Source: Alkalibacter rhizosphaerae
GTDB lineage: Bacteria > Bacillota > Clostridia > Eubacteriales > Alkalibacteraceae
Length of the DNA stretch: 64,000 bases
Assembly (NCBI RefSeq): GCF_017352215.1
Contig: NZ_CP071444.1
Span: 248,001 to 312,000 of the forward strand
Reading direction: 5' to 3'
Shown here: positions 1 through 64,000 of the stretch, one piece after another
Numbering within the stretch: position 1 is the stretch's first letter
Layout: every line of letters starts with the position of its first letter
Notes under the pieces: generated by a model
What the model was told of the DNA's origin: nothing
The model's database searches: none
The model's input: the letters and a program-made list of their open reading frames with translations, nothing else
Position numbers and translations under genes: made by a program

Positions 1-1206
1 CTTTTCCGTCAAACGTTTTCGCTGCTCCACACCAAAACGGTGTTGTTCGTCGGTGATCACCAGGCCGAGTCGGGCAAAAGTCAGATCCGGTTGGATCAGA
101 GCGTGGGTGCCAACAACGACATGGGCCTCGTGGTTTCTGATCTGCTCATAGACGTTATCTTTTTGCTTTTTGTTCATGCCGCCCTTCACAAGGACGACAC
201 GGACGCCAAAGTCCTTTAAAAATCCTTTCAAGGTCTTTTCATGCTGTACCGCCAATAGCTCCGTGGGAGCCATCAATACAGACTGGTAGCCTTGAAGATG
301 AAACAGATACTGAGCGAGAGCCGCCACTACTGTCTTTCCGCTGCCCACGTCGCCCTGCACCAGACGGTTGATTCGGATCCCCGTCCTTGCATCCTGTTGT
401 ATGTCCGACAATACAGACTGCTGCCCTTCCGTTAGTGAAAAAGGCAGACTGTTTTCCAGCGCCTTCATTTTTACTTCTGTTTCCTCATCCCAAACGACGG
501 GAATATCGGTGGTATTGTTGCTCTTCATCCGGGCAAATCCGGCAAGCACTTCCAGCAGCTCGTCCACTACCAGCCGTCTTCTCCCTTGTAGAAGGGTCTC
601 CATGCTGTCCGGACGATGAATGGCTCGTATGGCTTCCTGTCGGCTCCAAAGCCCATGCTGTTGCCTCAATTCATCTGGCAAAAGATCTTCGATAAAATCT
701 GCCATTTCCAGGGCAGATTCCACCGCTTTTCTCAGATCCCGCTGGTACAATCCCCGGGTCAAAGGATAAATGGCTGCAAATCGCTGTTCCAGCAGATCTT
801 CCGCCTTATCCACGTATTCCGGGTTCTCCAGATTGTATGTCCCATATCCCCAACGAAATTTCCCATGAAAATAATAGGTGACATGAGGCTTCAAGGCATT
901 TTTTATGAATGGTGTATTGAAGAAAGTCACACGAAATCGCTGGGTCTCTCCCTGACACTCGAAAGTGGTGATGGAGAGTTTGGAACGGACTTTCCTCTGG
1001 GAGGCGGGACCCAGGATCATTCCCTGGACAACTACTTTTGTACCAGGCTGGGCTTTTGACAAATCTTCTACGTAAACTCGTTCTTCATAATCACGGGGAA
1101 AAAAAAGAAGCAGATCTTCCATATTGAATATTTTCAACTTGTGAAAAAGTGCTTCCTTTTTTTCTCCGATCCCTTTCAAGATCCGAATGGTTTCATAGGG
1201 GTTCAT
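1..1206 (-). CDS. recG: ATP-dependent DNA helicase RecG (C-terminus cut by window edge)
   Basis: RecG is the branch-migrating helicase that remodels stalled forks and Holliday junctions. The visible 402 residues start at an ATG (1204-1206) and read MNPYETIRILKGIGEKKEAL, the usual wedge-domain beginning. Further on come the Walker A motif GDVGSGKT and the DEQH form of the DEAH box typical of RecG. The gene runs off the left edge, so roughly the last 280 residues (second RecA lobe and C-terminal motif) are missing; the family is about 680 residues. The start lies one base after the fakA stop, so recG is the third gene of an asp23-fakA-recG transcript. Confidence 0.95.
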   Translation of the reverse strand, partial: MNPYETIRILKGIGEKKEALFHKLKIFNMEDLLLFFPRDYEERVYVEDLSKAQPGTKVVVQGMILGPASQRKVRSKLSITTFECQGETQRFRVTFFNTPFIKNALKPHVTYYFHGKFRWGYGTYNLENPEYVDKAEDLLEQRFAAIYPLTRGLYQRDLRKAVESALEMADFIEDLLPDELRQQHGLWSRQEAIRAIHRPDSMETLLQGRRRLVVDELLEVLAGFARMKSNNTTDIPVVWDEETEVKMKALENSLPFSLTEGQQSVLSDIQQDARTGIRINRLVQGDVGSGKTVVAALAQYLFHLQGYQSVLMAPTELLAVQHEKTLKGFLKDFGVRVVLVKGGMNKKQKDNVYEQIRNHEAHVVVGTHALIQPDLTFARLGLVITDEQHRFGVEQRKRLTEK

Positions 1207-1207
1207 T

Positions 1208-2826
1208 TTACTCTACAGACACGATGTAATAATACAACGGTTGTCCGCCGTAATGCAATTCTACATCCAAATCGTCATATCGCGTTTCCACTTTTTCCGA
1301 AAGTACACTCGCCTCATCTTCCGGAACGTCTTCTCCATAATAAATGGACAGCAATTCACTGTTTTCGTCCACCATGGATTCCAGCAGCTCTTCACAGATC
1401 ACCGCCGGATCCGAACCGACGCACTGGATCTCTCCGTTGTAGATCCCAATGACATCGTCTTTTTTGATATCTTTTCCGTTGATGGTGGTGTCCCGTACGG
1501 CAAAAGTCACCTGTCCCGTTTTGACTTGTTCCATGGATCGGGTCATGGCTTCCAGATTCTGATCCGGCTCCGATTCCGGGTCAAAACCCAGCAAGGCCGT
1601 GATCCCTTGCGGAATGGTTTTGGTGGGTATCACCACAACATTTTTTTCACTCAATTCTTTGGACTGATTTGCCGCTAGGATGATATTGCTGTTGTTGGGC
1701 AGTACGATGATATTTTCCGCATGGATCTGATCCATTCTGCTGAGAAAATCTTGTGTGCTGGGGTTCATGGTCTGTCCGCCCAGGACAACCTCGTCCACTC
1801 CCAGGTCCATAAACAAATTTTTCATTCCCTCGCCGGCAGCAACGGCAATGACCCCATATTTCTTCAATTTTTCCGCCACTTTAGGTTTTGCCGCTCCAGC
1901 CTTGGCGATCACCTGCTCCCTCATATTGTCGATCTTGATCCGGGTCAAGGATCCGATTTTCAATGCTGCAGCCATGGCTTTATCAGGATCGTCCGTGTGC
2001 AGGTGGATTTTAATTTTTTCTTCATCCCCACGACGATGATGGAATCTCCGATCTTCTCGTAATCGCTTGCCAGAGCTTCTCGAATTTCTTCATTGTTCTT
2101 TCCGATGATTATAAACTCGGTGCAATATCCGTAGGTAAGATCTGCCGGAGACTGATAGGTGTCCTCCACCGGCTTGTCCCAGTCGATTTGTGGAACAAAA
2201 ACAGATTCTTTTCCGGTCAAGGCATTCAACGCTCCTTCCAAAATGAAGATCAATCCCATGCCTCCCGCATCCACAACACCTGCATCTTTCAAGACTTGGA
2301 GCATATCCGGGGTCTTGTCCAATACGCGACGGCCTTCTTCAATGGCATCCTTTAAAAAGTCTTCCATGAATTCATAATCCTTGACGTGTTCTTCGCTCCA
2401 TTCCGCCATGCCTCTGGCGACGGTAAGTATGGTCCCTTCCGTTGGCTTCATAACGGCTTTATAAGCCATTTCCGACGCCTGCTTCATGGCTTGGGACGCC
2501 AGTGCCAGGTTCATGTCGCTATGGCCTTTGCAGGCCTTTGCAAAGCCTCTGAGCAACTGAGACAGGATCACTCCCGAGTTTCCTCTTGCTCCCATCAAAG
2601 CCCCACTGGAGGCAACGGCGCTTATTTCCGAAACCGATTCTTCAGCAGTCTCCTCCAATTCTTTGGATGCATATTGGAGTGTCAGGGACATGTTGGTCCC
2701 CGTATCCCCGTCCGGAACGGGAAAGACGTTCAAGTCGTCTACCGTTTTTTTGTTCGCATCAAGGTTGGCCGCAGCTTCTTGAAGCATCCTTTTAAGCAAT
2801 GCTCCATCGATTATTCTCGTTTGCAT
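1208..2826 (-). pseudogene. fakA: Fatty acid kinase subunit FakA (YloV; DAK2 + DegV-like C-terminal), interrupted by a one-base frameshift
   Basis: FakA phosphorylates fatty acids presented by a FakB (DegV) protein, feeding exogenous fatty acids into phospholipid synthesis. The 5' part (2826-1960) carries the DAK2 nucleotide-binding motif NVFPVPDGDTGTNM (residues 33-46). The 3' part (from about 1975 to 1208) carries the rest of the DAK region and the C-terminal domain. The two parts are in different frames. The family sequence around the join is GDSIIVVGDEEKIKIHLHT; this is restored if the CCCC at 2026-2029 (GGGG on the coding strand) has a fifth base. Joined, the protein is about 539 residues, close to the usual 550. 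Start is ATG at 2826 after an AGGAGG site. No FakB gene is in the window. Most likely a sequence error or a very recent mutation. Confidence 0.85.
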
Positions 2827-2845
2827 AAGTTTTCCTCCTTTGCTG

Positions 2846-3196
2846 TCATACCCTGACGCTTTCTACCATGACATTGATTTTTTCGATTTTCAAGCCTGTT
2901 TGATTTTCCACATTATAACGAACCTTTTCAATGATGTTTTCCGCCACGACGGAAATTTTTACACCAAATTCGATAATGACGTACAAGTCGATGTTTATTT
3001 TTCCGTCGTTTTGGTGAATGCGGACGCCTTTGCTCAGGTTTTCGCCTTTTAGCAATTGAACGATCCCGTCGGTACTTTTTTTCGAGGCCATGCCCACCAC
3101 TCCATAACACTCGGTAGCAGACAACCCTGCAATGTTCGCGATCAGATTCTCGGAGATGTTGATATATCCCAACTCGTTGTATATTTTTGCCGACAT
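2846..3196 (-). CDS. Asp23/Gls24 family protein (YloU-like)
   Basis: A 116-residue Asp23/Gls24-family protein, with the typical beginning GYINISENLIANIAGLSATE and the conserved segment INIDLYVIIEFGVKISVVAE. Members are small envelope- or stress-associated cytoplasmic proteins; the one in this position, upstream of fakA and opposite rpmB, is conserved across Firmicutes and its function is poorly defined. It is the first gene of the asp23-fakA-recG operon, with a sigma-A promoter at 3228-3256 and a strong AGGAGG site before its ATG. The 18 bases before fakA hold only the fakA ribosome binding site, so the two are cotranscribed. Confidence 0.92.
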   Translation of the reverse strand: MSAKIYNELGYINISENLIANIAGLSATECYGVVGMASKKSTDGIVQLLKGENLSKGVRIHQNDGKINIDLYVIIEFGVKISVVAENIIEKVRYNVENQTGLKIEKINVMVESVRV

Positions 3197-3227
3197 ATGG
3201 TTTCCTCCTTGTTTTGTTTACATACTT

Positions 3228-3256
3228 ATTCTAATTTATGGACCACGATTATTCAA
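3228..3256 (-). promoter_or_regulatory. Sigma-A promoter of the asp23-fakA-recG operon
   Basis: On the minus strand TTGAAT (3251-3256) and TAGAAT (3228-3233) are separated by exactly 17 bases. The start of asp23 is about 30 bases downstream. It is divergent from the rpmB promoter. Confidence 0.75.
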
Positions 3257-3281
3257 GTGAACTGTTAAAGTAATTTAATTA

Positions 3282-3310
3282 TTGAACTGAAATTCCAGTT
3301 GTGCTATAAT
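3282..3310 (+). promoter_or_regulatory. Sigma-A promoter of rpmB
   Basis: TTGAAC at 3282-3287 and a consensus TATAAT at 3305-3310 with a 17-base spacer, about 35 bases before the rpmB ATG, which has an AAAGGAGGG ribosome binding site. Confidence 0.85.
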
Positions 3311-3345
3311 ATGAACGCTATGTACGAGGCAAAGGAGGGTTGTAA

Positions 3346-3537
3346 ATGTCAAATGTATGCGAAGTTTGTGGTAAAGGTTCCGTTGCCGGAAATCAAATAA
3401 GTCACTCCGTTATTCACACAAAAAGAGTATGGAAACCAAATTTGCAGAAGGTTAGAGCCATGGTAGACGGCACTCCGAAAAGGATCTCCGTTTGTACCAG
3501 ATGTCTCAGAAGCAACAAAGTTCAACGAGCCTTATAA
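3346..3537 (+). CDS. rpmB: 50S ribosomal protein L28, zinc-binding form
   Basis: L28 is a small protein of the large ribosomal subunit. The 63-residue product starts MSNVCEVCGKG and has two CxxC pairs (C5/C8 and C50/C53), so it is the zinc-ribbon (C+) form. It stands alone on the plus strand between asp23 and thiN, a common arrangement in Clostridia, with its own sigma-A promoter and a strong terminator directly behind it. No C-minus paralog is in the window, so nothing can be said about zinc-dependent paralog switching. Confidence 0.97.
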   Translation: MSNVCEVCGKGSVAGNQISHSVIHTKRVWKPNLQKVRAMVDGTPKRISVCTRCLRSNKVQRAL

Positions 3538-3540
3538 GAA

Positions 3541-3575
3541 AAGGGGATGCCATGGCATCCCCTTCTTTCTTTTGC
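3541..3575. terminator. Bidirectional intrinsic terminator between rpmB and thiN
   Basis: A 24-base perfect palindrome at 3541-3564 (AAGGGGATGCCA plus its reverse complement) is followed on the plus strand by CTTTCTTTT and on the minus strand by TTCTTAT. It ends rpmB from the left and the long thiN-side operon from the right. Confidence 0.85.
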
Positions 3576-3602
3576 CCTTTTTTCATAAGTATTCCAACAT
3601 CG

Positions 3603-4247
3603 TTATTCTTCCTTCACACGGCCAACCAATAAAACCCCTCGAGAAAATTCAATAACCGCTTCCGATCCTTTTGCAATATTGCTGATCCCTCTGGAATAAC
3701 CCATGTTCAAGGTTTCCTTCACCAAGGGATACGCAAAACCTTCCAGGGTCACTTCCTCCACTTTTTCAGACAGGGGGATCAGGGAAATGATTTCTCCCGG
3801 CTTTGTTTGGATCTTTTCGGATGACAAAAGAACTTCCAATTCGTTGGTTTCATCGATCAACCTGGCCTTGACTCCCTTTCGGGCCATCTCCACCAGCAAA
3901 TAGACGTTGGCCAGGGCATGATCTACCCTGTTGCCCAGACATCCGAACATGTCCAACGACCGACAGCCAGCTCCGATCAAATATTCCAGTGCGATCTCCG
4001 TGTCGGTTTCATCTTTTTCCGGCGGGTGACACTGAAATTCCACATCTGTTGATTCGTAGTATTCCCGAACATCCGGATGAATGCTGTCCATATCGCCTAC
4101 AATGGCATGGGGCATGATTCCGGATTTGTAAGCGTTGTTCGCCCCGCCGTCGGCGCAAACCACCAGGTCGTAGACCTCTGCTTTCATCCGATCAAGATAA
4201 AATTCCGCATTCACCATTTTCCCATTGGCAATCAATAGACCTTTCAT
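3603..4247 (-). CDS. thiN: Thiamine diphosphokinase
   Basis: ThiN transfers pyrophosphate from ATP to thiamine to make thiamine diphosphate. The 214-residue product has the family's aspartate-rich motifs: VCADGGANNAY, VGDMDSI, KDETDTEIAL and FGCLGNRVDHALAN. The ATG at 4247 is preferred over a TTG one codon upstream because the GGGG site sits five bases before it. It is the last gene of the large minus-strand operon, 12 bases after rsgA. Most Firmicutes carry rpe between rsgA and thiN; it is absent here. Termination is at the palindrome at 3541-3564. Confidence 0.95.
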   Translation of the reverse strand: MKGLLIANGKMVNAEFYLDRMKAEVYDLVVCADGGANNAYKSGIMPHAIVGDMDSIHPDVREYYESTDVEFQCHPPEKDETDTEIALEYLIGAGCRSLDMFGCLGNRVDHALANVYLLVEMARKGVKARLIDETNELEVLLSSEKIQTKPGEIISLIPLSEKVEEVTLEGFAYPLVKETLNMGYSRGISNIAKGSEAVIEFSRGVLLVGRVKEE

Positions 4248-4259
4248 CAAATCCCCTTT

Positions 4260-5135
4260 TCATCTCCGAATTCCGTTGTTGATCTCCTCGTGGATGGTTT
4301 TATAGAACTGATATCGCTCCCGGGATATTCCCCCTCCGATCGCGTCTTTTACGGCACAATCAGGTTCGTTGATATGAAGGCATCCCTTGAAGCGACATTG
4401 TTCCCTATAATCATCGAATTCCGGAAACAATGTCTCCAGTTCCTGGACGTCCATATCCTCATCCAATGCCAGATTTCCAAATCCTGGTGTATCCGCAAGA
4501 TATCCATCTCCTTCCAGACGAAAAAGCTCTACGTGCCTGGTGGTATGTTTTCCCCTGCCGATTTTTTCACTCAGTTCTCCGATCTCCACCCGGTGTCCTC
4601 CACGGGCGATCTTCTCGATCAGGGAAGATTTGCCAACTCCGCTAGGACCGGCAAGCAGGCTGATGTGCCCCTTCAGTTCTTCCACCAACAGGTCCAGGTT
4701 GGTTTCTTCCGCAACGGAAGTGAACAGGATCGGGTATCCGGTGTTCTTGAACCAGTCCGTCACCATTCGTCGATCTGCATCCTTCATCAATTCGGATTTG
4801 TTGAAACAGACCACCATGCGAAGTCCCTTTTGTTCCCCTGCAAGGAGCATGCGGTGCAAGAGCGTGGCATTCAATTTTGGATCGATCCATGAAAATACAG
4901 CGATAGCCTGGGTGGCATTGGCCACTGGCGGCCGCAACAATAAACTGGTCCTTGGCAGGATCTCCTCGATATTCCCGGATCCGTCTTCATTTCTGGTCAC
5001 CGACACCATGTCTCCCACATAGGGTTTTTGACTCTTGTTGCGAAAGATCCCCCTGGCGCGGCATTCCAGGATCCCCTGGTCCGTTTCTACATAATAGAAA
5101 CCACCGATACCTTTTCGAATTCTACCTTTTTCCAT
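4260..5135 (-). CDS. rsgA: Ribosome small subunit-dependent GTPase A
   Basis: RsgA (YloQ/CpgA in Bacillus) is a circularly permuted GTPase that checks and releases factors from the late 30S subunit. In 291 residues the OB fold comes first, then the G4 motif NKSE (112-115), then G1 GPSGVGKSS (163-171) and G3 DTPGF, the permuted order typical of the family. The C-terminus has the zinc-binding cluster CRFKGCLHINEPDC. It lies between prkC and thiN; RsgA/CpgA proteins are known PrkC phosphorylation targets in Bacillus, which fits the conserved linkage. Confidence 0.97.
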   Translation of the reverse strand: MEKGRIRKGIGGFYYVETDQGILECRARGIFRNKSQKPYVGDMVSVTRNEDGSGNIEEILPRTSLLLRPPVANATQAIAVFSWIDPKLNATLLHRMLLAGEQKGLRMVVCFNKSELMKDADRRMVTDWFKNTGYPILFTSVAEETNLDLLVEELKGHISLLAGPSGVGKSSLIEKIARGGHRVEIGELSEKIGRGKHTTRHVELFRLEGDGYLADTPGFGNLALDEDMDVQELETLFPEFDDYREQCRFKGCLHINEPDCAVKDAIGGGISRERYQFYKTIHEEINNGIRR

Positions 5136-5156
5136 ACATCACCTTTCAAACATTCC

Positions 5157-7034
5157 TTAGAATGTAATGATTTCCGCGTTGTAGGTCTGGCCATCGATCT
5201 CCAATTGATAATATTGGACCCCCAGTCCCTGCAATTCCACATTGACGGTCTCATCTGCCTTGTGCATGCGGTCATAGACCACATTGGAACCGGTTGTTTG
5301 GTCGATAAAAATGACTTTCACCGGAACCGTGGGAACTTCTTCATCCTTGTCGTATTCCACATAATCCTTCAATTTGATCTGGATGGTCTTGGTTTTCAGG
5401 ATCCCCTGGCTGACCGTTAAGGACACTACCGTATTTTTGGCCACTTCCATGTTTGCTTTCGGTTCCTGGTTCAAAACGATCCCCCGGTCAAACTCGCTGC
5501 TGGCCTCTTCCCGTATTTCTCCCACTTGCAAACCTGCTGCTGCAATGGCATTTCGTACCGTTTCCAGAGATTGGCCCACATAATTTTCCATGATCACCGT
5601 ATCTTTGCCCTTGCTGACATAGAGTATGATCTCCGTTCCTTCTTTGAGGAGCAACCCCGGTCTGGGATTTTGATCGTAGATCACATCTTTTTCATGTTCG
5701 TCGTTGAACTGCCGGTTGATCTCCTTGATGACAAAATTTGCATTTTCCAGTTCCTGGATGCCTTCCACTTCAAACTTGCCGATGACATTGGGGACTTCCA
5801 GTTCCCTTGGCCCTGCACTCAAGACAAGGTGGACCACCTGTCCCTCTTTAATAGTGGTGCCGGATTGAGGCGTCTGTCGGATCACATGATCTTCCGCTAT
5901 GGTGGCATTGTTCTCCGGTGGGTCGATCTCATAGGTCAGTCCCGCTGCTTCTATTTTCGCAATGGCTTCTCCCCGTTCCAATCCATCCACACCGGGGACC
6001 TCCACGTCTTTGACCCGGTTCATGTTTGCCAGTACGGTACCCAGTACCACAAGCAATGCCACTCCCAGGACGATGGCTCCCCAAAATATGGGTTTTTTAT
6101 AGATGGGTTTTTCCTTTTTTCTCTTCACCTGTTGCGTTTCCGCCTTTGGTTTTGCCACCGGCAAGATCCCGGGCAGGATGCCGCCCTTTTTGTTCTGGCT
6201 CTGATTTTTTACCTTTTCACCGCTTTGGGCCGCAGAAATATCCTGGATCAGTTCCCTGGCGTTGGCATAACGATCTTCCGGATTTTTTTGGATCAGTTTT
6301 AATACGATGTCTTCCATGGCTTCCGGAATATGATCCAAGTCTTCTTCCAAAAACTCGATCTCTTCCTGTATGTGCTTGATGGCAACGGAAATGGAACTGT
6401 CTCCGTCAAAAGGCACTCGGCCCGTCATCATCTCGTACATGACGATGCCCAGAGAATACAGATCGGAACGCTCGTCGACAAAACCACCTCTTGCCTGTTC
6501 CGGTGACAGATAGTGGACAGAACCCATGGTTTCCTCCACCAGGGTGATGGTAGATGTTGTGATGGCCCTGGCAATGCCGAAGTCCGCTACTTTGGGGACC
6601 AGATCTTCCGCCATCAGGATGTTGTGAGGCTTGATATCTCGATGGATGACGTTGTTTTTATGGGCATGGTCCAATGCCAAGGCGATCTGCTTGGCAATGT
6701 AAGCTGTTTCTTTCCAAGTCAGATGCCCTTTCTGTTGTATGTATTCCTTCAGGGTATCTCCTGCTATGTATTCCATGACGATAAAATGATGATTCTCTTC
6801 CACGCCCACGTCGTACACGCTGACGATGTTGTTGTGGGACAAACTGGCAGCTGCTTGAGACTCTCTCTTGAATTTTTTTATAAACTGCTCGTTGTCGTTA
6901 AATTCGCTCTTCAATACCTTTATGGCTACCAGGCGATTCAACAAGTTGTCTTTCGCTTTGTAGACGAACGCCATGCCTCCTTGGCCTATGATATCTATTA
7001 TTTCGTATCTGCCAAGTAAAGTTTTTCCCTTCAT
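5157..7034 (-). CDS. prkC: Ser/Thr protein kinase with three PASTA domains
   Basis: PrkC/StkP-type membrane kinase that senses muropeptides or lipid II and phosphorylates division, cell-wall and translation proteins. Kinase domain about residues 8-270: glycine loop IGQGGMAFVY, K39, catalytic HRDIKPHN (D133), DFG at 151. A single membrane span lies at about 315-337, followed by three PASTA repeats (about 342-408, 410-477, 478-545), each with the V-P/G-Y-V-G type signature, and about 80 further residues without an evident motif. The stop codon region overlaps nothing downstream, but its ATG overlaps the prpC stop by four bases, so kinase and phosphatase are translationally coupled. Confidence 0.97.
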   Translation of the reverse strand: MKGKTLLGRYEIIDIIGQGGMAFVYKAKDNLLNRLVAIKVLKSEFNDNEQFIKKFKRESQAAASLSHNNIVSVYDVGVEENHHFIVMEYIAGDTLKEYIQQKGHLTWKETAYIAKQIALALDHAHKNNVIHRDIKPHNILMAEDLVPKVADFGIARAITTSTITLVEETMGSVHYLSPEQARGGFVDERSDLYSLGIVMYEMMTGRVPFDGDSSISVAIKHIQEEIEFLEEDLDHIPEAMEDIVLKLIQKNPEDRYANARELIQDISAAQSGEKVKNQSQNKKGGILPGILPVAKPKAETQQVKRKKEKPIYKKPIFWGAIVLGVALLVVLGTVLANMNRVKDVEVPGVDGLERGEAIAKIEAAGLTYEIDPPENNATIAEDHVIRQTPQSGTTIKEGQVVHLVLSAGPRELEVPNVIGKFEVEGIQELENANFVIKEINRQFNDEHEKDVIYDQNPRPGLLLKEGTEIILYVSKGKDTVIMENYVGQSLETVRNAIAAAGLQVGEIREEASSEFDRGIVLNQEPKANMEVAKNTVVSLTVSQGILKTKTIQIKLKDYVEYDKDEEVPTVPVKVIFIDQTTGSNVVYDRMHKADETVNVELQGLGVQYYQLEIDGQTYNAEIITF

Positions 7035-7768
7035 CCGATTACCTCCGGTTTATATATGATTGCCGTAATATTGTCGCCGCCACCGTGGGCGTTGGCCGCA
7101 TCGATCAGTTGTTGTACGCTGTCCGATGGCTGGTCCGTCATTTTTATGATCTCCCAAATTTGCTGTTCATCCACGTAATTGGTCAAACCGTCGCTGCATA
7201 ACAAATATAGGTCTTCTTCTACCCAATCCAGATCCAGAACATCCACTTCCAATGTGGGATCCGTGCCGATAGCTCGCATGAGCATATTCCGGTTGGGATG
7301 CTGTCTGGCTTCTTCCAACGATATTTCTCCGGATTCCAACAGGCTTTCCACCAATGTATGATCTTTCGTCACCTTCTCCATACCATCTTTTCTAATGCGG
7401 TACAATCGGGTATCCCCTACATGAAACACATGGATATGGGATCCGCTTTGGATCATCATGGTTAGAGTGGTGCCCATGCCTGCTAATTTTTCATCGGATC
7501 GGCCGGCTTCGTAGATCTCTCGATTTGCCCGCTGGATGGCATTTACCCAGTCCCTTTTCAACAGGTCGACTTGATCCCACTGATGAGTTTCGGCAAATGT
7601 TTCGATAGCAGTCACCAACATTTGGCTGGCAACTTCACCGGCCCGGTGGCCGCCCAATCCATCGGCTACTGCCAGTACCGGTCTACCATCCTTGCTAGTG
7701 CCGACCCAATAGGCGTCCTGATTTAGTTTTCGAATTTTTCCAATGTGACTGCCATGTCCTACTTTCAT
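7031..7768 (-). CDS. prpC: PP2C-family Ser/Thr protein phosphatase
   Basis: Metal-dependent phosphatase that reverses PrkC phosphorylation. The 246-residue product contains the PP2C metal motifs: RKLNQDAYWVG near the N-terminus, VADGLGGHRAGEVAS, GMGTTLT, HVGDTRLY, LCSDGLTNYV and GGDNITAI at the end. The ATG at 7768 is chosen over the overlapping in-frame GTG at 7774 because AGGAGA lies six bases upstream of it. It is coupled to prkC by an ATGA overlap and starts just inside the end of rlmN. Confidence 0.96.
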   Translation of the reverse strand: MKVGHGSHIGKIRKLNQDAYWVGTSKDGRPVLAVADGLGGHRAGEVASQMLVTAIETFAETHQWDQVDLLKRDWVNAIQRANREIYEAGRSDEKLAGMGTTLTMMIQSGSHIHVFHVGDTRLYRIRKDGMEKVTKDHTLVESLLESGEISLEEARQHPNRNMLMRAIGTDPTLEVDVLDLDWVEEDLYLLCSDGLTNYVDEQQIWEIIKMTDQPSDSVQQLIDAANAHGGGDNITAIIYKPEVIG

Positions 7769-7770
7769 GC

Positions 7771-8808
7771 TCACTCTCCTGATTTATCCAAATAACCTTT
7801 TCGCAACTGACCGCAGGCTGCCTCTATTTCCGACCCCAGCTTTCTACGAATCGTATGGGGGACGTTGGATCTGGCAAGGATCTCGCTAAACAGCTTGATG
7901 GATCTTTCATTGCTGGATTCATAATTGTTCTCTTTGATCTCATTGACCGGGATCAGATTGATCATGGAGTTCTTCTGACCTTTCATCAAGGCAGCCAATT
8001 GTCCGGCTGTTTCCTCCGAGTCATTGATACCTTTTATCATAGCATATTCATAGGTGATCCTTCTATTTGTTTTTTCTTCATAAATACGACATGCCTCCAA
8101 TAACTCCTCCAGGGTATACCGGTTGGCGATGGGCATGATCTTTCTACGCATCTCATCCGTGGTTGCATGGAGGGAAATGGACAAATTGATTTGGAGGTCC
8201 AGTTCTGCCAATTTCAGGATCTCTGGCACCAATCCACAAGTGGAAATACTCAAATGCCGTTGCCCCTTGTTGAGGCCGTCCTTGTCGTTGACCATGTGGA
8301 CGAAACGAACCGTTTGGTCAAAATTATCCAGGGGTTCCCCGCTTCCCATGATCACTACATTGGAGATACGTACACCTTCCAGAGATTCCACTGCAGCGAT
8401 CTGGTCCACCATTTCACCAGCAGTCAAGTCTCGATTCAATCCGTCGATGGTGGATGCGCAAAAACTGCAACCCATCCGGCACCCTACCTGAGAAGAGATG
8501 CAGATGCTGTAGCCATACCGGTATTTCATCAGCACGGTCTCGATGATGTTTCCGTCTTCCAGGGAAAACAGATACTTCTTCGTATGATCTTTCATGTCTT
8601 CCAATATTTTCACCGGCTCGATCCGATAAAAAGCGTACCGCTGGGCTAAAAGCTCTCGATGCTTCTTGGACAGGTTGGTCATCTCGTCCCAGTGTCTGGC
8701 TCCGGAATGGATCCACTGGAACAACTGGGTACCTTTGTATTCTGGGATCCCCAAGCCTTTCATTTCAATTTTCAATTCTTCTTTTGTGAAATCCAATATA
8801 TTCTTCAT
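7771..8808 (-). CDS. rlmN: Dual-specificity 23S rRNA/tRNA adenine C2 methyltransferase
   Basis: Radical-SAM enzyme that methylates C2 of A2503 in 23S rRNA and A37 of tRNAs. The radical-SAM motif CRMGCSFCAS is present, with the downstream family segments GSGEPLDN and the C-terminal IRRKLGSEIEAACGQLR that holds the methyl-accepting cysteine. The ATG at 8808 (MKNILDFTKEEL) is preferred to the longer open frame starting at 8871: it overlaps the rsmB stop as ATGA and has AGAGGA just upstream. Length is 345 residues, normal for the family. Confidence 0.97.
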   Translation of the reverse strand: MKNILDFTKEELKIEMKGLGIPEYKGTQLFQWIHSGARHWDEMTNLSKKHRELLAQRYAFYRIEPVKILEDMKDHTKKYLFSLEDGNIIETVLMKYRYGYSICISSQVGCRMGCSFCASTIDGLNRDLTAGEMVDQIAAVESLEGVRISNVVIMGSGEPLDNFDQTVRFVHMVNDKDGLNKGQRHLSISTCGLVPEILKLAELDLQINLSISLHATTDEMRRKIMPIANRYTLEELLEACRIYEEKTNRRITYEYAMIKGINDSEETAGQLAALMKGQKNSMINLIPVNEIKENNYESSNERSIKLFSEILARSNVPHTIRRKLGSEIEAACGQLRKGYLDKSGE

Positions 8809-10160
8809 GATTCCTCTTTTTTCGTGATTTTTGCCATAAAGAATCCATCTGTATGATGGACATGTGGCCAAAGCTGGATGTATCCGTCCTTTCCCATCAA
8901 GCTTTGGATGGATTCGGGCAGACCGTTTTTATCCAGACCGGCTTCTGGTCTCTCCCGCAACAAATATTCCACTACCTGGCTGTTTTCCCTGGGATTGACG
9001 GTGCAGGTGGTATATACCATGGTCCCTCCAGGCTTTAAAGCATCAAATCCGTGGAGGATCATCCTTTTTTGCATCTGCACCAACTCATGGAATTTTTTTG
9101 GGGAAAGATGGTACTTGATGTCCGGCTTTCGCCGCAGTATACCCAAGCCGGAACATGGTGCATCCAAAAGGACCCTGTCATATTTGCCTTGATCCTCCTC
9201 CTCCAATTCTTTTAAACCATCGTGGAGTTCAACGAGGATATTGTGCAAACCCAAACGGGTGGCATTGTCTTCGATCAACTGCAGTTTGTGTTCATGGATG
9301 TCCCGGGCCACGACACGGCCTGTGAGACCGGCATGTTCCGCCATATGAGTGGTTTTACCTCCCGGAGCGGCACACATGTCCAAAACAAGATGTCCCCTCT
9401 CCACGCCAAGCATTTCCACGCTGAGCATGGCTCCTTCATCCTGGATGATAAAATCTCCATCTCGATAGCTGCTCATCAATGCGATCTGTTGGAGACCACG
9501 TGTATGCAGGCACTGGGAAGCATAAAGACCATCCCATGCTTCCACCCCTTCCAGCGCCAAACGGGTTTTCAAGGCATTTTTATCCGTATTCCATGTGTTG
9601 CATCGAAGGGTCATGGGTGCTTCTTCAAGAGACGATGCGAAAAAGGCTTCCGTCCATTCTTCACCATAAAAAGAAAGGACAAAATCAAAAAGCTTCTTTG
9701 GCACGGAGTACCGAAGATGGGCCGGCAAGGCCTTGTCGTCCCAAGTTTCCTTGGATCGAACCACTTTACGGAGCACTCCATTGACAAAACCGGATGCTTT
9801 CCCGTCTTCTTTGGTTTTACTCAGTTCGACACTCTCATTGACGGCAGCAAAAGAAGGCACTTTATCCAAATACATGATCTGGAAAATGCCTGCTCTTAAA
9901 ATGGCCAGTGTCCAAGAGGTGATCCGGCTAATTCTCCGGTTGCTCGCCTCTTCGATCATATGGTCTATGGTCAATTTGTGTTTTTCCGTTCCATATACCA
10001 AGGCTGTGACCAGATTTTTGTCCCGTTGGTCCAGCTGCTTTTGTTCCCATAATGCTTTTTTTAAGGCCAAATTGGAAAAAGCGCCTTGTTCCTCGATGTC
10101 GTGCAAGATCTGAACCGCCGTTTCACGGGCACTCAAACCCATGCTTTCCTTCCCACTCAA
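8805..10160 (-). CDS. rsmB: 16S rRNA m5C967 methyltransferase
   Basis: RsmB (Sun) methylates C967 of 16S rRNA. The N-terminal third is the NusB-like RNA-binding domain (SARETAVQILHDIEEQGAFS). The C-terminal part has the SAM motif LDMCAAPGGKTTHMAE, then DAPCSGLGILRRKPD with the catalytic cysteine, and TTCTVNPRENSQVV with the second cysteine. The product is 451 residues if it starts at the TTG (10160) that overlaps the upstream stop, or 445 from the ATG at 10142, which has AAGGAA close by; the choice is not settled. It is coupled to rlmN by an ATGA overlap. Confidence 0.96.
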   Translation of the reverse strand: MSGKESMGLSARETAVQILHDIEEQGAFSNLALKKALWEQKQLDQRDKNLVTALVYGTEKHKLTIDHMIEEASNRRISRITSWTLAILRAGIFQIMYLDKVPSFAAVNESVELSKTKEDGKASGFVNGVLRKVVRSKETWDDKALPAHLRYSVPKKLFDFVLSFYGEEWTEAFFASSLEEAPMTLRCNTWNTDKNALKTRLALEGVEAWDGLYASQCLHTRGLQQIALMSSYRDGDFIIQDEGAMLSVEMLGVERGHLVLDMCAAPGGKTTHMAEHAGLTGRVVARDIHEHKLQLIEDNATRLGLHNILVELHDGLKELEEEDQGKYDRVLLDAPCSGLGILRRKPDIKYHLSPKKFHELVQMQKRMILHGFDALKPGGTMVYTTCTVNPRENSQVVEYLLRERPEAGLDKNGLPESIQSLMGKDGYIQLWPHVHHTDGFFMAKITKKEES

Positions 10161-10846
10161 TCTCTCGAACCTCGCAAGGCGATCAATCGAATGAGTTGAA
10201 GGAAGGACATCAACAATGCTGCAACATAGGTCAATGCCGCTGCATCCAATACTTTTTTCACGCCGACCCGCTCATCGCTGAGTACCAGTCCATTGTCGGC
10301 TAGTTGTACTACGGCCCTTCGACTGGCATTGAATTCCACCGGCAAGGTGACCAGATTGAAGATCACAGAACCAGAGAAAAACAGGATCCCCAGATCCATG
10401 AAACCAGTCACTTGAAAAAAGAACCCGATAAAGAACAGTACCCAAGCCGCTTTCGACGCAAGGTTCACCACGGGAACGATGGCATTTCGTATCTTCAAAG
10501 GGCCGTATGCCTGCTGATGCTGGATTGCGTGACCCACCTCATGGGCGGCGATCCCCACAGCGGCAACGCTGCGTCCGTTGAAGACCTCATTGGACAAACG
10601 CAATACGCGTTTTCGCGGGTCGTAATGGTCCGTCAGTTTACCCCCCACCAACTCGATGTTGACCTGGGTCATTCCGTTGCGATCCAGTATATGTCTGGCT
10701 GTTTGTGCTCCCGTCAAACCACGGGTGTTTGGAACTCGCAGATATCTATTATACGTACTGCTGACCTTGCCTTGCGCATAGGCCGCAAAAATAAGACCTG
10801 GTACGAGGATCAGCATGGTTATATCGAAAATAAAAGGAAAATACAT
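10157..10846 (-). CDS. Zinc metallopeptidase, YugP family (membrane)
   Basis: A 229-residue membrane protein with a HEVGH zinc motif in the context GIAAHEVGHAIQH, characteristic of the YugP (DUF2268-unrelated, Pfam Zn_peptidase_2) family. An N-terminal span (ITMLILVPGLIFAAYA) precedes the catalytic region, and two or three more spans follow (WVLFFIGFFF, LGILFFSGSVIFNLV, YVAALLMSFLQLI). The physiological substrate is unknown. Position between fmt and rsmB is widely conserved in Clostridia. The ATG at 10846 is chosen because GGAGGG lies six bases before it; the TTG at 10852 would be too close. Confidence 0.9.
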   Translation of the reverse strand: MYFPFIFDITMLILVPGLIFAAYAQGKVSSTYNRYLRVPNTRGLTGAQTARHILDRNGMTQVNIELVGGKLTDHYDPRKRVLRLSNEVFNGRSVAAVGIAAHEVGHAIQHQQAYGPLKIRNAIVPVVNLASKAAWVLFFIGFFFQVTGFMDLGILFFSGSVIFNLVTLPVEFNASRRAVVQLADNGLVLSDERVGVKKVLDAAALTYVAALLMSFLQLIRLIALRGSRD

Positions 10847-10904
10847 TTTCAACCCTCCATCCTATATTTGCATATAAGACTACCCTAAATTACTTAAAGG
10901 AAGC

Positions 10905-11837
10905 TTAATGTCCCAGGGCCGTTCCAGTCCAGGCATCATGCCCTTTCAGATACTCCGCCACCGGCAATCGCTTTTTACCCGGCACTTGTATTTCCCGGAT
11001 CAGCAAGGTTCCCCTGCCGGTTTGGACCACTATCCCACTTGGATCCATGGCTACGATTTCCCCCGGCTCTCCAACAGCTTCCTCATCCATCAACTCGCTG
11101 GAAAAAAGTTTGATCCGCTGCTCTCCCATAGTTGTGAATGCGCCTGGATAAGGTGTGGTTCCTCGAATTTGGTCATGGATCTTTTTTGCAGGATCCTTCC
11201 AATCCACCCGTCCTGTCTCCCGATAGATCATTGGGCTTATGGTTGCATCCTCGTCGACTTGGGGCAAGGGGGTGATCTCCGAATTTTTAAATTTGAACAG
11301 CGTTTCCAGGAGAAGTTCGGCGCCAATGACTGCCAATGCGTCATGCAGTTCTCCAGTGGTCATGGCGTCGGGGATGGCAATGGATCGTTGCAGCAGGATG
11401 TCTCCCGTATCCAATCCTTCATCCATCAGCATGGTGGTCACACCAGATTCTTTTTCCCCGTTCAATACGGCCCAGTGAATGGGTGCCGCACCCCGATATT
11501 TGGGCAACAGGGAGGCATGGACATTGATACTTCCATATCTGGGGATCTGCAACATGGCTTCCGGCAAAACCCTTCCGTATGCTACCACGACAAAATAGTC
11601 TGTCTCCAAGTCCTCCAATGCGGCAAGAAGTTGCGGATCTTTGAGATCCGTAGGTTGCATGACCGGGATCCCTTCCGACAGCGCCAACTCCTTTACCGGC
11701 GAATATGCGATTTTTTTACCTCTTTTATTTGGCTTGTCCGGTTGGGTCAATACCATAGCTACTTCGATATCCGATCTCAGCAATTGCTTCAGGGTCTCGA
11801 CGGCGAATACCGGCGTTCCCATGAAAACTACTTTCAT
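10905..11837 (-). CDS. fmt: Methionyl-tRNA formyltransferase
   Basis: Formylates initiator Met-tRNA. The 310-residue product begins MKVVFMGTPVFAVETL and contains the catalytic-site segments INVHASLLPKYRGAAPIHWA (N, H and the loop) and GVTTMLMDEGLDTGDIL, with the C-terminal tRNA-binding domain about 205-305. Its ATG overlaps the def stop as ATGA, so formylation and deformylation enzymes are coupled, as in most bacteria. Confidence 0.97.
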   Translation of the reverse strand: MKVVFMGTPVFAVETLKQLLRSDIEVAMVLTQPDKPNKRGKKIAYSPVKELALSEGIPVMQPTDLKDPQLLAALEDLETDYFVVVAYGRVLPEAMLQIPRYGSINVHASLLPKYRGAAPIHWAVLNGEKESGVTTMLMDEGLDTGDILLQRSIAIPDAMTTGELHDALAVIGAELLLETLFKFKNSEITPLPQVDEDATISPMIYRETGRVDWKDPAKKIHDQIRGTTPYPGAFTTMGEQRIKLFSSELMDEEAVGEPGEIVAMDPSGIVVQTGRGTLLIREIQVPGKKRLPVAEYLKGHDAWTGTALGH

Positions 11838-12340
11838 TCTTCCACTTCCTCAAAGATTGCCGTTTCTTCAAAATCCTCGTCGTCTTCTTCTTCTTCGTCA
11901 TCTTCCTCTACACGATCTGTAAACAAGATGCCGTTCAAGTGGTCGATTTCGTGGCATACGGCGATGGCCAGCAAGCCTTCCCCTTCCAGCACCTGGGTTT
12001 CCCCTTCCATATCCATGTATTCGACCTTTACTTTTTCCGGTCTGGTTACTTTGCCGGTCACTTCCGGAAGGGACAAGCACCCTTCCAGTCCTTTCTGGCA
12101 CCCTTCTTCGTCGATCAGCACCGGATTGATCATGGTGATGGGTCCTTCGCCTACATCGATGACAATGATCCGGCGCAGTATGCCGACCTGGTTTGCCGCC
12201 AAGCCAACGCCCTCAGAATGGTACATGGTCTCCAGCATGTCCATCTGCAAGGTGTGGATCCGGTCGGTTATTTCATCAATATTTCTTGCTTTTTTTCTCA
12301 ATATGGGATCTTCATCCACTCGTATGTTACGCAGTGCCAT
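11834..12340 (-). CDS. def: Peptide deformylase with acidic C-terminal tail
   Basis: Removes the N-formyl group from nascent proteins. The three motifs are present: GVGLAANQVG (45-54), EGCLS with metal ligand C88, and HEIDHLNG with H130, E131 and H134. The protein is 168 residues. After the catalytic core (ending near residue 143) comes an unusual tail in which 18 of the last 24 residues are Asp or Glu. Such a tail is not part of the standard deformylase fold and its role is unknown. Starts 12 bases after priA ends. Confidence 0.97.
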   Translation of the reverse strand: MALRNIRVDEDPILRKKARNIDEITDRIHTLQMDMLETMYHSEGVGLAANQVGILRRIIVIDVGEGPITMINPVLIDEEGCQKGLEGCLSLPEVTGKVTRPEKVKVEYMDMEGETQVLEGEGLLAIAVCHEIDHLNGILFTDRVEEDDEEEEDDEDFEETAIFEEVEE

Positions 12341-12352
12341 AACGGCCCCTCC

Positions 12353-14626
12353 TTAAAAAATAAAATTTGGATTTACGTCCACAAAAATAGTGGACTTGAA
12401 CTGTTTTGTCTCTTTACTACGTTGTACATGGTGGATGGCTTCCTGAAAAGCATCCACATGTTCCGTCTTGATCAAAATATAATACCTGTATTTGTTGTTC
12501 ACCCGAACGATGTTGGATTTGGATGGCGGATATGCTTCAAAGACCAAAGACGGGTCCGTTTTTGTCACCTCTGCCGAAAGCAGTCGATGGTACTCGGAGC
12601 ACTCCTTTGCCACTTCCTTTTCATCGTTTCCGGAGAATCCAATGTACATCAGCGTGGAAAAAGGGGGATATCGATTCATTTTTCGATAGGCCACTTCTTT
12701 CTCATAAAAACCTTCGTAATCATGCTGCTGTGCATGGGTGATGGCATAATGATCCGGTTCGTAGGTTTGAATCACCACATTGCCTTTCTTGTTTCCCCGT
12801 CCGGCCCTTCCGGCTACCTGGGTGATGAGTTGAAAGGTTCTTTCCGAAGACCGGTAATCCGGGAAATTCAAGGTCAGATCCGCCAGCAGGACACCCACCA
12901 GCGTCACATTTTCAAAATCAAACCCTTTTGTGACCATTTGGGTCCCCAAAAGGATGTCTGCTTTCCCCAGGGTAAAATCTTCCACGGCATCGGCAATGGC
13001 ATCCTTCTTTTTCATGGAATCCGTATCCATCCGCAATACGGTGGCATGGGGAAAATATTTCTGCAACATGTTTTGCATCCGTTCCGTTCCTGTTCCGGAA
13101 TACTTCATTTTACGGCTGCCGCAAGCGGGACATTGGTGCTGTACCGGTGCTGTCGCTTTGCAGTAATGACATTCCAGTCGATTGTCCTCTCCATGGTATG
13201 TCATGGTGACATCGCACTGCTTACATTTTACAACATAACCGCAATCCCTGCAAAAAACATAACTGAAATATCCCCGTTTGTTTAAAAAAAGAATGATCTG
13301 TTCTTTTCTTTTCAATGCCTCCCTCATGGAAGCATACAGGGTCCGGCTAAGAAAGGATCGATTTCCAGACTGCAACTCCACCCGCATATCCACCACCAAT
13401 GAGGCCGGCATGTCCTGCCCGTTCATTCGATCCGGTAAACGATGGAATCCGTATTGTCCGTTTTTGGCCAAATAATAGGTGCCGATGGACGGGGTGGCAC
13501 TTCCCAAAACCACTTTTGCTCCATGTAGTCGTGCAATTTCCTGTGCCAGGGATACGGTGTCAAACCTGGGTCGATTGGAGGATTTATAAGTATTCTCATG
13601 TTCTTCATCAATAACGATGAGTCCTAGATCCTGAAACGGCGAGAGAATGGCGGATCGGGCCCCCACGATGATCCGAATTTCCTTGGTGGCGATTTTCTTG
13701 TATTGTTCCAAGCGTTCCCCGTCGCTGATCCTTGAATGGATCACTGCTATTTCCTGACCGAAACGAGCTTTGACCCGGTGGATGGTTTGGGGTGTCAATG
13801 AGATCTCAGGAACCAGATAAAGACACGTTTTGTCCTTTTTCAGCGCAGCTTCCATCATATGGAGGTATACTTCGGTTTTACCGCTGCCGGTAACACCATG
13901 GATCAGATGGGTCTGTTGAAAGCCTTTTTCAAAATCTTCCAAGATCTGCTGCTGGGCTTCCGTCAGCCGGGGCGCTCCCTGTACTTCCAAGGGCCCCGGA
14001 TCTTCCAATTCCATGGACTTCATCCGATGCTTCTCCAAGAATCCTGCCGATCTCAATGATTCCAGTGTTTTCTTCACTCCACGAAAACGAGCCGTCAATA
14101 CCGCTTCTTCTATTGGTGATTCCCACAGCAAGGTCAAAATCTCTCGTTGTACTGTGGCATTGGAACGCACAGTGCTCAACAACTGTTCCAATGTTTGATT
14201 GGGATTTCGTTGGGATATTTTCCATAACCAGCTTTCCCGGTCCTTTTGACCCACGTAATAACGAAGGACACCGTTGCTGTCCTTGTGTTTTCGGATTTGG
14301 ATCGGCCCCGGATAAAATGCATTGGCCACGTCCATGAACAGGCTGTGATGGACCTGTTGGAGAAAACGGCAAGTTTTCAGTTGCTGGTGATCCAAAACCG
14401 GAAAATGCTCTACCACCCCCAAAATGCTTTTCAACTTCGAGGAATCGGATGGAGGACTTTTCAGGTCCCAAACCAGGGCATCGATGCTCTTGTTGCCAAA
14501 TCCGAAAGGAACCACAACCCGGCTGCCCGGTATGACCTGGGATTCCAAATGTTTTGGAACAAGATAGTCAAAGAGTCGATCCAAATGGATATTCAGTTGG
14601 TTGATGTAAACTTGTGCGATCTTCAC
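12353..14626 (-). CDS. priA: Primosomal replication-restart helicase PriA
   Basis: PriA reloads the replisome at stalled forks. In 757 residues: N-terminal 3'-DNA-binding domain (KIAQVYINQLNIHLDRLFDY), Walker A GVTGSGKTEVY, DEEH box IVIDEEHENTYK, two zinc-binding cysteine clusters (CRDCGYVVKCKQCD, CHYCKA, CPACGS), and the helicase motif QVAGRAGR. The start is a GTG at 14626 with GGGAGGA upstream. A terminator hairpin lies between it and rpoZ (14665-14694), so priA may be read partly by run-through from rpoZ or from a promoter not recognised here. Confidence 0.97.
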   Translation of the reverse strand: MKIAQVYINQLNIHLDRLFDYLVPKHLESQVIPGSRVVVPFGFGNKSIDALVWDLKSPPSDSSKLKSILGVVEHFPVLDHQQLKTCRFLQQVHHSLFMDVANAFYPGPIQIRKHKDSNGVLRYYVGQKDRESWLWKISQRNPNQTLEQLLSTVRSNATVQREILTLLWESPIEEAVLTARFRGVKKTLESLRSAGFLEKHRMKSMELEDPGPLEVQGAPRLTEAQQQILEDFEKGFQQTHLIHGVTGSGKTEVYLHMMEAALKKDKTCLYLVPEISLTPQTIHRVKARFGQEIAVIHSRISDGERLEQYKKIATKEIRIIVGARSAILSPFQDLGLIVIDEEHENTYKSSNRPRFDTVSLAQEIARLHGAKVVLGSATPSIGTYYLAKNGQYGFHRLPDRMNGQDMPASLVVDMRVELQSGNRSFLSRTLYASMREALKRKEQIILFLNKRGYFSYVFCRDCGYVVKCKQCDVTMTYHGEDNRLECHYCKATAPVQHQCPACGSRKMKYSGTGTERMQNMLQKYFPHATVLRMDTDSMKKKDAIADAVEDFTLGKADILLGTQMVTKGFDFENVTLVGVLLADLTLNFPDYRSSERTFQLITQVAGRAGRGNKKGNVVIQTYEPDHYAITHAQQHDYEGFYEKEVAYRKMNRYPPFSTLMYIGFSGNDEKEVAKECSEYHRLLSAEVTKTDPSLVFEAYPPSKSNIVRVNNKYRYYILIKTEHVDAFQEAIHHVQRSKETKQFKSTIFVDVNPNFIF

Positions 14627-14664
14627 AGACGTTTCCTCCCAGACTTCTTCCCACGGTCATCGAC

Positions 14665-14694
14665 AAAAAAGGGCAACGGCCACTGGCCATTGCC
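14665..14694 (-). terminator. Intrinsic terminator between rpoZ and priA
   Basis: Ten-base-pair stem with one mismatch (GGCAATGGCC, loop AGT, GGCCGTTGCC on the minus strand) followed by a run of six T. It stands five bases after the rpoZ stop and would end or attenuate the dapF-yicC-gmk-rpoZ transcript. Confidence 0.7.
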
Positions 14695-14699
14695 GGATC

Positions 14700-14891
14700 C
14701 TAACCTTTGAAATGAAATTTTAGCTTGTCTTCGGCAACTTCTCCTGTAGCAATGGAAACCGGATTCTCGATTTTAGTTTCGTCGATCAGATTTTTATCCA
14801 CGATCTGTCTTGCTCGCTTGGATACGACCAAAACCAATGAATACTTGTTTCCCGTTTTCTCGATCAAATCGTTCAATGCTGGATATCTCAT
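14700..14891 (-). CDS. rpoZ: RNA polymerase omega subunit
   Basis: Small subunit that stabilises beta-prime and mediates assembly of RNA polymerase. The 63-residue product begins MRYPALNDLIEKTGNKYSLV and has the family segment SKRARQIVDKN. It follows gmk by two bases, the usual gmk-rpoZ pairing in Firmicutes. It lacks the longer acidic tail seen in some clostridial omegas. Confidence 0.92.
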   Translation of the reverse strand: MRYPALNDLIEKTGNKYSLVLVVSKRARQIVDKNLIDETKIENPVSIATGEVAEDKLKFHFKG

Positions 14892-14893
14892 GG

Positions 14894-15520
14894 TTACCTC
14901 CCTATGATTTCTTCAATTTTGCTTTCCAACCGCTCCGAGCGGCATTTTTCCGCTGTTATGATGGCTCGTACCTTTTCTGCTGCCAAAGATACCTTGTCGT
15001 TGATGACGATATAACTGTATTTTGTTGCATTTCGGATCTCTTCGCAAGCGCAGTCCATACGCTTGTTCATTTGTTCTTCATCTTCCGTGCCGCGTTCCGT
15101 GATCCGCTTGCGAAGTTCATTGATGGATGGCGGCACCACAAAGATGTAGATCCCTTCCGGGAAATTGGCCCGTACTTGGGCGGCTCCCTGGATGTCGATC
15201 TCCAGGATCACGTCGACGCCTTCTTCCATCTTTTGCAGGACCGGATCTTTTGGGGTTCCGTAATAATTGTCGTAAACCTTGGCGTATTCCAGGAAATCGT
15301 TGTTTCCGATCATGTCCAGAAAGTGTTCCTTGTCGATGAAATAATAGTTCTTCCCTTCCACTTCCCCTTCTCGCGGTTGTCTCGTGGTGGCGGAAACAGA
15401 TACCTCCAGATTGTCTTCATTCTTTAAAAGTTCCTTGCAAATGGTCCCTTTGCCTGCACCGGATGGTCCGGATATGACAATAAGGAGCCCCTTTTCCTTT
15501 TCATAAAAATGCTTCGTCAT
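14894..15520 (-). CDS. gmk: Guanylate kinase
   Basis: Phosphorylates GMP to GDP with ATP. P-loop ISGPSGAGKGT near the N-terminus, then the GMP-binding segments SATTRQPREGE and NYYFIDKEHF, and DVILEIDIQGAAQV. The ATG at 15520 (MTKHFYEKEKG) is preferred over GTG 15535 and ATG 15532 because GGAG lies six bases before it; this gives 208 residues, normal for the family. It follows yicC. The remA gene that usually sits between yicC and gmk is not here. Confidence 0.96.
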   Translation of the reverse strand: MTKHFYEKEKGLLIVISGPSGAGKGTICKELLKNEDNLEVSVSATTRQPREGEVEGKNYYFIDKEHFLDMIGNNDFLEYAKVYDNYYGTPKDPVLQKMEEGVDVILEIDIQGAAQVRANFPEGIYIFVVPPSINELRKRITERGTEDEEQMNKRMDCACEEIRNATKYSYIVINDKVSLAAEKVRAIITAEKCRSERLESKIEEIIGR

Positions 15521-15531
15521 CTTATTCTCCA

Positions 15532-16410
15532 TCACTCTATATTTTGTATCTGCTCTCGCATTTTCTCGATTTCGCTTTTAACATCCACAACCAGGTTGGA
15601 CAACTCCAAATGGTTGGATTTGGATCCGATGGTATTGATCTCCCGATGCATTTCCTGGATGAGGAAATCCAATTTTCGACCTACCGAATCGATTTCTTTC
15701 ATGATTTTTCGAAACCGCCGTATATGGCTGTTGAGTCGGGTGATCTCTTCCGTTACGCTGGCTTTTTCCGACAGATAGGCCACTTCTTCCATCAGCCGCT
15801 TCTCGTCGATCTCCAGATCTTTCGTATATTCCTCGATCCGGTTGCGCAACTTCAATGTATTTTCTTCATTGACGACTGGTTCTAACGCCTTGATTTGTTC
15901 CACGGTGTCTTCAATGATGGACAACCGCTTTAAAAAATCTTCCTCCAAAACGACTCCTTCGCTTTTGCGGGTCTCCACCAATCCTTTCAATGCTTCCGTC
16001 AAGGCATCATGGACTTTGCCAAAAAGCTCCTGCTCGTCCGTATCCTTCTCTTCCGTGTAAATGACTTCCGGATAACGGGCGATCAGGGAGATCCCATATT
16101 CCCCGGTTGCCTCCGGAAGTTGGGTCTTCAGTTCCTTCAGACAGGCCATGTATGCTTTGGCCAATTCCAGATCTACGCGAACTTCCTTGTTTTCCAAACC
16201 AAAATAGTGGATCTTGATGTGGACTTCAATGCGTCCCCGCTGGATCTGTTTGCCGATCTCCTTTCGCAAGGCGTCCTCGGCAAAATTCAAGGTCCGGGGC
16301 ATTCGAATGAAAAAATCCTTGTAGCGGTGATTGATGGTCTTCAGTTCCACGGCGATCTCCGTTCGATCGTCCCGATAACTTCCCTTTCCGTATCCAGTCA
16401 TGCTGTTCAT
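15532..16410 (-). CDS. YicC-family endoribonuclease
   Basis: YicC-type protein of 292 residues beginning MNSMTGYGKGSYRDDRTEIA, with the family's C-terminal DUF1732 end (NTIGSKSNHLELSNLVVDVK). In Escherichia coli YicC acts as an RNase that helps degrade the small RNA RyhB; the role in Firmicutes is not known. The ATG has GGAGGA six bases upstream and overlaps the dapF stop by four bases. Confidence 0.93.
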   Translation of the reverse strand: MNSMTGYGKGSYRDDRTEIAVELKTINHRYKDFFIRMPRTLNFAEDALRKEIGKQIQRGRIEVHIKIHYFGLENKEVRVDLELAKAYMACLKELKTQLPEATGEYGISLIARYPEVIYTEEKDTDEQELFGKVHDALTEALKGLVETRKSEGVVLEEDFLKRLSIIEDTVEQIKALEPVVNEENTLKLRNRIEEYTKDLEIDEKRLMEEVAYLSEKASVTEEITRLNSHIRRFRKIMKEIDSVGRKLDFLIQEMHREINTIGSKSNHLELSNLVVDVKSEIEKMREQIQNIE

Positions 16411-17260
16411 CGCTTTTCCTCCTTGTCGGCTTCGGTGGATCCGTCAAAAACCCAGACGGCTGGTCCTGTCATGATGACCGTATCTCCCAACTCGATGGTA
16501 AGAACACCTCCAGGTATGTGAACGGTGACCGTGTCGTTGACCAGACCCTTTTTATGCAGCAAAGCTGCAGCCGCACAAGAACCGGTGCCGCAGGCCAGGG
16601 TCAAACCAGATCCCCTTTCCCATGTCACCACCCGGCAATTGTCTCGATCGATGACCTGTACGAAATTCACATTGGCGCCATTGGTAAAAACAGGATGGGT
16701 CTCCACCACAGGCCCCAGTTCAACACCGGATGATTTTCCACATCCGCCACTTCAATGATGGCGTGGGGATTTCCCATGGAGACTGCAGAAAAAAGAACGG
16801 GACCCATCGTCGTATCCAGGGTTTGATCCAAAACCGGATCAACGTTCATTTCCACTCCTATACGATCTTTATCAAATATTGGGGCGCCCATGTCAACGCG
16901 GATCCTGTTTGCTGTTGATTTCCCATCATCGATGATCTCGATGTGTTTGATGCCTGCCGCCGTTTCCACGTCAAAGCGACGAGTGTCAACCAAGCCATGA
17001 TCAAAAACGTATTTTGCAAAGCATCGGATGCCGTTGCCGCACATGACGGCCGGCGATCCGTCTGCATTGAAATACACCATTTTTACATCCGCTTCTTCAG
17101 ATGGTTCTACCAGGATGAATCCATCGGCACCTATGCCAAAGTGTCGCCGGCACAGGCCTGCAATTTCTTCTCGGGTAGGCTGTAGCTTCCTGTTCCAATC
17201 GTTCACCACAATAAAGTCATTGCCTGTTCCATGATATTTACTGAATTCTATAGGAATCAC
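16407..17260 (-). pseudogene. dapF: Diaminopimelate epimerase, interrupted by a one-base frameshift
   Basis: DapF converts LL- to meso-diaminopimelate for lysine and peptidoglycan synthesis. The 5' frame has the first catalytic cysteine in MCGNGIRCFAKY; the 3' frame has the second in LACGTGSCAAAALL. They join near 16721, where the coding strand reads TTGAACTGG and the family expects TTGGAACTGG (VLELGPVVE), so a single G is missing. The start is also unusual: no ATG fits. A GTG at 17260 has a poor site; the residue aligned with the family's starting Met (IEFSKYHGTGND) is an ATA at 17251 with AGGTGAT just upstream. A weak promoter (TTGTAA, 17 bases, TACTAT; 17307-17335) lies upstream. It overlaps yicC by four bases. 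Probably a sequence error in an essential gene. Confidence 0.85.
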
Positions 17261-17377
17261 CTGCCAATCGTATCTTATTATTATAGCATATCTCAAGACC
17301 AATCTTATAGTATTTTTCAACAAGCTTTGTTACAATGGTAGTGCACTCCATCGTCTCACAAGAAAGGGGGCCTTGCC

Positions 17378-19111
17378 ATGGCTTTAGACGGAATTGCCGT
17401 ACATCATTTGGCAGAGGAACTGTCCCGGCAACTTACCGGAGGCAGGATCCAAAAGATCTATCAACCGGAAAGCGACGAACTGCTGTTGACCATCCATCGA
17501 AACAAGGACCGGCATCAACTGTTGCTCTCCGCAAACAGCAACTACCCCAGGGCGCACTTGATCCGGCAGACAAAAGAAAACCCGGATGCACCTCCCATGT
17601 TTTGCATGCTTCTTCGCAAAAAACTCGTTGGCGGGATCATTGAATCGGTCCGCCAGGTGGAATTCGACCGCATCCTTGAAATCATCATCACATCCAGAAG
17701 TGAACTCTACGAGACCACCAGTCACCGCTTGGTGGTGGAGATCATGGGTCGGCACAGCAACATCATCCTGCTTGAAAATGACATTATAACAGACAGCATC
17801 AAACGAATCAACAAGTTCATCAGTTCCTTTCGGGAAGTCCTTCCCGGACGCAGCTATGCCCTCCCACCCATGGGAAAATCCGATTTTCGTACATTGGATC
17901 CATCGGAGTTTGCAGCCCTTCTGACCCAACAGGGAAACCGCTCCCTGGATAAGGCCATCATGGACAACATACAGGGGATCAGCAAGCTGGCGGCCCTGGA
18001 ACTTGCATACCGCAGCGGCGTCGATCCGAAACAACCGGTGGGACAGGTGCCCTTTCCCATTTTGGAAAGTCTTCACGGACTGTTGGAAGATTTGGTGGTT
18101 GTGCCGGATTTCGGCATCTATCTGGAAAAAGGAACGATCAAGGATTTCACCGCTTTTCCCTGTCGACTGTATGAAGAACTGGAAAAGAGAAGCTATGACG
18201 AAATCAGCCCCATGCTGGAGGATTTTTACCTGGGCAAGGATACCCAGCAGCGGATCAAACAGCGCTCTGCAGCCTTCCATCAGACCATTGCCAACAAATT
18301 GGAGCGAAATTACAATAAGTTCAATCATTTGATGGAGGATCTAAAAACGGCGGAAGATGCAGAAAGATACAAGCAGTACGGGGACATTCTCTACGCCAAC
18401 CTATACAACCTTCAGGAAAAGACCACTCATGCCCTCCTGCACAACTACTACGACGAAACGATGGTGGACATTCCCCTGGACATCCGTTATACGCCGGCAG
18501 AGAATGCCAAGAGGTACTACGACAAATACAACAAACAAAAACGGGCCTTGGCCTATATCGACGAGCAATTGAAAAAAACGAAGGAAGAGATCTACTATCT
18601 GGAAAGCATCATGGACAGCGTGGACAAATGCAGCTCCGTGGAAGAATTGAAAGAGATCCGGGACGAACTGGAAGAAACCGGTTTTATCAAAACCACCCGA
18701 AAAAAGAAAAAAAAGGAACAATCGAAAGCCAGTCTTCCCATGACATTTCGATCTTCAGAAAGCTTTGTTGTCCTTGTTGGAAAAAACAACAAGCAAAACG
18801 ACCAGCTGACCATGAAAACGGCATCGAAAGAGGACCTCTGGTTCCATGTGAAAGACATTCCCGGATCCCATGTCATCGTGCGGACAGAAGGTAAAACACC
18901 GGGAGAGGCCACCGTCCTGGAAGCGGCTCTTTTGGCAGCCTATTTCAGTAAAGGAAAACAATCTTCCAACGTTCCGGTAGATTATGCCCAAGTCAAGCAT
19001 GTGCACAAGCCAAAAGGAGCCAAACCGGGTATGGTGATCTACACGGACAACAAAACCATGTATGTCACTCCGGAAAAATCGACCATTCTGGCGTTTGCAA
19101 ATGTGGAATAA
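17378..19111 (+). CDS. rqcH: RqcH/NFACT ribosome quality-control protein
   Basis: RqcH (Rqc2/NEMF homolog, formerly FbpA or fibronectin-binding) binds obstructed 50S subunits and recruits tRNA-Ala to add C-terminal alanine tails. The 577 residues show the NFACT-N domain with the D97-R98 pair (VEFDRIL), the same positions needed for tailing in Bacillus subtilis. A long coiled coil follows at about 280-430, then the NFACT-R domain from about 450 (ASKEDLWFHVKDIPGSHVIV). One of three plus-strand genes, divergent from dapF; AAGGGGG lies before the ATG. Followed 40 bases later by the ferritin-like gene. Confidence 0.95.
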   Translation: MALDGIAVHHLAEELSRQLTGGRIQKIYQPESDELLLTIHRNKDRHQLLLSANSNYPRAHLIRQTKENPDAPPMFCMLLRKKLVGGIIESVRQVEFDRILEIIITSRSELYETTSHRLVVEIMGRHSNIILLENDIITDSIKRINKFISSFREVLPGRSYALPPMGKSDFRTLDPSEFAALLTQQGNRSLDKAIMDNIQGISKLAALELAYRSGVDPKQPVGQVPFPILESLHGLLEDLVVVPDFGIYLEKGTIKDFTAFPCRLYEELEKRSYDEISPMLEDFYLGKDTQQRIKQRSAAFHQTIANKLERNYNKFNHLMEDLKTAEDAERYKQYGDILYANLYNLQEKTTHALLHNYYDETMVDIPLDIRYTPAENAKRYYDKYNKQKRALAYIDEQLKKTKEEIYYLESIMDSVDKCSSVEELKEIRDELEETGFIKTTRKKKKKEQSKASLPMTFRSSESFVVLVGKNNKQNDQLTMKTASKEDLWFHVKDIPGSHVIVRTEGKTPGEATVLEAALLAAYFSKGKQSSNVPVDYAQVKHVHKPKGAKPGMVIYTDNKTMYVTPEKSTILAFANVE

Positions 19112-19151
19112 GGGGTAAGAAATCAAAGAGTAAATTGGAGGAGGTATTGCT

Positions 19152-19634
19152 TTGAGCTTATATGACGTTGCACTGAAAATGGAAACCGATAGCAGGGCTT
19201 TTTACTTGAAACAGGCGGAAGCCTCGGAAAATGAAGGCTTGAAACAGATTTTTCACAAGCTGGCAGACGATGAAAAACGCCACTATGAATATGTTCGCGG
19301 CTTGGGTTTTGTCAACGAAGATTTTGTGGAAACCGATGTGCTGGTGGACGTGAAAAACGTCTTTACCAAACTCCTGGAGGACCAAGTGTTCTTTGACATG
19401 GAGCTTTCCACCATTGAAGCCTATGAATTCGCCAAAAAAATGGAACGGGAAAGTGCAGAATACTACCGTAACATGCAGGACCAAACTGAGGACGAAAAAA
19501 CCATCAAGATCCTAAAAATGTTGGAACGAGAAGAGAAAAAACATCTTCTAACGCTGGAAGACATCATCTTGTACATGCAAAAACCCGAAACCTGGGTGGA
19601 GGATGCGGAGTTTACCATACGGGAAGAATATTAA
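19152..19634 (+). CDS. Rubrerythrin-type ferritin-like protein without rubredoxin domain
   Basis: A 160-residue four-helix protein with two ferritin-like halves: METDSRAFYLKQAEASE and DDEKRHYEYV in the first, KKMERESAEYYR and EREEKKHLLTLEDI in the second. The Glu and His residues are placed as in the rubrerythrin diiron site. There is no CxxC rubredoxin segment. Family members detoxify peroxide or handle oxidative stress in anaerobes; this one's electron donor cannot be inferred. Start is a TTG with GGAGGAGGT six bases upstream. Follows rqcH on the same strand and ends at the palindrome at 19644. Confidence 0.85.
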   Translation: MSLYDVALKMETDSRAFYLKQAEASENEGLKQIFHKLADDEKRHYEYVRGLGFVNEDFVETDVLVDVKNVFTKLLEDQVFFDMELSTIEAYEFAKKMERESAEYYRNMQDQTEDEKTIKILKMLEREEKKHLLTLEDIILYMQKPETWVEDAEFTIREEY

Positions 19635-19643
19635 AATCGAAGC

Positions 19644-19693
19644 TAAAATGGGGACGGTGACTTTTTTTAAAAAAAGTCACCGTCCCCATTTTA
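19644..19693. repeat. REP-like palindrome, copy 1 (also a likely bidirectional terminator)
   Basis: A perfect 25-base inverted repeat with no spacer, arm core AAAATGGGGACGGTGAC followed by seven T. It lies between the converging ferritin-like and lipoprotein genes. A second copy with the same arm is at 20671-20724. Repeats with this GGGGACGG core are common in many bacterial genomes and resemble those mobilised by REP-associated tyrosine transposases; no transposase is in this window. Confidence 0.85.
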
Positions 19694-19697
19694 CACC

Positions 19698-20564
19698 TCA
19701 CTTTAGTCGCGTCACGAAGGATCTGTCTTCGTAGACGTCAAGCTGCAAGGTCCGGTCTCCTTCTGGAATTTCCACAGTATAGGTATCCACCGGTTCTTTT
19801 CCCTCTTTCATCCAATCCGGTATATATCCTTCTTCGATCCTCTGCATCATGGCTTCCATTTCTTCCATGGTCAAGCCTGCTTCCGGAATATATTCTTCCA
19901 CATCGCCAAAATAAACGGAATTTCCTTTGATGGGCGTTGAACCGTAAGTGGACAATGACTCATCCGAAGAATCGGCCAATATCAATATATCCTCGTTCCA
20001 TCGATAAGCTGCCTGGAAATTATCCTCACCCCTAAACACATAAAACCAAAGGTTTTGATTGCCCTGATACAAGCCAATAATGGACTCCCCTTGAGAAAAT
20101 GCTGCTTGGGCCAGATCGTATCCCTCGTCTTTGGCCATCTCCAACACTTGCCGGGTCCGGTCTTCCAGGCTTCCCGCCAGATCCCGTACCTCATCATGAT
20201 CCACCTTGCCGGCTTGCTCATGGATTTCCAGAATTTCTGGACTAGTAAACCCTGGTATCTCTGCAATCAGTTCGACCGTCTCCCCCACTCTGTAAGATAC
20301 ATGAACTACTTGGTTTTCTTCCAATTCCTTCTTGTAGAACAAAAGTTGATACTCCGGTTTTTCATTGTCATAGGCTTCCTGGTCCGGGTAGATGTACATG
20401 CCTCCGACGTAGATTAGTTCTTCCTCCGAGGCTTCCACGACTGCATCCAATGCATCCACCATGGAATGGACTTCCAAATCTTTCGATCCCGTCTCACTGC
20501 AAGCCACCAGCAACAATGTCAATAGAGCCAGCAAAAATACGATGGTGCCTTTTTTCCCTCTCAC
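19698..20564 (-). CDS. Orphan lipoprotein of unknown function
   Basis: A 288-residue secreted lipoprotein. The N-terminus has a basic start, a hydrophobic stretch (TIVFLLALLTLLLV) and a lipobox LLVAC, so it is anchored outside the membrane. The rest is acidic and has no motif I recognise; a tyrosine-rich segment (YVGGMYIYPD) follows the mature N-terminus. Start is GTG with GGGGAGGA upstream. It stands alone between two near-identical palindromes (19644-19693 and 20671-20724). No function is proposed. Confidence 0.8.
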   Translation of the reverse strand: MRGKKGTIVFLLALLTLLLVACSETGSKDLEVHSMVDALDAVVEASEEELIYVGGMYIYPDQEAYDNEKPEYQLLFYKKELEENQVVHVSYRVGETVELIAEIPGFTSPEILEIHEQAGKVDHDEVRDLAGSLEDRTRQVLEMAKDEGYDLAQAAFSQGESIIGLYQGNQNLWFYVFRGEDNFQAAYRWNEDILILADSSDESLSTYGSTPIKGNSVYFGDVEEYIPEAGLTMEEMEAMMQRIEEGYIPDWMKEGKEPVDTYTVEIPEGDRTLQLDVYEDRSFVTRLK

Positions 20565-20592
20565 GATCCTCCCCCTATTCCCAATAATTTTT

Positions 20593-20628
20593 AAAATGGT
20601 TAAATACTATTATATATATAACCATTTT
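20593..20628. repeat. Inverted repeat upstream of the lipoprotein gene
   Basis: AAAATGGTTA and TAACCATTTT, a perfect ten-base inverted repeat with a 16-base AT spacer, 29 bases upstream of the lipoprotein start. It may be an operator or a hairpin in the leader. The spacer contains TATA-rich sequence that could hold the -10 element; no convincing -35 is seen. Confidence 0.5.
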
Positions 20629-20670
20629 CAAGCATTATACACAAGAATATTTTAGCTTTTTATATTTTCA

Positions 20671-20724
20671 TGTAAAATGGGGACGGTGACTTTTTTGCAA
20701 AAAAATCACCGTCCCCATTTTACA
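20671..20724. repeat. REP-like palindrome, copy 2
   Basis: Inverted repeat with 19-base outer arms (TGTAAAATGGGGACGGTGA), one C/A mismatch, six T/A pairs and a GC loop. The arm is the same as in the copy at 19644-19693. It lies two bases after the rluD-like stop and can serve as its terminator. Confidence 0.85.
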
Positions 20725-20726
20725 TA

Positions 20727-21644
20727 TTACCGTCTCGCCAGTTTTCGCAGCACCTTCACAAAGTAGACCGGCAATGGGATCTGAAAGCTCAGATCTTCTT
20801 TTTTTATGGGATGGGTGAATGCCAGCCGGTAGGCATGGAGCATCTGCCCCTCCTGGGTCAATGCTTGTTTTTTTCTGCCGTACACCGTATCACCCACCAA
20901 GGGGTGGCCGATATAGGCCATGTGGACTCGGATCTGGTGGGTCCGTCCAGTCTCCAGATTGGCTTCGATCAAGGTATGTTTGGCATACCTCCGCTTCACG
21001 GTAAAATGGGTCACGGCCTTCTTGCTGTTTCGATCCGTCACCGCCATTTTGATCCGATTTTTCGGATCCCTGCCAATAGGTGCGTCGATACGGCCTCCAT
21101 CTTCCGTCACCACTCCTTCCACCAAAGCCAGATAAGTTCGACGGATCTCATGCTTTTTCAGTTGGGCCGCCAATCCCCGATGGGCCTCATCGTTTTTAGC
21201 CACCAGCAGTAACCCGGAGGTGTCCTTGTCGATACGATGGACGATGCCAGGCCTCTTGACGCCGTTGATGCCGGACAGATCCTTCACTTGATGAAGAAGG
21301 GCATTGACCAGGGTCCCCGACGGATTCCCGTGGCCGGGATGGACCACCATGGCTTTGGGTTTGTTGACCACCAGCAAATGAGGGTCTTCGTAGACCACAT
21401 CGAACGGTATATCCTGAGCGATCACATCCGTCTCTTCCAGCTCCGGCAGTCGAATCGTTATTTCGTCGTCTTCCCGCAACTTGTATCCCGCCTTGGTGTT
21501 CTTCCCGTTGACCCACACCGATCCATCGTCGATCAGCTTCTTCAAAAAACTGCGGCTATGCTCCTCATACTGTTCTGAAAGAAACTGATCCAGCCGTTTT
21601 CCCTCGTATTCACTTGTCGTTCGAAATGTATTTGTCTCTTCCAT
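20727..21644 (-). CDS. RluA-family rRNA pseudouridine synthase (RluD-like)
   Basis: Isomerises uridines in 23S rRNA to pseudouridine. In 305 residues: N-terminal S4 domain (RLDQFLSEQYEEHSRSFLKK), catalytic motif HRIDKDTSGLLLVAK with the essential Asp, and the family's LETGRTHQIRVHM. The order S4 plus catalytic domain matches RluD (YlyB in Bacillus). In Bacillus this gene follows lspA; no lspA is here, and ylmH is the upstream neighbour. Confidence 0.93.
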   Translation of the reverse strand: MEETNTFRTTSEYEGKRLDQFLSEQYEEHSRSFLKKLIDDGSVWVNGKNTKAGYKLREDDEITIRLPELEETDVIAQDIPFDVVYEDPHLLVVNKPKAMVVHPGHGNPSGTLVNALLHQVKDLSGINGVKRPGIVHRIDKDTSGLLLVAKNDEAHRGLAAQLKKHEIRRTYLALVEGVVTEDGGRIDAPIGRDPKNRIKMAVTDRNSKKAVTHFTVKRRYAKHTLIEANLETGRTHQIRVHMAYIGHPLVGDTVYGRKKQALTQEGQMLHAYRLAFTHPIKKEDLSFQIPLPVYFVKVLRKLARR

Positions 21645-21650
21645 GTTCCC

Positions 21651-22388
21651 TCACTTGTACCAATGGATCTCCGCTTTCTGATTTCCCTTCCTCGTCGATC
21701 CTTCCAAGGATCGAAAAATAAATCGACCATACCCCCGAACGGAGACCAGGGTCCCGTCGGAAACATTTTGGGTTCCTTTATCCGCCACTTCATGGTCCAC
21801 TTTCACCAACCCTTTGGAAACAAGTTCCCCCGTAGCAGACCGGGACATTTTGCAGGCTTTGGCCACCACATTGTCCAAACGGAAAGAAGTGAGCACACAA
21901 TGCTCGATCTTGAACTCCGGTTTTGGAAGTTCCACATCCTCCATGGAGCAAATGGTCACATTGGCCTGCTGGTTTCGTATATGTTCCACATTGGTCCTTA
22001 TATAATTCGCCATGTTCTCCAGAACGAAAACGTAGGCCTTGCCGGAAGAGACCAGGATGTCTCCAACCTGATCCCTTTTTATGCCAGTGGACAGCAAACT
22101 CCCCAACACGTCCCGGTGGGTTGTCTTCTCCGGCACATCCATCTGTAAAAGCACCAGGGGCGCCGATTCCTCCAGTTCATCCCAAGATGCCTTAACAAAA
22201 AGGATCTTCCGCTCTGCATCCTCATGACCGCCAAAAAAAGAATGCTCAACCCCCTGTTTGAAGAGGGCTGAGGCCAGTTTCTTTTGTTGTGTCGGATCAA
22301 AAAACTCCGTCCAAAAAGATGAAGCATCCTTTTGGGCCAGATCGCACACATTTTTCACTTTCAATGATTCTTCGTCGTATTTTTTCAT
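21651..22388 (-). CDS. ylmH: YlmH family S4-domain RNA-binding protein
   Basis: A 245-residue protein with the C-terminal S4 domain (SFRLDNVVAKACKMSRSATGELVSKGLVKVD). YlmH binds the peptidyl-tRNA/50S complex in Bacillus and can support an RqcH-independent rescue route, which is of interest as rqcH lies 3 kb away. The ATG at 22388, just after the yggT stop, is chosen over a TTG at 22400. Part of the division cluster ylmH-yggT-sepF-yggS. Confidence 0.9.
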   Translation of the reverse strand: MKKYDEESLKVKNVCDLAQKDASSFWTEFFDPTQQKKLASALFKQGVEHSFFGGHEDAERKILFVKASWDELEESAPLVLLQMDVPEKTTHRDVLGSLLSTGIKRDQVGDILVSSGKAYVFVLENMANYIRTNVEHIRNQQANVTICSMEDVELPKPEFKIEHCVLTSFRLDNVVAKACKMSRSATGELVSKGLVKVDHEVADKGTQNVSDGTLVSVRGYGRFIFRSLEGSTRKGNQKAEIHWYK

Positions 22389-22392
22389 GAGA

Positions 22393-22662
22393 TCATCCAA
22401 ACAACCGCAATATCACGTAATTGTACAGCGGCAAGGCCACGTACTCGATCAGCAGGATCATTGCAAAGGGCGATAGGTCGAAAGACCGGACCCGCAACAC
22501 ACGTCGCAACGGCTGCAGCAGAGGCTCCGTCATGCTCAATACAAATCCGGCAAAGGGCCCCTTCCCCTCAGGATTGATAAAACGCAACAAAACATTCATG
22601 ATGATCATGACGCTGAGAAACTGAAAAAACATGCTTCCGATCCGAAGCAGAATCTCCGTCAT
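22393..22662 (-). CDS. YggT family membrane protein
   Basis: An 89-residue protein with two membrane segments (MFFQFLSVMIIMNVLLRF and LSPFAMILLIEYVALPLYN) and the family's G-FVLSMTEPLLQPLRRVL linker. YggT proteins lie in the sepF cluster of Gram-positive bacteria and affect osmotic or division-related functions; the exact role is unknown. Four bases separate it from the ylmH start. Confidence 0.88.
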   Translation of the reverse strand: MTEILLRIGSMFFQFLSVMIIMNVLLRFINPEGKGPFAGFVLSMTEPLLQPLRRVLRVRSFDLSPFAMILLIEYVALPLYNYVILRLFG

Positions 22663-22672
22663 CTATCTGCTC

Positions 22673-23130
22673 CTATTTTTCGTTGTTCCAATCTAAAAAC
22701 TCCCTGCTGTGATCTGTTACCAGATTTTCTGCGATGACATCCACGGTGCTTGGGGCCAGGATGAAAACATTCTCGCCGATTTTTTGAATCGTGCCATCCA
22801 ATGCATAGACCGCGCCATTTAAAAAATCAAAAATTTTTCTCCCGTCTTCATAATCTGCATTTTCCAGATTCACGACAACGGTTTTGTTGCTTTTCAAATT
22901 GTCGCATATGACCGGTGCATCGTTGAAAAACTCCGGTTCCACCACCAATACTTTGGAACCGCTTCGTACAGGTACTGTCGGTTTCGCTTGCTTTGCTTTT
23001 TTCCCATAACCGGAAGTCGTTTCTGTTTCTTCCTCTACGGCATATCCTTCATCATCAAATTCTTCATCCAGGTCGTCTTCGATCTCCAACCCTAAAATAT
23101 TTTTACCTTGCCCCAGGTTTCTTTTGCCAT
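22673..23130 (-). CDS. sepF: Cell division protein SepF, N-terminus frameshifted
   Basis: SepF binds membranes through an N-terminal helix and tethers and bundles FtsZ. The SepF core (about 80 residues) is intact: GSKVLVVEPEFFNDAPVICD and VNLENADYEDGRKIFDFLNG. The best start is the ATG at 23130: it follows AGAGGAGG by seven bases and encodes MAKETWGKVK, like the family's amphipathic helix. That frame leaves the core frame after ten codons, at a run of five T (23100-23104; A on the coding strand). One more A would restore GKVKNILGLEIEDD. The long open frame reaching back to 23212 is not the real start. Probably a homopolymer error. Confidence 0.88.
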
Positions 23131-23132
23131 GA

Positions 23133-23801
23133 TTATGCCTCCTCTTCTTTGAAAACACCAGACCCGATACGTACCATGTTGGCCCCACATTCAACCGCAA
23201 TGGTAAAATCATTGGTCATTCCCATGGATAGATATTCCATCGTCACATTGGGATAACTTTCTTCATTACTTTTCATTCTATCATACAATGCTTTTGTTTG
23301 ATGAAAAATATCCTTAAGCAAAGGAATATTTTTTGTATTGGGTGCCATGGTCATAAGTCCTTTGATCCGTATGTTGGAGAGCTTGGACAAGTCGGACAGC
23401 AGACCTTCCAATTGATCTGGATCGATCCCCTGCTTTGCATCTTCACCCGACACATTGACCTGGATCAGGATATCCGTGACCAGGTCCAGCTTCTTGGACT
23501 GACTGTCGATGGCCTTGGCCAATCCCAGGGAATCAACAGAATGGATCAGAAACACTTTTCCTACAACGTACTTCACTTTATTTTTTTGGAGATGTCCAAT
23601 AATGTGCCAACGAATGTCTTTGGGGAGCTGTTCTTCCTTCTCCCGAAACTCTTGGACCCGATTTTCTCCCATATCCAAGATACCGGCTTCGTATACGGCC
23701 TTGATCTCCGGTATGGAACGATACTTGGTCACGGCCACCAGAATGGTGTCCTCTTTCAGCTTATTCTTGATCTCGTCGATATTTTTTTTTATTTGCTCCA
23801 T
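23133..23801 (-). CDS. YggS family pyridoxal-phosphate homeostasis protein
   Basis: PLP-binding protein of 222 residues that keeps free pyridoxal phosphate in balance. The PLP lysine is in LVAVTKYRS; other family segments are GENRVQEF, WHIIGHLQKNK, MGMTNDFTIAVECGANMVRIGS. Starts at ATG with AAGGAGGA upstream, and ends two bases before the sepF ATG, with the sepF ribosome binding site inside its last codons. Confidence 0.95.
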   Translation of the reverse strand: MEQIKKNIDEIKNKLKEDTILVAVTKYRSIPEIKAVYEAGILDMGENRVQEFREKEEQLPKDIRWHIIGHLQKNKVKYVVGKVFLIHSVDSLGLAKAIDSQSKKLDLVTDILIQVNVSGEDAKQGIDPDQLEGLLSDLSKLSNIRIKGLMTMAPNTKNIPLLKDIFHQTKALYDRMKSNEESYPNVTMEYLSMGMTNDFTIAVECGANMVRIGSGVFKEEEA

Positions 23802-23818
23802 GGTATTCCTCCTTCCGC

Positions 23819-25048
23819 CTAGGGATTGATCAACAGCTGCATGCCTTCCGTGATCGATTCATTGTCACCTCGGCTTAAAAAAACTTCATCATCCATGGTC
23901 TTTGTGACCGTCACTTCCAGATTCTTGCGCAAATATCCCTTGTTCAACACGACTATGGAAGTGACTCCGTCCTTGGTGATCAGCGATTTTTCGGGCAATA
24001 CATACCCGTTGTTCGTATAAGTGATCAACTGAATGTCCAGTTTTCTTTTCTTCAAAAAATCGTAGGTCAAATACTCTTTCAACTGCAGCACAAATACGTC
24101 CTGGGCTTCATCGTCGCTATCCAGCACCGCAACGACCCTGGCCGTGCGCTCCTTTCCTTCCAGGAAAAAACTGACCTGGGGCATACCGTTCAATACGTCG
24201 ACTCGTCGATTCAAATAGGAGAGATATTCCTGCAAATCGTCATTTTCCAGGTTCTCTTCCAAACCCCTTCTTTTTTCCTCTACTTGTTTTTTTACCTCCG
24301 GCAACGATTCTTTCGGGATGGTGATCATCATGTATGCCGTATCATCGTCGATGACTTTCATGCCTGTTGTATCATCTTTTATGATCCCTGCTGTTTCTTC
24401 CAGATCTTGAGCATCCATACCCACTAAGGCTTCTATGTTTCCCGGCGCAAGGAGGGATTCATATCCATCCAGCTGGTTTGACCAATATCCAGGATGGATC
24501 CCGCCCAAACGGATCAAGGTCTTCCCCTGGTAGGGGTCCACTGACAGATCCCTTATCTCTTCTTTCCGGGATTCCAAGGCTTCTTCATCCAGATCCGCAT
24601 AGGAAAACTGGTAGACCAGATCCATGATCTCCTCCATCAGGGGATCCTTGTTTTCCTCATCGGAAAGATCCTTGAATTCTTCTTTCTTGTCGACAAGAAG
24701 CTGGAAAAGTTCCTCTCTCTTGGGTATTTCCGTCATCTTCTCCAAAAGGGATCGTTGGTCCCGATAAAAATTTTGCAGCGTACCGTCGTTTTCAAACAAT
24801 TCCGTCTGTCTGGAGACCCGCTCTCCGTCTGAAACGACGAGCACTGGGTTTTTGTCAAAATAAAAAACCTGTTCATTTTTGAGCAGGAATGTTTGGGTGT
24901 CGTATGTTGTTATATATCGTTGGTTTTCCAAGACCAGGGTCTGTTTGCTCGTCAGACGTACCCAGGACAAAACCACTAAAACAACAGCCAACAGGTATAC
25001 CAACATCCTTCGCTGTTTTTTTACATTCTGTCTTTTACGACTGCTCAC
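23819..25048 (-). CDS. HlyD-like membrane-anchored protein of the sepF cluster
   Basis: A protein of about 409 residues with one N-terminal membrane span (MLVYLLAVVLVVLSWV) after a basic, Arg/Lys-rich start. The rest is extracytoplasmic, with a coiled-coil-prone acidic centre and lipoyl/barrel-like edges resembling HlyD-family adaptor proteins. The longer frame reaching 25132 runs into tRNA-Pro and is not credible. A GTG at 25048 with GGAAGTGAT upstream gives MSSRKRQNVKKQRR before the span. No ABC partner is adjacent, and the function is unknown. The homologous position in other Clostridia usually carries such a protein. Confidence 0.75.
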   Translation of the reverse strand: MSSRKRQNVKKQRRMLVYLLAVVLVVLSWVRLTSKQTLVLENQRYITTYDTQTFLLKNEQVFYFDKNPVLVVSDGERVSRQTELFENDGTLQNFYRDQRSLLEKMTEIPKREELFQLLVDKKEEFKDLSDEENKDPLMEEIMDLVYQFSYADLDEEALESRKEEIRDLSVDPYQGKTLIRLGGIHPGYWSNQLDGYESLLAPGNIEALVGMDAQDLEETAGIIKDDTTGMKVIDDDTAYMMITIPKESLPEVKKQVEEKRRGLEENLENDDLQEYLSYLNRRVDVLNGMPQVSFFLEGKERTARVVAVLDSDDEAQDVFVLQLKEYLTYDFLKKRKLDIQLITYTNNGYVLPEKSLITKDGVTSIVVLNKGYLRKNLEVTVTKTMDDEVFLSRGDNESITEGMQLLINP

Positions 25049-25087
25049 ACCATCACTTCCGATGTCTTCTGATTTTTTGTACAAAAA

Positions 25088-25164
25088 TGGTCTGAGTGAG
25101 AGGATTCGAACCTCCGGCCTCGTGAACCCCATTCACGCGCGCTACCAAACTGCGCTACACCCAG
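25088..25164 (-). tRNA. tRNA-Pro (GGG anticodon)
   Basis: A 77-base tRNA on the minus strand, including an encoded 3' CCA (25088-25090). The acceptor arm CTGGGTG pairs with CACTCAG; the anticodon stem is CGTGA/TCACG with loop ATGGGGT, so the anticodon is GGG. The T arm has the GGTTCGAATCC signature. It reads proline codons CCC and CCU. It has its own promoter at 25176-25204. Confidence 0.95.
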
Positions 25165-25175
25165 ACATATACTAC

Positions 25176-25204
25176 ATTATAAAGAGTTTCATCGTCTATT
25201 TCAA
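25176..25204 (-). promoter_or_regulatory. Sigma-A promoter of tRNA-Pro
   Basis: TTGAAA (25199-25204) and TATAAT (25176-25181) on the minus strand with a 17-base spacer, about 12 bases before the tRNA 5' end. Confidence 0.85.
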
Positions 25205-25240
25205 GTATAATTTCTATTGTACCGAATTAAAAACAATGAG

Positions 25241-25261
25241 ACAGGGAGAAAACCTCCCTGT
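25241..25261 (-). terminator. Terminator downstream of gpsA
   Basis: Minus-strand hairpin ACAGGGAG-loop-CTCCCTGT, followed after a short gap by GTTTTT. Located just after the gpsA stop (25267). Confidence 0.55.
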
Positions 25262-25266
25262 TCTCT

Positions 25267-26292
25267 CTAGTTCCAGCCATAATAGTAAAGCGAGTTGATC
25301 TCTTCCATTTCATGTTTGTTGCTGCGGGTCATGATCTCCGTCACCACGTCCTTCGGGTCGGCATCTTCGAACAAGATCTTGAACAATCCATTGGTGATGG
25401 GCATTTCCACACCGTGTTTTTCGGAGAGTTCCCTGGCGACCTTCGTGGCCCGGACACCTTCCACGACCATGCCGATGGAATCCAATACTTGATCCAGCCG
25501 TTGTCCTTCCCCCAACAAAATACCCGCCCTGCGGTTTCTGCTGTGCATGCTGGTACAGGTCACGATCAAGTCTCCGATCCCGGCCAAGCCGGCAAAGGTT
25601 TCCGTTTTTGCGCCCAATATTTTACCCAGTCTGCTGATCTCGGCGATCCCCCGAGTCATCAGAGCGGCCTTGCTGTTGTCTCCATAACCCAAGCCATCAC
25701 TGATCCCAGCACCCAAGGCGATGATATTTTTCAACGCGCCGCCCAACTCCACACCGATCATGTCGGGATTGGTGTAGACGCGAAAAGCGGGGCTGGTGAA
25801 AAGGTCCTGGAGACACTCGCAGGATTCCCGTTCTTCCCCGGATATGACGACCGTCGTGGGCAATCCTTTGGCCACTTCTTCCGCATGGCTTGGTCCCGTC
25901 AAAACAAATACGTTGTTGTACGGCAATTCATCGTTGATGACCTGGCTCAATCGAAGGTGGGTACCCTCTTCCAGACCCTTGGCCACATTGACGACATATT
26001 GGTCTGCATGAACAAAATCCTTGATCTGAACGCAAATATTGCGAATGCTGTGACTGGGCACTGCCAAAATGATCACTTCACTGTCTCTGACAGCCTCATC
26101 CAACTGACTCGTAGGAAGGATGCCGGAGGGCAACTCCACACCCGGCAAATATTTGGTGTTTTCTCTATCTTCTTTCAGCTGCTGTACCAGCTCTTCCCGA
26201 CGATGCCACAGTGCCACCTGGGTTCCCTGTCCTGCCATCAAAATAGCCAAGGCGGTTCCCCAACTGCCTGCTCCCAAAACACATACCTTCAT
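25267..26292 (-). CDS. gpsA: NAD(P)+-dependent glycerol-3-phosphate dehydrogenase
   Basis: Makes glycerol-3-phosphate from dihydroxyacetone phosphate for phospholipids. A 341-residue protein with Rossmann motif VLGAGSWGTALAIL at the N-terminus, then GPSHAEEVAKGLPT, the catalytic segment GGALKNIIALGAG with its lysine, and the C-terminal NRRAG motif. It lies downstream of der, 10 bases away, the usual der-gpsA order. Confidence 0.97.
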   Translation of the reverse strand: MKVCVLGAGSWGTALAILMAGQGTQVALWHRREELVQQLKEDRENTKYLPGVELPSGILPTSQLDEAVRDSEVIILAVPSHSIRNICVQIKDFVHADQYVVNVAKGLEEGTHLRLSQVINDELPYNNVFVLTGPSHAEEVAKGLPTTVVISGEERESCECLQDLFTSPAFRVYTNPDMIGVELGGALKNIIALGAGISDGLGYGDNSKAALMTRGIAEISRLGKILGAKTETFAGLAGIGDLIVTCTSMHSRNRRAGILLGEGQRLDQVLDSIGMVVEGVRATKVARELSEKHGVEMPITNGLFKILFEDADPKDVVTEIMTRSNKHEMEEINSLYYYGWN

Positions 26293-26302
26293 TTGGATCC
26301 TC

Positions 26303-27628
26303 CTATGCCTTCTCTTTTCTTTCCCGAATGATCAGGTGAATGGGGGTTCCAATGAACCCAAATGCCTGACGGATCTGGTTTTCCAAAAATCGTTCATAAG
26401 AAAAGTGCAACAGCCGTTTGTCGTTGACAAAGATAATAAACGTTGGGGGCTTGATAGCTCCCTGGGTCGCATAGTAGATTTTTAAACGGCGTCCCTTGTC
26501 CGAGGGTGGTTGATTCATCAAGACCGCCTCTCCGATCACTTCGTTGAGGGTCCCGGTAGTGATCCGCTTGGCATATTCGTTGGACACCAAAAGAATGGTC
26601 TCCATGACTTTATTGAGCCGCTGTCCCGTTTTTGCAGAAATGAATATGATGGGCGCATAGGCCATGAACGACAGGGTGGAGCGTACATCGCTTTCAAACT
26701 TCTTTTGACTCCCCTGATTTTTCGCTTCGTAAGCATCCCACTTGTTTACCACAATAACACTGGCCTTGCCCCGGTTGTGGGCGATCCCGGCGATCTTTGC
26801 GTCTTGTTCGCTGATGCCGTCATTGGCATCGATCAGAATCAGACAAACATCGGATCGATCCACTGCCGCCACACTTCGCACGATGCTGTAGCGTTCAATG
26901 TCGTCGTAGACTTTGCTTTTTCTTCGAAGTCCCGCTGTATCCGTCAGTACATATTCTTCCCCGTAATATTGGAAAGGGGTGTCTATTGCATCTCTGGTAG
27001 TACCCGGCACATCGCTGACGATCACCCGTTCTTCTCCAATCAAGCGATTGACCAGGGTAGATTTCCCTGCGTTGGGTTTTCCCAAAACAGCAATTTTCAG
27101 TCTGGTGTCTTCATCGCCGTCCCCTGCTGTTCTCGGGAAGTTTTCCACCACCCGGTCCAGCATGTCTCCCAAACCCAGGGCTTGTTCTGCAGAAATGGGC
27201 ATGGGATCGCCCAGTCCCAAATTATAAAACTCATACAAGTTGTTTTCGATCTCCTTGTTTTCTACCTTGTTGACCACCAAAACAATGGGCCGCATGGATT
27301 TGCGGATCATATTGGCTACGTCCAGGTCCGCTGCTGTCATGCCTTCCCTGCCATCGACGATGAAGACGATGACATCTGCCGTATCGATGGCAAGCTGTGC
27401 TTGTCTTCGCATTTGGGCCAAAATAATATCGTTGGAGTGGGGTTCAATCCCACCAGTGTCGATCAAAGTGAACGGTTTCCCGATCCACTCGCAATCGGCG
27501 TAGATACGATCTCTTGTCACTCCAGGAGTATCCTCCACGATGGAAATTCGAGAACCTGCTATTTTATTGAATAAAGTGGATTTCCCCACATTGGGTCTTC
27601 CCACTACTGCTACGATTGGCTTTACCAT
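26303..27628 (-). CDS. der: Ribosome biogenesis GTPase Der (EngA)
   Basis: Essential 50S-assembly GTPase with two tandem G domains. In 441 residues: [12 protein letters not shown] and [11 protein letters not shown] in the first domain, [22 protein letters not shown] and NKWDAYE in the second, followed by the KH-like domain ([19 protein letters not shown]). Nine bases after the DUF512 gene ends. Confidence 0.98.
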
Positions 27629-27637
27629 TTGTTCCTC

Positions 27638-28951
27638 CTAATTTTTCAAATACTTCAAATTTGCGACAAATGCATCCCCGTCCAGAGAAACCGGTATCAC
27701 TTGAGCATCCAAGGCCTTCATTGCCTCTTCCAGGGTCATGTCATCCAGAAAAAGAGGTTCATCGTGTTTCAACATGTTCTCGGGTATGAGTATGGTTTGA
27801 TGGTGTCCATCCTCTTTCAATTGTTCCACCAGGTCTCTGCCGGTCAGCAATCCCGTTACGGTGATCTTCTCTCCAAAGAATCGATTTTCGATGCAATGGA
27901 CCTGAACGTCGGCTGAGGGTATTCGCTGTTTGAAGCGATCCACCAGATCTTGTATGGAGTTCTTTGCCAATTTACCGGTGGCAACGGATACGGCCCGTCC
28001 TTTTTCCGTTCCATCCAACCTTTCCAATGCCGCTTCGGCCTGTTCCATAAACAAACGAAGCATTCCCACTCCATTTTCAAGTTGTCGAAATCCTTCATAA
28101 TGGTCTGCTGGAGGCAAGTCTCTGTTGGCCGTCAAATAAAATTCGTCACTGGCAAACACAAAACGGGTTTGATGTTTTTGAAGCATCAGCTCCTGCATCT
28201 TTTGGATGCGACGGATGGTTTCTTCCGCTTCTTCTTGTGTAAACAACCGCATGGCCGCCAAATTTTGACGGAATTTGGTGATCCCTACAGGTACGACGGA
28301 TACAGTTTCCATATATGGATAACGCTCTGCCAGATCCTCCAGGGACCGGCTCAGTTTCACCTTATCGTTCAAATCGGGACACAAAACGATCTGGCTGTTC
28401 ATCAACATGCCGTGATCGGCAAAACGGTCGATGTATTCCATGATCTTCCCGGCATTTTTGTTGTTCAGCAGCTCCCGACGCAACTGTGGGTCCGTGGAAT
28501 GAACGGAAATATTGATGGGTTGGATCCGATAGTCGATGATCCGCTGGATCTCTTCCTCTTTCAGGTTGGTCAGCGTTACATAATTTCCATGCATAAAAGA
28601 CAGCCTGGTATCATCGTCTTTGAAATACAGGCTGGGTCGCATTCCTTTTGGCAATTGATCGATAAAGCAAAAAACGCACTTGTTGAAACAACTTTTTGGT
28701 TCGTCCAAAAGACCTTCCTCAAATTCCAGGCCCAAGGATTCGTCCAGCTCCTTTTCGATCTCCAGTTCCCAAATTTCTCCGGAGGGTTTTTGGATCTCCA
28801 AAAGAAGCTCCTCATCGTTTACCAGATAATAATAATCAAAGATATCTTTTGGAACCTTGCCGTTGATCGTCAGCAACTGATCTCCAGCTTCCACTTCCAA
28901 CTCTTCTGCTATGCTTTCGGCCTCGATGGCCGTGATGCGTATCTCTTTCAT
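27638..28951 (-). CDS. DUF512 / radical-SAM family protein
   Basis: A 437-residue protein of the family adjacent to der in Clostridia: an N-terminal PDZ-like segment (EAGDQLLTINGKVPKDIFDY), then a radical-SAM signature CFNKCVFC, and the C-terminal DUF512 domain (about 210-430). Radical-SAM chemistry is implied by the three cysteines; the substrate is unknown. The ATG at 28951 (MKEIRITAIEAES) has GGGAGA upstream and fits better than the longer frame from 28993. Confidence 0.85.
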   Translation of the reverse strand: MKEIRITAIEAESIAEELEVEAGDQLLTINGKVPKDIFDYYYLVNDEELLLEIQKPSGEIWELEIEKELDESLGLEFEEGLLDEPKSCFNKCVFCFIDQLPKGMRPSLYFKDDDTRLSFMHGNYVTLTNLKEEEIQRIIDYRIQPINISVHSTDPQLRRELLNNKNAGKIMEYIDRFADHGMLMNSQIVLCPDLNDKVKLSRSLEDLAERYPYMETVSVVPVGITKFRQNLAAMRLFTQEEAEETIRRIQKMQELMLQKHQTRFVFASDEFYLTANRDLPPADHYEGFRQLENGVGMLRLFMEQAEAALERLDGTEKGRAVSVATGKLAKNSIQDLVDRFKQRIPSADVQVHCIENRFFGEKITVTGLLTGRDLVEQLKEDGHHQTILIPENMLKHDEPLFLDDMTLEEAMKALDAQVIPVSLDGDAFVANLKYLKN

Positions 28952-29047
28952 TGGTCTCCCACGTTCCTTCGAATTCTTAGAGTATCTTATCATTTCACCG
29001 GGACGGGGTCAAGTTATATGTTTTGCTAAAAATTCTTCGCTTTTTCT

Positions 29048-30808
29048 TCAATACCTTACGATTTCAATGGTTACAGTAAATGTAGATCCTTTTCCCGGCT
29101 CGCTGTCCACGGTAATGGTGGCACCCTGGGACTGGACGATATGCTTGACGATGGCCAATCCCAAGCCGGTACCGCCTTCTTTTCTGCCCCGACCCTTCTC
29201 CACCCGGTAGAAACGTTCAAAGATCCGCTCTTTTGCTTCTTCGGGTATTCCCATTCCCTGATCCGCAATAATCAGTTTCAGATATTTTTCCTCTCTTTTT
29301 AAGGTTACCCAGACCTTGCTTGCAGGTGGGCTGTATTTGACAGCGTTGTCCAACAAATTCAAACACATTTGCCGGAAGTATTCTTCTTTAAATGGTATTT
29401 CTGGAAGATCAGACTGGATCTGGGACTCGATCCGAATATCTTTTTCCCGGGCCAGTTTCGAAGCCATTTGGATCATCTCCCGTAAAACCACACCGGGGTG
29501 GATCCGATCTTCCACACCTTCCCTGCCTGACTCCTCATTTTCCAGAAAGGACAGTGTCAGAATGTCTTCCACCAGTTCAATGAGCCGTTGGGTCTCCATC
29601 TCGATAATGTCATAAAAATGATTCCTTGTTGCCTCATCATCGACTCCCTCCCGCAAGGTTTCCACAAACCCCTTGATGCTGGTTATTGGGGTCTTCAACT
29701 CGTGGGACACATTGGCTACAAAATCTTTTCGGATGTTTTCCAACCGGCGAATTTGCGTGATGTCCTGCAATACCAGAATGTATCCATTCACTTGGTCATT
29801 GTCGTTGATCTTGCCGTAAGCGACACGTACCGTCTTATCGCCGATCTTCACTTCCTTGTAATAAACACTCTCATCACCATCTTTTGCGTAAACGTCATCC
29901 ATCTCCCGAAACAAAGAATCCTTAGGCAGGATCTCCCTCAAGTTTTTACCGACCCAGTGTCTGTTTGGATCTACGCCCAGCAATTGAAGAGCACTGTTGT
30001 TGATGATCTTGATATGATAGGTGGGGTCCACTGCGATGATCCCGTCTAAAATACTTTTCAAGATCACTTCCAGCTCCACATTTCGGTTGGATAGCATCTG
30101 GAAGGTCTCTTCCAATCGATCTGCCATGTCATTGAGGGAGGTGGCCAGATCTCCGATCTCATCATTGGCGTACCAGCTCATCCGTTCTTCATAATCTCCC
30201 CCGGCGATCTTCTTTGCAAAAAAGCTGATATCCTTCACGGGACGGAGCATATATCCGATCAAATATCGGGAAAACAAGGCTGCAGCTGCAAAGGCAAAAA
30301 ACAGATACACAGCCAGTTCTCGAAGACTCATGGTCAAAATATCCCTTGTCAGACTGAGTTTCATGGATACCCGCAAGATCCCTGTGGATCCGTCGTCCAG
30401 TTCCATGGCCACTGCCTTGTACATCATGTCTGCACCGATGGATTCACTGTATCGGACCGACCGGGTCGGGTTTCCCGACAGTGCATCCAGGATCTCCGGT
30501 CGATCGGCGTGATTTTGCATGGTCTCCGCATCCCGGTCCGTATCAAAAACCACCCTGCCTTCTTCATCGATCAGGGTGATCCGGTAATCGCTGCTTTCCA
30601 TGGTGTGGCGGATCATCAAGTTCTCTGAAGGATCGTAAAAATCCTCCGAATCGAGGATGGATCCCTCGATGGCCGTCAGGGCCCGATTCAAACCGTCTTC
30701 AACAAAATCGTAATACAGGCCTTTCGTATTATGGTAGGTAAAAATCCCCATAACCAACAAAGTGGCCGTGAGGATCAGCAAAACGGAAGGAAATATTTTT
30801 TTGATCAT
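29048..30808 (-). CDS. phoR: Sensor histidine kinase PhoR
   Basis: Membrane kinase of 586 residues. Span 1 about 5-24, extracytoplasmic sensor about 25-165, span 2 about 166-186, HAMP about 187-240, PAS about 244-350, HisKA with SHELKTP (H369), then the ATPase domain with NLLDNAVKYS, DQGMGIP and GGTGLGLAI. Order TM-sensor-TM-HAMP-PAS-HisKA-HATPase is that of PhoR/WalK. The PhoR call rests on the PhoP boxes in front of its partner gene, not on the sensor sequence. It follows the regulator by eight bases. Confidence 0.85.
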   Translation of the reverse strand: MIKKIFPSVLLILTATLLVMGIFTYHNTKGLYYDFVEDGLNRALTAIEGSILDSEDFYDPSENLMIRHTMESSDYRITLIDEEGRVVFDTDRDAETMQNHADRPEILDALSGNPTRSVRYSESIGADMMYKAVAMELDDGSTGILRVSMKLSLTRDILTMSLRELAVYLFFAFAAAALFSRYLIGYMLRPVKDISFFAKKIAGGDYEERMSWYANDEIGDLATSLNDMADRLEETFQMLSNRNVELEVILKSILDGIIAVDPTYHIKIINNSALQLLGVDPNRHWVGKNLREILPKDSLFREMDDVYAKDGDESVYYKEVKIGDKTVRVAYGKINDNDQVNGYILVLQDITQIRRLENIRKDFVANVSHELKTPITSIKGFVETLREGVDDEATRNHFYDIIEMETQRLIELVEDILTLSFLENEESGREGVEDRIHPGVVLREMIQMASKLAREKDIRIESQIQSDLPEIPFKEEYFRQMCLNLLDNAVKYSPPASKVWVTLKREEKYLKLIIADQGMGIPEEAKERIFERFYRVEKGRGRKEGGTGLGLAIVKHIVQSQGATITVDSEPGKGSTFTVTIEIVRY

Positions 30809-30816
30809 GTTGCCCC

Positions 30817-31500
30817 CTATTCCTGAAAACGGTAGCCGACGCCGCGGACCGTTTCAATGAATTTTTCTTCATTTTCCCCATCGCCCAGCTTTTGCCGCAA
30901 ATGACGAATGTGAACATCCACCGTTCGAGTCTCTCCTATATAGTCGTATCCCCAAATATGATCCAGGAGGTCGTTTCGACTGACCACTTTTCCCCTGTTT
31001 TTCACTAAAAAAGCCAGCAGTTCATATTCTTTCAAGGTCAGATTCAATAATTTTCCATGATGAAACACTTTGAATGCCTCCGTATGCAATTCCAAATTCC
31101 CGATCCGCAGGATGGGATCTTCCGTCTTGTCGGTCCGGCGCAGGATCGCCTTCACTCTGGCAGAAAGTTCCTTGATGCTGAAAGGTTTCGTCAAATAATC
31201 ATCGGCTCCCACATCGAACCCCAACACCTTGTCAAATTCCGTATCCCTGGCAGTGAGCACCACCACCGGCAGCTCTTTCCATTGCGGATCACTACGCAAT
31301 TCTTTCAATATGGTCAAGCCGTCCTTGTTGGGCAGCATCAGATCCAGGATCAACAGGTCCGGATCCACAGAACGCACCAGATCCACTGCCTTGGCGCCGT
31401 CCTGTGTTCCAGCCACCTGGTATCCCTGTTTTTCCAGATTGAATTTGATCAGTTCGAATATGTTGGTTTCATCTTCTACGATGGCAATTTTCTTCGTCAC
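30817..31500 (-). CDS. phoP: OmpR-family response regulator PhoP (PhoB-like)
   Basis: A 227-residue DNA-binding regulator: receiver domain with phosphoacceptor D53 (LLILDLMLPNKDG) and C-terminal winged helix (LTLKEYELLAFLVKNRGKVV). The start is the GTG at 31500, preceded by GGGAGGTG at six bases; the longer frame from 31554 would begin inside the promoter. Two TTAACA direct repeats at 31543-31559 match PhoP boxes, so it probably regulates itself. Phosphate-transport genes are not in the window. Confidence 0.85.
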   Translation of the reverse strand: MTKKIAIVEDETNIFELIKFNLEKQGYQVAGTQDGAKAVDLVRSVDPDLLILDLMLPNKDGLTILKELRSDPQWKELPVVVLTARDTEFDKVLGFDVGADDYLTKPFSIKELSARVKAILRRTDKTEDPILRIGNLELHTEAFKVFHHGKLLNLTLKEYELLAFLVKNRGKVVSRNDLLDHIWGYDYIGETRTVDVHIRHLRQKLGDGENEEKFIETVRGVGYRFQE

Positions 31501-31527
31501 CTCTGCACCTCCCTGCACCTTCATTTC

Positions 31528-31559
31528 ATTATAACAAACAATTGTTAAATCCATGTTAA
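31528..31559 (-). promoter_or_regulatory. PhoP-box promoter of phoP-phoR
   Basis: TTAACA at 31554-31559 and again at 31543-31548, eleven bases apart, then TATAAT at 31528-31533. The -35 position carries ACATGG, a poor -35, which suits an activator-dependent promoter. The repeat spacing matches the Bacillus PhoP box (TTAACA-like repeats, one turn apart). Confidence 0.7.
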
Positions 31560-31568
31560 CTTTCCAGG

Positions 31569-31606
31569 AAAAAAGACAGCCCTGCTTGATATAGGGCTGT
31601 CTTTTT
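31569..31606. terminator. Bidirectional intrinsic terminator after rseC
   Basis: Perfect stem AGACAGCCCT/AGGGCTGTCT with a nine-base loop, flanked by A-runs and T-runs on both sides. It ends the aspS-csoR-rseC operon and shields the phoP promoter. Confidence 0.85.
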
Positions 31607-32040
31607 CAATCGCATTTGTCAAGGATCGCTGTGATATGGGGTTCGTACCCTTTTGTAAAAACGCCTTTCTTTTCCAAGGCCCGGATGATCATGTAACTTA
31701 GTGCGGTCAATCCCAGTCCTGCGAAAAATGCCGGCATGGGGCTCTCGCCGGCTCCAAGGATCGGATTGAGCATGTAAAATCCGACAACGGCTCCTATGAA
31801 AAACATCACCAGCGGAATGCCATAAGCGATCATGGCTGCTTTCATGACGTTGGTAAACTGCATTTCCACTTCCACCAGTTCGCCTTCTTTTGCTCCGATG
31901 GCGTTGACAGCAAAGGCATTCATGGTCATTTTATCCCGTCCTACATGGCAGGCTCCACAATCGCCGCAAGCTGCGTGGCGCTGGATGGAAACTTGTGCCT
32001 TATTTCCATTTTGATTTCGGACGATTCCTACTTCCTTCAT
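31606..32040 (-). CDS. SoxR-reducing system RseC/MucC family protein
   Basis: A 144-residue membrane protein with an N-terminal cysteine cluster (CGDCGACHVG) and two spans (AAMIAYGIPLVMFFIGAVVG and AFFAGLGLTALSYMII). RseC-family proteins are linked to Rnf-type electron transfer or envelope stress; the partner here is unknown. The last gene of an operon starting with aspS, behind a CsoR-type regulator, which may indicate redox or metal control. Confidence 0.85.
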   Translation of the reverse strand: MKEVGIVRNQNGNKAQVSIQRHAACGDCGACHVGRDKMTMNAFAVNAIGAKEGELVEVEMQFTNVMKAAMIAYGIPLVMFFIGAVVGFYMLNPILGAGESPMPAFFAGLGLTALSYMIIRALEKKGVFTKGYEPHITAILDKCD

Positions 32041-32055
32041 TTTTTTCTCCTGTTC

Positions 32056-32316
32056 TCACTTTAAGAATTTCTTCATCAATCCCAACAGGTCATCCAGATC
32101 CATGGTTTCATTGTTTGTGATGATGCCGGTCAAACACTCCTTGGCATGGGTATCCAACACAATGGCAGATGTAGAATCCAGTGCAGATTTGACAGCACTC
32201 AGTTGGGTGAGGACCGCCTTGCAATCCTCATCGCTTTCGATCATTTTTCGAATACCTCGGATTTGTCCCTCAATTCGGTTCAACCGAACCAAAATATTCT
32301 TCTTTTGGTCCTCCAT
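32056..32316 (-). CDS. CsoR-type metal-sensing transcriptional repressor
   Basis: An 86-residue all-helical regulator of the DUF156 family, starting MEDQKKNILVRLNRIEGQIRG. The metal ligands are C32, H57 and C61, the C-H-C pattern with the same spacing as copper-binding CsoR; the CstR persulfide sensors lack the His and FrmR/RcnR differ. No copper ATPase or chaperone is in the window, so its target may be its own operon or a distant one. It is cotranscribed with aspS and rseC. Confidence 0.85.
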   Translation of the reverse strand: MEDQKKNILVRLNRIEGQIRGIRKMIESDEDCKAVLTQLSAVKSALDSTSAIVLDTHAKECLTGIITNNETMDLDDLLGLMKKFLK

Positions 32317-32329
32317 CTTCCATCTCCCC

Positions 32330-34102
32330 TTAGATCTTTTTCAAAATCAAACCCAACTCTTCCAGTCGGGCCATCTCGGCTTCATCCGGTGCATTGGTCA
32401 TGGGACAACTGTGATTTTGGGTCTTCGGGAAAGCAATGACGTCCCGAATGTTTTCCGTGTGGAGGATCTGCATGACCAAACGATCCAGTCCAAAGGCAAT
32501 GCCGCCGTGGGGTGGCGTGCCATATTGGAAGGCTTCCAACAGGAATCCAAAATTTTCGGAAGCTCGCTCTTCACTAAAACCAAGGGTCTCAAAGAGTTTT
32601 TGCTGCAGATCCTTGTTGTGGATCCGAATGCTTCCGCCACCGATCTCCGCACCGTTCAATACCATGTCATAGGCTCTGGCACGGACTTTCAAAGGATCCG
32701 TGTCCATAAGGTCGATGTCCTCCGGCTTCGGACTGGTGAAAGGATGGTGCTTTGCCACATACCGTTTTTCCTCTTCGTCGTATTCCAACAAGGGAAAATC
32801 GGTGATCCATGCGAACTCATACTTGCCGGAAAGATCCAACTCCATTTTTCGGGCGATCTCCAAACGAAGGGCACCAAGAGAGTCCCAGACCACATCCTGT
32901 TTGTCTGCCACGATGAGCACCAGGTCTCCCGGTTGTGCGTCTGTTTTTACCAGTATATCATTGATTTCTGTTTCTGTTAAAAACTTTTCGATAGGTGACT
33001 TTACTTCCTCTTCCGTGACACGGATCCAGGCAAGTCCCTTGGCACGGTAGATCTTTACGTATTCTACCAAGGCATCGATCTCCCGTCGGCTGAAGGCATC
33101 ACCACACCCTTTTGCGTTGATGGCCCGAACGTCCCCACCCTTGGCAATGGCATCGGCAAATACTTTAAATCCCGTGTCCTGCAAAGCATCCTTGATATCC
33201 ATCAGTTCCAAACCGAAACGAAGATCCGGCTTGTCACTGCCAAAACGGTTCATGGCATCCAGATAGGTCATTCGACGCATGGGCAGTTCCACATCCACAT
33301 CCAGCATTTCCTTGAACAAGGATGCGATCATTCCTTCATTGATGGCCATCACGTCATTTTCGTCCACAAAGGACAATTCGATATCCACTTGGGTGAACTC
33401 CGGCTGACGGTCTTGCCGAAGGTCCTCGTCCCGAAAACATTTGACGATCTGATAATATCTGTCAAATCCGGCCACCATCAAGATCTGCTTGAATAGCTGT
33501 GGAGATTGGGGCAATGCAAAGAAGTTGCCTTTTTGTACCCGGCTGGGCACCAGGAAGCTTCGCGCTCCTTCCGGTGTGGGTTTGGTCAAAAACGGTGTTT
33601 CCACTTCCATGAATCCTTCATCATCCAAATAGTTTCGAATGAACTTGGATACCTGATGACGCACTTTCATGTTCTGGTGCATGCGGCTCTTACGAAGATC
33701 CAGATATCTGTATTTCAATCGAACGCTTTCCTTGGACGTGTCATTGTCGTCGATGTATATGGGTGGGGTCTGGGCCTGATCCAATACTTCCACTTTGTTG
33801 CACAAGACTTCCAGCGTTCCTGTAGTGATATTATCGTTGACGTTGTCCGGATCCCGTTCTACTACCACGCCTTCCACTTGGACCACATATTCGCTTCGCA
33901 AACGGTCTGCCACCAAAAATGCATTTTTATCCGTTTCGCTGTTGAATACCAGCTGGACGATCCCCGTTCGGTCCCGAAGGTCGATAAATACAACGCCTCC
34001 CAAGTCCCGTCGATTTTGTACCCATCCGCTAAGCTTTACGGTGTCGCCCACCTGCTCCTCGGTAATTTTTCCACACATGATCGTTCTGTAATAAGTTTTC
34101 AT
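32330..34102 (-). CDS. aspS: Aspartyl-tRNA synthetase
   Basis: Class II synthetase of 590 residues. Anticodon-binding OB fold at the N-terminus (VKLSGWVQNRRDLGGVVFID), motif 1 and 2 region (YLDLRKSRMHQNMKVRHQV; FRDEDLRQDRQPEFTQVDIE), GAD insertion, and motif 3 GIAFGLDRLVMQIL. It is read from a T-box leader (34130-34357) and is followed by csoR and rseC. The specifier AAC suggests a non-discriminating enzyme that also charges tRNA-Asn with Asp for amidation; no gatCAB is in the window. Confidence 0.97.
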   Translation of the reverse strand: MKTYYRTIMCGKITEEQVGDTVKLSGWVQNRRDLGGVVFIDLRDRTGIVQLVFNSETDKNAFLVADRLRSEYVVQVEGVVVERDPDNVNDNITTGTLEVLCNKVEVLDQAQTPPIYIDDNDTSKESVRLKYRYLDLRKSRMHQNMKVRHQVSKFIRNYLDDEGFMEVETPFLTKPTPEGARSFLVPSRVQKGNFFALPQSPQLFKQILMVAGFDRYYQIVKCFRDEDLRQDRQPEFTQVDIELSFVDENDVMAINEGMIASLFKEMLDVDVELPMRRMTYLDAMNRFGSDKPDLRFGLELMDIKDALQDTGFKVFADAIAKGGDVRAINAKGCGDAFSRREIDALVEYVKIYRAKGLAWIRVTEEEVKSPIEKFLTETEINDILVKTDAQPGDLVLIVADKQDVVWDSLGALRLEIARKMELDLSGKYEFAWITDFPLLEYDEEEKRYVAKHHPFTSPKPEDIDLMDTDPLKVRARAYDMVLNGAEIGGGSIRIHNKDLQQKLFETLGFSEERASENFGFLLEAFQYGTPPHGGIAFGLDRLVMQILHTENIRDVIAFPKTQNHSCPMTNAPDEAEMARLEELGLILKKI

Positions 34103-34129
34103 TGTATCCTCCTCGTTTGCTCTTATAAC

Positions 34130-34357
34130 GGACCAAAGGCTCGCCCCTGACGATGATCGTCAGGGACGAGCCTTCAGCCCGTGGTGCCACCCTGTTTGGT
34201 CAAAATGCGACCCACTTATTTCATAACGCGCTACTGCGCACAAGCTCCAAAGCGTTCTTCCAATGAATGTTTCGTAAAGATGCTTCCAGTCGCGGCATCT
34301 TCTCCCTGGTCGTCTTAGACATTGTACTCCCTTTTTCATAGCCCTTGTATACAATTG
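34130..34357 (-). ncRNA. T-box leader of aspS, specifier loop GAAC (Asn/Glu overlap)
   Basis: A T-box riboswitch: the T-box AGGGTGGCACCACGGG-type motif at 34178-34194 (minus strand) with TGGC complementary to an acceptor GCCA. A perfect long antiterminator/terminator stem (34136-34174) follows. The AAGATGC/GCATCTT apical stem with loop CGCGACTGGAA is stem I. The lower part pairs AAAG/CTTT and CAATG/CATTG around a loop with AGTA on one side and GAAGAACG on the other. The codon adjacent to the stem is AAC (34254-34256) and GAA overlaps it. The U-run after the terminator is weak. A 64-residue open frame across the leader is not a gene. Confidence 0.85.
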
Positions 34358-34363
34358 TTTATT

Positions 34364-34392
34364 ATTATAATTATATATCCCGAAAGTGTCAA
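34364..34392 (-). promoter_or_regulatory. Sigma-A promoter of the aspS T-box operon
   Basis: Consensus TTGACA (34387-34392), 17-base spacer, TATAAT (34364-34369) on the minus strand. Start site about 34357. Confidence 0.9.
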
Positions 34393-34418
34393 CCGAAAGT
34401 CGTTCTAAATTGTTCCAT

Positions 34419-35879
34419 TCAATCCAAGAGCCTCAGTTGTTTCACCTTCCGATCGCCTTCATCCAAAACCTGTTTCACATAAAGAGTAACGTTTTTCACC
34501 GTTTCCATGCGCTCATACCCATCCGTTTTTGGATCGTATACTTTTCCCGTAGAACCGGCTCCCAACCCGATGACCGTACGCTTGTCCGACATGATGGCCA
34601 TGTTGTAGAAACATTCTTTTCCCCTTTTGGCAAAACCGATGTTTTCCCCATTGTTGACGCAATATTTCTGACGGTAGAGATAATAAGGCTCATACCCCTT
34701 TTCTTCAAACAGTTGATAGATGGTCTTGGCCGCCAATGCGGCTTCCTGGCCCTGTTTGTCCCATCCATCTGTCTGATCCTCTTTTTTTGCCGCCAACGCA
34801 GAGGATCTTTTTAAAAACAGGCTATGGATGGTGATGTTTTCCGGTTCCAGCATCAAAAGAGACCGGGCGCTTTTGATCATTTCTTCCGCCCTTTCTTCTT
34901 CCAAACCCAGGATCAGATCGCAATTGACGCTGGAAAAACCGGCATCACGGACCAGACCGTATGCGTGATAAAAATCCTCCACGCTGTGTCCCCGACCCAA
35001 CCTGTCCAGTGTTTCCGCTTGCATGGACTGGGGGTTGACAGAGATCCGGTCCACCTTGTACTTGCGAAGCACTCGAAGTTTCTCTTCGGTGATGGTATCC
35101 GGCCGACCACCCTCCAGGGTATATTCTGTTAAATATTTCATAGGCAGGTATTGTTCAACGGATCCCAGCAAAAGTTCCAGCTGGTTCGGCTCCAAGACCG
35201 TAGGTGTTCCTCCACCTACATATATGGATTCCACTTCCCAGGTGGTTTCCTGCAGATAGGTCCCTAAGATCCTTATTTCTTCCACCAGGGCTTTCAGATA
35301 ATCATCCAGCAGTTCCCTGTCGGTCCCTGCTTCCTGGGTGATGAAGGAACAATAGCTGCAGCGACTGGGACAAAAGGGAATATTGATGTAGACCTGGGCC
35401 TTGTGTCTATCCAGTGGATAGAGCCGTTCCAGTTCCAGTCTGGCTATATGTAGCATGGGAGCGATGGCTTCCTCTGATAATCGATAATCGTTTTTCAATC
35501 GACTCCTTATATCATCCAGGTCCGTTTTTTTCAACAAAGCCTCATGGGCGATCCGTACCGGTCGGATCCCTGTCATGGTCCCCCACTTCAATTTTCTATC
35601 CGTCGCTCTTACCAGCAAGTCATATACCTGCTTTTTTGCGGTTTGGCGCAGATTCGACCCCGGATCCATCCTTTCTTCACTTTGAAACTTGTTTCCAGTA
35701 CCGTCCTGAAACACAGCCCTTATTTTGCCTGCCGACTCTTCTACCTCCAAATGGCCCCATTCTTCTTCCTTGCTTTCACTCACTTGCAAATTCTCATATG
35801 GAAAAAACGCCATGAGCAATTCCCTCATGTCGTTTGATCGAATGCTTCCTTCGATTTTAAGTGTGATCGTTTTTTCCAT
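34419..35879 (-). CDS. hemZ: HemZ-type coproporphyrinogen dehydrogenase
   Basis: A 486-residue radical-SAM protein of the HemN/HemZ family. The 4Fe-4S motif CPSRCSYC follows VYINIPF at about residue 170; an extra N-terminal region (about 150 residues) is the HemZ-specific part. The HemN fold segments YVGGGTPTVL and GGRPDTITEEKLRVL are present. Coproporphyrinogen oxidation would serve anaerobic haem synthesis; the ligand and activity in this organism are not proven, and no other haem gene is nearby. It ends 26 bases from the aspS promoter, with no clear terminator. Confidence 0.85.
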   Translation of the reverse strand: MEKTITLKIEGSIRSNDMRELLMAFFPYENLQVSESKEEEWGHLEVEESAGKIRAVFQDGTGNKFQSEERMDPGSNLRQTAKKQVYDLLVRATDRKLKWGTMTGIRPVRIAHEALLKKTDLDDIRSRLKNDYRLSEEAIAPMLHIARLELERLYPLDRHKAQVYINIPFCPSRCSYCSFITQEAGTDRELLDDYLKALVEEIRILGTYLQETTWEVESIYVGGGTPTVLEPNQLELLLGSVEQYLPMKYLTEYTLEGGRPDTITEEKLRVLRKYKVDRISVNPQSMQAETLDRLGRGHSVEDFYHAYGLVRDAGFSSVNCDLILGLEEERAEEMIKSARSLLMLEPENITIHSLFLKRSSALAAKKEDQTDGWDKQGQEAALAAKTIYQLFEEKGYEPYYLYRQKYCVNNGENIGFAKRGKECFYNMAIMSDKRTVIGLGAGSTGKVYDPKTDGYERMETVKNVTLYVKQVLDEGDRKVKQLRLLD

Positions 35880-35883
35880 GGAT

Positions 35884-36498
35884 CTACCTCATATAAGGAT
35901 TCTCAAGAAGCTCCTCTTCGATGGTACTGGAATCTCCGTGGCCGGGATGAATGGCCAGTCCGGGATCCATGGCTTTCAACTTTTGCAGGGAGGATTGCAT
36001 GATTTTTGGATCACTGCCTGGAAAGTCGGTGCGTCCGATGGAACCTTCAAAAATGGTATCTCCGGTAAACAAGTCCGATTCCCATTGCAAACAGACGGAA
36101 CCTGGCGTGTGGCCCGGCGTATGATAGACCTGCAATAGAATGCCTCCAAAAGTCAATACTTCAAGGTCTTCAAAAGTTATTACGGGAATGCCTTCTTCCA
36201 GCGAGAAATTTCTACTGAAATACATGGAAAGATTCTTTTCCGGAAAGTAGAACATCTCCCGGTCTGCGCTATGGATCTGCAGCGGCACCTGGAATTGTTG
36301 GTAAAAAGCATAGGCCGATGCAATATGGTCGTAATGGCCGTGGGTATAGACGATGCCGAGGCATTTCGCCTGGTTTTCCTCTAATGTTTTTGCAAATTCT
36401 TCTGGATCTCCCACAGGATCCACTAAAACGCCGTGGCCATCCTGTATCAAAATATAGCTGTTTGTCGTAAACGGATTGATCGTCTTCTTGATGATCAT
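35884..36498 (-). CDS. MBL-fold metallo-hydrolase (glyoxalase II-like)
   Basis: Metallo-beta-lactamase fold protein of 204 residues with THGHYDH, HTPGHTPGS and PGHGD metal motifs, and the glyoxalase II/YqgX layout (NPFTTNSYIL at the start). Substrate unknown; hydroxyacylglutathione hydrolase-like activity is the usual annotation. The ATG at 36498 follows GAGGTGA and is preferred over the GTG at 36507. Sits between dtd and hemZ. Confidence 0.88.
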   Translation of the reverse strand: MIIKKTINPFTTNSYILIQDGHGVLVDPVGDPEEFAKTLEENQAKCLGIVYTHGHYDHIASAYAFYQQFQVPLQIHSADREMFYFPEKNLSMYFSRNFSLEEGIPVITFEDLEVLTFGGILLQVYHTPGHTPGSVCLQWESDLFTGDTIFEGSIGRTDFPGSDPKIMQSSLQKLKAMDPGLAIHPGHGDSSTIEEELLENPYMR

Positions 36499-36510
36499 GA
36501 GCATCACCTC

Positions 36511-36960
36511 TTAGAAATTTTTTTCGCTGTCCAGCAACATGGTCACCGGACCGTCGTTGACCAGGGACACCTCCATATGGGCTTGAAAGACCCCTTCTCC
36601 AACGGGCAGTCCAAACTCTTTGAGTCGCTCCACCACTTCCCGGTACAGGGTATTGGCCATCTCCGGCGATGCTGCATCGGAGAATCCGGGCCGTCGTCCT
36701 TTTCGACAATCCCCATACAGGGTGAACTGAGAGACGACCAGAAGGCTTCCTCCAATGTCTGTCACGGAAAGGTTCATCTTTCCATCCCCGTCTTCAAAGA
36801 TCCGTAAATTCGCGATCTTGTCTGCAATATAGATGCCGTCTTTGGTGTCGTCGGACGTTTTCACTCCCAACAATACCAACAATCCTCTCTCGCAACGGCC
36901 GACGACCTGGTCGTCTACGGTGACGGAAGCTTCCTTCACCCGTTGGATCACTGCTCTCAT
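36511..36960 (-). CDS. dtd: D-aminoacyl-tRNA deacylase
   Basis: Hydrolyses D-amino acids mischarged on tRNA. The 149-residue product starts [17 protein letters not shown] and contains the [15 protein letters not shown] active-site motif and the [11 protein letters not shown] Gly-Pro region. It follows rel by 13 bases, the normal rel-dtd pair. Confidence 0.96.
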
Positions 36961-36973
36961 GTCTTCTCCTTCG

Positions 36974-39139
36974 TCAAGCCCGGTAAATGTTTTCGATCTC
37001 CGGGATCTTGTGCAATTTTTTGATGACCATGTTCAATTCCCTGGTGCTTTTTACTTCAAAAGAGATGGTGAAGTAGGCATAATCCTGGTCCGTCCGAACA
37101 TTGAGGGACACGATGCTGATGTTCTGATCCGAAATAACAGTGGTCACCTTGGTCAGCAGCCCTTTGGTATCTTTGGCCTTGATGTGGATCTCCGACGTAA
37201 AATTTGCCACCGTATACTTGACCCATTCCACATCGATCAATCGCCCGACATCGTCGGCATTTCGTATGTTGGCGCAATCCGCCCGATGGACGCTGACGCC
37301 CCTGCCCCTGGTGATGTATCCGATGATCTTGTCTCCCGGCACCGGATTGCAGCATTTGGAAAAGCGGACGGCCATGTTTTTGAAGCCGGAAACTTTTACC
37401 GCCTTTTCCAGCTTGTCCTGACCGATGACCGGCTTTTGTTGTTTTGCTTCTCCGGAAAATTCATCCAGAATGGCCTGATCGTCCACCAGGTTCAGTTCGC
37501 TTTTGAACTGATTTTTTATTTTCTGCAGAATGAAATTGGGCTTGATCCCTCCGTATCCGATGGCAGAATAAAGATCCTCCACCGAATTGTAGTTGGATTT
37601 CTTGGCCACGAATTCCAAATAGGTTTGTTTGAGGATGTTGGCCTGCTGAAGTCCCTGTCTTTTGACTTCTTTTTCCAGCATGTCCCGGCCTTTTTGGACA
37701 TTTTCTTCCTTTTTGTCTTTTTTGAAATACTGCTTGATCTTGTTGCGGGCATGGCTGCTCTTGACGATCTTCAGCCAGTCCCTGCTGGGTCCATTGGAAT
37801 GGGCGCTGGTCAACACCTCTACGATATCCCCGTTTTGCAGGGTATAGTTCAGTGGAACGATCTTCCCGTTGATCTTGGCGCCGATGCACTTGTTGCCAAC
37901 ATCGGAGTGGACCCGATAGGCAAAATCCAAAGGGCAGGATCCCTTTGGCAGCTGGATCACATCGCCTTTTGGCGTAAAGACGAATACTTCGTCCGTAAAA
38001 AGATCCACTTTCAGTGTTTCCATAAACTCGCTGGCATCCTGCAGCTCCCGCTGCCATTCCATGATTTGACGCAGCCAGACCAATTTTTCTTCAAAGTTGT
38101 CGCTTTCCTCGATGCCTTCCTTGTATTTCCAGTGTGCAGCGATCCCAAATTCCGCTGTACGATGCATTTCCCACGTCCGGATCTGGATCTCAAAAGGGTC
38201 CCCTTTGGGTCCAATGACCGTCGTATGAAGGGATTGGTACATATTGGGCTTGGGCATGGCGATATAATCCTTGAACCGCCCAGGTATTGGTTTCCACATG
38301 GTGTGGGCCACTCCCAAGACACCGTAGCAGTCCTTGATGTTGTTGACGATGATCCGAACAGCGATCAGATCATATATTTCTTCGAAGTTCCGGTTTTGAA
38401 CATACATCTTTCGATAGATGCTGTAAAAATGCTTGGGTCGGCCCTGGATATCTGCTTCGATGCCCACTTCTTCCAGTTTTTCCTTCAGGATCTCGATGAC
38501 GTTTTGGATGTAGGCTTCCCGCACTTCCCTCTTTTGCGCCACTTTGCTGACCAGGTCGTAATACCCTTTTTCATCCAGATAGCGTAGAGAAATATCCTCC
38601 AACTCCCACTTGATCTTGGAGATCCCCAGCCGGTGGGCGATGGGGCTGTATATGTCCAGCGTTTCCTGGGCTTTGGCCTTCTGCTTGTCTTCCGGCATGT
38701 ATTTCAAGGTCCGCATATTGTGGAGCCTGTCTGCAAGTTTGATCATGATGACCCGTATGTCCTTGGCCATGGCGATGATCATCTTTCGAAGGCTTTCCGC
38801 CTGCTGTTCTTCCTTGCTTTTAAATTCCAGCTTGCTGATCTTGGTGACGCCATCCACCAGCTCGGCGATCTCATCGCCGAACTCCCGCTGCATATCCTCG
38901 TAAGAATACTGCGTATCTTCCACCACATCGTGGAGTATGGCTGCTGCAATGGTGGGCACGTCCAATTGGAGTTCGGCCAAGATCATGGCCACCTCCAATG
39001 GGTGGATGATATAATCATCTCCGGAGACCCGTTTTTGCCCCTGGTGGGCATTCACCGCCAGATCATAGGCCTTTTGAAGGATGCTCACATCCGCATCTTT
39101 ATTGTATTCAAGCACTTTTGCAATCAATTTGTTGTTCAT
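36974..39139 (-). CDS. rel: Bifunctional (p)ppGpp synthetase/hydrolase Rel
   Basis: Long RSH protein of 721 residues that makes and degrades (p)ppGpp in the stringent response. HD hydrolase domain ([32 protein letters not shown]), synthetase with the [12 protein letters not shown] segment (the RxKD form found in bifunctional enzymes), TGS ([20 protein letters not shown]), a zinc-finger-like CCNPVPGD region and a C-terminal ACT domain. A clinical feature of the family, the GKINGK-like ribosome sensor, is present. It is upstream of dtd and downstream of apt. Confidence 0.97.
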
Positions 39140-39162
39140 CTACATCACCTGTCTTAAGAACC

Positions 39163-39206
39163 GGAGCGAATCTCGCTCCATTTAAAGAAAGCAGCAAAGC
39201 TGCTTT
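39163..39206 (-). terminator. Two small hairpins between apt and rel
   Basis: Right after the apt stop: AAAGCAGC-loop-GCTGCTTT (39188-39206) then GGAGCGA-loop-TCGCTCC (39163-39179). Both have only short U-tracts. They may attenuate read-through from apt into rel. Confidence 0.4.
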
Positions 39207-39725
39207 TTAGTAAGGATAGGATACCAACGAATGAACGTCGTACTTTTCCAGCTTGTCTCTGCCCTTCAGGTCCGTCAATTCGATGAGGGTCATGATGGAC
39301 ACCACTTCTCCTTGCAGCTGCTCTATGAGCCTGGCAGTAGATAACAGGGTCCCTCCTGTTGCCAGCAGATCATCAATGATCAGTATGCGCTGCCCCGGTG
39401 TGATGGAATCTTCGTGGATCTCCAGGGAATCTTTCCCGTATTCCAAAACGTATTCCTGACTGATCTTTTTATGGGGAAGCTTTCCCGGCTTTCGAATGGG
39501 TACAAACCCTGCATGTATGTTGTAGGCCAGTGCCGTTCCAAAAATGAAGCCGCGGGCTTCCGGGCCGACCACCAAGTCGATCTTCAAATCTTTGGCCAGC
39601 TCGGTAAACTGGTCGATGGCATCCTTTAAAGCATCTTTATCCTTTAACAATGTCGTAATGTCTTTGAAGCTGATTCCTTCTTCCGGAAAATCCGGTATGA
39701 CTCGAATGGTGTCTTTTAAATTCAT
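39207..39725 (-). CDS. apt: Adenine phosphoribosyltransferase
   Basis: Makes AMP from adenine and PRPP. The 172-residue enzyme contains the PRPP motif ILIIDDLLATGGTLLS and the family's VVGPEARGFIFG and RKPGKLPHK segments. It lies between recJ and rel, the common recJ-apt-rel order. Confidence 0.97.
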   Translation of the reverse strand: MNLKDTIRVIPDFPEEGISFKDITTLLKDKDALKDAIDQFTELAKDLKIDLVVGPEARGFIFGTALAYNIHAGFVPIRKPGKLPHKKISQEYVLEYGKDSLEIHEDSITPGQRILIIDDLLATGGTLLSTARLIEQLQGEVVSIMTLIELTDLKGRDKLEKYDVHSLVSYPY

Positions 39726-39787
39726 GATTACCGCTCCTTTACGCTTATACTATATTCTATCATTAATTGGATTTGTTGAATACCATT

Positions 39788-41533
39788 TTAGCGGTAATCT
39801 TTCAGGATCAGCTGGATGGACCGTTGATTTTGGTATTCGTTGATTTGGGGCTGATAGGCAATGTCCATGGAGTAGGCGACTTCCTTAGGACCCAGAAGTG
39901 CCTTCATGGCTCCGGGACCAAACTTGCCGTCCATGTAGGCGTCAAATTGCCCGTCGTACTGGAACATGACACCCTTGTAGACAGCTCCTTTTTTGTCCCG
40001 GATCTGCAACAGCAGGACGTTTTCGTTTTTTCCGACGATCCGGCCTCCCGTGAAAAGGACACCCTTGTCTGCAAAGATCGGTGCGGGATTGGCTTTCCCA
40101 TAAGGTTCCATCAACGCAACTTCCTCTACAAACTGCTCCTGGGCAAAACGAATGGGCAGATACAGATCCAGGGACAGTTCCGGGATCAAGGCTTCATCGG
40201 ATAATGGAAATGTCTCGTTGAGCCCCCTTCGCAGGATCTCGATGTTTTCCACTTCCAGGCTCAATCCCACTGCCATGGGATGTCCTCCAAATCCAAGATA
40301 GAGCTCCCGATATTGGGAAAAGGCTTGAAACATATCGTAGCCGTCAATGGAGCGTCCGGAACCTTTTGCACTGGTTTCTCCGTCGGTAAGGACCACCGTA
40401 GGGCGGTATTTTTCTTCCCGTACCCTTCCTGCAACAATGCCGGCAATGCTTTCATGGATGTTTGGAGCGTGGATGACCAGGACCCGGTCCTCCCGATGGC
40501 GTTCTTCCACGATCTCCAACACCTGGGCGACCCCTTCCCTGGTCTGATCTTTTCGCTCTTCGTTCAATGCCACCAGTTCTTCAGCCAGCTTCCTTGCCGT
40601 TTGGGGATCCTTTTCAAAAAGAAGGGCAAGGGCGGAACGGGCATGGGTCAATCGCCCGGCGGCATTCAAACATGGTCCGATGGTGAAACCGAGATTGTAG
40701 CTGGTTGGCTGTTTCCCGCCCAGTCCATTGGCTTCCATCAAGGCCAAGAGGCCTGGATTATCGCATTTCAGCATTTTTTCCAATCCTGCTTGGACCAGAT
40801 ATCGATTTTCATCGATCAGGTCCACCACGTCGCACACCGTGGCCAGTGCTGTGACAGGAAGGAAGTCCAGTCGTTCATTCACGTCCAGTCCCACGGTCTC
40901 GAACAGGTGGCTCACCAACTTGTAGGCTACGCCGGCTCCACAAAGTCCCTTGAAGGGATAGGCACAGTCCAACTGCTTAGGATCGACGATATGGTCTGCC
41001 GGCGGCAGGACCATGGCCCCATCCTTCATTTCCACCTGGTGATGATCGGTAATGATGGTGCGGATCCCCTTCTCCCTGGCATGGGCGATGGCTTCGTGGG
41101 CGCTGATGCCATTGTCACAGGTGATAATGAGTCCGATCCCGTCCTTCGCACAACGCTCCACCATGTCCGGATTGATGCCGTAGCCATCGCTGACCCGGTC
41201 CGGGATGGCATGGTCCACCGACCCGCCGCAAGCCCGTAAGCCCTCTACCAACAGATAGGTGGAGCATACGCCGTCCACGTCGTAATCGCCGATGACCCGG
41301 ATCTTCGTCTCTTCATCGATCCGGTCCATGATCTCAGCCACTGCATCATCCAACCCCTTCATCTGCTGGGGAGGATGAAGGGCCTTGGCATGAGGATGAA
41401 GGAAAGAACGGATCTGGTCGATCTCATAAAATCCTCGGTTCACCAAGAGATTGCAAAAGGGTTTGGAATATCCCAGGGTCCTTGATAAAGCATCGATATC
41501 TGTTTTCTTATTTTTTAAGGTCCATTTCTTCAT
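39788..41533 (-). CDS. recJ: Single-stranded-DNA-specific exonuclease RecJ
   Basis: 5'-3' exonuclease of the DHH family used in recombinational and mismatch repair. The 581 residues hold the DHH motifs DYDVDGVCSTY, CDNGISAHEA and DHHQV, then DHH-associated DHHA1 region with GFGGHPMAVGL and the C-terminal OB fold. Start is ATG at 41533, with AGGAGGA upstream. Confidence 0.96.
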   Translation of the reverse strand: MKKWTLKNKKTDIDALSRTLGYSKPFCNLLVNRGFYEIDQIRSFLHPHAKALHPPQQMKGLDDAVAEIMDRIDEETKIRVIGDYDVDGVCSTYLLVEGLRACGGSVDHAIPDRVSDGYGINPDMVERCAKDGIGLIITCDNGISAHEAIAHAREKGIRTIITDHHQVEMKDGAMVLPPADHIVDPKQLDCAYPFKGLCGAGVAYKLVSHLFETVGLDVNERLDFLPVTALATVCDVVDLIDENRYLVQAGLEKMLKCDNPGLLALMEANGLGGKQPTSYNLGFTIGPCLNAAGRLTHARSALALLFEKDPQTARKLAEELVALNEERKDQTREGVAQVLEIVEERHREDRVLVIHAPNIHESIAGIVAGRVREEKYRPTVVLTDGETSAKGSGRSIDGYDMFQAFSQYRELYLGFGGHPMAVGLSLEVENIEILRRGLNETFPLSDEALIPELSLDLYLPIRFAQEQFVEEVALMEPYGKANPAPIFADKGVLFTGGRIVGKNENVLLLQIRDKKGAVYKGVMFQYDGQFDAYMDGKFGPGAMKALLGPKEVAYSMDIAYQPQINEYQNQRSIQLILKDYR

Positions 41534-41550
41534 GGTCCGTTCCTCCTTGA

Positions 41551-41583
41551 AAAAAAGAGATAAAGGAATCTTTATCTCTTTTT
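41551..41583 (-). terminator. Intrinsic terminator after lapA
   Basis: Stem AAAAAGAGATAAAG/CTTTATCTCTTTTT with loop ATTC on the minus strand, followed by T-run. Ends the queA-to-lapA operon and stands in front of recJ. Confidence 0.88.
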
Positions 41584-41587
41584 GGTG

Positions 41588-42016
41588 TCAATATTGTGGG
41601 GTGTTCATATCCGTTCCAAACTCCGGTTGCCCCGTTGCTTCTTCCTGTGGCGGTTCCGTTGACGAAGAATCATCCGTCTGGGTCAACTGCTCCTCTTTTA
41701 TAGCCAATCGCTCTTCCAAAGCGGCTTTTTCCTGCTCCAGTGTTCCCAGTCGTCCTTCCAGCTCTCTTTTTTCGCCTTCCAAGGCTTCTTTTTCCTTGGA
41801 TACTTTCTTCAAGTTCTTGCCTGCCTTAAACTTGCTGTACAGGTTGAGCATGGCCATGATGGCGGCACCCAATGCCACCGACAGAAGGATGACCAGGGCG
41901 AGAGACGCTTCCCCTTCCATGGTCAAAAACTTGATATCCACCGGTTGGGCATTTTGTAAGGCAAAAATGCTGACGATGATGGCGAAAATGATGGCAATGA
42001 TCACTCCTGCTTGCAT
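41588..42016 (-). CDS. LapA-domain membrane protein
   Basis: A 142-residue protein with two N-terminal spans (GVIIAIIFAIIVSIFALQN and LALVILLSVALGAAIMAML) typical of the LapA/DUF1049 family, then a Lys/Glu-rich coiled coil and a low-complexity tail. LapA-type proteins in Gram-negatives help assemble lipopolysaccharide export machinery; in this Gram-positive the role is unknown. Co-directional, 24 bases after secF. Confidence 0.85.
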   Translation of the reverse strand: MQAGVIIAIIFAIIVSIFALQNAQPVDIKFLTMEGEASLALVILLSVALGAAIMAMLNLYSKFKAGKNLKKVSKEKEALEGEKRELEGRLGTLEQEKAALEERLAIKEEQLTQTDDSSSTEPPQEEATGQPEFGTDMNTPQY

Positions 42017-42040
42017 GGATAAAACCTCCTTATATTTGAA

Positions 42041-42925
42041 CTATCTTTTGGCCGGGTGGCGTTTTCGATTTTTCAAAACAAACCAAATGCTGCTGGCCAC
42101 AAAAATGGATGAATAGGTTCCACTGAGGAAACCGACGATCATGGGCAATGTGAAATCCTTGATGGATTGTACCCCAACGGCATACAAGGCTCCGATGGCG
42201 ATAACCGTTGTCAGCGTGGTGTTGATGGAACGACGCAGGGTTTGGTGGATGCTGTCATCCACCAGGTTCTCAAAGTCGTATTTTTTGTATTTGCTTCGAT
42301 TCTCCCGGATCCGGTCAAACACCACGATGGTATCGTTGATGGAATAACCCAGGATGGTCAAGATCGCCGCAATGAAGGGTGTGTTCACCTGGATCCCCAG
42401 TATGGCATAAACACCCAGCACGATGACCACGTCGTGGATCAAGGCGATGACTGCCGCCAATCCGAACAAGGGTTCAAAGCGGAAAGAAATGTAGATCAAC
42501 ATGGCCAAAATGGCGACCACGACAGCCAGCAAAGACTGCTGCTTCAATTCGCCACCTACGGTAGCACTGACATTGTCGATGGAGAGTAGATCTTCCTTTT
42601 GGTCAATGTTGAACTTGCCTGCCAGATCGTCCAAAAACTGGGCCCGCTGGCTTTCGCTCAAATCGACGCTGGTGCTCAAGATCATCTGGCTTCGCTCTTC
42701 GCCAGCATAGGTGATATCCGCACTCTCGTCAAATTTATCTGAAAATTCCCGTATGTCTTCCGTTTCAAAGGACTGGTTCAAATCGACTTGAACAATGGTT
42801 CCACCTTTAAAATCGATCCCAAGGTTCAACCCGCCAAACAACAGTGCGACCACGCAGATGACCATCAATGCGGCAGACAGGATGAAAAACTTGTTGTGGT
42901 TCTTCGTTATGTTTACTTTTATCAT
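42041..42925 (-). CDS. secF: Protein translocase subunit SecF
   Basis: Six-span partner of SecD that uses the proton-motive force to help late-stage export. 294 residues with N-terminal span, periplasmic P1 region, and the membrane block containing GIDFKGGTIVQVDL and NDTIVVFDRIRENR motifs. Separate secD and secF genes, as in many Clostridia. Ten bases after secD. Confidence 0.95.
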   Translation of the reverse strand: MIKVNITKNHNKFFILSAALMVICVVALLFGGLNLGIDFKGGTIVQVDLNQSFETEDIREFSDKFDESADITYAGEERSQMILSTSVDLSESQRAQFLDDLAGKFNIDQKEDLLSIDNVSATVGGELKQQSLLAVVVAILAMLIYISFRFEPLFGLAAVIALIHDVVIVLGVYAILGIQVNTPFIAAILTILGYSINDTIVVFDRIRENRSKYKKYDFENLVDDSIHQTLRRSINTTLTTVIAIGALYAVGVQSIKDFTLPMIVGFLSGTYSSIFVASSIWFVLKNRKRHPAKR

Positions 42926-42934
42926 GGTCTCCTC

Positions 42935-44182
42935 CTATGCCCCGTACATTTTTCTATTGTTGATCAACGATGCGTTTATAAATGTTTTCAAAATACGCTT
43001 GGTCAGGAACATGGAAGTAAACAAGCTCCAGCCGATCCCAAGCATCAATGTCACTGCAAATCCTCGAACGGAACCACTGCCCATGGCAAATAGAACAACT
43101 CCGGCGATCAGCGTGGTGACATTGGCATCCACGATGGTGGTAAAACCCCGTTTAAAACCGGCGTCTACCGCAGCCAGCAAGGACTTGCCAAGCTTCAACT
43201 CTTCCTTGACCCGCTCGAAGATGATGACGTTGGCATCCACGGCCATGCCGATGGATAAAATGATCCCGGCGATCCCAGGCAGGGTCAGGGTATAGCCCAA
43301 TGCCGCAGAGCTCAATAGGAACAGCAATATATAGATGGAAAGGGCGATGCAGGCAACAAATCCGGGAGCTCGATAATACAGGAGCATGAATGCCAGGACC
43401 AAGGCGATCCCGATCAATCCTCCCAAAAGGCTCTTGGAGAAGGAATCTTGTCCCAGTGTCGGTCCAATGGTTCGGATCTCCACAGGATCCAGGGCCACCG
43501 GCAAGGCACCTGCCTTGATCAGCATGGCCAGATTTCCGGCTTCTTCGATGCTGCCCATTCCTTCAATGACCGCTTCTCCGTTGGAGATGACGGCGCCAAC
43601 TACAGGAGAAGAGATAACTTCCCCATCCAGCTTGATCTCAATGACTTGATTCAAAAACTCTTGGGTGGCTTCTGCGAAAGCTTCCGTTCCCTCTGCGTTC
43701 AACTTGAGGGAAACCACTGCCTGCTGCACACCCATGGAATTATTTTGATACACCGCATTAGATTCCACCACATGCGCACCGGTGATCACTACTTCTTCAT
43801 CCGGCGTGATGAATTCCAGCTGGGCCGTTTTTCCGATCAACTCCAGTGCTTCCTGCTGATCCTGAATATCCGGTATACTGATCCGGATCCGGTCGTCTCC
43901 CTGTCGGGCGATGACCGGTTCGCTCACACCAAGGGCGTCGATCCGTTGCCGGATGGTGGCGATGGCACGATTGATTTTTTCATCGGTGACCGGGTCTCCC
44001 TCCGTCTCCTGTGCTTCCAATACTACATATACTCCACCAGTGAGATCCAACCCGTAGTTGAGGGCATCCTTTACCGGTATTACTTTATAATTCCCTAATG
44101 AAAGTCCATTGACCAGAACCCATCCCACAAATGCGACGATGAGGATCAACACGGTCAATTTGATCCTGTTTTTCCCTTTCAT
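42935..44182 (-). CDS. secD: Protein translocase subunit SecD
   Basis: The larger SecDF partner. 415 residues from the ATG at 44182 (MKGKNRIKLTVLILI), which follows GGAGGG; the longer frame from 44278 is discarded. D1 motif LNYGLDLTGGVYVVLEAQ and D5/D6 motifs AVDANVIIFERVKEEL are present. It precedes secF in the SCIFF-linked operon. Confidence 0.95.
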   Translation of the reverse strand: MKGKNRIKLTVLILIVAFVGWVLVNGLSLGNYKVIPVKDALNYGLDLTGGVYVVLEAQETEGDPVTDEKINRAIATIRQRIDALGVSEPVIARQGDDRIRISIPDIQDQQEALELIGKTAQLEFITPDEEVVITGAHVVESNAVYQNNSMGVQQAVVSLKLNAEGTEAFAEATQEFLNQVIEIKLDGEVISSPVVGAVISNGEAVIEGMGSIEEAGNLAMLIKAGALPVALDPVEIRTIGPTLGQDSFSKSLLGGLIGIALVLAFMLLYYRAPGFVACIALSIYILLFLLSSAALGYTLTLPGIAGIILSIGMAVDANVIIFERVKEELKLGKSLLAAVDAGFKRGFTTIVDANVTTLIAGVVLFAMGSGSVRGFAVTLMLGIGWSLFTSMFLTKRILKTFINASLINNRKMYGA

Positions 44183-44255
44183 ACAAACCCTCCTTATGTC
44201 GTAAACAACAGATTTATTATATCGGCTTTGACTTTTTTCGTCAATTTTATCTCGT

Positions 44256-45599
44256 TCAATTACGGTCCTGGAGCGCAATTTTGATCATAATGGCGCATTC
44301 CACTCTTTTTTTCTCCAAAATGCACCCCAGTTCATACGGAACGGCAATATCCTTGTTGAAGTTATAGGCATTGGCAAAGCATCCCCCGCCGCAATAATAC
44401 TTGGCCCAGCAATCCTTGCAGGCCGGCTTGTCCGCCAGATTTACTTTTTCAAAATCCTTGCGGATCGTTTCCGCCACGATACCCTGTTCCAGATCCCCCA
44501 GTATGAACTCTTCCAACCCGACAAACTGATGGCAGGGGTAGATCTGCCCTGTAGGGGTGATGGAGATATAGTCCGTACCGGCTCCGCACCCGGAGACCCG
44601 CTTGTAGGCACAGGGTCCTCCCGCCAGATCGATGTTGAAGTGGAAAAACTGAAAATCCTTTCCTTCTTCCCTGCTTTTCAGATAAGCTGCCGCCAGATCT
44701 TCATATTCCTGAAGCAACAATTCTACATCCTCTTCCCGAAGCGCGTAGGGTTCCTCCGGCGATGCCACCACCGGTTCCACAGAGATACTTTTGAATCCCT
44801 GGTCTGCCAGGTCCAGGACGTCCTTGGAAAAATCCATGTTGTTTCGGGTAAAAGTACCTCGAACATAATGGTCCTTGTCTCCCCGGATCTCGGTCATCCG
44901 CTTGATCTTGTCGATGATGTATTGGTAGGTCCCGTCCATGTTGACCGTCTTTCGCATCCGGTCGTTGGTCTCCTTGCGGCCATCGAGACTCAATACGATA
45001 TTGGACATGTTCTCGTTCAGATATGCCATGTTCTCTTCATTGAGCAACAAGGCATTGGTGGTCATGGTAAAGCGGAATTCTTTGCCAAATTCTTCTTCCT
45101 TGCTTCTACCGTACTCCACCAGGGCTTTGACCACATCCAGATTCATCAGGGGTTCTCCCCCGAAAAAATCCACTTCCAGATGTCGTCGGTTTCCACTATT
45201 TTCAATGAGAAAATCAAAAGCCTTTTTCCCGGTTTCCAGTTCCATGAGGACTTTTTCTCCGTGGAAGCTTCCCTCGGAGGCAAAGCAATAGGCACAGCGC
45301 ATGTTGCAGTCATGGGAAACGTGAAGGCACATGGCCTTGATGGGATGATCCGTCGTGACCTTATCTTCCAGTACGATCTCCGGAGAGTTCAAGAGTCCCT
45401 GTTCCTCCAAAAACTCCAGCTCTTTCCAGCTTTCTTTCATTTCCTCTACCGGGTACTTGTCTTGCAACGACGATATGGCCTCTTCCCAGTTGGGATAGTA
45501 TTCCAATAAATCGTCGGTGATAGGATCTATCTCAAATACGGAACCGGAATTGACGTCCAGCAGTATGTGGTATCCATTTAAAGTATATTTGTGTATCAA
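44256..45599 (-). CDS. scfB: SCIFF peptide thioether maturase
   Basis: Radical-SAM SPASM enzyme that forms thioether crosslinks in the SCIFF peptide. In 447 residues: N-terminal peptide-binding region (MIHKYTLNGYHILLDVNSGS), radical-SAM motif CNMRCAYC, and two auxiliary cluster regions (CGAGTDYISITPTGQIYPC; CKDCWAKYYCGGGC). The TTG at 45599 with GGGAGGA upstream fits the family N-terminus better than the TTG at 45614. Directly downstream of its substrate gene scfA (70 bases). This pair is a hallmark of Clostridia. Confidence 0.96.
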   Translation of the reverse strand: MIHKYTLNGYHILLDVNSGSVFEIDPITDDLLEYYPNWEEAISSLQDKYPVEEMKESWKELEFLEEQGLLNSPEIVLEDKVTTDHPIKAMCLHVSHDCNMRCAYCFASEGSFHGEKVLMELETGKKAFDFLIENSGNRRHLEVDFFGGEPLMNLDVVKALVEYGRSKEEEFGKEFRFTMTTNALLLNEENMAYLNENMSNIVLSLDGRKETNDRMRKTVNMDGTYQYIIDKIKRMTEIRGDKDHYVRGTFTRNNMDFSKDVLDLADQGFKSISVEPVVASPEEPYALREEDVELLLQEYEDLAAAYLKSREEGKDFQFFHFNIDLAGGPCAYKRVSGCGAGTDYISITPTGQIYPCHQFVGLEEFILGDLEQGIVAETIRKDFEKVNLADKPACKDCWAKYYCGGGCFANAYNFNKDIAVPYELGCILEKKRVECAIMIKIALQDRN

Positions 45600-45669
45600 C
45601 GCTCTTCCTCCCAAAGATTTCTTTCTACAGAAAATGAGCAGTAAATATTTGCATATTTACTGCCCTCTT

Positions 45670-45813
45670 CTACTCTTGTGTGTTTTCGCACTTTTGATTG
45701 CCAACGGTACAAGAAGTCTTGCATGCGGACTGGCAGGATGTCTGGCATTCGCCGCAACCCTTGCCATCCAGGTTGTTCAAATTTCCCTTGTTGATGATTT
45801 TGATGTGCTTCAT
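45670..45813 (-). CDS. scfA: SCIFF ribosomally made peptide precursor
   Basis: A 47-residue peptide, too short for an ordinary ORF search, starting MKHIKIINKGNLNNL. It has six cysteines in its C-terminal part (C20, C23, C27, C31, C35, C42), in the pattern of SCIFF (six cysteines in forty-five residues). The ATG (45811-45813) follows GGGAG by about ten bases. It is processed by ScfB, encoded 70 bases downstream. Its biological role is not known. Confidence 0.97.
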   Translation of the reverse strand: MKHIKIINKGNLNNLDGKGCGECQTSCQSACKTSCTVGNQKCENTQE

Positions 45814-45853
45814 GATTTCACACTCCCTGTTTATGCAATTTCAAGGCAACGGA

Positions 45854-46171
45854 TCATTCCGTTTCCGTTCGTGTCGGTTTTTCTTCCACGTAATCGCTAA
45901 CGTCCTTGTTCAAAACGTCGGCTACTGCGGATCGGCTCATCTGTACTTTGATGTTGTCCGGCTTCAGTTGTACGATCAATGCATCGTCTTTAAAACCGAA
46001 AATTTCGCCGTAGAATCCTCCGATAGTCATGATTTTATCGCCTTTTTCCAAGGATTTTCTCATGTTTTGAACTTTCTTTTGCTGCTTGCTCTGCGGTCGG
46101 ATCACAAAGAAGTAAAAGAACGCAAATACGAGTATGATCGGTAAGAATGATGCTAATTCACTAGCTCCCAT
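45854..46171 (-). CDS. yajC: Preprotein translocase subunit YajC
   Basis: A 105-residue protein with one N-terminal span (FLPIILVFAFFYFFVIRPQ) and the family motif KKVQNMRKSLEKGDKIMTIGG. It forms part of the SecDF-YajC complex. It lies between tgt and the SCIFF genes; with secD/F further on, export functions are split around scfAB. Confidence 0.95.
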   Translation of the reverse strand: MGASELASFLPIILVFAFFYFFVIRPQSKQQKKVQNMRKSLEKGDKIMTIGGFYGEIFGFKDDALIVQLKPDNIKVQMSRSAVADVLNKDVSDYVEEKPTRTETE

Positions 46172-46224
46172 AAGTTGTGTTGTCCCCTTTCAAATTATTG
46201 TTTTCATTATAGCATTTTTTTTGG

Positions 46225-47349
<1,125 letters not shown>

Positions 47350-48372
47350 CTATCGAATGAACATGCTGTCTCCAAAGCTGAAAAACCGGTATTCCCGGTC
47401 CACTGCTTCCTGGTAGGCATGCAGGATGATCTCCCTGGTGGAAAATGCGGAAACCAGCATGAGCAGCGTGGATTCCGGCAGGTGAAAATTGGTGATGAGG
47501 CCGTCGGCCCCTTTGAATTCATAAGGTGGATAAATGAAAATATCCGTCCAGCCACTGGATGGGACCAATGGAAAACCGTTTTTTGCCACGCTTTCCAAGG
47601 TTCGCACCGAAGTGGTCCCCACACAGATGATGCGACTTCCGGAAGCTTTCGCTTCGTTGAGGATGGCAGCTGTTTCCTCCCCCAGTTCATAGTACTCGGA
47701 ATGCATCTTGTGTTCTTCCAGCTTGTCCACTTTTACCGGTCGGAAGGTGCCGATGCCTACGTGAAGAGTGATAGTGCAGATCTTTACGTCTTTATTTCGT
47801 ATGGCTTCTAAAAGTTCCGGGGTAAAGTGAAGACCGGCTGTGGGTGCCGCCGCAGATCCTGTTTCTTTGGAATAGACCGTCTGGTAGCGTTCCCGATCTT
47901 CCAAATGCTCGTGGATGTAAGGTGGCAAGGGCATGTGACCCAGATCATCCAGGATGTTCTCAAATATACCATTATAGTGAAACTCCATGATGCGAAGTCC
48001 GTCCTCTTCAATGGACAATATTTCGCCGGAAAGGATCTCCCCAAAAGTGATGATGTCCTTGGGTCTTGCCTTTTTCCCGGGTTTGACCATCACTTCCCAC
48101 CGGTCTGCAGAAAGTCGCTTCAAAAGAAGGATCTCCACCACCCCTTCCCGTTTCGTGTTCTTGCCGAACAATCGGGCAGGAAGGACCCGGGTGTCGTTGA
48201 GAAGAAGGACGTCCCCCATGTTCAAATGATCGATGATGTTGTAGAAACGCTGGTGTTCCATATGACCGGTCTTTCGGTCCACCACCAGCAGCTTGGAATC
48301 GTCCCTTTTCTCCAAGGGATGCTGGGCGATCCGCTCCTGGGGCAACTCATAATAAAAATCCGATGTTTTCAT
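47350..48372 (-). CDS. queA: S-adenosylmethionine:tRNA ribosyltransferase-isomerase
   Basis: Builds epoxyqueuosine from preQ1-tRNA. 340 residues, with [12 protein letters not shown] at the start, the [10 protein letters not shown] and LLLKR region, and the [13 protein letters not shown] motif. The ATG at 48372 ([11 protein letters not shown]) has AGGAGT upstream and is preferred to the open frame from 48399. First gene of the queA-tgt-yajC-scfA-scfB-secD-secF-lapA run. Confidence 0.96.
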
Positions 48373-48439
48373 AATTACTCCTGTTCTCGATTCATTCAAT
48401 CATGATACTAAAATTTCCCCTTGAAATCAACCGGAACAC

Positions 48440-48478
48440 AAAAAAACCTTGGGTCCTGTTTCAAATCAAGACCCAAGG
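48440..48478 (-). terminator. Intrinsic terminator after ruvB
   Basis: Nine-base-pair stem CCTTGGGTC/GACCCAAGG, loop of 14, followed by T-run on the minus strand. It separates ruvAB from the queA operon. Confidence 0.88.
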
Positions 48479-48483
48479 AAGTG

Positions 48484-49515
48484 TTATTTTATCTCCTTGT
48501 CAAAAAAACTGATGGCTTCCGAATCCATGGCGATCCCCATGTGCTGATAGGCCAGCCTGGTGGCGACCCGTCCTCTGGGTGTCCGCTTGAGGAATCCCAA
48601 CTGGAGCAGGTATGGTTCATACACATCTTCGATGGTCGTTTTTTCTTCGTCGATGGTGGCTGCCAGGGTATCAAGACCAACAGGTCCTCCGGAAAATTTG
48701 ACCATGATGCTGGTGAGCATCTTTCGGTCCACTTCATCCAGGCCGATCTCATCCACTTCCAGCAGATCCAGGGCCATTTTTGCCGTTTCCTTGTCGATGG
48801 TCCCATCGCTTCGGATCTGGGCATAATCACGGACCCGCTTCAAGAGCCGGTTGGCGATCCGGGGCGTTCCCCGGGAGCGACCCGCCATTTCCATGGCTCC
48901 TCCTTGATCCATGGGCACATCCAAGATCTGGGCGCTTCGCAGGATGATCTGGGTCAACTGTTCCTTGTTGTAGATCTCCAATCGGTTGATAATGCCAAAA
49001 CGATCCCGCAGAGGCGATGTTAGAAGTCCAGCCCTGGTGGTGGCACCGATCAGGGTGAAGGGCGGCAACTCCAGGCGTATGGATTTGGCTCCCGGTCCTT
49101 TTCCCACAATGATGTCGATGACATAATCCTCCATGGCCGGATACAAGATCTCTTCGATGTTTCGGTTGAGGCGGTGGATCTCATCGATGAAGAGGACATC
49201 CCCATGGTTCAAGCCGGTCAGGATGGCGGCCAGGTCTCCCGGTTTTTCTACGGCCGGGCCCGAAGTGATGCGGATCTTGACTCCCATCTCGTTGGCGATG
49301 ATGTTGGCCAGAGTGGTTTTCCCCAACCCTGGAGGTCCGTAAAGGAGCAGATGATCCAGGGTCTCGTTTCTCTCTTTTGCAGCCTGTATGAAGATGTTCA
49401 TTTTTTCCTTGACCTTCTCCTGACCGATATACTCCGTAAGCCGTTTTGGTCGAAGGCTGGTTTCCATGTCCACATCGGTTTTTGTGGCTTCCGTCATGAT
49501 GATTCTATTTTTCAA
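48484..49515 (-). CDS. ruvB: Holliday junction helicase motor RuvB
   Basis: Hexameric AAA+ motor that drives branch migration with RuvA. The 343-residue enzyme shows [21 protein letters not shown], and [18 protein letters not shown], with the C-terminal winged helix ([14 protein letters not shown]). Starts at a TTG (49515) seven bases after GGAGGGG. The ATG at 49497 is possible. 15 bases after ruvA. Confidence 0.96.
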
Positions 49516-49530
49516 TGGATCCCCTCCATT

Positions 49531-50130
49531 CTACTGATCGTACGATGCACGTACCGCCAACGCCTTTTTGATGACATCCTGCAGCTCCATGCCGTCGATA
49601 TAGACAAACTCCACCATCTGAAGTGCTTCCGAGTAGCTGTATGCCAATGCTTCCAGTGCCTCTACGGCTTCTTTGGCGGTACTGGCCGTTGCCGACGAAC
49701 CGGTGTTGCCATCGCTGGTGGACAAATGGTGTTTGTATTTGTCCTTTAGTTCCAAAATAAGCCGGTTGGCCGTCTTTTTTCCGATGCCCGGCGCTGTTGA
49801 TATGGCTTTTTCATCGGATGCATTCAAATAACCGATGAACTGATCCAATGTGAAACTGGACAAGATCCCCATGGCCGCTTTCGGACCGATGCCAGAGATG
49901 CCGATCAGATCCCGAAAAAGCCGGCGTTCTTCTTTGCTACCAAACCCATACAGGGAGATCTCGTCTTCCCGCACGTGCTGGTGGATGTATATTTTCACCT
50001 TGTCCTTGACCCCCTGCATGTTGGCCAGGGTGGTGACCGGGACCAGGATGCTGTACCCGATGTGATTTGTTTCCAGGACCAGACGGTCTTCCGTAAAGTC
50101 CGTTATGTTTCCAATGATGTATTCGTACAC
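49531..50130 (-). CDS. ruvA: Holliday junction-binding RuvA
   Basis: RuvA binds four-way junctions and loads RuvB. The 199-residue protein begins with the OB fold (VYEYIIGNITDF), then two HhH motifs (GISGIGPKAAMGIL; TAPGIGKKTANRLI), and the C-terminal domain III. The GTG at 50130 with GGGAGG at seven bases is the start; the frame reaching 50169 is not. Confidence 0.96.
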   Translation of the reverse strand: MYEYIIGNITDFTEDRLVLETNHIGYSILVPVTTLANMQGVKDKVKIYIHQHVREDEISLYGFGSKEERRLFRDLIGISGIGPKAAMGILSSFTLDQFIGYLNASDEKAISTAPGIGKKTANRLILELKDKYKHHLSTSDGNTGSSATASTAKEAVEALEALAYSYSEALQMVEFVYIDGMELQDVIKKALAVRASYDQ

Positions 50131-50222
50131 GCAAACGCCTCCCAAATATTCTAAAAGATCCCCATACAACGTCTGTTAACATTATATAGGAATCTTCCCA
50201 GTGAAGCAAACATATATTCGGT

Positions 50223-50951
50223 TTAATCCTCTTCTTCCCAGTTGTGGTAGACTTCCTGGATGTCGTCGTTGTCGTCGAACATGTCCAGCATTTTCTGCAT
50301 CTTTTTTTCGTCTTCTTCCGGCAACTTGGTCCATGTGGTAGGGATCATGGCCACTTCCGCGGAAGCAAAACTGTAGCCAGCCTGCTCCAATGCCTTGTAG
50401 ACCCCGTCAAAAGCATCCGGGTCCGTGATGATCTCAAAGCCTTCCTCTTCGGCGATCATATCCTCTGCCCCACTGTCGATGGCAAGCAGCATCAGCTCCT
50501 CTTCATCCACCTTGTCGTCTTTTTCGATCATGATCTGGCCTTTTTTTTCAAACAGGAAGGATACACAACCACTGGTTCCCAGATTGCCTCCATTTTTGTC
50601 GAATGCATGGCGCACATCCCCTGCTGTTCGATTCTTGTTCTCCGTAAGGGCCTCTACGATCACGGCCACTCCGCCGGGGCCGTAGCCTTCGTAGATGATC
50701 TCCTCGTAATTGGTGGAACCCAGTTCCCCGCTTCCTTTTTTAATGGCACGGTCGATGTTGTCGTTTGGCATGTTGTTTGCCTTTGCTTTGGCAACGGCAT
50801 CCCGAAGCCGGGAATTCATTTCCGGATCCGATCCGCCCTCTCGAACGGCAACCGCAATGGCTTTGGACAGCTTCGTGTATACTTTTCCCTTGATGGCGTC
50901 CGCCTTGCCTTTTTTATGTTTAATGGTCGACCATTTTGAATGTCCTGACAT
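50223..50951 (-). CDS. YebC/PmpR family transcriptional or translational factor
   Basis: A 242-residue member of the YebC family, starting [15 protein letters not shown] and ending in the family's acidic C-terminus. Recent work ties YebC-type proteins to translation of proline-rich stretches; older work calls them transcription factors. It stands 93 bases upstream of ruvA, in the order yebC-ruvA-ruvB common in many genomes. Confidence 0.95.
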
Positions 50952-51018
50952 GAGTTTACCTCCTCTTAAATATTTTGCTTTCCCATTTTAACACAGGGAT
51001 CACCGATGATACAAGATT

Positions 51019-51648
51019 TTACGCTTCCGGTAAATAATGTTCTTTTGATCCTTCCACCAACACCTGCCCGCTGGTCATTTCCCGGATGCCTTCCTGAAAG
51101 GATCCCACCTGGGAAACCGCCACATCGATGTGAAATGTGACTTCCTCCAAATACTCGATGTGGGCCAGCTGATGGTCAAATTTGTCCAAATAATGCTGAA
51201 GGCTCCCGATCAGCCCATAATCGACGTCCAGCTTCACCCTCTGGTATCGCTTCATCAATACCGGTACCGCGGCTTCCAGGGCATCCTTGGCGCTCTGACC
51301 ATAGGCTCGTGCCAAACCGCCGGTCCCCAATTTGATCCCACCGAAATATCGGGTGACCAGGACCAGGACGTTGGTGAAGCCCATGCCCATGATGGTATCG
51401 TACATGGGCTTTCCTGCAGTCAGGGATGGTTCCCCGTCGTCGGAATATTTAAAGACGGAAGCATCCGCCTCCAAAACATATGCGTAGGTATTGTGGGTGG
51501 CCTTGTAGTGCTCCTTTTGTATCTTATGGATGATCTCTTCCGCTTCCTCCACGGAGGAGACGGGAAAACACATGCCGATGAACTTCGATTTTTTGATGAC
51601 CAGTTCCACCATGACGGCTTCCCGGATGGTCTTGTACTGTTCAACCAT
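51019..51648 (-). CDS. YigZ/IMPACT family protein
   Basis: A 209-residue protein of the YigZ/IMPACT (UPF0029) family with IKKSKFIGMCFPVSSVEEAE, THNTYAYVL and GEPSLTAGKPM. The fold binds RNA/tRNA-like ligands in some homologs; the function is unclear. The ATG at 51648 overlaps the end of hflX by eight bases, so they are coupled. Confidence 0.9.
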   Translation of the reverse strand: MVEQYKTIREAVMVELVIKKSKFIGMCFPVSSVEEAEEIIHKIQKEHYKATHNTYAYVLEADASVFKYSDDGEPSLTAGKPMYDTIMGMGFTNVLVLVTRYFGGIKLGTGGLARAYGQSAKDALEAAVPVLMKRYQRVKLDVDYGLIGSLQHYLDKFDHQLAHIEYLEEVTFHIDVAVSQVGSFQEGIREMTSGQVLVEGSKEHYLPEA

Positions 51649-53413
51649 TGCTTTTTCCCTGTTCCAGCAAATATTTGTTTTTTTCACTGATCTGAACGGA
51701 CAAAACCACGCCGTCCTCTTCAAATGTCTCCTCTTTCACCACACCGAGGCTGTGAAGATAACTTGCATACTTGGTATCCGTGTAGGGCACTTTGATGGTC
51801 ATTTCCAGCAGGTCTCCAAAGATCTTTCCAAGGATCAGATCCATCAGTTCATCCACCTTGTCTCCATCTTTGGCACTGACCATGACTTTTTCCCCCCGGA
51901 CCATTTCATAATCCGGTACGACCTTTCCCTCCAGCTTGTCGATCTTGTTGAAAACCAGGATCATTTCCTTGCCGGTGCAACCGATGGAATCCAACACTTC
52001 TTCCACCACGCGGATCTGCTGAAGATAGTTGGGGTTGGCACTGTCGATGACATGGAGGATCAGATCTGCATCCTTCACTTCCTCCAAGGTGGATTTAAAG
52101 GATTCCACCAGATCATGGGGAAGTTTTTCAATGAATCCCACCGTGTCCGACAGGAGAAATTCCTTGTCGTCCACAATGATCTTTCGGGTCGTGCTGTCCA
52201 GGGTGGCAAAGAGCTTGTCTTCCGCCAATACGCTGCTGGTGGACATGCGGTTGAACAAGGTGCTCTTTCCCGCATTGGTATACCCCACCAGGGAAACGAC
52301 GGGCACTTCATTTTTCACCCGTCGGCTCTTTTGGATCTTTCGAGCCGACTCCATGTCTTTGAGCCTTTTTTCCAGCAGGTGTACCTGCCGGTAGATGGCC
52401 CTTCGGTCCGTCTCCAGCTTCTTCTCTCCAGGTCCCCTTGTCCCGATGCCTCCGCCGGTACGGGACAGGACTTTTCCCATGCCCATGAGTCTTGGCAGCC
52501 GGTATTTGAGTTGAGCCAGCTCCACCTGAAGCTTGCCTTCCCCGGATCTGGCATGACTGGCAAAAATGTCCAGGATCAATGCTGTTCGGTCGATGATCTT
52601 GACACCCAGGACCATTTCCATGTTTCGAAGTTGCACGGCCGTCAGCTCATCGTTGCAAAGAACGATGTTGGCATCCCGGATCTGGATCAGCTCCCGGATC
52701 TCCATCAGCTTGCCTTTTCCGATGTAAAAAGCCGTATCGAACCGGTCCTTGTTCTGGGTGATCACATCCACCGGCACCACCCCGGCGGTTTTTGCCAGCT
52801 CCGCCAGTTCCACCATGGACGACTCCACATCCATCACATCTTTTTTGCCTTTGACATGAACACCGATCAAGATGGCCCGTTCCTGTTCGTCGGCCACTTC
52901 CGTCAGTGCATGACGCTTGTGCTTCCCCGTTCGCTGGACGAATTCGTCCAGGTCCAGCCGGTTGAGCTGGCGAAGGTTTAAGGCTCCAAGCTCCCGAACC
53001 AGGAGACCGTCGTCCTGGGCATCCAAAACGCCGACGCCCACCAACAACCCTTTCTCCGTTTGGGCAATGGCTCCAATAAGGTCAAAACCGAGATTTTCCA
53101 TAGCAGAGGTATCCTGGTCCGACAAGTGGGGATTGCCGTTGGGATGGGTGTGAAAACTCTTCACCCCGGAGATCTTGTCGTAATCCACTTCCGGGAAAGA
53201 GGCGCTTCGAAAATCCCCCACGCCAACTTCCAGGATCTCATTACGTTTGTCTGTAACGATAATGACCTCCCGGTTGATGTGGAGGCTGATTTCCATCAAA
53301 TAGGCAGCCGTCTCTTGATCCAGATAAGAACCTTCCTCCATCCGGTATCCCCGCAAATCTTCTAATTGGTCCAGTGTGCTCTTTTTTAAACCGTCGATAT
53401 TTCCATAAATCAT
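51641..53413 (-). CDS. hflX: GTPase HflX with N-terminal JAMM-like domain
   Basis: HflX splits stalled or hibernating ribosomes. At 590 residues this one is about 170 longer than the ordinary form. The extra N-terminus (about 1-165) has H88-x-H90-x10-D101 (FHTHPNGNPHLSDQD), the layout of RadC/JAMM metalloproteases, with E41 as a possible catalytic Glu. Then the HflX domain (GTRGPGEKKLETDRRAIYRQ), G1 GYTNAGKST, G3 DTVGFIEKLP, G4 NKID. HflX proteins of this size are found in other Clostridia. Whether the N-domain is catalytic is not known. Confidence 0.93.
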   Translation of the reverse strand: MIYGNIDGLKKSTLDQLEDLRGYRMEEGSYLDQETAAYLMEISLHINREVIIVTDKRNEILEVGVGDFRSASFPEVDYDKISGVKSFHTHPNGNPHLSDQDTSAMENLGFDLIGAIAQTEKGLLVGVGVLDAQDDGLLVRELGALNLRQLNRLDLDEFVQRTGKHKRHALTEVADEQERAILIGVHVKGKKDVMDVESSMVELAELAKTAGVVPVDVITQNKDRFDTAFYIGKGKLMEIRELIQIRDANIVLCNDELTAVQLRNMEMVLGVKIIDRTALILDIFASHARSGEGKLQVELAQLKYRLPRLMGMGKVLSRTGGGIGTRGPGEKKLETDRRAIYRQVHLLEKRLKDMESARKIQKSRRVKNEVPVVSLVGYTNAGKSTLFNRMSTSSVLAEDKLFATLDSTTRKIIVDDKEFLLSDTVGFIEKLPHDLVESFKSTLEEVKDADLILHVIDSANPNYLQQIRVVEEVLDSIGCTGKEMILVFNKIDKLEGKVVPDYEMVRGEKVMVSAKDGDKVDELMDLILGKIFGDLLEMTIKVPYTDTKYASYLHSLGVVKEETFEEDGVVLSVQISEKNKYLLEQGKSNG

Positions 53414-53425
53414 TGAATCATCACC

Positions 53426-53746
53426 TTATTCTTCATCGATCAATCGGTTCACCTTGGATTTGATCATCGTATCGATGATCTTCTTGATGATGGCAAACCC
53501 AAATACAAGGGCGTACACCAATTGTAGATCCAGTCGTGAGCTGATGCCCATGTACCCCAAAAGGACGTACAAGACACCGGACGCGGCATCCACCAGGCTT
53601 TGGTTCATCTGTAGCTGCTTGATTCTGGGATTGTCGAATTCCGGGTTTTCATCTTTCATTTTTTTTGTATAGTCCATGATCCCGATCACGATCATGGCAG
53701 CACCGAATAAAATCAGCGCCCATATGATGACTTCCTGCATTTCCAT
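53426..53746 (-). CDS. Small two-span membrane protein of unknown function
   Basis: About 106 residues from the ATG at 53746 (MEMQEVIIWALILFGAAMIV). Two hydrophobic segments, residues 6-23 and about 68-88 (LQLVYALVFGFAIIKKII), separated by a charged loop. No family recognised. It follows the accessory cassette terminator and precedes hflX by 12 bases on the same strand. Confidence 0.6.
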   Translation of the reverse strand: MEMQEVIIWALILFGAAMIVIGIMDYTKKMKDENPEFDNPRIKQLQMNQSLVDAASGVLYVLLGYMGISSRLDLQLVYALVFGFAIIKKIIDTMIKSKVNRLIDEE

Positions 53747-53843
53747 AATCCATCTACCTCTTCTCTGATGATATATCCTTTTCACTTACCACTTCATTAT
53801 ACAAAAGGCCAGGGGTCAATGCCACACATTTCAAAGAGGCAGC

Positions 53844-53867
53844 AAAAAAACCACCCACTAGGGTGGT
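53844..53867 (-). terminator. Terminator at the end of the accessory cassette
   Basis: Minus-strand stem ACCACCC/GGGTGGT with loop TAGT followed by seven T. Nine bases after the VWA stop. Confidence 0.85.
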
Positions 53868-53876
53868 CTTCGTGCA

Positions 53877-54527
53877 TCAATTTTTTCCCCGCTTTTTAAA
53901 ATCCTTGTCGATGGCTTTCTTCCAGTCTTTTGCAATGACCTTGTCGGAACGTATCCTGCTGACGGTCTCGCTGATCACCTGGTAGTTGAGCATGGTTCCT
54001 TCCTTGTCTGCATGATAGGTGGCCGCACGATCCGGATCGATGCCGAAGCGCTGTGCCGTGTCCACTGCATCCATGTTGGCTCCAAGGAACAGGAACTCCC
54101 AGTTGTATTTGGTCTTTTGCCGTTCGATCATGTATTTGATCTTGTCGTAAGTGTACTCCCTGCTTGCATTTTCCATACCGTCGGTGGTGATGACGAACAT
54201 GACGTGTTCCGCCCGTTCTTCTTCTGCCGTATGCTTTTGGGCGTTGTCGATCTTGTGGATGGTCTTTCCGATGGCATCAAGAAGCGCCGTCGTTCCCCTC
54301 ACATAATATTCCTTGTCGGTGATGGGCGCAATGCCTCGAAGGTTGATCCGGTCGTGGAGCAATTCGTAGTGGTCGTCAAAGAGGACCGTTGTCAACACCG
54401 CTTCTCCCGACTCTTTCTTCTGCTTTTCCAACAACGCATTGTAGCCTCCGATGGTGTCCTCTTCCAATCCCCCCATGGATCCGCTTCGATCCAAAATGAA
54501 TACCAGTTCCGTCAATCCTTTTTTCAT
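53877..54527 (-). CDS. VWA-domain protein
   Basis: A 216-residue cytoplasmic von Willebrand factor A protein with an intact MIDAS: DRSGSM, then the Thr in RGTTALLDA and the Asp in TTDGMEN. No signal peptide or span. The ATG at 54527 follows GGAGGA by seven bases; the earlier ATG lies on the site itself. It is the last gene of the helicase-macro-VWA run, 81 bases after the macro gene. VWA proteins often act as protein-protein adaptors in chaperone or stress systems; its partner here is not known. Confidence 0.85.
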   Translation of the reverse strand: MKKGLTELVFILDRSGSMGGLEEDTIGGYNALLEKQKKESGEAVLTTVLFDDHYELLHDRINLRGIAPITDKEYYVRGTTALLDAIGKTIHKIDNAQKHTAEEERAEHVMFVITTDGMENASREYTYDKIKYMIERQKTKYNWEFLFLGANMDAVDTAQRFGIDPDRAATYHADKEGTMLNYQVISETVSRIRSDKVIAKDWKKAIDKDFKKRGKN

Positions 54528-54608
54528 CGATATTTCCTCCATTCCTTATCTTTGATCCAAGGATATCATGGAAGAAAGTTGGAAAGGTCGCACGCCAGGC
54601 GACAAATA

Positions 54609-55613
54609 TCAACAGGCGCCTAGAAGATTTTGATCAAAGGCAAACAGGGCTTCGTTGATCTCGAATACGTTGTAATTGGCTTCCTGGATGAAATACTCCA
54701 CGATGATGTCAAATTTGCTGCTGTGGGACAAGGCAAATCCGGCACGTCGCAAAAGATCCTCCGTCTCATCCAAACTCAACTGCAAGGCGATGGCAAAAGC
54801 CAGAACAGTTGGTTTGCTGGGTTTGTAGCCCATGTCGTTTCGGATCTTGGAAAACAACTTTCGGTCGATGTTGGCTTTTTTGTAGGCTTGTGCATCCGTC
54901 ATTCCCTTCTCGTCGATCAGACGCAAAAGCATCTGGGAAAAGGTTTCATCCATTTGATCCACCAGTTCATCCAGTTTCCGCTTTGCTTTCTTGACCGGCT
55001 GAAGCGCCTCTTCATGAGAGATGCTTTTTTCATATTGCAGGAGCCGGTGATCGTGGATCCGCTCGTTGTTGTAGACGGGTTGTTCCTCTACGAAGCGGTC
55101 GTCAATGAATTCTTCGATGGATGCAAACAATTTTTCGGACAAGGTAAAGGATCCTCGGTCAAAAACCACCAGATACACCAGCATGTCATGTTGGAGGAGG
55201 AAGTCTCCGATGACGGATATGGCGATCTTTAATGCCTGGTCTTTGGGATAACCATAGGCACCTGTCGAGATCAGCGGAAAAGCAACGCTCTCCAGCTTAT
55301 ACTCTAGAGCCAGGGCCAGGGAATTGCCATAAGCCTTTGCCAGCAATACGGGTTCGTTTTCTTTCCCACCACTCCAAATGGGACCTACGGTGTGGATCAC
55401 ATATTTGGCAGGCAGATCATAGCCTTTGGTGATTTTTGCCTCTCCAACAGGACATCCGCCGAGAGTCCGGCATTCTTCCAACAACTTTGGACCAGCTGCC
55501 CGATGGATGGCTCCATCCACTCCTCCTCCGCCAAGCAAGGATGTATTGGCAGCATTGACGATGGCATCCACATGCATTTTTGTGATGTCGTTTCGGATGA
55601 TTTCCAGTGGCAT
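54609..55613 (-). CDS. Macro-domain protein with C-terminal helical domain
   Basis: A 334-residue protein. The first about 170 residues are a macro domain ([38 protein letters not shown]), which binds or hydrolyses ADP-ribose. After a linker rich in charged residues, residues 200-330 form a helical domain with an apparent HTH-like part ([20 protein letters not shown]). The ATG has GAAGGAGG upstream. It lies 23 bases after the helicase stop. A DarT toxin is not adjacent, so this is not a standard DarTG pair. Confidence 0.8.
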
Positions 55614-55636
55614 GGAGCAGGCCTCCTTCTACTATT

Positions 55637-58171
55637 TCATTTGGATTTTGAAAGTCTTCTATCTAGGAATTCATTGCGTCGAAATTGCAGCGCATCATTG
55701 ATTTGATCAACAAACCACTGGGTTCTTTCCGATTCCTTCTTACCATCTGATGAACACCAGGAAAAATTCAGGCGAATATGGAGCTGTTCGTCTTGGAATG
55801 AAAAGATGTCACCGTGGGTTTTACATAAGAAATGGATCGGATTGCTCTTGATCGTTTTCCACCAATCCTCATCAGTAAATGATCCAGTATTTTTCGTGTT
55901 ATTGAATCGGACCAGATCCAGCTTGTTTCGGTTGTTTTGATAGAAGGTTTTAAATGTCTCTATGATCAATGGTTTATCAACAGATCTACTGATCCCTTTA
56001 TCTCCAATAAAACTTGCTATTACCGGAAGTTTATACAAACGACTCATATTCGTATTTTCAACAATTTTCAAGAATTCATGTTCATTCGTTCCCAAAAAAT
56101 CATCATCAAGAGCATCATCTTCCCACTTAACTATGTATGAAACGAAATCCTTAAAGGGATTTTGTTTTGAATTCTGCACCAACAACTGATACTTTTGATT
56201 ATCCAACCAGGAAAAGAACTCCACTCGACTCGGTACCGACTTCGAATCTTCCCCTTCCTCCTTGCAGGCAAAGTACCAATCTTGGACCATATCCTGAAGC
56301 TTCCTTCGGCTGTTTAGAACCTTTTCAAATAAATCGATCACTTCAAAATCAAAATCCACATGACAATCAAAAGGTAAAATGCTACTATCCCCTTTACTCC
56401 GAACAAAGTCTTTCAAGGAAGCGTTTCTCCTGCCCAAAAGTAAAGGAATCAAATCTACATTTTTGAAATTTCCAATAAAATCAAGAACTTTGATTTCCGA
56501 CTTGCCTTGTGCCTTCCGAAGTCCCCTACCCAATTGCTGTAAAAAGACGACTGGTGATTCCGTCGGCCGTAAAAACAGCAACAAGTCAAGATATGGAATG
56601 TCCACTCCTTCGTTAAGCATGTCCACCGAGAAAATGACATCCAATTTTCCATTTTTCAACTTCTCAATCCCAATTTTCCGGTCACAATAATTTTTTCTGC
56701 TGCTGTCACTATGAATACAACTGCTCCTGATCCCCATCTTGTTGAAATAATCCGCCATAAACTCTGCATGGTCGATACTCACACAAAAAGCCAAAGCGCT
56801 CTTGCCCCGGTATTTCAAATAATTCTTATAAATAAGCTCTGCCCTGGTGTTGATGGAGAGTGCTTTCTCCAGTTCTTTCTCAACATACTTTCCCTTCAAA
56901 AAAGTTATATTCTCATAGTTCACACTGCCATCATAAATACCATAATATTTGTATGGAACCAGCCAACCTCTGTTGATGGCACTGAACAGATCCACTTCAT
57001 AGACACTGTTAAAATCACACAGTTCGTAAATGTCTTTCTGGTCCATCCTGTGAGGAGTTGCCGTCAATCCCAACATGAATTCAGGTTTAAAATGATCCAG
57101 AATTTTTCGATAGGAACTTGCCGCACCATGATGGATCTCGTCTATGATTTCATATTCAAAAAAAGCAGCATCAAACTTTTCCAGATTCTCTTTTTTACTC
57201 AGCGACTGCACGGAAGCAAATAAGATCTTTGCGTGAAAATCTTTATAACCGGCAAATAATCGCCCCAGTCCGTCTTCTCCCCGAATTTTTGCAAAAGTAT
57301 GATATGCCTGATTCAATATTTCTTCCCGGTGTGCAACAAACAGGACGTTTTCGTATTGTATTGAATCAAAAGCAGCCAAATACGTTTTCCCGATCCCTGT
57401 AGCTGCTACAACCAGTGCTTTTTCATTTCCTTCCTCTCTCGTGTTGGCCAACTCCAACAGTGCTTCCTTTTGGGCGCTGTTCGGCTCAAAAGGATCTTTA
57501 GACTTGGATATCAAATAGATCGGCAAGGATTCGTTTATTGCAGAATTATCTTTAAATATGTCTCTATTGCCCTGATTATCCGTATAGTGCTTATTTACAT
57601 GCATTTTATACTTTTGCGTCAACGGTTGAACATAGTTGTCCCTATAGTCCTCAATTTTATCTTTAGTCAGAGGATAAGATTCAAAGGTGAAGAGTTGATC
57701 AAACGCACTTTTGTAATTCTCAACAGCTTTTTCATCTCTAGCTCCTTCAAGGATGTAATTCCACTCCACCCCATTGGTTAAAGCAGCTTTTGATAAATTT
57801 GAACTCCCAATAAACACCCGGCTGTTTACCGTGTCTTTTCCATGAAAGAAATACGCTTTTGGATGAAAGCTGGGAGCATCTCCGTTATACAATCGTAGAG
57901 AATTCTCACCCAGGAGATAGTACATGGACAATAGCGCCGTAGGATCCGTGACGTTCAAGTATGTACTGGTCAACACTCGGACAGGTATGTTGTGTTCCAA
58001 TGCAGATATCAAGATTGGTTCAATCAATTGATACCCTGACCATTGAATAAAGGAGACGATCATGTCTATTCCCTTGATTTCCGTTGGATTAAGATCCATA
58101 TGATGGATCAATCGGCTTGTTATTGCTCGTTCAGATATCATCTTCCACTTCCATTTCTTGGAATTTATCAT
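55637..58171 (-). CDS. PLD-nuclease-like/SF2 helicase fusion
   Basis: An 844-residue multidomain protein. N-terminal PLD-family domain (about 30-170) with the HxK-type SFHPKAYF and GSSNLSKAALTNG motifs. Then an SF2 helicase: Walker A ATGIGKT, DEIHH box, LTATPHRMD (motif III), and QQLGRGLRKA (motif VI). A C-terminal region of about 300 residues has no motif I recognise, and resembles that of DUF3427-type helicases. Base composition is AT-rich: two sampled 60-base lines have 18 and 20 G+C, versus 36 in a line of recJ. It could be a nuclease-helicase of phage defence or repair. Start may be an ATG ten codons in (58141). Confidence 0.85.
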   Translation of the reverse strand: MINSKKWKWKMISERAITSRLIHHMDLNPTEIKGIDMIVSFIQWSGYQLIEPILISALEHNIPVRVLTSTYLNVTDPTALLSMYYLLGENSLRLYNGDAPSFHPKAYFFHGKDTVNSRVFIGSSNLSKAALTNGVEWNYILEGARDEKAVENYKSAFDQLFTFESYPLTKDKIEDYRDNYVQPLTQKYKMHVNKHYTDNQGNRDIFKDNSAINESLPIYLISKSKDPFEPNSAQKEALLELANTREEGNEKALVVAATGIGKTYLAAFDSIQYENVLFVAHREEILNQAYHTFAKIRGEDGLGRLFAGYKDFHAKILFASVQSLSKKENLEKFDAAFFEYEIIDEIHHGAASSYRKILDHFKPEFMLGLTATPHRMDQKDIYELCDFNSVYEVDLFSAINRGWLVPYKYYGIYDGSVNYENITFLKGKYVEKELEKALSINTRAELIYKNYLKYRGKSALAFCVSIDHAEFMADYFNKMGIRSSCIHSDSSRKNYCDRKIGIEKLKNGKLDVIFSVDMLNEGVDIPYLDLLLFLRPTESPVVFLQQLGRGLRKAQGKSEIKVLDFIGNFKNVDLIPLLLGRRNASLKDFVRSKGDSSILPFDCHVDFDFEVIDLFEKVLNSRRKLQDMVQDWYFACKEEGEDSKSVPSRVEFFSWLDNQKYQLLVQNSKQNPFKDFVSYIVKWEDDALDDDFLGTNEHEFLKIVENTNMSRLYKLPVIASFIGDKGISRSVDKPLIIETFKTFYQNNRNKLDLVRFNNTKNTGSFTDEDWWKTIKSNPIHFLCKTHGDIFSFQDEQLHIRLNFSWCSSDGKKESERTQWFVDQINDALQFRRNEFLDRRLSKSK

Positions 58172-58228
58172 CAGCTGTATTCTATCATGATTAACAAAGT
58201 TAATAACCTATCTTGTTTTAGCAAAAAT

Positions 58229-58756
58229 TCAATCCTTCCAAAAAATCTTTGCCGGATTTTCTTCCTTTTCTATGGAAATCTCTTTTAGATACTCCAACAT
58301 CCGCCCACACTCTTGTGCCGCGCATTCTTCCAACGCTTCCCACTTTGCATCGGTACCCAACGTCTCATAGGCTACTGCCAGAGCTCCATAAAGAGCCAAA
58401 CCGATGCAGTGCCTGGCGGAATGGATCGTTGATGCACTGTGTGCCATTGCCCGGGCTACTCCCTGCGCCATTGGGATTTCTTCCGATTCCCTGGCGGCTT
58501 GGTGACAACTTAGAATTGCCTTCTTTGCTTCCGGCAATTTGATGATCTTGTCCTTCCATTTCAATGCGGAGTCCAGCGCATTTTGCGGCCGCTCATCCTC
58601 TGGTCGATATTTGAGCCATATGGGAAGCATGACAATTTTACTGTATTGAACTGCCCACAAAATCAGCGTATCTTTGCTTTGCGTCTCGATCTGTTTCATC
58701 AAATCCTTGATATATGGAGCTTTCAGGTCGTTGAGTGTCTTCCTGTATTTCGGCAC
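58229..58756 (-). CDS. Imm-5-like putative immunity protein
   Basis: A 175-residue, probably all-helical protein. The spacing of W, LP, DERPQNALDSALKW, SCHQAAR and AMAHSASTIHSARH segments matches the Imm-5-like family (putative immunity proteins of polymorphic toxin systems). No toxin gene is next to it; the neighbour is the PLD-helicase 57 bases downstream. Start is a GTG with a poor site. Preceded by a strong promoter and palindrome. The family call is by pattern only. Confidence 0.55.
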   Translation of the reverse strand: MPKYRKTLNDLKAPYIKDLMKQIETQSKDTLILWAVQYSKIVMLPIWLKYRPEDERPQNALDSALKWKDKIIKLPEAKKAILSCHQAARESEEIPMAQGVARAMAHSASTIHSARHCIGLALYGALAVAYETLGTDAKWEALEECAAQECGRMLEYLKEISIEKEENPAKIFWKD

Positions 58757-58805
58757 GCCTGCACATTCTTTCTGTTAAATATTTCATATGTGGTATGCTT
58801 TAACA

Positions 58806-58828
58806 CATAGTCTTACTATGCATAGTCT
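58806..58828. promoter_or_regulatory. Candidate operator just after the cassette start site
   Basis: Perfect 12-base palindrome ACTATGCATAGT at 58815-58826, with CATAGTCT repeated directly at 58806-58813 and 58821-58828. It lies just downstream of the predicted start site, a place where a repressor would block transcription of the four-gene cassette. Confidence 0.5.
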
Positions 58829-58836
58829 ATACAATC

Positions 58837-58865
58837 ATTATACTCATCCTGGTTTCATCCGTCAA
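58837..58865 (-). promoter_or_regulatory. Sigma-A promoter of the accessory cassette
   Basis: TTGACG (58860-58865), 17-base spacer and TATAAT (58837-58842) on the minus strand. About 75 bases before the Imm-5-like start. Confidence 0.8.
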
Positions 58866-58897
58866 AAATTAGCAGCTTTTATATTTTTGGGTAAAAC

Positions 58898-58927
58898 GAA
58901 GCTTCCATCTATTAAAATGGAAGCTTC
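58898..58927 (-). terminator. Hairpin downstream of the ABC ATPase
   Basis: Eleven-base-pair perfect stem GAAGCTTCCAT/ATGGAAGCTTC with 8-base loop. It is followed on the minus strand by only GTTTTAC, so termination is possible but not certain. Separates the ABC operon from the accessory cassette. Confidence 0.5.
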
Positions 58928-58960
58928 CATGCTCATATTTAAAGTTTTTTTAAAAATGCA

Positions 58961-59722
58961 TCATGACAACGGATTCGGGATGATCACAGGAACGCCCCGC
59001 ACCTGCTCGACTGCCACATCCATCCTGTATACCGTCTTGAGAATTTCTGATGTCACTACTTTCCTGTCTCCATAAGCCAGAATCTTTTGATTTTTAACAA
59101 AGAGAAATCGATCGCAATACCGCAAAGCCAAGTTTAAATCGTGAATGACGATGATGACGCTTATTTTTTCTTCCCTGGCAATTTTTCGAACCAATTCCAA
59201 TACTTCATATTGGTTGCTCAGGTCCAGACTACTTGTCGGTTCATCCAGTAAAAGAACATCTGGCTCTTGCACCAAGGCTCTCGCCAGCATGACTTTCTGC
59301 ACCTCACCTCCCGATAATTCATCCACATACCGAAGTTGATAAGATGTCAATCCTAATCGATCCAGCACCTCTTTTACCATTTTGTGATCATTCTTTGATG
59401 GCTCTATCGTAATGTATGGTTTTCTTCCCAACAACACCGCATCGAACACTGTGACCCGCTCCGCAGTATTCTTTTGGGCAACGTAGGCCATGGATCTGGC
59501 AATATCATTTCTACTGAAAGAACTTACATCCTTTCCGGCCACATGCACCGTTCCATCTTGAGGTTCCAAAATCCGATTCAAGCATTTGATCAACGTACTT
59601 TTTCCGGCACCGTTATTGCCAAGGATCGCTGTACATGTGCCAGGTTCCCCCCGAAAAGAAATGTCTTCCAATACAGGCTGTCTTTTATTGTAACCAAAAT
59701 CTAGACGATCTACGAAAATCAT
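58961..59722 (-). CDS. ABC importer ATPase (FepC/BtuD-like)
   Basis: ATP-binding protein of 253 residues: Walker A LGNNGAGKSTLIKCLN, Q-loop AYVAQKNT, signature LSGGEVQKVMLARAL, Walker B VLLLDEPTSSLDL, H-loop VIHDLNLAL. The sequence is most like the iron-siderophore/cobalamin importer class. Its ATG overlaps the permease stop by four bases. It is the last gene of the methyltransferase-FmdE-ABC operon. Confidence 0.95.
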   Translation of the reverse strand: MIFVDRLDFGYNKRQPVLEDISFRGEPGTCTAILGNNGAGKSTLIKCLNRILEPQDGTVHVAGKDVSSFSRNDIARSMAYVAQKNTAERVTVFDAVLLGRKPYITIEPSKNDHKMVKEVLDRLGLTSYQLRYVDELSGGEVQKVMLARALVQEPDVLLLDEPTSSLDLSNQYEVLELVRKIAREEKISVIIVIHDLNLALRYCDRFLFVKNQKILAYGDRKVVTSEILKTVYRMDVAVEQVRGVPVIIPNPLS

Positions 59723-60780
59723 CGATGACCCACTCCTTTAAATAATAGATATAAAAACAAAGGTGCTCCTAAAAAAGAAGTAATGGCGCCAATGGGTAAA
59801 ATAATGGGCGCAACCACCATCCTAGCGATAACATCACTGGCCAACAACAACAATGCTCCTGTCATTGCAGAAGCCGGCAACAAGTAACGATAATCATTCC
59901 CTACAAATCGGCGGATCAAGTGGGGTGCAATCAAACCAATAAAATTGATGATCCCTATGTAAGATACGATGGTGGCCGCCGTCATGGAGGAGACGAACAT
60001 GCCCGTCATTCGCAACTTTTTAACATGTACCCCTAACCCCTTCGCCGTCTCTTCTCCATGTTGCAACGCATTCAAATTCCAACGGTTCCATAGGAAAAAG
60101 ATCGTAGCTGCGGTCACAACAACGCCCATGACCAAAATCTCCCTCCAACCGGTTCGCCCCAAGTCTCCAAAGGTCCAAAAGACGACTGCCGCCACTTTTA
60201 CGTCCGCAGCAAAATATTGAAGCAGGGTGGTAGCTCCCGCAAACATGGTGCTAAGGGCAACTCCTGAAAGGATCATGGATTCCGGTGTCACTTTACGAAA
60301 TTGGGACAACCCCAGGATCATGACGGTACTGATCATGGCACTTAAGAAAGCGCATAAGGAAACCGTATAGGGATTTGATATGGTAATGGCATCCAGCGTT
60401 TGATTTTGCATTCCCGCTCCCAACACGATGATCGCAAAAGATGCTCCAAATGCCGCACCTTGGGCAATACCCAACGTTGAGGCGGAGGCCAGGGGGTTTT
60501 TCAGCAAGGCTTGCATTACGCATCCCACGACAGCCAAACCAACACCTGCCACCAATGCCGTAAAAACACGCGGCATCCGAATATTGAATAAAATCATCTT
60601 CGTTTGATCGTCACCCAGGCCGGTAATGGTCCGTAAAACCTGCTGTACGCTCAACCCTGCAGAACCGATCCCTATGGCAAACAATGCAAATACAACTACA
60701 CATAAAGCAAGCCCCATTAAAAACATCCATTTATGCCTCAAATATCCTTCATAAGTCTTGGGACTCTCCAATAGCTTCAC
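59719..60780 (-). CDS. ABC importer permease (FecCD/BtuC family)
   Basis: 353 residues with the FecCD motifs RMPRVFTALVAGVGLAVVGC, GAAFGASFAI, FVSSMTAATIVSYIGIINF and GLIAPHLIRRFVG. About ten spans. Overlaps the substrate-binding protein stop and the ATPase start by four bases each, so all three subunits are coupled. Confidence 0.95.
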   Translation of the reverse strand: MKLLESPKTYEGYLRHKWMFLMGLALCVVVFALFAIGIGSAGLSVQQVLRTITGLGDDQTKMILFNIRMPRVFTALVAGVGLAVVGCVMQALLKNPLASASTLGIAQGAAFGASFAIIVLGAGMQNQTLDAITISNPYTVSLCAFLSAMISTVMILGLSQFRKVTPESMILSGVALSTMFAGATTLLQYFAADVKVAAVVFWTFGDLGRTGWREILVMGVVVTAATIFFLWNRWNLNALQHGEETAKGLGVHVKKLRMTGMFVSSMTAATIVSYIGIINFIGLIAPHLIRRFVGNDYRYLLPASAMTGALLLLASDVIARMVVAPIILPIGAITSFLGAPLFLYLLFKGVGHR

Positions 60781-61898
60781 TCTCCTAATTTTATATTTTT
60801 AAACTCGTATCCTTCAGCAACCAGGCGATCATAAAATGGTTGTCCTAATAAAACAGTGAATATTTCATCCGCTTTTGCTATTGGATCCACTCCTTCGAAC
60901 TCCTGAGGGAATATAACTTTACCGGCATAAAATGCATTGGCAATGGCCAATTCCATGTTGGTCCAGTTGTAATTATATGGTATTTGCGAGTAAATCCTAT
61001 TGTTTTGAACTGCTTGCAAGCTTTCATAAAAAGCTTTATTCTTTATGTAATCTTCATTGACCAGATTCATGTTTGCCGGATTCAAAAAAACGATTTCCGG
61101 ATCCCATATCGTGATTTTCTCCAAATCAACTATAAAGGCACCCTCTTCTTCCGTTTCATCAACAACATTATTTGCATGAATGGCCTTAAAAGGCGGGTAC
61201 TTGGCATAGGTTCCTTCAAACCCGTGAGCACCCCGATAGCTTACAGCCCCGGTATAGACAGAAGGCTTTTTCTCATTAGAGATATCTTTTGTCAATAGAT
61301 TCAACTCTTCTTCCCAGCCTTTGAGCGCGTCGATAACGGAAGCAACGTGTGCTTCTTCACCCGCGATTTCTCCGATCAGCTGCAACGACTTATAAAAGCT
61401 TTCATCAAACATTCCATCCGGATAGATTCCTATGGTGGGGATACCCGTTTTGTCCGCAATATTCACCAATGCTTCCTCATCGGTCAAACCAATGATCACA
61501 TCCGGATTCAAAACAATCAATTCTTCCATATACGGGGTATCGTTGCTTCCGCCACTTCCTACAGATTTTAGATTCGCAAAATGTTCTGCATTGACGACAC
61601 TGTAAGGCATGGCTGTAATGTTTTCCTTGTCCATCTCTGTCACGCCCACCAGAAGGTCTGCACAGCCTGCATACGTTATTATGCGCGCTGCACCGCCTAC
61701 CGCTGCGATTGTTTTGACCTCATCTGGTATTATTACCTCCCGGCCGAAAACATCGGTGATCCTTCTGCTATCCTTCCCTTGAACGTCTACGTTGCCGTCG
61801 ACATTTTTATCTTTTGCTAAAGAATTTCCGCATCCCGACAAAAGCAAGAGTGCAACCATTATAATGATCATAGAGCGAATTGCGCCTTTTTTAGACAT
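60777..61898 (-). CDS. ABC importer substrate-binding lipoprotein
   Basis: A 373-residue lipoprotein with signal SMIIIMVALLLLSGC and two lobes of the helical-backbone type (class III) of the siderophore/cobalamin group: RRITDVFGREVIIPDEVKTI and LNPDVIIGLTDEEALV. The substrate is unknown; the FmdE and methyltransferase neighbours suggest a metal or corrinoid-like ligand. The ATG at 61898 is favoured (GGTG upstream); ATG 61910 is possible. Confidence 0.9.
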   Translation of the reverse strand: MSKKGAIRSMIIIMVALLLLSGCGNSLAKDKNVDGNVDVQGKDSRRITDVFGREVIIPDEVKTIAAVGGAARIITYAGCADLLVGVTEMDKENITAMPYSVVNAEHFANLKSVGSGGSNDTPYMEELIVLNPDVIIGLTDEEALVNIADKTGIPTIGIYPDGMFDESFYKSLQLIGEIAGEEAHVASVIDALKGWEEELNLLTKDISNEKKPSVYTGAVSYRGAHGFEGTYAKYPPFKAIHANNVVDETEEEGAFIVDLEKITIWDPEIVFLNPANMNLVNEDYIKNKAFYESLQAVQNNRIYSQIPYNYNWTNMELAIANAFYAGKVIFPQEFEGVDPIAKADEIFTVLLGQPFYDRLVAEGYEFKNIKLGE

Positions 61899-61903
61899 AA
61901 GCT

Positions 61904-62431
61904 TCACCATCCCCGCTTGTATTCTTTGAAACAATCAAGGCAAACAACTTGATCTTCCTGAAGACGCATTTTATGATCCGGCGCACCTTCCCCACAAATT
62001 TCGCAATACATGGTTTTAAATAAACGTGCTTTTTCGGGCAAATCATACATGGGCTGTGAAACAGAAAAAACATCTTCTTCCGGGGCCTCCAAAATGTATT
62101 TTCTCCAAGATTCCCGGTCCATTCCCGTGTTGTTTTGGGCTTTTAAATACAGACGAAGTTTTTCTCCCGTCTTTCGATTGAAAAATGAAAAAGCCTGTTT
62201 TCCCGTATTGCGATGAAGTAAATTCCCTTTGCCTACAGTACAGGAGAATATAACTTGTACCGCATCCACACCACAGGCATCGTTTTCCGTAATGCAGACG
62301 ATCTCCTCATCATCAGAAATACCAATCTCCATTTTATTTTTTGCAATTTCACATGCTCGAAATCCAATGGCAAGTCCCGGACAAACATGTCCGTGAAACT
62401 CCACTGCTTTATCCCATAATTTTTCATTCAT
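61904..62431 (-). CDS. FmdE-family protein with C-terminal zinc ribbon
   Basis: A 175-residue protein with FmdE motif FHGHVCPGLAIGFRACE (H13, H15, C17) and ENDACGVDAVQ, then a zinc-ribbon end with CEICGEG and CLDCF. FmdE was named from the molybdenum formylmethanofuran dehydrogenase operon of methanogens, but it is widespread in anaerobes and its function is unknown; metal or haem binding is likely. The ATG at 62431 overlaps the methyltransferase stop (ATGA). No formylmethanofuran dehydrogenase gene is in the window. Confidence 0.9.
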   Translation of the reverse strand: MNEKLWDKAVEFHGHVCPGLAIGFRACEIAKNKMEIGISDDEEIVCITENDACGVDAVQVIFSCTVGKGNLLHRNTGKQAFSFFNRKTGEKLRLYLKAQNNTGMDRESWRKYILEAPEEDVFSVSQPMYDLPEKARLFKTMYCEICGEGAPDHKMRLQEDQVVCLDCFKEYKRGW

Positions 62432-63255
62432 TGATCCAGCCCCCTTATATTCCAATACAACGTAGTTATGGTGGTATCTACGTCTTCTTCCACAAATCCA
62501 TCTTTCTCCATAAAATCGATATAATCACGTAATCGTTGTTCTTCCAATGGCGTAAGCTCACGAAAGGTTTTTACACGGTTTATATAAAGTCCATATGCCT
62601 CTTCTCTTGTTTTACGCAAATTCCAACGTTGTTTTTCATAATGAAATTGAGGCAGGAATCCTTGATCCCATAGTGCATGAAAAGCATTTGCAATCATTTT
62701 GTCGCTGCGTTCTTTTTTGTTTTCTACCCCTGCCATTTTTTTGATATTGTCAGATATGGGATCTCGCCTATGGGTTGGTTTTGAGAACACACACCATTGT
62801 TTGCTGGCTTTTGTCAAGTTCCCAAAAGTATGATCGCATTGTATTGCCGGTGTGTTGTGGGCAATCACCAAATCAAACTTTTGTGTAAAACCGATCTCAT
62901 CAAGATCCAGGTCATGCCAGTCCAAACAATGAAATTTTACATTCTTCACATCGTTATTTTCTGCTGTTTGTCTGGCCAATTCGATCATTTTCGGAGAAAG
63001 ATCGACACCAACCACGTTCTCGCAATATTTCGCTAAAACAATGCTGTATGTTCCAGTTCCACATCCTACATCCAATACAGAAAAATCTTTCTGGATCATG
63101 CCCTTGGCCTGAAGTAATTGAAGAAATGCATCTTCGTCAAAGGTTGGTAGTTTTTTGTTCAAAAAACTTTGTGCCATGGAATCCCATAGAGCAATGCTTG
63201 CTTGCTTTTTTGTGTTCCTGTTTTGATTATTAAAACTCGACATCACTTCACTCAA
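62428..63255 (-). CDS. Class I SAM-dependent methyltransferase
   Basis: A 275-residue methyltransferase with motif I LDVGCGTGTYSIVLAKYC, motif II VVGVDLSPKMIELA and FDLVIAHNTPA in place of the catalytic NPPY-like site. The substrate is unknown. The likely start is a TTG at 63255 (MSEVMSSFNNQN), eight bases after AAAGGAG; the ATG at 63273 overlaps this site. It is the first gene of the operon with FmdE and the ABC importer, behind a leader and terminator-like attenuator. Confidence 0.88.
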   Translation of the reverse strand: MSEVMSSFNNQNRNTKKQASIALWDSMAQSFLNKKLPTFDEDAFLQLLQAKGMIQKDFSVLDVGCGTGTYSIVLAKYCENVVGVDLSPKMIELARQTAENNDVKNVKFHCLDWHDLDLDEIGFTQKFDLVIAHNTPAIQCDHTFGNLTKASKQWCVFSKPTHRRDPISDNIKKMAGVENKKERSDKMIANAFHALWDQGFLPQFHYEKQRWNLRKTREEAYGLYINRVKTFRELTPLEEQRLRDYIDFMEKDGFVEEDVDTTITTLYWNIRGLDQ

Positions 63256-63271
63256 ATTTTCATCTCCTTTC

Positions 63272-63384
63272 AAAAAAAAGAAGGCCTATTCGGCCTTCTA
63301 GCTCTTTTTCATCAACTTCTCGTCAATGCCAAAACACAAATCAATCACAACTTCACAATAAAGATGCACTTCTGTGCACTCATT
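63272..63384 (-). promoter_or_regulatory. Structured leader with an intrinsic terminator before the methyltransferase operon
   Basis: The leader (minus strand) first forms a hairpin from CACAAT/ATTGTG with inner TGCAC-AGAA-GTGCA, then about 55 bases without clear pairing, then a terminator stem AGAAGGCC/GGCCTTCT (63279-63299) followed by eight T (63272-63279). The ribosome binding site AAAGGAG comes two bases after the T run. A terminator in this position suggests attenuation or a riboswitch. I do not match the aptamer to a known class. Confidence 0.6.
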
Positions 63385-63390
63385 GTGTTA

Positions 63391-63419
63391 ATTCTATCAC
63401 AAGATAGATTAAATATCAA
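63391..63419 (-). promoter_or_regulatory. Sigma-A promoter of the methyltransferase-FmdE-ABC operon with a dyad over the -10 region
   Basis: TTGATA (63414-63419), 17-base spacer and TAGAAT (63391-63396) on the minus strand. A perfect dyad TCTATC-TTGT-GATAGA (63393-63408) covers the -10 and part of the spacer, a candidate repressor site. Confidence 0.75.
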
Positions 63420-63476
63420 GACTTCTGATTTTCTATCGGAAATTCAAAATTTCGTCGCACTAGATTGTTTGATACA

Positions 63477-63512
63477 GAAAATCGAGTTCCATATGTATGA
63501 AACTCGATTTTC
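63477..63512. terminator. Terminator after the uroporphyrinogen-decarboxylase-family gene
   Basis: Perfect 12-base-pair stem GAAAATCGAGTT/AACTCGATTTTC with a 12-base loop and T-richness on both sides. Ends the upstream gene and isolates the methyltransferase promoter. Confidence 0.75.
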
Positions 63513-63543
63513 ATATTAAGTCTTTAATCACATTGGTCAATAA

Positions 63544-64000
63544 TCAAAACATTTCCTTACTAAGCTGATCAATTACGTCGTCTGTCGCTTCATACACTCC
63601 TGGGAAAGAACTGATATTTAATCCTTGGCTCAAACATGGAATAAAATACAGTTTTCCCGCCTCTTCGCAGGCTTTTCTTGCATCTTCATATATTTTTTCT
63701 CGAGTCCAATCAGGAGTATCTACACGTCCGCTGTCGATATTGCCCATGAATGTTATTTTCCCTTCATATTTTTTAATCAGCTCAGGAATGTTGTTTGTGG
63801 TCATTGCTCCTTGCCAAATATCGATTCCCATTTCAATCATGAACGGAACTAAATTGGCGGCGTAACTATCACAATGATGAACGATCAATTCTACTCCGTT
63901 AGATTTCCAGTAACCATAGACTTTTTTATAGGCCGGTAAAATGAACTCTTCAAACATTTCCGGCGACAAGAAACTGCTGATTTGGCTACCCCAATCATCG
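63544..64000 (-). CDS. Uroporphyrinogen decarboxylase-family protein (MtaA-like), 5' end cut off
   Basis: The visible 151 residues are the C-terminal half. In-frame sequence continues to the window edge as DDWGSQISSFLSPEMFEEF, so a TTG at 63969 is not the start. The family includes HemE and the corrinoid methyltransferases MtaA/MtbA; a DDWG near the middle and HHCDSYAANLVPFMIEMG are typical of the methyltransferase branch. Zinc ligand His and Cys (HHCD) are present. It is separated from the next operon by a terminator, but the shared corrinoid theme is suggestive. Reaction unproven. Confidence 0.85.
   Translation of the reverse strand, partial: DDWGSQISSFLSPEMFEEFILPAYKKVYGYWKSNGVELIVHHCDSYAANLVPFMIEMGIDIWQGAMTTNNIPELIKKYEGKITFMGNIDSGRVDTPDWTREKIYEDARKACEEAGKLYFIPCLSQGLNISSFPGVYEATDDVIDQLSKEMF

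Follow-up and report, generated by a model that had tools for sequence, protein, structure and literature searches.

A T-box leader with an asparagine specifier before the only, bacterial-type aspartyl-tRNA synthetase gene of Alkalibacter rhizosphaerae

The aspS gene of Alkalibacter rhizosphaerae encodes the only aspartyl-tRNA synthetase (AspRS) of the genome, an enzyme of the bacterial type, and we have high confidence that the leader in front of it is an asparagine-responsive T-box. The window, that is, the whole stretch of DNA analysed, comprises 64,000 nucleotides (contig NZ_CP071444.1, positions 248,001 to 312,000); leader and gene lie on its minus strand, and their coordinates are given as positions in the window. 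The T-box itself, the asparagine codon AAC in register, its conservation and the G73 of tRNA-Asn come from sequence and comparison, from which we infer the regulation. On this basis the leader very likely answers tRNA-Asn. The chances are about equal that the AspRS is non-discriminating, or that it is not, and the same applies to the two claims taken jointly. A non-discriminating enzyme would be the likeliest single reason for the AAC codon, a judgement that we hold to be about evenly balanced.

The leader matches the whole of the T-box covariance model RF00230, Stem I and antiterminator included (34159–34348, minus strand; model positions 1–219; 90.5 bits; E = 1.2e-20 in a search of 351 bases and 1.9e-20 in the whole-genome search). 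The gathering score of RF00230 is 93, and the leader, 2.5 bits under it, was missed by the scan at gathering score. A putative promoter, TTGACA-17-TATAAT, lies upstream (34364–34392) and carries 12 of 12 sigma-70 consensus bases, the promoter scan giving one match against 0.5 expected in shuffles. In the RF00230 alignment, the helix below the specifier loop consists of AAAG (34331–34334) and CUUU (34249–34252), and it is 80.8% paired over 13 leaders. By RNA folding, the antiterminator CAGGG...CCCUG (34161–34194, −14.6 kcal/mol) holds the acceptor-end-binding bulge UGGC (34186–34189), likewise placed by RF00230, and is mutually exclusive with a terminator hairpin of 26 pairs (34128–34182; −52.4 kcal/mol and z −8.5 in the fold of 34125–34205). 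The terminator scan did not detect the terminator of this leader, whose U-tract is short; the congener G001 has a longer one. A weak Rfam match to MIR5387 (34127–34182) was rejected as the leader's own terminator hairpin. The earlier note had located a T-box at 34178–34357, where there is one, though its bounds need a small correction, to 34159 for the end of the Rfam match and to 34128 for that of the terminator hairpin. The gene behind it, aspS (32330–34102), encodes a bacterial-type AspRS of 590 amino acids (NF001750, 871 bits; TIGR00459, 801 bits; both above cut-off). In its machinery the leader is an ordinary T-box; what is unusual is its specifier, which is conserved and recurrent.

The specifier side reads GAA-G-AAC-G-CUUU in the RF00230 register. 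The conserved motif GAA (34258–34260) is invariant in 13 of 13 leaders, those with AAC and with GAC alike; single G residues (34257 and 34253) separate it from AAC (34254–34256) and AAC from CUUU, and AAC is column-aligned with the GAC of relatives. The alignment places no GAC, the mark of an aspartate T-box, at the specifier. The earlier note had read AAC there, had seen no GAC beside the CTTT/AAAG stem and had proposed a covariance-model alignment as the check; both readings came through it. The same GAA-N-codon register also reads the 12 other T-boxes of the genome, and the codon fits the gene in 12 of 12 (metG AUG, proS CCC, pheS UUC, valS GUC, glyS GGA, thrS ACC, leuS CUU, ileS AUC, alaS GCU, CUC for leucine at ilvC, and UGG at both a TrpB-like enzyme and a tryptophan transporter), leaving aspS as the sole misfit. 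Shifting the specifier one base on (ACG, threonine) or one base back (GAA, glutamate) is ruled out by these controls together with the U73 read in tRNA-Thr and the A73 of tRNA-Glu. The whole-genome T-box search found no T-box at asnS, asnB or gatB, and therefore the aspS leader is the only asparagine T-box of the genome.

As the note had also stated, the bulge suits a tRNA with G73, which the genome's own tRNA-Asn and tRNA-Asp both have; UGGC thus matches the tRNA named by the specifier. The leader could still answer tRNA-Asp by near-cognate reading of AAC, given that this tRNA has the fitting G73 and that its anticodon GUC matches two of the three bases. We regard this as unlikely, since T-boxes are described as preferring strict pairing (PMC7778990) and the mismatch falls at the first codon base, yet has been kept in relatives.

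Upstream regions of aspS were examined in 40 relatives of the order and the own genome, and 16 leaders were readable. AAC was found in all four readable leaders of the own family f1 (G000, which is the genome studied here, and G001, G002 and G004), as well as in f3 (G011, G015, G028, G034) and f5 (G009, G013, G017); GAC was found in f2 (G006, G014) and in f3 (G007, G018, G024). In 25 of the 41 loci no T-box was found upstream of aspS, namely in G005 (at a contig edge), G010, G020, G026 and G032 and in all 20 loci of f4 (L120–L135, L143–L146), a family in which no asnS exceeded the cut-off. When Stem I was aligned for 13 leaders of the order, GAA and codon positions two and three proved invariant, with A in eight leaders and G in five at position one. 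Changes on both sides occurred in 17 of 20 helix pairs, a number reached by none of 500 shuffles; 84.8% of cells were paired versus 64.8% in shuffles, and the covariation score was 0.629 versus 0.263, again with none of the 500 shuffles as high. Sliding the partners by one to three columns lowered pairing to 29–46%. That the specifier reflects an error of sequencing or assembly is conceivable in an assembly in which three synthetase genes are split by frame breaks, but AAC stands at the same column in three separate assemblies of f1, and we consider such an error exceedingly improbable. Two observations count against our reading: the bulge of G002 is UGGU, not UGGC, and gatB was not found in the AAC genome G028 at 92% completeness.

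The earlier note had further suggested that the leader perhaps responds to tRNA-Glu, through a GAA overlapping AAC. The base preceding AAC is G, A, T and A in G000, G001, G002 and G004, and the overlapping GAA therefore exists in the own genome only; G002 combines UGGU with UAA at this place. Both copies of the own tRNA-Glu end in A-CCA, and this A73 mismatches the UGGC bulge, whereas tRNA-Asn and tRNA-Asp end in G-CCA. A response to tRNA-Glu is thus unlikely, contrary to that suggestion, and very probably the leader answers tRNA-Asn instead. A close known case comes from Clostridium acetobutylicum, where the T-box before the tRNA-amidation operon is said to have been described by Saad in 2012 and 2013 as binding both tRNA-Asn and tRNA-Glu. 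As far as that description goes, the two systems share the asparagine specifier, the letters GAAC and an AspRS among the genes they precede. They differ in that the clostridial T-box serves a transamidation operon and the present one a lone AspRS, the only one of its genome and bacterial-type, and in that here the G of GAA varies among relatives and tRNA-Glu carries A73. A two-codon T-box of this type, reading tRNA-Asn with AAC and tRNA-Glu with the GAA that overlaps it, would draw on the letters GAAC in the aspS leader and on the relative G006, where GAAC with UGGU precedes aspS2-gatC-gatA-gatB; with a G that varies within f1 and A73 in both tRNA-Glu copies facing UGGC, the leader does not have GAA and AAC both usable, and we give this explanation very little weight.

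The locus of G006 (L178; G006:C2:28700-34500) is worth describing for itself. A T-box reading GAAG-AAC-C with UGGU stands before genes for an archaeal-type AspRS, gatC and gatA, with gatB next, much like the C. acetobutylicum operon, and the same genome also has a GAC leader before hisS-aspS. In G006 each of the two duties has an enzyme and a codon of its own; Alkalibacter has one enzyme under the asparagine codon.

We propose that uncharged tRNA-Asn would bind the leader through pairing of its anticodon GUU with AAC and of its GCCA end with UGGC. The bound tRNA would hold the antiterminator, allowing transcription of aspS, and when tRNA-Asn is charged the 26-pair terminator would form. The sole, bacterial-type AspRS may also aspartylate tRNA-Asn, and GatCAB would then amidate the product to Asn-tRNA-Asn, a route that could run beside AsnRS or in place of it.

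The gene content of the genome, a single contig of 2.45 Mb, was inspected with this route in mind (coordinates of this contig follow). The gene gatB is present (1944313–1945725), and both tRNA-Asn genes read combine G73 with a U1-A72 pair, which GatCAB is described as needing (PMC4206432). GatCAB, judged by gatB, and U1-A72 are thus both in place, a combination that is insufficient by itself to assign a non-discriminating AspRS. The gene asnS, whose absence would have been a further mark of such an enzyme, is present in two frames split by a frame break (1423175–1424550), and it is whole in the congeners G001 and G002; its presence counts against a non-discriminating AspRS. Frame breaks interrupt leuS (L010) and proS (L003) of this assembly as they do asnS (L018). 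An indel error of the assembly is the likeliest cause for asnS because leuS and proS are also broken, and the three splits are probably assembly errors rather than losses of three essential genes. The presence of asnB (707758–709392) is a second point against, since with asnB there is no need for tRNA-dependent asparagine synthesis; no asnA was found in the genome. No archaeal-type AspRS2 was found over the TIGR00458 cut-off of 368.4 bits genome-wide, the aspS product scoring 250 bits. The earlier note had also asked for a genome check, which came out on neither side: asnS without gatCAB, the pattern it had set against its reading, is absent, as is the pattern it had named in favour. With asnS, gatB and asnB all present, the gene pattern therefore neither supports nor refutes a non-discriminating AspRS.

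We then turned to the class as a whole, placing aspS in 393 genomes and searching asnS in the same 393, with 310 over the cut-off. From the aspS loci listed, 120 upstream stretches were taken, hand-chosen for family spread rather than at random, the choice of the last 40 being guided in part by missing asnS or by AAC found earlier in the family. The Stem I covariance model matched 58 of the 120 stretches and three f5 loci, and all 61 read either GAC (44) or AAC (17); three more, G197, G404 and G233, gave GAC when read by eye. AAC leaders of the class occur in f23 (G107, G173, G130, G152), f50 (G330, G243), f69 (G274), f34 (G089), f47 (G186, G121, G417), f68 (G267) and f10 (G418, G220). In G330, G243, G274, G267 and G418 the codon was counted from the 3′ stem because an extra base lies between GAA and the codon. 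Order and class together gave 24 AAC and 52 GAC leaders (n = 76). Leaders of named genomes, read by eye and part of no count, had GAC outside Alkalibacter. G220 has a degenerate leader before hisS (L198, 597–708) with AAC and a AUGGAACC tail, and its close relatives have GAC; as asnA, asnB and aspS2 were unsearched there, it was left outside the 76-genome counts and kept in the HisRS tree. This tree covers 60 genomes with hisS-aspS leaders, f1 lying outside it, and requires eight changes of specifier, six of them forced by well-supported branches.

Specifier and gene content were compared across the 76 genomes. The gene asnA was present in 3/24 AAC versus 32/52 GAC genomes (p = 6e-5 by genome), or in 1/10 versus 10/17 by family majority (p = 0.018). 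On the HisRS tree, with 5–6 independent pairs on starred branches, asnA differed in the same direction in 1.1 pairs and in the opposite one in 0.1 on average, and asnS in 1.8 and 0.1, neither being significant; the asnA contrast between AAC and GAC genomes is confounded by descent. With G000 entered as having it, asnS was missing from 8/24 AAC versus 8/52 GAC genomes (p = 0.13), and its absence from G034, G017, G365 and G418 may reflect incompleteness (84–91%). An archaeal-type second AspRS (aspS2) was found in 0/24 versus 8/52 (p = 0.05), where the eight comprise five over the cut-off and three below it at 336–350 bits, and three f5 genomes outside the TIGR00458 search were entered as lacking it. 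The two groups did not differ in asnB (10/24 and 19/52). Because asnS is missing from 8 of the 24 AAC genomes, AspRS must serve tRNA-Asn there; that 8 of 52 GAC genomes also lack asnS counts against the non-discriminating reading. Within f10, AAC goes with a lack of asnS in G418 and GAC with its presence in all four members counted, but G220 combines AAC with asnS. A further point against is that G330, G243 and G107 are AAC genomes with asnS, asnA and asnB together. Taken as a whole, gene content leans toward a non-discriminating AspRS, without proving it.

These data also bear on a different account, in which the leader answers tRNA-Asn and the AspRS is discriminating; lack of asparagine would then signal the state of the aspartate-asparagine pool, or the codon would have changed by a single base through drift that cost little. 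The asnS and asnB of the genome, the f50 members with AAC and GAC that share the same asnS, asnA and asnB content, and the frequent switching of the specifier (eight changes on 60 genomes) all speak for it, as does the lysK T-box of Bacillus cereus, described as also answering tRNA-Asn (PMC2916919). The retention of AAC across f1 and other clades is unlike drift, however, and AAC occurs in just 3 of the 35 asnA genomes among the 76; we regard this account as plausible but less likely than not. For a non-discriminating AspRS, absence of asnS is not required, given the precedent of Staphylococcus aureus, a firmicute reported to have AsnRS and yet an AspRS serving tRNA-Asn (PMC4206432, PMC6523644).

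The AspRS sequences were compared as well. In the anticodon-binding domain, obtained from 40 of 41 loci, no residue separates AAC from GAC genomes, which counts against a non-discriminating AspRS; the one column that split the two sets of rows is a variable loop position. As a general rule, His or Leu near residue 31 of AspRS tells discriminating from non-discriminating enzymes. Leu stands near this position in 40 of 40 AspRS rows, including the f4 genomes without asnS.

Among known T-boxes, those before hisS-aspS are described as carrying GACAC (PMC5313534, citing Gutierrez-Preciado 2009). The aspS leader has the same Stem I frame, with AAC aligning column by column with GAC, and differs from that description in its first codon base, A instead of G, and in f1 by having aspS without hisS behind the leader. 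Like the B. cereus lysK T-box, it precedes a synthetase gene for another amino acid and would answer tRNA-Asn; in lysK, as described (PMC2916919), that response is partial and stands beside tRNA-Lys, whereas the aspS leader carries an asparagine codon. The literature search covered titles and abstracts, and none of those found states an AAC specifier on aspS; an earlier description in print is possible.

According to an earlier survey, T-boxes before tRNA ligase genes always carried the ligase's own codon (PMC2494555). The aspS leader and its relatives depart from this rule, a departure that would make sense with an AspRS serving tRNA-Asn as well. For bacteria that have AsnRS together with GatCAB, it has been described as an open question which AspRSs have this second role (PMC4206432), and the AAC specifier yields a list of AspRS enzymes for assay. 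We tentatively suggest that AAC may mark lineages in which the one AspRS supplies GatCAB with Asp-tRNA-Asn, including those that still have asnS. The first base of the aspS specifier would have changed back and forth between G and A repeatedly among Clostridia, and the specifier would let a non-discriminating AspRS and tRNA-dependent asparagine synthesis be recognised from the genome sequence.
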